Positions 1 to 20,450 of a stretch of DNA of 20,450 nucleotides are shown one piece after another; the first letter of the stretch is position 1, and each line of letters opens with the position of its first letter. The position numbers and the translations under genes were made by a program. The stretch is from a virus. The notes under the pieces are model-generated. The model was not told where the DNA came from. It saw only the letters and a list, made by a program, of their open reading frames with translations, and made no database searches. The DNA is taken from positions 1 to 20,450 of the IMG/VR virus record IMGVR_UViG_3300010883_000665; one strand, written 5' to 3'.

Positions 1-713
1 ATCTCAGTTACAGGTACAGAACCATCAGCATTCATCCCACCTTTGATCATAAGATCAGCACGTGATGAAATAGAATAGTGTACATGTGCTTCAGCTCCTC
101 CTACAAAGTTGTAGAATTCTCTGAATCCTGCTCCAGTAGTGATGTCAGAGAATCTTTCTCCATACTCACCTCTTGCAGAACCTTTTCTAAAGAATTTAGT
201 TCCAGCAGCTAAGTACTTGTCTGCTAAACCTTTTGAAGAGTCATTATTTACAAGTTCACATGTGTAAACCCATCCGTCACCTACTTGTAGAATATCATCA
301 GCAGTGATGTAAAGCTCCATTCCATTATACTTGTCATAAGTTATAATGTCTCCATGACCAAATTCTCTTTTAGATAATTTGATTTTGAATGGTTGTCCAT
401 CAATACCTCTAGTTCCAGCATCTGCTGTATCTACTTTCCCTAAGGAAACAGGTAATTCTTGAGCTACAGGTGTTTGCCACTTGTATTCTCCTCTTGCGCT
501 GTCCACCATAATTGTATTCTTCCCACCAAATGAAGCCATTTGATATAAAGGCATCTCTACCTTCTGCGTCATAGCCCATAAGTCCACAGGACCCATGTCA
601 GTTGGCTCAGCATTACCTAACATGTTCGTTAAGTGATAAGAATCAATATGAGAACTAGCTTTGTAATTTGTGTCTCTTAAAAAGAGACCGTTGTTTAAAA
701 CTGGTGTTGCCAT
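1..713 (-). CDS. Major capsid protein, N-terminal part (runs off left edge)
   Basis: About 237 codons are visible and the C-terminus lies outside the window. The protein starts MATPVLNNGLFLRD and continues into a mixed alpha/beta sequence rich in Gly, Asp and aromatic residues. Segments such as KNTIMVDSARGEYKWQTP and GHGDIITYDKYNGMELYIT fit the extended loops and beta strands of a HK97-fold shell protein. No single catalytic motif identifies it. The call rests on this character and on its place downstream of portal and a scaffold-like gene, which is the usual site of the major capsid gene. The ATG at 711-713 is the only sensible start, preceded by an A-rich leader with a duplicated AACAACAACAATTAT element and no Shine-Dalgarno. 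Another abundant head protein is the main alternative. Confidence 0.75.
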   Translation of the reverse strand, partial: MATPVLNNGLFLRDTNYKASSHIDSYHLTNMLGNAEPTDMGPVDLWAMTQKVEMPLYQMASFGGKNTIMVDSARGEYKWQTPVAQELPVSLGKVDTADAGTRGIDGQPFKIKLSKREFGHGDIITYDKYNGMELYITADDILQVGDGWVYTCELVNNDSSKGLADKYLAAGTKFFRKGSARGEYGERFSDITTGAGFREFYNFVGGAEAHVHYSISSRADLMIKGGMNADGSVPVTE

Positions 714-749
714 AATTGTTGTTGTTATTAATTAATAATTGTTGTTGTT
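712..749 (-). repeat. Direct repeat in the capsid gene leader
   Basis: Two copies of a 15-base element (AACAACAACAATTAT on the coding strand, at 712-726 and 735-749) flank the palindrome TAATTAAT. They sit directly before the capsid start codon. A-rich unstructured leaders favour initiation in Bacteroidota, where Shine-Dalgarno use is weak, so this may be a translation enhancer. That role is inferred. Confidence 0.45.
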
Positions 750-760
750 GTTCTATTTTT

Positions 761-2086
761 TTAAAATCTTTTAAAGATATTTGTATTTCTTGGTAGAGTT
801 TTTCTTGGTTTACTTGCTCTACTTCTTTCACCACCCGCTTTAGTATTTGTGGATGGTTGTCTTTCTGTTTGAGCCGTTTTTAATTTTCTAACTGTTTGTT
901 CAACAGCAGCATTAGTTCCTTCAGTTTTTAACTGTTCTTTATATCCATTTGGATCAGCTAGTAACCATAATGCTTCAGATACTAAATTATAGTTTGGCTC
1001 AACAAATTGGTACTTCTCTAGTAAATGTCCTAAAAGATTAGTATTCTCACCTGAGATAGAAGGATATGAAGGAGACACTAAACCATTATATAACATAGAT
1101 TGAGTCTTCTTATTCATCTTCATTTCTCCTAATTTTCCGTCTTTTAATGTATGATATACATTAGACATGTAATTTTCTGAAGCTTTTTGTTGTTGTGCAC
1201 GTTTCATTTCCTGTTGTTCTAACTTTCTTCCTACAACTGCTTCTGACATTTTATCTAATTTTGGCTTAAACTTACCTGCTTGTTTCTCAAGTTTACCTAA
1301 GTCTTTCCAAATTTCTATTTCTTCTTGTACTTCTTCAGCATTTCCATATCCTGTAGCTTGAAGATATTCTCTTACTATATGTTCTTGTCCTTGTTCAGTA
1401 GACATATCTAATGTTCTTGTTTCTTCAACTTGCGCTAAAGTTGAAAATAATCCTTTAAGATCTTGTCCACCATCTGCAACATATTTAGCTGCAACTTGTA
1501 ATTCTTGAGGTAAACTATCAAAAAACTGTTTAGGAGTTTCTCTTCTTACTTTGTTACCTCTCTCATCCATATTAGCTTGGATGAGTTCTTTCCAATCTTT
1601 AGCAGTATATTCATCTAAATCTTTATCATCATCAAAAGGAACAATCTCATTATTTTCAATCATTTTCTTGAAAACATCAGACATTCCTTCAATTCTTTTT
1701 CTTCCTTTAACAGTTGACTTTTCTTCTTCATCTTCTGCTAATTCCATACCTTCATTTAGTATGTCATCTATTTCATCTTTGGATACATCAGCTTTTACTT
1801 CTACTTTTTCAACAGCATCTTCTGCTTTTGATCCTTCAGGAACTTCTTCTGTTACTTCCTCTTTTACTTCTTCAGGTTTTGCTTCTAACTCTTCTGGTTC
1901 TAAGAATGATAAATCCATTTTAGCATCTCTTGAAAATACATTTGGTTTTTTTGAACCATCAGAGTCTTTGTCATTTGGTAAAGTAACTGAAGATGCACCT
2001 GGAGCTCCATTAAAGATCTCATCTAGATTAACATCTACCTGTTCTACATTTGTAGTTTCTACGTTTTGTTCTGCCATTTCAGCCAT
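761..2086 (-). CDS. Acidic scaffold-like head assembly protein
   Basis: This 441-residue protein lies between portal and the major capsid gene, the normal place for a scaffolding protein. Residues 1-130 are very acidic and low in complexity, with many E, D and K (for example EVKEEVTEEVPEG). The middle is predicted helical, with the charged stretch KLEQQEMKRAQQQKASENY near residues 290-310. The tail is basic and ends KTLPRNTNIFKRF. An acidic helical body with a short basic C-terminus is the known pattern of phage scaffolds, whose tail binds the capsid protein. No protease motif is visible. The start follows an AT-rich gap of 131 bases (2087-2217) that holds no gene and no clear promoter. Function is inferred from position and composition. 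Confidence 0.6.
   Translation of the reverse strand: MAEMAEQNVETTNVEQVDVNLDEIFNGAPGASSVTLPNDKDSDGSKKPNVFSRDAKMDLSFLEPEELEAKPEEVKEEVTEEVPEGSKAEDAVEKVEVKADVSKDEIDDILNEGMELAEDEEEKSTVKGRKRIEGMSDVFKKMIENNEIVPFDDDKDLDEYTAKDWKELIQANMDERGNKVRRETPKQFFDSLPQELQVAAKYVADGGQDLKGLFSTLAQVEETRTLDMSTEQGQEHIVREYLQATGYGNAEEVQEEIEIWKDLGKLEKQAGKFKPKLDKMSEAVVGRKLEQQEMKRAQQQKASENYMSNVYHTLKDGKLGEMKMNKKTQSMLYNGLVSPSYPSISGENTNLLGHLLEKYQFVEPNYNLVSEALWLLADPNGYKEQLKTEGTNAAVEQTVRKLKTAQTERQPSTNTKAGGERSRASKPRKTLPRNTNIFKRF
772..779 (-). promoter_or_regulatory. Possible -7 element before the capsid gene
   Basis: TATCTTTA on the minus strand differs by one base from the Bacteroidota -7 consensus TAnnTTTG and lies about 60 bases before the capsid start, inside the end of the scaffold-like gene. 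There is no TTTG at -33. It could give extra capsid transcript, but a chance match is likely in AT-rich DNA. Confidence 0.15.
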
Positions 2087-2217
2087 AATATTATTTGGTT
2101 TTAAGTTATTGGTTTATTATTTACATATACAATATAAGAAATGTTATTATATATATCTATATTAAACCTTAAAAATTTGATTAGTTTTGTATTTTTTTTT
2201 GCAGTATATAGCTATGA

Positions 2218-4971
2218 TTACTTTTTCTTATCCTTTTTAGTAGGTTTTACATCATATTTGTTTTTATTCTCTCTTGCTATTTCAAGATTTTTGTTAGCAA
2301 TTTCACGTTGAGTACTGAGTTTTTCTCTCTCAATATCCATTTTAGTTCTATTGTTTGAGTTTTTTATAGAAGCTTCTTCTTTCTTAAAGTTCATCTGTTC
2401 TCTGTATTGATCTCTTTCACGTATATCCTTCATTGCATCTTTAAAATCACTCTCTTGATTCTGGTTAATATCAGACTGTGCTCCATATCCAGCAGATCTT
2501 ATCTCAGCAACGGTAATATCTTTCTGAATTTCTTTATCTGTTTCAGCTTGTTCATGTTGTCTTTGTGCTTGAGCTTGTTCTTGCTGTGCTTGTAATTGTT
2601 GCTCTTGCATTTGCTGCTGTTGTTGTTGCTCTTGTTGTTGTTGAGCTTGTTGTTTTTGTTCAGCATCCTTAAGTATATCTGAAACTTCAGAAATAGAGTT
2701 AGATTTAATAACATTACCTAGATCATATATAGATGCTCCGGTTGTGTTATTCTGTATAGCCATTTGTTTTAACTGTTCTAACGTTTCTCTATGATTAGTT
2801 TTAGTAGTTGCAAATACATTAAAATCTCTCATTAATAGTTCCTTACCATTAATTGTAAAATTAACCTTTTCAGATTCAGTAGTTAAATAGGATAGTCTAA
2901 CAGATGGTTTAGTACTATGATAATATTGTGCCAAGTCTGTTCTCATTTGATGTACACGTGGCATTAAGTGATCTGAATGTTGTGTAAAATATGATTCTGT
3001 TTGTGCATATGACTGATTCATTGCTTGAGTAACACCTGTAGCAGTTTGTTGTGCAATAGGTGCACCCATTCTTTGTTGATTTATACCTAATGCCTCAAAT
3101 GCTTGTTGTTTAAAGTGATTAGCTAATTGAATTCTTGACATTAACCTATTTGTTTGTTCTAGATTTAAGGTTTGATAATGATTAAAGTTTACAGCATTCT
3201 CAGTATTAGTAATAGATGTATCTAAAGGCATCATACCAAAATCCTTCATTGCTACATAAGCCTTCTCTAAATTATTCTTACCCCAGTCTTCTCCCATTGA
3301 GTGACGTGGTAATGCATTTTGATCAAACATAATAACAGTACCTAATTCATCTACTAGAATATCTGCTATCTGGTTATTAACCATATTATATCCTATTTGA
3401 TAAGGTTTCATTAAATCAACTAAGGACGTTGATCTTGTGTTTCTATCAGAGAATACCCTACCTTCAATTGGAAGTTTGCATCCATATAAACTAGATTCCC
3501 CTTTAAACTGATATTTTACTCTTCCTGGTTTCTCTGCATTAATACCTAAATATATTGGATCAACATCATGATCTTCAGATCTCCAAGCTTGTGGAGCATT
3601 AGGTCCTATTTTAACTCCTCCCCATACTTCATTAATCCAGAACCAATCTATATGTTCTCCTTCAATAAGATTGTCTTTTGTTTTTTGTTTAAATAACTTA
3701 GTATTATATACAGGTTTATCATTAACTACAAAATCCTCATCTATTATCTTCTGGATAATATCACCGTTAGAATCAATTCTTGTTAAGTGTCCTATTTTTC
3801 TTTGTGTTTTCCAATATGTTGTAGTAACCCTCATCATATCAGAATCTCCCCAATCAGATATATCCCCGCCTTCATTTAATATCCAGTTCACAACATCACC
3901 TTCTACAGAAGGATTGTTGCCATAGTTACTCATAAGTCTCCTATAATCTAAACCAGGAGCTTCTGTATTCCATTTGTGAGATCTGCTTGCATCATAATAA
4001 GATCCATCATTCTGCATACCGTTTATTTGATACTTTGAATTTGTTGCAGGATGTAGGTTTTGCATAGACCTAAGTTGTTCTTCACTCATCAAGTAACCAT
4101 ATTTATCAATAACATCTGCAACAGTCATCATATCACATTTACCTGCAAAGTTTGAATCTGATATATATCTTGAGTCAGGTGACTTCTGATAAAAAGTTAA
4201 AACAGGGTTCCATAATTCTATATCATAATCATCCTCCATCATTTTAAAATGCCAGAATTCTCTATCTGCAATAAGCATATCTTTAAATGCTCTTTCTTCT
4301 AGTTCTGCCATCTTAAACTTCTCTTCATCTACATTTAACTGATGAGAAGCCCATTCTTCCACCATACTTCTATAACTCTTAGAGAAAAAATCTTCAATCT
4401 CAGGAAGTGATTTTAAATTTTCAGTTGATAATTGTTCTTGTACTTCTTCTGATTCAGGGTCAGCTCCTTGCTGAATCATTTGTATCATTAGTTTATTATG
4501 AGCATCCGTTAAAAGATTTTCTTCAATCATTGCTCTTTTTTGTTCTAACATTTCATTATAAGTATCATCATCAACAGCTCTAAACTGAACTTTTGTATAT
4601 CTCTTACTAAATTCTCCTGCAAGTACGTTTATAACATTTGGTATAATAGGATAGAACTTTAACTCTAATGCTGTTTCATCTTCTTTTGTTAAGACATCCA
4701 TTAGGTCTGCCATATCATTATCTTCTTCAACAATATAATCAGTCTTATCAATAATACCTTTTGCAAGTTTATAATTCTTAAGTAATCTTCTGGAATTTTT
4801 TTGTAATTGTTCCATTCCTCTCATTTCTAACCAATCTAGATTCCATGCAGCCCAATCTTCATCTTTGTCTGATGCAGGAATAAATTGTAGAGGTTGAGAT
4901 AATGATGCATTAACAGGACCCTTATCAACCTTAGCCCCTTTTTTAAGTTGTAGTGCGTTATATACTTTCAT
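2218..4971 (-). CDS. Portal protein
   Basis: This 917-residue protein forms the dodecameric DNA channel at the capsid vertex in related phages. It lies just after large terminase, as expected. The N-terminal part has helical segments and a typical portal body (for example IIPNVINVLAGEFSKRY near 110-126, DREFWHF, and NPVLTFYQKSPDSRYISD). Residues around 620-700 (NHFKQQAFEALGINQQRMG, then a Q/A/T-rich helix) fit the long stem or wing helices. From about residue 772 to 808 the chain is almost pure Gln, Glu and Ala. It is followed by a highly charged coiled-coil tail ending KYDVKPTKKDKKK. At 917 residues it is long compared with classical portals. Its first 14 bases overlap the upstream 34-codon gene. 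There are no catalytic motifs to confirm it, so the call rests on overall character and context. Confidence 0.8.
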   Translation of the reverse strand: MKVYNALQLKKGAKVDKGPVNASLSQPLQFIPASDKDEDWAAWNLDWLEMRGMEQLQKNSRRLLKNYKLAKGIIDKTDYIVEEDNDMADLMDVLTKEDETALELKFYPIIPNVINVLAGEFSKRYTKVQFRAVDDDTYNEMLEQKRAMIEENLLTDAHNKLMIQMIQQGADPESEEVQEQLSTENLKSLPEIEDFFSKSYRSMVEEWASHQLNVDEEKFKMAELEERAFKDMLIADREFWHFKMMEDDYDIELWNPVLTFYQKSPDSRYISDSNFAGKCDMMTVADVIDKYGYLMSEEQLRSMQNLHPATNSKYQINGMQNDGSYYDASRSHKWNTEAPGLDYRRLMSNYGNNPSVEGDVVNWILNEGGDISDWGDSDMMRVTTTYWKTQRKIGHLTRIDSNGDIIQKIIDEDFVVNDKPVYNTKLFKQKTKDNLIEGEHIDWFWINEVWGGVKIGPNAPQAWRSEDHDVDPIYLGINAEKPGRVKYQFKGESSLYGCKLPIEGRVFSDRNTRSTSLVDLMKPYQIGYNMVNNQIADILVDELGTVIMFDQNALPRHSMGEDWGKNNLEKAYVAMKDFGMMPLDTSITNTENAVNFNHYQTLNLEQTNRLMSRIQLANHFKQQAFEALGINQQRMGAPIAQQTATGVTQAMNQSYAQTESYFTQHSDHLMPRVHQMRTDLAQYYHSTKPSVRLSYLTTESEKVNFTINGKELLMRDFNVFATTKTNHRETLEQLKQMAIQNNTTGASIYDLGNVIKSNSISEVSDILKDAEQKQQAQQQQEQQQQQQMQEQQLQAQQEQAQAQRQHEQAETDKEIQKDITVAEIRSAGYGAQSDINQNQESDFKDAMKDIRERDQYREQMNFKKEEASIKNSNNRTKMDIEREKLSTQREIANKNLEIARENKNKYDVKPTKKDKKK
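2548..2655 (-). repeat. Glutamine-codon repeat within the portal gene
   Basis: A run of CAA/CAG codons with interspersed GAA, GCA and GCT encodes a Q/E/A tract at about portal residues 772-808. The mixture of CAA and CAG shows it is not a pure microsatellite, though it could still change length by slippage. Confidence 0.7.
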
Positions 4972-5062
4972 AGTAAGTTTCAGTTATTTCTTCACATTCA
5001 TTAGTATAAGTATATACTATGAATGCTGTTGGATATGTACAAGTTGTTATGTATTCAAACAT
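4958..5062 (-). CDS. 34-residue microprotein between large terminase and portal
   Basis: A short frame begins in a TAATG overlap with the terminase stop and ends 14 bases inside the portal gene. The peptide starts MFEYITTCTYPTAFIVY and ends TNECEEITETYYESI. It has a neutral, hydrophobic N-terminal half and an acidic, Tyr/Thr-rich C-terminal half. It fills the whole gap between two core genes, and both of its junctions overlap its neighbours, as is common for translationally coupled genes in this cassette. Without it the gap would be an unusual 90-base break in an otherwise gapless run. I do not recognise the family. It could be a small head or packaging accessory, or simply a coupling leader that delivers ribosomes to portal. 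Confidence 0.55.
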   Translation of the reverse strand: MFEYITTCTYPTAFIVYTYTNECEEITETYYESI

Positions 5063-7245
5063 TATTTAAAATTTTTAAAAGGGTTTCTTTTCTTTTTATT
5101 TTTAGTTTTTCCTATATTCCTAAACGGACTCATATTTAATTTACCAAATTTCTGTGAATTATCCAAGGGTTCTAGTGACTTATCTCTCTCTTTACGTTTA
5201 ACATAACCTCTATTTGCTTGCTGCATTTTGGCAAAAGCAACAAGTGCAGCAAATGATACTAGTCTATCCACGTTTAATCCAGGGAAGTATTGTAACATTT
5301 CTGTTATTAACATCTTATCAGGTATTCTTTCTACACCATAAGTTTTCTTAAATACATTTCCTTTCTCATCTGTTTCCTCATCTGTTGCTTCTCTTATAAA
5401 TTCAATAGCATAGGATATTAGATGACTCTTAAATAAATTACCCGTATTTTTCCATCCATATTCCTGAAAAACACTTTTATTAGATCCCAGATCTTTTAAG
5501 AATACAATTTGTGATTTAGGTACTAAATACTTTTGTTTTCTCTTTGCAATCATATATTGAATAAACAAAGATATATTATTTTCTACTAATGTCCAAGCAT
5601 TATACCATTCTATAATTAATTGTAACTGTTCATGTGTATCATTAATATCATCATATCTTCCACACCATGATGCAACAATCTTATCCCCCTCAACAAAAGT
5701 TTCTAATCCTTCTGGTGTTTCTTTTGTAACCTCAACAGGGTTTTTATAAACAAATATACTACACAAAGAATCTGATGTAGTAGTCTTACCTTCTGACACA
5801 GGGTCAATAGAGGCATAGTAAGTTCCAAATCCAGGATCCTTAATTGGTCTCTCCCATACAACTAAAACTCCAGTTTTATCTTCCGCCTTCTTACTTAAAG
5901 GAAATGTACTTATTGGAACCTTTCTAGATGTGCTTGCTTTGATTTTATCTCCATCAAACTCTAAATCAATTAATTCATAAGAATATTCTTTCTCTTCTAT
6001 TCTCTTCAATTGTTTAGATAAGAAACCTTGAGGAAATACAGATTCCTTTCTATATGCAAAAGCTTCTGCAATATCAATAGGTTTCTGAGATACCCTTAAT
6101 TGATATTGTTCTTGTTCTAAATCTTTTTTCCAATCTTCTCTCTCACGTCTAATGGATATTAGAGCTCCCTCAATATTAGAATTACCATATATATCTATAA
6201 AAGGAGGCATAGACCATTGTTCAGGAATAAATAAACCAGCTATACCAATAGTTCCTTTATCATCCATAAGGTCAGTCTCAACACCTAGGATACCGTTAGC
6301 TTCTGGATTTAGTATCATATTTTTTAAAGGTTTACAATGATCAAGATCTCCAACAGATCCTGCTGCAATAAATTGTCCTGTTGTCATCATACCTGAAGAG
6401 AATGCGGGACGTAAATATTCATATGTTGCACCCATCTTAGGAGCAATACCTGCCTCTTCATGAAAAAAGTATGTACATGGTCCCCCCACTCCTGCTGTTG
6501 CATTCTTTTCAAAAGAGTTTCCTTGTATTTTAGATCTTAAACCTTTATTAGTTTTTCTATCATTTATTCTAACCTCAATCTTCTGTTCCCATAATAAAAC
6601 CTTTCCTGGATTAGAAGGTCTATACCAAGCAGTATGTTCATTTAGAAAAGTTTTATATTCATCTAAGAATTTCCATGATCCTTTATCATTAATATAATCT
6701 TTTAAAGACGCTCCAATTTTTAATGTAGCACCTTCTTCAAACCAATACATATTAATTAGTTTACCCATATGAAAATAAGAAGATGCTATTTGTCTTTTTT
6801 TAAGTATTGCAACATGCTTATAAGTTATCTCTGCCATTATTTCATATAATGCCATGTGATATTGAGCATCTCTTACTTTTGCAAAACCATATGCCTTTTC
6901 TTCTTTATCATAAATAGGAAGAAAGTTTAACCACATGTAATAATCTCTGGTTAAATACCAAGTATTACCTTTATTCTTATATATTACACCCTCTCTACAT
7001 TTATTTTTCTGATCTTCCCAGTAAGTCATAAAATCTTTTGACCTCATAGGTTTATCACAATAAAAACCTTGTTCATTAAATATTGTAGCTTGTTTGTTAA
7101 ATATAAAAGCAGTTTCATCAAAGCCATATTCTCCTGGCTCTTTAAATATAGATTCTATAAATTCTCTGAAATCTTGTATTTCTGGGAATATTGTCTCTCC
7201 CCAAACACCCTCATTCCATGTAGGAATTATTTTATAATTGGTCAT
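5062..7245 (-). CDS. terL: Terminase large subunit (packaging ATPase/nuclease)
   Basis: This 727-residue motor protein pumps DNA into the prohead and cuts the concatemer. In the ATPase domain, a deviant Walker A, KKRQIASS, lies at 149-156. Walker B is YFFHEEA at 259-265, with the catalytic Glu in the EE pair, and a coupling-like GSVGD lies near 296-300. The RNase H-like nuclease domain shows ASIDP (Asp481), VENN (Glu554) and RIPDKM (Asp643), a plausible metal-binding triad. The C-terminus is basic (KTKNKKKRNPFKNFK). The usual P-loop GK[ST] is absent. A lysine sits at the start of the motif instead, as known for phage lambda gpA (KSARVGYS). The start codon overlaps the end of the upstream gene by 14 bases, and the stop overlaps the following 34-codon gene by one base. 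Confidence 0.92.
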   Translation of the reverse strand: MTNYKIIPTWNEGVWGETIFPEIQDFREFIESIFKEPGEYGFDETAFIFNKQATIFNEQGFYCDKPMRSKDFMTYWEDQKNKCREGVIYKNKGNTWYLTRDYYMWLNFLPIYDKEEKAYGFAKVRDAQYHMALYEIMAEITYKHVAILKKRQIASSYFHMGKLINMYWFEEGATLKIGASLKDYINDKGSWKFLDEYKTFLNEHTAWYRPSNPGKVLLWEQKIEVRINDRKTNKGLRSKIQGNSFEKNATAGVGGPCTYFFHEEAGIAPKMGATYEYLRPAFSSGMMTTGQFIAAGSVGDLDHCKPLKNMILNPEANGILGVETDLMDDKGTIGIAGLFIPEQWSMPPFIDIYGNSNIEGALISIRREREDWKKDLEQEQYQLRVSQKPIDIAEAFAYRKESVFPQGFLSKQLKRIEEKEYSYELIDLEFDGDKIKASTSRKVPISTFPLSKKAEDKTGVLVVWERPIKDPGFGTYYASIDPVSEGKTTTSDSLCSIFVYKNPVEVTKETPEGLETFVEGDKIVASWCGRYDDINDTHEQLQLIIEWYNAWTLVENNISLFIQYMIAKRKQKYLVPKSQIVFLKDLGSNKSVFQEYGWKNTGNLFKSHLISYAIEFIREATDEETDEKGNVFKKTYGVERIPDKMLITEMLQYFPGLNVDRLVSFAALVAFAKMQQANRGYVKRKERDKSLEPLDNSQKFGKLNMSPFRNIGKTKNKKKRNPFKNFK

Positions 7246-7750
7246 AAGCTAATCCTTGACCACCACGTACAGAACTTTTTTGTTCTTCTTTCATATCATT
7301 ATATGCTCCTTTAAATGATTGTCTTATTGCGTCAAAGTTTTTAGCTGCACTAACTAGTGAATTTATATTACCATCTCTTCCATGTTCAATTTGAGTATGC
7401 TCCATATATTTAGCTAACTTATCTATCATAGACTTGATACCTTTGTATGCTCTAAAAGTTGGCGTTTCATATAACTGTGCACATTTGTCTAAGGCAACTC
7501 TTATCTTTGGACATTCTAATGATTCTGTCATATTGATTTCATCTAATATAAGTTCTTCTTTGTCTATCTCAAGAACATTAAAAAATGGATTAAGATCTGG
7601 ATCAGGACAAGTCATATAGAATACATATTGAAATACTTCAAGATATGTATCAGGATATTCTTCTATAATTGATTTAAGAAATTTTAAAGTATAACAGTGC
7701 TCAGTTGGTACTACTTTACCGTTTGATATGTCAAATAATTTTATTAACAT
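7232..7750 (-). CDS. Conserved-type phage protein in the small-terminase position
   Basis: The likely product has 172 residues and starts MLIKLFDISNGKVVP. The same frame stays open for 39 more codons upstream, to 7867, but that extension lies wholly over the preceding gene. The ATG at 7748-7750 comes one base after that gene's stop (TAATATG), so I chose it. The protein is mostly helical: an N-terminal hydrophobic part (FKLFSIIEE-like helices, VFYMTCPDPDLNPF), then a central CPKIRVALDKCAQLYE segment. Its C-terminal half is charged (KLAKYMEHTQIEHGRDG, then AIRQSFKGAYNDMKEEQ). Its place directly upstream of large terminase, with a 14-base overlap, suggests a small-terminase or packaging partner. 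No helix-turn-helix is obvious, so the function is unproven. Confidence 0.7.
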   Translation of the reverse strand: MLIKLFDISNGKVVPTEHCYTLKFLKSIIEEYPDTYLEVFQYVFYMTCPDPDLNPFFNVLEIDKEELILDEINMTESLECPKIRVALDKCAQLYETPTFRAYKGIKSMIDKLAKYMEHTQIEHGRDGNINSLVSAAKNFDAIRQSFKGAYNDMKEEQKSSVRGGQGLAYDQL

Positions 7751-7751
7751 A

Positions 7752-8078
7752 TTAAAATCCTGCTTTAGCCATTCTTGATCTAAATTGTTGAAGTGTTTCA
7801 TTAAGCATTTTAGGCGTTGCGGTTCCTGATATAAATATTGTAGTCTTACTAATATTCTCATCTCCATTTGTATCTACTCCAGGTCCATATGATGATATTG
7901 TTTCAAGATCTATAGTATAATCACGTTCTTCTTCCTCTAGTGTTATAGTTCCTTCCCAATCTCCCCCATCAGCTGCACAAGCAGATTGATTAGTCCCTGT
8001 ACCATCAACACAAACTCCGCTTGTTGAACTTTGGGTGGTTACATATTGGACTATAACTAACTGTTCAAATACTGGCAT
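7752..8078 (-). CDS. Small unrecognised protein, possibly structural
   Basis: This 108-residue protein begins MPVFEQLVIVQYVTTQ, a beta-strand-like start. It has a Cys-containing loop (VCVDGTGTNQSACAADGGDW, about residues 22-41), a middle part rich in Glu and Thr (TITLEEEERDYTIDLETISSYG), and a helical end (NETLQQFRSRMAKAGF). The stretch DTNGDENIS resembles a degenerate EF-hand-type calcium loop, but the match is partial. Strand-rich small acidic proteins next to packaging genes are often head decoration, completion or tail proteins. I do not recognise the family. The following gene starts one base after its stop, so both are probably translated together. Confidence 0.65.
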   Translation of the reverse strand: MPVFEQLVIVQYVTTQSSTSGVCVDGTGTNQSACAADGGDWEGTITLEEEERDYTIDLETISSYGPGVDTNGDENISKTTIFISGTATPKMLNETLQQFRSRMAKAGF

Positions 8079-8090
8079 AATTTTTTATTT

Positions 8091-8918
8091 TTAATTATTA
8101 TCTTTTATCCACATTATTAATGAATTAACCTCATCTTTCATATAAGGTAAATCATACATCTTTATTTCCTTTATTATAGGTTCTCCTTGATCATCATACT
8201 TAGTAATAGGATAACCATATTCATTCTCACTTTCTTTTTCAAAGCTAACATGTTGAATAACTAGTTTACCTGCCTTTAATTTAGGATTATGCTTTAGTAT
8301 AATATACAAATAAATACTGAGTTGTAAGGTATAATGTTTAAGATTACAGTCATCAAGGTGTGATAAAGGGTTATACATTTTTGAAGTTACACCTTCCCAG
8401 TTTGTAAAACCTTTAGTTTTTATTTCCTTATTTGTTTTATAATCTGTAATGTTTACTTTACCATTTACAATTGTTACTAAATCAGCTTGACCACATATTG
8501 CAGCTGATTTGAGATATGCAAAGTGTTCTGGATATACTCCGTCCTCTAATTTCTGCTCTGGAGCTATTTTAACACCGTTAGCATCAGTTATAGGTCTCAC
8601 AATAGGTATCTCTACCCCTTCACGTTCTATGGTCTTAAAATCAAGCAACCCTTCTTCTCTTTGATTATGATACCAGTTACCTAATTTAATTGCTCTCTTT
8701 GTTTCATTATTCCAAATTTCTATAACTTCTTTAGGTTTAAGTCCATACCATTTTGAGCGTTTATTTTTAGAAGATTTTTTAGCAACAGCTTTCTGATCAA
8801 ATTTAGGTTTAAATTTACCTATAAATGTAGTAACGCTAGTCCATACTATATTATCCTTCTCTAAATTTTCGTCTATACTCTCATACGTATGACCTTTTTC
8901 CTTAAATATTATAGCCAT
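8091..8918 (-). CDS. PD-(D/E)XK nuclease of the RecB/Cas4 type
   Basis: This 275-residue protein has the classic arrangement of this nuclease fold. His84 lies in GNWYHNQREEG, GQAD with Asp146 follows, then the active-site strand ITDYKTNKE (Asp159, Lys161), and a helix with LQLSIYLY, where Gln199 and Tyr203 match the QxxxY motif of RecB-like nucleases. The N-terminal half contains a basic, lysine-rich segment (KKSSKNKRSKWYG, about 47-59) that could contact DNA. No helicase or iron-sulfur cluster cysteines are present. It lies in the packaging cassette, so trimming or resolving DNA for packaging, or recombination, is more likely than defence. The motifs are clear, but the exact substrate cannot be read from the sequence. 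Confidence 0.85.
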   Translation of the reverse strand: MAIIFKEKGHTYESIDENLEKDNIVWTSVTTFIGKFKPKFDQKAVAKKSSKNKRSKWYGLKPKEVIEIWNNETKRAIKLGNWYHNQREEGLLDFKTIEREGVEIPIVRPITDANGVKIAPEQKLEDGVYPEHFAYLKSAAICGQADLVTIVNGKVNITDYKTNKEIKTKGFTNWEGVTSKMYNPLSHLDDCNLKHYTLQLSIYLYIILKHNPKLKAGKLVIQHVSFEKESENEYGYPITKYDDQGEPIIKEIKMYDLPYMKDEVNSLIMWIKDNN

Positions 8919-8920
8919 TT

Positions 8921-9256
8921 TTATTTATTTATTTCTTTTTCATTAGCAACGAGTTGGTCAAAGAGCTGTTTCTCTTCATCTGCAGTCATTAACTCTTTCC
9001 ACTTGTTTTTAGGGCAGCTTGTTGATAATGCTCTTGTTTTAAATGCTAATGAACAACCACATTCATCACAACAAGGTTGACTACCTGGAGCAGCACATTT
9101 TTTTCCTTCTGTATCTAAATGTTCACATTCTTTACATATTCCCCACCTTTCATTTGCTATTTGTTCAACATAGTCTCTCTTAAATATTTTATTTTTAACT
9201 CCCTCATATACCTCAGATATATTTTTTACTCCGTTTAATAGTTTACTTATGTTCAT
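8921..9256 (-). CDS. Cysteine-rich zinc-binding-like protein
   Basis: This 111-residue protein carries eight cysteines between residues 41 and 81: CKEC (41, 44), Cys54, CC (62, 63), CGC (66, 68) and Cys81 in STSCPKNKW. The spacing fits one or two zinc sites of a ribbon or knuckle type. A charged helical N-terminus (about 1-38) and an acidic C-terminus (TADEEKQLFDQ) flank this core. The gene starts 14 bases inside the end of the IHF-like gene and ends two bases before the nuclease gene, so the three are probably translated together. A nucleic-acid-binding or protein-interaction role is inferred. The fold is known to be versatile and I cannot say which partner it has. Confidence 0.7.
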   Translation of the reverse strand: MNISKLLNGVKNISEVYEGVKNKIFKRDYVEQIANERWGICKECEHLDTEGKKCAAPGSQPCCDECGCSLAFKTRALSTSCPKNKWKELMTADEEKQLFDQLVANEKEINK

Positions 9257-9629
9257 CTCTCCATTGGTTTTTTAATTCTATTTCATTATTGATCCTTTCT
9301 GAAGCTTTCTCCATGAGATCTAGCTTCTCTTTTATGGGTACGTGTTTGTTATATCCTTTAAAGGTTGTCTTCTCTAAATTACCTAACATATCCTTATGCC
9401 TTCTTATTGTTCTATCTAATCTTCCCTTTCTTGTTATGAATGTTCCAAGATTTGGTATTCTTATTCTGGTATAACTTAATGTTTCTATATTATTTCTAAT
9501 TTCATTATAAAAGAATCTAATAAACTCATCAACTAAATCAGGATGAACCTCACATTCCTCAGCAATATCTTCAAAGAATTTCTTATAACTCTTAGGATTA
9601 AGTTGCATATCTTTAGTTTCTATATTCAT
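9243..9629 (-). CDS. IHF/HU-like DNA-bending protein
   Basis: This 128-residue protein matches the bacterial HU/IHF fold. It has an N-terminal helical pair (SYKKFFEDIAEECEVHPDL, VDEFIRFFYNEIRNNIETL). The strand and turn signature RIRIPNLGTFITRKGR follows at about residues 55-70, where family members have IxGFGxF. Next comes a long basic arm (RTIRRHKDMLGNLEKTTFKGYNKH). It is longer than typical HU (about 90 residues) because of a charged C-terminal helix from about residue 98. HU/IHF proteins bend DNA, and IHF homologues are known in crAss-like phages, where packaging, nucleoid compaction or transcription roles are possible. The start shares one base with the upstream stop (TAATG). Confidence 0.85.
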   Translation of the reverse strand: MNIETKDMQLNPKSYKKFFEDIAEECEVHPDLVDEFIRFFYNEIRNNIETLSYTRIRIPNLGTFITRKGRLDRTIRRHKDMLGNLEKTTFKGYNKHVPIKEKLDLMEKASERINNEIELKNQWRDEHK

Positions 9630-9979
9630 TAATCTACACCAAGGATTTTAAAATCTAGAAATATATCTCCGGATGTTTGTACTTTCATATCTGGATTTAA
9701 TATTATAATCTTTCCTTTCTTTATTACAAGATCTTTTCTCTTTGCCTTTTGTATTGCATTTCTACAAGATTGAGGGCTTTTATATATTTTCTTTTCTGTA
9801 ATAACTGTATAAAAGCCGGTTAAATCTGTAGAACCCATCCTAGCTAATTCTGTTAAACATTCTAAATCAGAAGAACTTATTTGAATTTTATTCATAAAGC
9901 AATGTGTAATTATTTGATACTTAATTACATTATCTTTATTAACCTTAATTCTCTTTTCTACTTTATTTACTATAGCCAT
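9629..9979 (-). CDS. Small winged-helix-like protein
   Basis: This 116-residue protein is the first gene after the hairpin at 10005-10030. It starts MAIVNKVEKRIKVNKDNVIKYQ. Its helices include LECLTELARMGSTDL and SPQSCRNAIQKAKRKDLVIKKG, with a following strand KIIILNPDM. A run of helix, turn, helix and then a hairpin is the winged-helix pattern, and SPQSCRNAIQKAKRK looks like the recognition helix. DNA binding is therefore plausible, either as a regulator or as a packaging cofactor. Proteins of this kind are frequent near IHF-like and terminase genes in Bacteroidota phages, but their function is not established as far as I know. The stop overlaps the IHF-like start by one base. Confidence 0.65.
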   Translation of the reverse strand: MAIVNKVEKRIKVNKDNVIKYQIITHCFMNKIQISSSDLECLTELARMGSTDLTGFYTVITEKKIYKSPQSCRNAIQKAKRKDLVIKKGKIIILNPDMKVQTSGDIFLDFKILGVD

Positions 9980-10004
9980 TTTTAATAGTTTTTATATCAA
10001 TAAA

Positions 10005-10030
10005 CCTCTGGTGCATAATTACACCAGAGG
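10005..10030 (-). terminator. Hairpin between two minus-strand genes, probable terminator
   Basis: A perfect 9-base-pair stem (CCTCTGGTG with CACCAGAGG) closes an 8-base loop. On the minus strand it is followed by TTTATTG, a short and imperfect U-tract. It lies 19 bases after the stop of the 122-codon gene and 25 bases before the next start. It could end or attenuate transcription from the promoters upstream, or protect a processed 3' end. Confidence 0.6.
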
Positions 10031-10049
10031 AATTTATTAATAGAAACTT

Positions 10050-10418
10050 TTAAGAATCAACTGTCTTTAGAGTTCTCTTTGGTTCCACAGAGGGTACTGG
10101 TGGTGCTTGATTGCTACCAGCATTCCAGTCAGATTCAGCTTGAGTTACTTTTTGTGGATTACCCATACCCTGTTGTGGTACTAGGGGTTTATTCTTATCA
10201 TTATCCGCCATTGCTTGTGCTATAAACATTTGAGATTGAACTCTCTCAGCTCTAGCTACTTCAATATCCTTTAGAATTGTTTCATATTCTAATTGAATCT
10301 TTAAGTGTTTAACACTGTCTTTGTAATAAGCTGTAATTTCAGCTCTTTTTACATCCATTTCAGCTTTAGAAGCTTCTGCTGCAATTTCTTCTGCAGACTT
10401 TGTGATTTTCTTTGACAT
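10050..10418 (-). CDS. Small coiled-coil protein, unrecognised
   Basis: This 122-residue protein has a highly helical, charged first two thirds (AEEIAAEASKAEMDVKRAEI, HLKIQLEYETILKDIEVARAE). A low-complexity tail rich in Pro, Gln and Asn follows (NKPLVPQQGMGNPQ, GSNQAPPVPSVEPK). This fits an elongated oligomeric virion or assembly protein with a flexible tail, but no family is recognised. It has its own promoter candidate 30 bases upstream (TATCTTTG) and is followed by a hairpin. It may therefore be transcribed as a single-gene unit at a level different from its neighbours. Confidence 0.7.
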   Translation of the reverse strand: MSKKITKSAEEIAAEASKAEMDVKRAEITAYYKDSVKHLKIQLEYETILKDIEVARAERVQSQMFIAQAMADNDKNKPLVPQQGMGNPQKVTQAESDWNAGSNQAPPVPSVEPKRTLKTVDS

Positions 10419-10447
10419 CTTTTTTGGTTTTATTAATTAATATACTA

Positions 10448-10455
10448 CAAAGATA
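10448..10455 (-). promoter_or_regulatory. Bacteroidota-type -7 promoter element
   Basis: TATCTTTG on the minus strand matches the TAnnTTTG consensus exactly. It lies 30 bases before the start of the 122-codon gene, in a 66-base gap. The -33 region is T-rich but lacks a clear TTTG. Confidence 0.5.
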
Positions 10456-10484
10456 CAAAAAAAGTTTAAATAAAAAAGGTTTAT

Positions 10485-10859
10485 CTAATTTTTTTTGTCT
10501 TTTTTGGTTTCTTTAAAAGCATTATTGAGAATTTTATTGAACTCTTTGGAGGCGTTCTTTTTTTGTTTTTTAACCTTGCTTTTTATTTTTTTAATTAGAT
10601 CTCTAATCTCAGAACATTTTTCATATTCTTCTGTTTCAACAAAAAAATCCATCATATTTGATAGTTCAGGGGTTTTTAAATCCGTAGAAGGATCATGAGC
10701 TATTAATAATCCTCCAGTTGATTGTACAATATCATTTATTGTTTTCCTCTCTGTAATTAAGTTATAAGAATTACGGAATGCTCTACTGAGTAGTTCCTGC
10801 TCTAGTATAGACTGTTCATACTCATTTAAATCTTCATATCCTTCTAATGGATCATTCAT
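10485..10859 (-). CDS. Small helical protein with a UVR-like helix pair, unrecognised
   Basis: This 124-residue protein begins MNDPLEGYEDLNEYEQSIL. Its first half is helical and polar. The middle region MMDFFVETEEYEKCSEIRDL (about 69-88) resembles the UVR helical hairpin (a D/E-Y/F-E-x-A/C-x-x-x-R-D pattern) that mediates protein contacts in UvrB, UvrC and Clp proteins. The C-terminus is lysine-rich (KKIKSKVKKQKKNASK, then KETKKDKKN) and may bind nucleic acid. It is the only complete minus-strand gene here to end in TAG. It lies directly after the giant gene, behind its own -33/-7 promoter. Function is unknown; the UVR resemblance is weak and limited to one helix pair. Confidence 0.65.
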   Translation of the reverse strand: MNDPLEGYEDLNEYEQSILEQELLSRAFRNSYNLITERKTINDIVQSTGGLLIAHDPSTDLKTPELSNMMDFFVETEEYEKCSEIRDLIKKIKSKVKKQKKNASKEFNKILNNAFKETKKDKKN

Positions 10860-10875
10860 GTCTTCTTTTTGGTTG

Positions 10876-10908
10876 CAAAGTTATAACTTTTTTTTATTAA
10901 GTTCCAAA
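10876..10908 (-). promoter_or_regulatory. Bacteroidota-type promoter for the 124-codon gene
   Basis: The minus strand has TTTG (10905-10908), a 21-base spacer, then TAACTTTG (10876-10883). Both match the known Bacteroides -33 TTTG and -7 TAnnTTTG boxes, at acceptable spacing. The ATG is 16 bases further on, which leaves a very short leader. Confidence 0.6.
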
Positions 10909-10919
10909 TGTTTTTGTTA

Positions 10920-13900
10920 TTATTTAGTAATAAATCCACCATCTACTGGTTTAATCATGTTATCAAATGGCTTACTATTTAACCCACCGTAATTGTTAGG
11001 CATAGTAAATCCAGATTTTCCTGGATTTGTTATATTCTGCATACGATAATTAACATTATATGATCCATCCGCATTGAATAGAGATACTGGTTGTCCCGTA
11101 TTTAAACCCAAAGGGGTTGTTCCTATTTGTAAAGGTTTTGGACTAAACGATGGATTAAATATTCTAGTTTTACCATCTAAGTTATATTTGTTTATATTGT
11201 ATTGCTTCCATAACGGTGAGTTCATACTAAAATTATAGTTTAGTTTACCTCCAAATTTATCACCTTTATTTAAATCACTCATTATACTATATTGTGTTGG
11301 TCGTGGATTTAATGAGATTGGTAACACACTGTTATTAATTTTACTAGTTGTATTTGGAAACATGGTAATAAATCTATTTGTACCACTTACAGCCTTATTT
11401 TGTTTGAAACCCATAGTTAAGTTATTCCAAGGGTTATATAATTTTTCATTAAACATATCCATTCTGTATTTTGCAGAAGTACCAATCTTAGAAGTATTTT
11501 CCCAGAGTTTTGTATTATTTAATAATTTATTGCTATTTGGAATTAAATTAAGATTCCTATTAAAGTATCCATAACCAGGTGCTACATTTAAACCAGTCCA
11601 AAATGCATCTTTAGTTGCGTCCCAATACTTTCCTTCACCCAAGTTTTTTATCATGTCTTTTCCATGACTATAACCAAAACCAGTAAGCAAAGCATTGTTT
11701 ACTGTTAAACCAGATGTACCACCATATAAACCTCCTGCAGATGTATTAAGAAAAAGAGAATTTTGAAATTGCTTACTACCCCATCTAATAGGTTGTAGTG
11801 CTGCATTTTTAGCCCATTGTTTAAAAGTCAGATCCGCACCAATCATTAAAGGATTTTTCTTCCATAATTGATATGCAGAATATGCTGCCATTCCATATAG
11901 ACTTATTTCTCCTAAATTTGTGTTGGATGAATTTATCTCATCATCTTTCAAAGATGTCATCTTTTTCCCATCAAGACCTATAAGATCACTCCTTAATAGA
12001 CTAAGATTTTGTCCTTGCATTATGTTATTTTGAAAAGTTCCTGGGTTATATTGACCCATATTTGCGGTTCCTAATCTCATAACCATATTACCATCTTCAT
12101 CTTTCTTATATCCAAACATTGCTTCTGTATCAGTGAAATCTATCATGTTTAAAAACTCATCCTGATTATAATTATTTAATAAATATCCATCATTACCATC
12201 ACCTGTTGGTCCTAAAGCATCAATCCATGATTGAGCATTCTCTGACCATTGACTAAGTTCTGGATTATATTCTGGATTAGCTACATATTTTCTAACATAT
12301 GTATTTGTTTTTGTATCTAATTCATCATAAGGGAATTCTTTTAACCATGGCATAAACTGTGGTACTTTTTCTAAATCAAAACCAAAACCCAACATTTTTG
12401 TTTTAAATCCAAGTACATTCTTAGAAAATGGACCACTAATCAAATTAAATAGATTTGCTTGTAATGCTTTTTCTGGACTATCTATCATTACGAAAGGATC
12501 TCCTTCTGAATGTAATTGAGTCTTATTATACATATTCATATATGGTATATATTGATCTTCTGTTTTAACAATATTACCATTTCCATCTCTATAACTTAAA
12601 TCATTAAACTGATGATTCTTAAATTCATGTGTCTCAAGAAATGCATTTTTCTCTTTTAAACTTGCAAATTGAGGTATATCCTGATTCACTAAGTCAAATA
12701 CATAATTACTAAAATAAGTATTTACTCCACTATACATATATTTTGTATATTGCTCTGTCTTATTTCTATATTCAGAAATAGATGTTTCAGCACCAATCTT
12801 TCCAGTCCTGTCTAGATAATTCTGTACAGCCAGTTTAAAGTTAGAATATTGATCTACATCATATTTCATTAATTCACTCCCTACCTCTACCCATTGTTTA
12901 TTATCAAAATCCCACCATTGTGTAGGTAGACCATTATCAAATGTTTCTGGATTAAAGAATTTAGTACCTTCTTCAGCTGACTTTTTCTGCTGTTTTATTT
13001 TATTCTTATCAAAAGAATCCCATGCTCCAACACTTCGCCAAGTTTGATTTTTATCAAATGATGGAGAGGTAGCTTGCATTTTATAAAAAGCTATTTGCTC
13101 TTGGTAAGAATTTAGCCTTTTCATAAATGCTGGATCATTTTCCCATTTAGAAAGATCTTCTCCCGCTCTTTTATGTATAAAATACATCATGGATCCGTCT
13201 ATCCAATTATCTTGGAAATTTAAATCTCCACTTAATTTAACTACGTTCCCATTTACATTTTGATATTTTCTTCTTGTATCATCTTCGTGATCTGGATGTG
13301 GGAAATCAGCCAAAGAAGCTTCCAACATTTTAATCTTTTCATCATAATTAACAATTGCTGCACCCTGTAATCTAAAACTTTCTGAATTACTTACATCTAA
13401 ATCTCCAAGATGCTTCTTTCTTAATTTTAAGATATGCATCAGTTGATCATTATTTAAATTAAAAGGATTAGTGTTATTATACATCATAGCCTGTGATTCT
13501 AAATCAGGTTTAAAGTTCTTTAAAATTTCTTGAACTTCTGTTTGTGATTGAGCATTACTCAGGTCAGTTTCAAACTTTAGAATCTGTGCACCCTTCTTTT
13601 TTCCGGTTCTTAATACCTTTTCATCTCCTTGATCACTTGTAAAAAATTGCCCTTGCCAAGCGTATAAAAGTCCTATAACACCATTCATATCACGTGCCAT
13701 AGCATGAGCTTGGGTGAAGGTTTTAGGAACGAAATAATTTTCATTTTGGTATGCGTTTGGATCTCCATCAGAAACTTCCATACTAGATCTGAAATATCCA
13801 TAATTTTTACCATCATAAGTTGAGCGTTGAAGAATATTAACTATTGGATTACCACCATCGTTATGTACACAAGTTCCTTTTTCTGTACAGTTTTCATTAT

Positions 13901-16900
13901 GGTTAAATGGTATATTATGTTGTGTATAATAGTACCAGTCTGTTAACTGCTTCCATGCAAAGCCTTTTCCACTTCTCCATTTACCAGCCTCTACAGGATC
14001 AATTCCTGTTTTAAGCATACCTGTATTAAAATCAACTAAGTCTTGAATTTCATAATCAACATATGGTCCTTCATACCATTCACCAGTAAAACTATCTGTT
14101 TTTCTTTTCTTTCCTTTTGTGCTTGTAGGATCTGTTGAAACAATCTCTTCAGAAGTCACCTCCCCTTTGCTTTGAAATTTAGGTAGAATCTCTCCACCTC
14201 TTCTGTATATTTTTGCTCCTTTAGAATATTGGCCTTTCTTAAACATTGAATTTGACTCTTTAAATGTCTTTGTATCCTTCACATCAGTCTTCCACTCTCC
14301 TTTTCTAGCAAAATTAATCATTGCTTGTCTTGTAGAAAATTTATATACTTCATCTCTTAATTTAGCTTCTTGATAAGCATCCAACGGTTCAAACCATTCA
14401 CCATTTACATCTTGGAATAATGTAGGCCATGCTTCATCTTTATTATTATCTGCCATCAAATGAGTTGAATGAGAACCATCTTCATTTTCTCTTACACCAT
14501 CTCTAGTATTTTTTATTCTTTGATAATTTTTAGAGTCACTATAATTAGTTTTTGATGGATCTACTATTTCTTTTCCAGTTTGAGCTTTAGGTAACTCTGC
14601 ACCATACTTTGCATTCATAACTGGTGGAAGATCATCACCGCCTATTTCCTGTTGATTTTCCATTGCAATATTATTATTAAGAAATATAAAATCTCTTTCT
14701 TTATATCTTTCCAATGTTCTTTGTAAATCAATAGGTACTTTTTCCATATCTATCTCACCATCATCTCCTCTATATTTATCTAAGTATTTGTCTAGTGTTT
14801 TTTGATCTAAATCACCTTCTCTATAGTCATATATCCCTGATTTATACATGTCATATCTTACAGCATCCATATCTGCCTTAGCTTCAGTAACTCCTCTTAC
14901 ATATGTATCATCTTTAACATGCTCATCCACTTTATCACCTCCACTTACATTAATTCCATAGTTTTCTCTCATCATCTGTCTCATGAGTTCTGCCTCATTA
15001 TCACTAATAGAATAGTTTTGATTTGCAAATCTTCCTGCTCCTATTCCATCTTGGTTATAGTTAGTACCATAACCACTATATCCTGGTTCATAAACAGCTC
15101 CTAGAGAATGCCCTACTTCATGTGCGTATACTCTAGCTTCTGCCTCATCATATGTTATACCAGCTTCATCTGCTATTTGTTGAATTTGAGATGGAGTCAT
15201 TTGCATTGAAACCTTTCTATCATTAGTTTTATATTCTACATTTCCATCTGCATCTGTAACTCCAGTTTTCGTATTGAGATGAGGAGCTGTATCTGAATGG
15301 CTACCCAAATATTTACCACTTTCGTCACTCTTAGGCTGAAAAGCCCATATAAAATCATCATATAAGTTATCTGGTAATATAGATATGAGTTTTTTCATAT
15401 CATATTTACCATTTTCATCTCTCTCTATTCCATTTTCTTTTGCAAAAGTTTGTAATGCATCACTTACATGATGTACTTTTTGATACATTCTATTATCATA
15501 CTCAGAAGAGTAATCTGTTGTCATAGTCTTTAAAGCATTCAATCTATTGCTAACAGTCTCATCAACTATAGTTTGATTTTTAGTATTTTCTTCATCAGAA
15601 TCCCATGATTGGAATGGCATATCTACACTCATAGCTTGCCACTGATCATCATTATACCACTCAGGATCTATTTCATCTGCAGTTGCACGGGTTACCATAC
15701 CATGATCTGGATGGAACACATAAGCTTCCCACCCATCCCCCGTACCAATATCTCTAATACTTCCTTGTAAGGCTAAACGTTTTTTGTAAATATCAGAGTT
15801 TAATGAACCTTCAAAAAATTCATCAATCTCATCCATCTCTGTACTTCTTTGTCCTGATGGTGTTGTTGTGGAATATTCATTAGAATCTACAGTAAATGGT
15901 ATATAATTACCATATTCATCTAATATAGGTTCTCCAGTGGTTTCACCTATTCTAATATCTCCTTGAAACTTAGGTAATTCAGCACCATACTTAGCATACA
16001 TACCTTGTAAATCATCTCCACCTATTTCACCATCTCCACCTATCCCAGAATTATCAGCAACATTATTCATGATCTCAAATAGATGTTGCTTTGATATTTT
16101 TTTATTAAACTCAGATCCGTCATTTCCATCATCTCCAAAGAATTCTTTAACATCATCATATCCATCTAATCCTTTGAACTCTTCTGAATTCATATATTCT
16201 TCTAACTTAATATAGTTATCTTCTGTAAATTCAGTTTCTGTAAATGAATTAAATATTCCTTTATCTTGCATCATTTTTTGTGCCACCTTATATCTCGCAT
16301 ATACTTCAGTTGGATTTGTTAAATAATTCCCTGATTCTTTATGCGTTTCCTCTTCTTTCCATTGATTATATGAATCCTTTAGGTTACTTGTAAGTGGTGA
16401 TGAGCCATTAAAGATGTTTGATATAAGACTACCCTTTTCTTCTGTATTAACGTTTGCTTTCCAATCCTTAAACGACATATCTGATCTATTTTCAGTTGTT
16501 TTAGCTTTTCTTAACAACTCTGTAGCATATGGTGTCATTGCATTATTAGCATTTGTTGTTCCATGAGTTAATTCATGTGTTCTGAGATTAGTAAAATCAC
16601 TTCCCATAGGAATATTTACATCACCTGACATATCAGAACCATAATATATACGTGGATACTTTTGCTTTTTATTACTTGGTAGCATCACACCACCAGCAGT
16701 TTCAAAAAACTTATTACCCAGTCTGATATCCATTATTGCACCTTCCTGGTCATAATCTTTAGGTCTACCTAAAAACTCTTTTACGTTGTTTAGATTATCT
16801 AATCTAAAATCTTTAGTGTGTACTCCTAGTCCACTTCCAATTCCATCAGCAAAATTATAACTTTCTGTATCAAGATTATAACCTGCTAATTTATTATTTG

Positions 16901-18611
16901 CAAGTTCTCTTTGCCATCTTGCATCATATCCTGCAGAATTAATATCATTAATTAGATAATTTTTAGCATCAGAGTTTTGATTAAGTACTATTTCATCATT
17001 AATCGTATTATATGTATTACCTGAACCATCATTAAAAGTTCCATCAGGATCTATATCATCTGCAGAAATAGAAGAACGTGACACAGTACTAATGTTTCTT
17101 AATAAATCATCATGACTATGACCATGTCCATCACCTAAATAATGTTCTCCTGTATTTTGATACTTAGGAAGTGAACCACCATATCTCATCATCTGTGTTC
17201 CTTCTTCCATTTGCCCACCTGTGAAATCCTGCAATCCACCAGAATTTTCATCAAAAGCTACAATATTTAACTTTTCAGCAGCTATTTCTAAAGTTCCATA
17301 TCTTTCTAATAACCCTGTAACTCTATGTGATCCCTGACCACCCTTATCTATTAGTTGTTGTAAAAGCTCTGCAGTTATAGGTACATAATTTGGATCTCCC
17401 ACAGATAGATCATTATTATAACCTAATTCTCTACTTAATGCCATTTGTGTTGCAAAATACTCAGGGTATACTTCAACTTCATGAGAGTCATGTCTATGAG
17501 GTTCACTACTAAATTTATCTACCAACATAGTTCTACCTATAGTTGCATCTTTTATATCATTAAATCCTAGGATTTCAGCGTCCTTTGATTCCTTTATTAG
17601 TCCAGTATATTCATCATCATTTTTCCAACTAGTAATTTCTCCTTGACTATTATATCTAGTACCTGTACCTGTTCTATTATTAAGTTTTCTATAATAAGTT
17701 GTTCCTCCTAATTCTGCAGCTCTAGCGTTTATCTCATCTAATTTAGCCTGTTCTTTCTTATTTAGTTTTCCTTTTTTACCACGCTTACTGTTCAGAAGTT
17801 CTTCTCTTTCAGTCATTATAGCATCATATTCAACTTGAAATATTTGAGATTCTAATTCTCCATTCTCTTTTTTAACTTTCCAAGCATTCCATTTCTCTTC
17901 ATTAAAAACTTTTTTAGTTCCAGGAAATGTTTCATCTGGTACAGTATAATTATATATACTTCCTTCCATTCTTCCTTGTGCATTAACCACTCCCTCTGTT
18001 TGAGGACCATTCAGAAACGCCTCTTCTCTTATTATGTTTCCTTGATTTATAGTATTAGCATCATTAGCATTCATGGGAACAAGATTAGCCTGGGCTAGTT
18101 CCTCCTTAGTCATTAGACCTGGATATTTTATGTCACTATAAGATCCTCCTACCGAATGTCCTATTTCATGATCTACTGTTCCGTCATCATAACCGAACAT
18201 TGGATTTAATAATATATCTGGATGTGCATTTATAGAGGTGGTTTGATCTCCTGTCTGACCGGTATTACGACCAAGACGTATTTCATACAATTTAGCTAAT
18301 CTAGCTGCGATTGTAGCGTCTGGATCTGGATACCCTTGGGATACTAATTTTTCCCTGTACCTAGTACCAGATATATAATTATAAGCTTCTTGAAAATTAT
18401 CCTCAAACATATAATTATTTAATTCCTCATCCTCAAAAGATCCAAACATTCTATTATCTGTATTTGGAATTATGACCGGGCCTTGATCTGTATTTATTGT
18501 GGCTTTTGTTTCTTTACCCGTTTGTAATTTTCTCATTGGTTCTCCCCCCTTTTTAGAAGCACCCATCTCTTTCACGAGGTTCAACCACATATTTGTTTTT
18601 CCTGATCCCAT
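10920..18611 (-). CDS. Giant modular virion-type protein with three zinc-peptidase-like modules
   Basis: A single uninterrupted frame encodes 2563 residues. Module 1 (about 33-475) has HEIGHS (His148, Glu149, His152) and a possible third ligand Glu384 in YPEYFA. Module 2 (about 489-870) has HELTH (679-683) and Glu769 in NPTEVYARY. Module 3 (about 884-1331) has HEVGHS (1164-1169) and Glu1243 in TEAKADMDAVRY. HExxH plus a downstream Glu is the gluzincin zinc site. Module 4 (about 1345-1470) is short. The last 1090 residues are unrecognised, with a Gly-rich, mildly hydrophobic stretch near 2284-2345. A YG[GA]xLPKxQ-like motif marks each boundary. Size and position suggest an internal virion or ejected protein; peptidase activity and self-processing are inferred. 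The start may be Met8 (18590), because a -7 promoter box lies only four bases before the first ATG. Confidence 0.85.
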   Translation of the reverse strand: MGSGKTNMWLNLVKEMGASKKGGEPMRKLQTGKETKATINTDQGPVIIPNTDNRMFGSFEDEELNNYMFEDNFQEAYNYISGTRYREKLVSQGYPDPDATIAARLAKLYEIRLGRNTGQTGDQTTSINAHPDILLNPMFGYDDGTVDHEIGHSVGGSYSDIKYPGLMTKEELAQANLVPMNANDANTINQGNIIREEAFLNGPQTEGVVNAQGRMEGSIYNYTVPDETFPGTKKVFNEEKWNAWKVKKENGELESQIFQVEYDAIMTEREELLNSKRGKKGKLNKKEQAKLDEINARAAELGGTTYYRKLNNRTGTGTRYNSQGEITSWKNDDEYTGLIKESKDAEILGFNDIKDATIGRTMLVDKFSSEPHRHDSHEVEVYPEYFATQMALSRELGYNNDLSVGDPNYVPITAELLQQLIDKGGQGSHRVTGLLERYGTLEIAAEKLNIVAFDENSGGLQDFTGGQMEEGTQMMRYGGSLPKYQNTGEHYLGDGHGHSHDDLLRNISTVSRSSISADDIDPDGTFNDGSGNTYNTINDEIVLNQNSDAKNYLINDINSAGYDARWQRELANNKLAGYNLDTESYNFADGIGSGLGVHTKDFRLDNLNNVKEFLGRPKDYDQEGAIMDIRLGNKFFETAGGVMLPSNKKQKYPRIYYGSDMSGDVNIPMGSDFTNLRTHELTHGTTNANNAMTPYATELLRKAKTTENRSDMSFKDWKANVNTEEKGSLISNIFNGSSPLTSNLKDSYNQWKEEETHKESGNYLTNPTEVYARYKVAQKMMQDKGIFNSFTETEFTEDNYIKLEEYMNSEEFKGLDGYDDVKEFFGDDGNDGSEFNKKISKQHLFEIMNNVADNSGIGGDGEIGGDDLQGMYAKYGAELPKFQGDIRIGETTGEPILDEYGNYIPFTVDSNEYSTTTPSGQRSTEMDEIDEFFEGSLNSDIYKKRLALQGSIRDIGTGDGWEAYVFHPDHGMVTRATADEIDPEWYNDDQWQAMSVDMPFQSWDSDEENTKNQTIVDETVSNRLNALKTMTTDYSSEYDNRMYQKVHHVSDALQTFAKENGIERDENGKYDMKKLISILPDNLYDDFIWAFQPKSDESGKYLGSHSDTAPHLNTKTGVTDADGNVEYKTNDRKVSMQMTPSQIQQIADEAGITYDEAEARVYAHEVGHSLGAVYEPGYSGYGTNYNQDGIGAGRFANQNYSISDNEAELMRQMMRENYGINVSGGDKVDEHVKDDTYVRGVTEAKADMDAVRYDMYKSGIYDYREGDLDQKTLDKYLDKYRGDDGEIDMEKVPIDLQRTLERYKERDFIFLNNNIAMENQQEIGGDDLPPVMNAKYGAELPKAQTGKEIVDPSKTNYSDSKNYQRIKNTRDGVRENEDGSHSTHLMADNNKDEAWPTLFQDVNGEWFEPLDAYQEAKLRDEVYKFSTRQAMINFARKGEWKTDVKDTKTFKESNSMFKKGQYSKGAKIYRRGGEILPKFQSKGEVTSEEIVSTDPTSTKGKKRKTDSFTGEWYEGPYVDYEIQDLVDFNTGMLKTGIDPVEAGKWRSGKGFAWKQLTDWYYYTQHNIPFNHNENCTEKGTCVHNDGGNPIVNILQRSTYDGKNYGYFRSSMEVSDGDPNAYQNENYFVPKTFTQAHAMARDMNGVIGLLYAWQGQFFTSDQGDEKVLRTGKKKGAQILKFETDLSNAQSQTEVQEILKNFKPDLESQAMMYNNTNPFNLNNDQLMHILKLRKKHLGDLDVSNSESFRLQGAAIVNYDEKIKMLEASLADFPHPDHEDDTRRKYQNVNGNVVKLSGDLNFQDNWIDGSMMYFIHKRAGEDLSKWENDPAFMKRLNSYQEQIAFYKMQATSPSFDKNQTWRSVGAWDSFDKNKIKQQKKSAEEGTKFFNPETFDNGLPTQWWDFDNKQWVEVGSELMKYDVDQYSNFKLAVQNYLDRTGKIGAETSISEYRNKTEQYTKYMYSGVNTYFSNYVFDLVNQDIPQFASLKEKNAFLETHEFKNHQFNDLSYRDGNGNIVKTEDQYIPYMNMYNKTQLHSEGDPFVMIDSPEKALQANLFNLISGPFSKNVLGFKTKMLGFGFDLEKVPQFMPWLKEFPYDELDTKTNTYVRKYVANPEYNPELSQWSENAQSWIDALGPTGDGNDGYLLNNYNQDEFLNMIDFTDTEAMFGYKKDEDGNMVMRLGTANMGQYNPGTFQNNIMQGQNLSLLRSDLIGLDGKKMTSLKDDEINSSNTNLGEISLYGMAAYSAYQLWKKNPLMIGADLTFKQWAKNAALQPIRWGSKQFQNSLFLNTSAGGLYGGTSGLTVNNALLTGFGYSHGKDMIKNLGEGKYWDATKDAFWTGLNVAPGYGYFNRNLNLIPNSNKLLNNTKLWENTSKIGTSAKYRMDMFNEKLYNPWNNLTMGFKQNKAVSGTNRFITMFPNTTSKINNSVLPISLNPRPTQYSIMSDLNKGDKFGGKLNYNFSMNSPLWKQYNINKYNLDGKTRIFNPSFSPKPLQIGTTPLGLNTGQPVSLFNADGSYNVNYRMQNITNPGKSGFTMPNNYGGLNSKPFDNMIKPVDGGFITK
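14172..14201 (-). repeat. Boundary motif copy 5 in the giant protein
   Basis: RGGEILPKFQ at residues 1471-1480, between the short fourth module and the long C-terminal region. It has one extra residue compared with copies 2-4. Confidence 0.7.
14580..14606 (-). repeat. Boundary motif copy 4 in the giant protein
   Basis: YGAELPKAQ at residues 1336-1344, after peptidase-like module 3. It is preceded by EIGGDDL (1322-1328), as copy 3 is. Confidence 0.8.
15963..15989 (-). repeat. Boundary motif copy 3 in the giant protein
   Basis: YGAELPKFQ at residues 875-883, after peptidase-like module 2. It is preceded by EIGGDDL (862-868). Confidence 0.8.
17157..17183 (-). repeat. Boundary motif copy 2 in the giant protein
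   Basis: YGGSLPKYQ at residues 477-485, after peptidase-like module 1. It is followed directly by a His-rich stretch, GHGHSHDD. Confidence 0.8.
18522..18548 (-). repeat. Boundary motif copy 1, degenerate, in the giant protein
   Basis: GGEPMRKLQ at residues 22-30, followed by TGKE exactly as in copy 4 (AQTGKE). It marks the start of the first module and is the most diverged copy. Confidence 0.5.
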
Positions 18612-18615
18612 ATAA

Positions 18616-18650
18616 CAAATATACGGAAAAACTGAAACATATACAACAAA
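18616..18650 (-). promoter_or_regulatory. Bacteroidota-type promoter for the giant gene
   Basis: The minus strand has TTTG (18647-18650), a 23-base spacer, then TATATTTG (18616-18623), an exact TAnnTTTG. The expected transcription start falls at or inside the first ATG of the giant gene. Either the message is leaderless or translation starts at the Met codon at 18588-18590. Confidence 0.5.
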
Positions 18651-18741
18651 TTCTTACCTAATCCGGGTCCACCTGAACATACCCCCCTGTCCGTACTGGT
18701 AAATGTTGTATACGTGGCATTATAGTTAGGTCCTACATTGA

Positions 18742-18778
18742 AACTCCCCAACAAAATTTTGGAGTTGGGGTATCCCCC
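18742..18778. promoter_or_regulatory. Overlapping alternative hairpins in the divergent intergenic region
   Basis: Three stems share bases. AACTCC (18742-18747) can pair with GGAGTT (18761-18766). CCCCAAC (18746-18752) can pair with GTTGGGG (18764-18770). GGGG (18767-18770) can pair with CCCC (18774-18777) across a TAT loop. The first and third can form together, and the second excludes both. Such geometry is typical of attenuators or RNA switches, but a regulatory role here is inferred. The element lies 37 bases before the first plus-strand gene. The region 18655-18780 is clearly richer in G and C than its surroundings. Confidence 0.4.
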
Positions 18779-18814
18779 GTAATTATCTTCAAATAAAATA
18801 AAATAACAGTAATT

Positions 18815-19180
18815 ATGAAAATGAAAATGTTTTTCATGGAGACATACAAGTCTCCTAAGTCTGGTAAGACTAATCTAGTGTTCTCAGAAGAGAAAGTATC
18901 ACCTGAGGTGGTAGAAAGTGTGCAACAACACAACGAGACAGTACGTAGTGGTAATGTAATGGCAAAGTTTGCAGGTAAAGCCGTTCAAACTTATGGTGAG
19001 TTCAAACAAGTTGACTCAGGTATTCAGGTAATTGTACCACTAAACGGTGTATATAACTTTGAACCATCAGAGATTGACAAGATGAGAGAGAAGAAACACT
19101 CTATCATCAAAGGTCAACCTGTAACTTACAGTTCAGGAAGGGAGAGCACCTTCCGTTTCCTTGGTAAGTTAGACTCTTAA
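18815..19180 (+). CDS. Unrecognised 121-residue protein, first plus-strand gene
   Basis: The protein starts MKMKMFFMETYKSPKSGKTN and continues with a soluble alpha/beta pattern: a helical, polar part (SPEVVESVQQHNETVRSG), strands (GIQVIVPLNGVYNFEP), a helix (SEIDKMREKKHSI) and a final basic, strand-like part (TFRFLGKLDS). SGKTN is not a P-loop because the preceding glycines are missing. Four in-frame ATG codons lie within the first eight positions, so the exact start is uncertain; the first follows an A-rich leader. It faces away from the giant gene and probably opens a separate transcription unit. A weak TTTG/TATCTTCA pair lies upstream (18758-18761 and 18784-18791). Function is unknown. Confidence 0.7.
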   Translation: MKMKMFFMETYKSPKSGKTNLVFSEEKVSPEVVESVQQHNETVRSGNVMAKFAGKAVQTYGEFKQVDSGIQVIVPLNGVYNFEPSEIDKMREKKHSIIKGQPVTYSSGRESTFRFLGKLDS

Positions 19181-19244
19181 GTTAATAGGATAAGATTGGG
19201 GCTTTTGTCCCTTTCTTTTGTGATCACTATCATCCGTATACTTA

Positions 19245-19400
19245 GTGGGCCACATAAATAGATATAAAGTTGGTAAAAAAGTAGTGGAGTGTGTGTCTTA
19301 CTCTGAATGGGTGACATACATTCCCACTTATTACCACTATGTACCACTATATAACATTAATGGCACATATAAAGGATATAGCTATCATAAGAGTAAATAG
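19245..19400 (+). CDS. Possible 51-residue protein with GTG start
   Basis: This frame gives a Tyr/Val-rich peptide starting GHINRYKVGKKVVECVSYSE and ending in a Tyr-rich tail (YIPTYYHYVPLYN, then KGYSYHKSK). No ATG is available: the frame opens at a TGA near 19221, and GTG at 19245 is the best start. The composition looks like the neighbouring small plus-strand genes, and the gap of 336 bases between its neighbours would otherwise be empty. It may be a real small gene, or a remnant whose ATG has been lost. No family is recognised. Confidence 0.4.
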   Translation: MGHINRYKVGKKVVECVSYSEWVTYIPTYYHYVPLYNINGTYKGYSYHKSK

Positions 19401-19516
19401 AGCAGTAAGTATGGATAGTCCTATCCTAACTCTATTCTTATGGTAGTCTATAACATAATTAGTCTCTCTCTATATAGAATAAGAGTACTAGTAACCGTAA
19501 TCTTAAAAATAATAAC
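19401..19516 (+). other. Intergenic stretch with inverted repeats
   Basis: No frame of note occurs here. A short hairpin (GGATA at 19413-19417 with TATCC at 19422-19426) is followed by a longer imperfect inverted repeat, ACTCTATTCT with AGAATAAGAGT, which pairs with one bulge across a loop of about 40 bases. These could be terminator or processing structures before the next gene. The tail just before 19517 is A-rich, like other leaders here. Confidence 0.3.
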
Positions 19517-19741
19517 ATGAAATATATAATCAAATCAGTACAATACATATTAGTAATATCTAGCCTATTGTTAGGTATCTTCTTTTGGTTATGTATGATA
19601 TATGCTTGTGATACTACTCAACAAGATAATACTATCTTCAACACATCACCTCAAATGGACACTGTAGAGGTAATCATAGAGTATGATGGAGATAGAGAGA
19701 TAAGATGGTATACTTTAGATACAGTACTATGTGGGAAATAA
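19517..19741 (+). CDS. Small membrane protein or lipoprotein, unrecognised
   Basis: This 74-residue protein starts MKYIIKSVQY, has a hydrophobic segment at about residues 8-30 (ILVISSLLLGIFFWLCMIYA), then Cys31. The sequence IYAC resembles a lipobox, although Tyr at -2 is unusual. The rest is short, acidic and strand-like (DTVEVIIEYDGDREIRWYTL). It may be an exported lipoprotein, or an inner-membrane anchored peptide with its C-terminus in the periplasm. Phage lipoproteins of this size sometimes block superinfection or act in lysis as spanins, but nothing here proves either. The end overlaps the next small frame by 13 bases. Confidence 0.65.
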   Translation: MKYIIKSVQYILVISSLLLGIFFWLCMIYACDTTQQDNTIFNTSPQMDTVEVIIEYDGDREIRWYTLDTVLCGK

Positions 19742-19842
19742 CAATCAGAATAATAATGCATTATATAACTATAAGAATGGTATTACTTATAATAGCCATC
19801 TTTATAGCATTATATTACATACAAAAAGACATAAGACAATGA
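19729..19842 (+). CDS. 37-residue single-span membrane peptide
   Basis: This frame starts MWEITIRIIMHYITIRMV and continues with a hydrophobic span (LLIIAIFIALYYI), then QKDIRQ. The first 18 residues look like an internal repeat, WEITIRII then HYITIRMV. The start overlaps the end of the preceding gene by 13 bases, and the stop forms an ATGA overlap with the next gene at 19839, a known sign of translational coupling. A second possible start is at 19756 (MHYITIRMV). It could be a small holin-like or regulatory membrane peptide; no family is recognised. A chance frame is possible given its size. Confidence 0.5.
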   Translation: MWEITIRIIMHYITIRMVLLIIAIFIALYYIQKDIRQ

Positions 19843-20003
19843 ATAAGTACACACATATCATTGATACTATAACTAAGGGTAATAAGCTTACTACAGTTGG
19901 TAAGCCAAAATCTACTTGGCGTGTAAAGGTTTATCCAAAGCCTAGAATTTGGATTAATGAAGACACAGTAAAAAGAATTAAAAATGGCAAGAGAAATAAA
20001 TAG
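19839..20003 (+). CDS. 54-residue basic protein, unrecognised
   Basis: I place the start at the ATG at 19839, inside an ATGA overlap with the membrane peptide, rather than at the first in-frame ATG at 19731. The 36 codons from 19731 to 19838 overlap two other frames and are low in complexity (GNNNQNNNALYNYKNG). The resulting peptide begins MNKYTHIIDTITKGNK. It is strongly basic (GKPKSTWRVKVYPKPR, KRIKNGKRNK) and contains a beta-like core, so nucleic acid binding is possible. Its last 20 bases overlap the next gene. Confidence 0.55.
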   Translation: MNKYTHIIDTITKGNKLTTVGKPKSTWRVKVYPKPRIWINEDTVKRIKNGKRNK

Positions 20004-20450
20004 AAATTATAAATACAGTAATGTAGTATCACAGGATGAGTTTTCTTATTCAATACTACCAAAACATGGACAATTTAAAGGTAATTTATGTGAGTTAGGA
20101 CATAGTAAGATGCAAGGAGGTAATCAACAGATATATCTATACAATAGTTATTACATGGGATTTGCTCGTCAAACGTATAGTATAACTAATAGTCTTACTA
20201 CATCTACCTTCTCTTTTAATATCATGTTACCAAAGTATCTTCGTAATAAGATAGAAGAAATGAGTAAGTATATGTTAGAGAATACTAGACAGAGAGTACC
20301 AAGAATAGATCAATTCGTTATAAGTATACCTAACCTAAGTATAACTATGAATGAGTATGTATTTAATATTGAGTCATCACATACTACTGATGGGTTTGCA
20401 TTTAAGAATAATCAACATAGTATTCAGGAGATTAAAGAACTTCAAGAGAT
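19984..20450 (+). CDS. Unrecognised protein, N-terminal part (runs off right edge)
   Basis: At least 155 codons, with the C-terminus outside the window. It starts MAREINRNYKYSNVVSQDEF, overlapping the preceding gene by 20 bases. The visible part is polar and rich in Tyr, Ser, Asn and Ile, with strand-like pieces (QQIYLYNSYYMGFARQTYSI, TFSFNIMLPKY) and a helix (RNKIEEMSKYMLENTRQR). No signal peptide, membrane span or catalytic motif is visible. A phage early or accessory protein is a reasonable guess, but the family is unknown. The uninterrupted frame and the overlapping junction support a real gene. Confidence 0.65.
   Translation, partial: MAREINRNYKYSNVVSQDEFSYSILPKHGQFKGNLCELGHSKMQGGNQQIYLYNSYYMGFARQTYSITNSLTTSTFSFNIMLPKYLRNKIEEMSKYMLENTRQRVPRIDQFVISIPNLSITMNEYVFNIESSHTTDGFAFKNNQHSIQEIKELQE

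Follow-up and report, generated by a model that had tools for sequence, protein, structure and literature searches.

A cassette-built crAss-like phage polyprotein with three zincin-like modules and a recurring peptide tag, possibly a virion payload

Introduction

Few known viruses are as abundant as the crAss-like phages. In podoviruses, transglycosylase ejection proteins of the T7 gp16 type carry a wall-degrading SLT module within a large virion protein. Bacterial polymorphic toxins have a conserved N-terminal part, behind which enzymatic domains, including metallopeptidases, can be exchanged. In crAss001, the large cargo proteins gp45, gp46 and gp47 are encoded between the muzzle and RNA polymerase genes; together with gp49 and gp50 they were detected in virions, and their ejection in a partly unfolded state has been proposed (PMC10172136). 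The internal proteins of T4, with their capsid targeting sequences, and the ejection proteins of SPN3US (PMC10052503, PMC9026906) are packed and injected, and they bear a short linear peptide that is N-terminal, usually present once per protein and cut by a known prohead protease.

Here we describe a 2563-aa open reading frame (ORF) in a virus record of 20.45 kb (the whole stretch analysed, referred to as the window), along with related ORFs carrying the same peptide tag. Like the crAss001 cargo, these tagged ORFs encode large proteins and, in most relatives, appear by gene order to stand at the corresponding place. Unlike that cargo, which has neither the tag nor repeated cassettes and whose gp45 and gp46 lack similarity to the tagged ORFs, the window ORF lies upstream of the terminase gene (TerL). 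The short peptide recalls T4 and SPN3US, although it recurs within one chain here and no protease was recognised for it among 10 proteins of a relative. An SLT domain is shared with T7 gp16-type proteins by three tagged ORFs (in L099, L139 and G013), whereas the T7 type has no zincins and no tag and is conserved between relatives. Bacterial polymorphic toxin and effector proteins (PMC3482391) resemble the many tagged ORFs in which a conserved N-terminal domain of 80-90 aa is followed by variable modules; the tagged ORFs differ in being phage-borne, in having several cassettes per chain with the same tag between all of them, and in that no immunity gene was seen. Ejection proteins and crAss cargo are known kinds of protein. 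The variant described here strings together exchangeable enzyme cassettes, up to three of them zincins, with one short tag as the joint. The open-licence literature that we searched holds no description of such a string, which is weak evidence of absence.

Results

A recurrent tag divides the ORF into five modules

The reading frame spanning 10920-18611 belongs to the minus strand, the only one on which it is open, and runs without interruption (Table 1). Four copies of a tag with the pattern [KR]YG[GA]xLPK[AYF]Q(xG), or for the window copies in full [KR]-[YR]-G-[GA]-x-(x)-[LI]-P-K-[AYF]-Q, mark the module borders (residues 476, 874, 1335 and 1470) and split the protein into modules M1-M5. Neither the strand nor the tag had been recorded in the initial annotation. 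The N-terminus of the ORF, MGxxxxxWxxLVxxMG, also opens an ORF of the relative L097, and tag variants of the form KYQxGG or KAQxG are found close to the N-termini of several relatives' ORFs.

Table 1. Features of the window ORF, with positions in the window.
Feature	Position	Strand	Basis or remark
2563-aa ORF, cassette-built polyprotein	10920..18611	-	start codon 18611, stop 10920-10922
N-terminal tag-like peptide MRKLQTGKE, residues 26-34	18510..18536	-	cf. LPKAQTGKE from residue 1340
M1, residues 35-475, zincin-like, HEIGH148, E384	17187..18509	-	relative L139; remote M3-profile match
HExxH of M1, residues 148-152 (HEIGH)	18156..18170	-	sequence
Tag 1 RYGGSLPKYQ, residues 476-485	17157..17186	-	sequence
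M2, residues 486-873, zincin-like, HELTH679, E769	15993..17156	-	L143 match, tag to tag
HExxH of M2, residues 679-683 (HELTH)	16563..16577	-	sequence
Tag 2 KYGAELPKFQ, residues 874-883	15963..15992	-	sequence
M3, residues 884-1334, zincin-like, HEVGH1164, E1243	14610..15962	-	relatives L116, L112, L102, L123
HExxH of M3, residues 1164-1168 (HEVGH)	15108..15122	-	sequence
Tag 3 KYGAELPKAQ, residues 1335-1344	14580..14609	-	sequence
M4, residues 1345-1469, small domain STHLMADNNKDEAWPTLFQ	14205..14579	-	in other phages' large ORFs
Tag 4 RRGGEILPKFQ, residues 1470-1480	14172..14204	-	sequence
M5, residues 1481-2563	10923..14171	-	no relative found

When IMG/VR was scanned with a degenerate DNA pattern encoding YGGxLPKAQ, 62 stretches were recovered, and nearly all of them fall within large modular ORFs that belong to crAss-like phages. 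A shorter pattern was applied to 24 whole records; in 23 of them, the tag copies cluster on a single strand within a region no longer than about 11 kb. Across 95 copies in 61 non-redundant ORFs, conservation is limited to about 12 residues, and the K/R and YGG before the LPKxQ seed and the G after its Q stand out even though they lie outside it. The codons of the tag vary freely (35 different 15-mers in 83 sites), indicating that selection acts on the peptide; a role as DNA-level recombination site was rejected as the reason for its conservation in view of this synonymous variation. With the G added, the pattern had no match when 84,980 genomes of bacteria and archaea were scanned. Nor did any relevant paper in the open-licence literature searched contain the tag string. 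Because the tag stays fixed while its surroundings change, some component that these phages share must recognise it; the packing or ejection machinery and a maturation protease are candidates.

The small M4 has relatives in L001 (69% identity), L002, L091, L096 and others, while its matches in isolated phages reached E 0.8 at best and were not used. Searches for relatives of M5, which makes up 42% of the protein, returned none. Neither the window ORF nor that of the relative L133 matched isolated phages, and the relative L107 did so mainly through its LysM and lysin parts. Several tagged ORFs also contain the M4 domain (STHLMADNNKDEAWPTLFQ), as do large ORFs beside the portal gene in phages of other groups (L001, L002).

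Three modules carry zincin-like sites with a conserved third ligand

The claim of the initial annotation that one frame holds three zinc-peptidase-like modules is borne out at the level of sequence: HExxH sites are present at residues 148, 679 and 1164, and each is followed by a Glu in an E-x-x-[AS] context (YPEYFA, E384; NPTEVYAR, E769; VTEAKAD, E1243). In shuffled proteins of the same composition, HExxH occurs 0.04 times on average, and 0.05% of the shuffles contain at least three. Three per ORF is the most we have seen, and to that extent the arrangement is unusual as first proposed; the tagged ORFs of relatives often carry one such site and sometimes two.

M2 and M3 are homologous across their C-terminal half (blastp 2e-5), and a profile comparison with the tag removed linked them at 94% probability (shuffled maximum 0.7%). 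M1 was linked to M3 at 45% (shuffled maximum 0.2%), also without the tag, and was unlinked to M2. By sequence, M2 and M3 are clear homologues and M1 is a distant one, and these links point to one diverged superfamily rather than three peptidase clans. Thus the modules had rightly been described as too different for plain tandem copies, but they are diverged homologues, and the peptidases are distinct only in part since the C-terminal half, including the third-ligand helix, is common. Simple tandem duplication was rejected: the modules share less than 31% identity and resemble modules from other phages more than they resemble one another.

To compare the putative metal ligands, we aligned 23 modules that had been picked by HExxH alone; invariance of that motif is therefore expected, while the downstream Glu played no part in the selection. 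The third Glu is present in 22 of the 23, mostly as P-x-E-x-x-[AS] and often followed by Arg. Spacing between HExxH and Glu ranges from 44 to 236, and E384 of M1 is the least certain assignment. In an alignment of M3 with its four relatives (Table 1), H, E, H, E1243 and R are all invariant, and M2 is 34-37% identical to its L143 counterpart over the whole module. Searched alone in IMG/VR, M1 returned no relative and M2 returned L143 as its single one. Retention of the third Glu in modules chosen for HExxH only speaks against the suggestion that the modules are dead structural folds. Since all metal ligands are kept, the three cassettes are probably active metallopeptidases of a gluzincin-like kind.

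M3 matched the Pfam family Reprolysin_5 with E 5.7e-4 and 20.6 bits, below the curated cut-off of 27. A reprolysin-like M12B assignment was rejected on this sub-threshold score and on the third ligand, as the downstream His of metzincins was not seen and a Glu stands instead. AlphaFold models of M1 and of M2+M3 reached pLDDT values of 36 and 42 because there are too few relatives, and the zincin fold is accordingly a prediction from sequence. Foldseek gave no match for the poor M2+M3 model, as expected for such a model, and the M3 profile found no match among PDB sequences.

Cassettes are exchanged at the tag

Comparisons between relatives place the borders of exchanged segments at the tag. 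The similarity of window M2 to L143 spans one whole tag-to-tag interval. The G007 ORF has 716 residues more than that of G006, the ends of the insertion fall on tag copies at 522 and 1238, and the rest is 88-97% identical; between G013 and G021, similarity starts 4 residues ahead of a tag. Of 305 internal HSP ends, 35 fall no more than 20 aa from a tag in each of the two proteins, compared with 5% of residues that near; this test is supportive, but the tag itself helps to seed matches. Turnover is high: in 10 comparisons among phages whose TerL is about 80-87% identical to that of the window, no more than 12% of the tagged ORF could be aligned. Because contig ends truncate several of these ORFs, the figure covers the sequenced parts. 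Iterated profile searches drifted, the shared tag end drawing in unrelated modules, and were left unused.

The tagged ORFs of relatives mix zincins with LysM, SLT, YkuD and PG_binding_1 domains. By eye, further module types were noted. In L143:9450-13799 (minus), a tag-bounded module at residues about 760-930 resembles an outer-membrane beta-barrel (alternating GATMSVGK..SSFGLSGGYTF..) and the end of the ORF looks ADP-ribosyltransferase-like. A segment with the look of a T4-type lysozyme (L116:3-7622, minus, about residues 1370-1560) and one with that of an NlpC/P60 or CHAP amidase (L103:2323-7944, minus, about 1370-1530) have no Pfam match.

By gene order, tagged ORFs of most relatives appear to stand at the crAss001 cargo place

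The window's TerL and portal proteins match those of crAss-like, Flavobacterium and Cellulophaga phages at about 22-27% identity, and the portal is 34% identical to that of Leptolyngbya phage Lbo-JY46. From its TerL, portal and major capsid protein (MCP) genes, the window is assigned to a Crassvirales-like phage; the RNA polymerase block was seen in the relative G009 and is absent from the 20-kb window. At least 80 IMG/VR contigs encode a TerL 71-89% identical to that of the window, and those examined keep the order small genes, TerL, portal, scaffold-like gene, MCP. G009 (114 kb) has the window's gene order with a 2737-aa ORF in the same place as the window ORF, and two very large ORFs elsewhere in it match crAss001 gp50 (1.8e-13) and gp49 (9.8e-25), the virion RNA polymerase block.

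The gene order in most genomes is a conserved ORF of 1550-2800 aa, the tagged ORFs, conserved ORFs of about 1150 aa and then the RNA polymerase block. The large ORF ahead of them stands in the place of the crAss001 muzzle gene, an identification by position only, and by gene order the tagged ORFs stand in the place of gp45/gp46. G009 ORFs have no detectable sequence similarity to gp45 or gp46. Both the window ORF and the tagged ORF of G009 lie upstream of TerL, outside the cargo block.

Several other features of these genomes were observed. The small genes upstream of TerL, a set conserved across the window's relatives, encode a protein with a UvrB/C motif (E 2e-5; 10485-10859), an HU/IHF-like protein (9243-9629) and a PDDEXK exonuclease (8091-8918). 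The replication region of G009 holds an HExxH protein unrelated to the tagged ORFs (19815-20996, minus; 394 aa, MKHEILHVGF). In the isolated phage Lbo-JY46, an ORF (L148:2471-3943, XAI97384.1) begins ...KIRIIGLPKAQIG; a phage of a Bacteroidetes-type group on a cyanobacterium is odd, and the true host may be a companion bacterium.

Discussion

We consider it somewhat probable that the window ORF encodes a payload polyprotein of a crAss-like phage, made of interchangeable tag-set cassettes and delivering active metallopeptidases. Such a polyprotein would be made late in infection and packed in the head, with the tag either aiding packing or ejection or marking where the chain is cut between cassettes. 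Upon infection it would leave by threading through the tail and then regain its fold in the periplasm or cytoplasm. There, the peptidases may cut host proteins, and the wall-degrading cassettes of relatives may open peptidoglycan. A payload nature is suggested by the LysM, SLT, YkuD and PG_binding_1 domains in relatives' tagged ORFs and by the cargo locus of most of them, and catalysis by the conserved third Glu. The same locus and the co-occurring wall-degrading modules favour the earlier suggestion of host-protein cleavage after ejection, a step that we infer. Counting against a payload are the position of the window and G009 ORFs upstream of TerL, the lack of similarity to gp45 and gp46, the low-confidence structure models, the large M5 without a relative, and the lack of a recognised maturation protease among the 10 G009 structural-gene proteins scanned.

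The main rival, which we regard as unlikely, casts the zincins as maturation proteases: during assembly they would cleave their own polyprotein at the tags, and the remaining modules would be the products set free. An HExxH lies 129-333 residues ahead of a tag in 24 of 27 cases in tagged ORFs, and the occurrence of the tag between modules, with a variant form near some N-termini, is as expected of a cut site; in large phage heads such as that of SPN3US, propeptides of packed proteins are indeed cut (PMC10052503). Among the stretches examined, however, 8 of 21 genomes with tagged ORFs have no HExxH in the tagged ORF, which speaks against a requirement in cis, and proteases acting in cis need not be so diverse while their site stays fixed.

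An external structural part (a fibre, tail or decoration protein), in which the zincin folds are binding or structural modules, seems rather improbable. Such a part would fit a gene at the head of the structural block by TerL, portal and MCP, and receptor-binding proteins typically show such high turnover from one close relative to another. Against this, the metal ligands remain conserved, most of the accompanying domains are enzymes that degrade the cell wall or modules that bind it, and the locus in most genomes is the cargo place and not the fibre place.

We give still less credence to an intracellular or lysis effector made late and acting outside the virion. Packaging of the tagged proteins is itself a prediction; against this alternative, the gene lies in the cargo block in most relatives. 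Finally, chance or decayed HExxH motifs without a zincin fold are very improbable, as the low-confidence models and sub-cut-off Pfam matches that would allow for them are set against three sites where 0.04 are expected and the independent conservation of the third Glu.

If the payload metallopeptidases are active, this would point to cleavage of host proteins at the start of infection. A fixed tag on exchangeable payload cassettes would offer a handle for listing injected enzymes from sequence alone, and it makes the choice between routing to the virion and cleavage directly testable with foreign proteins. More tentatively, and with slightly more doubt than belief, we propose that many aquatic crAss-like phages inject polyproteins of exchangeable enzyme cassettes (zincins, lysozyme-like or other wall-cutting enzymes, effectors), each marked by one universal peptide that may be a packing signal, ejection element or cut site and also a joint for exchange at the protein level.

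A zincin-like site was also noted in the crAss001 cargo itself. The crAss literature searched does not mention such a domain in gp47, and the words zinc, protease and peptidase are absent there. In gp47, which is associated with the RNA polymerase (L144:35114-42142), a YHE[AG][FWG]H site at residue 2158 (HEAFH at 2159) is followed by E-x-x-A in a conserved acidic segment, and the same site and segment are found in giant ORFs of G003, G005, G009, G010, G011, G013, G016, G018 and G022.
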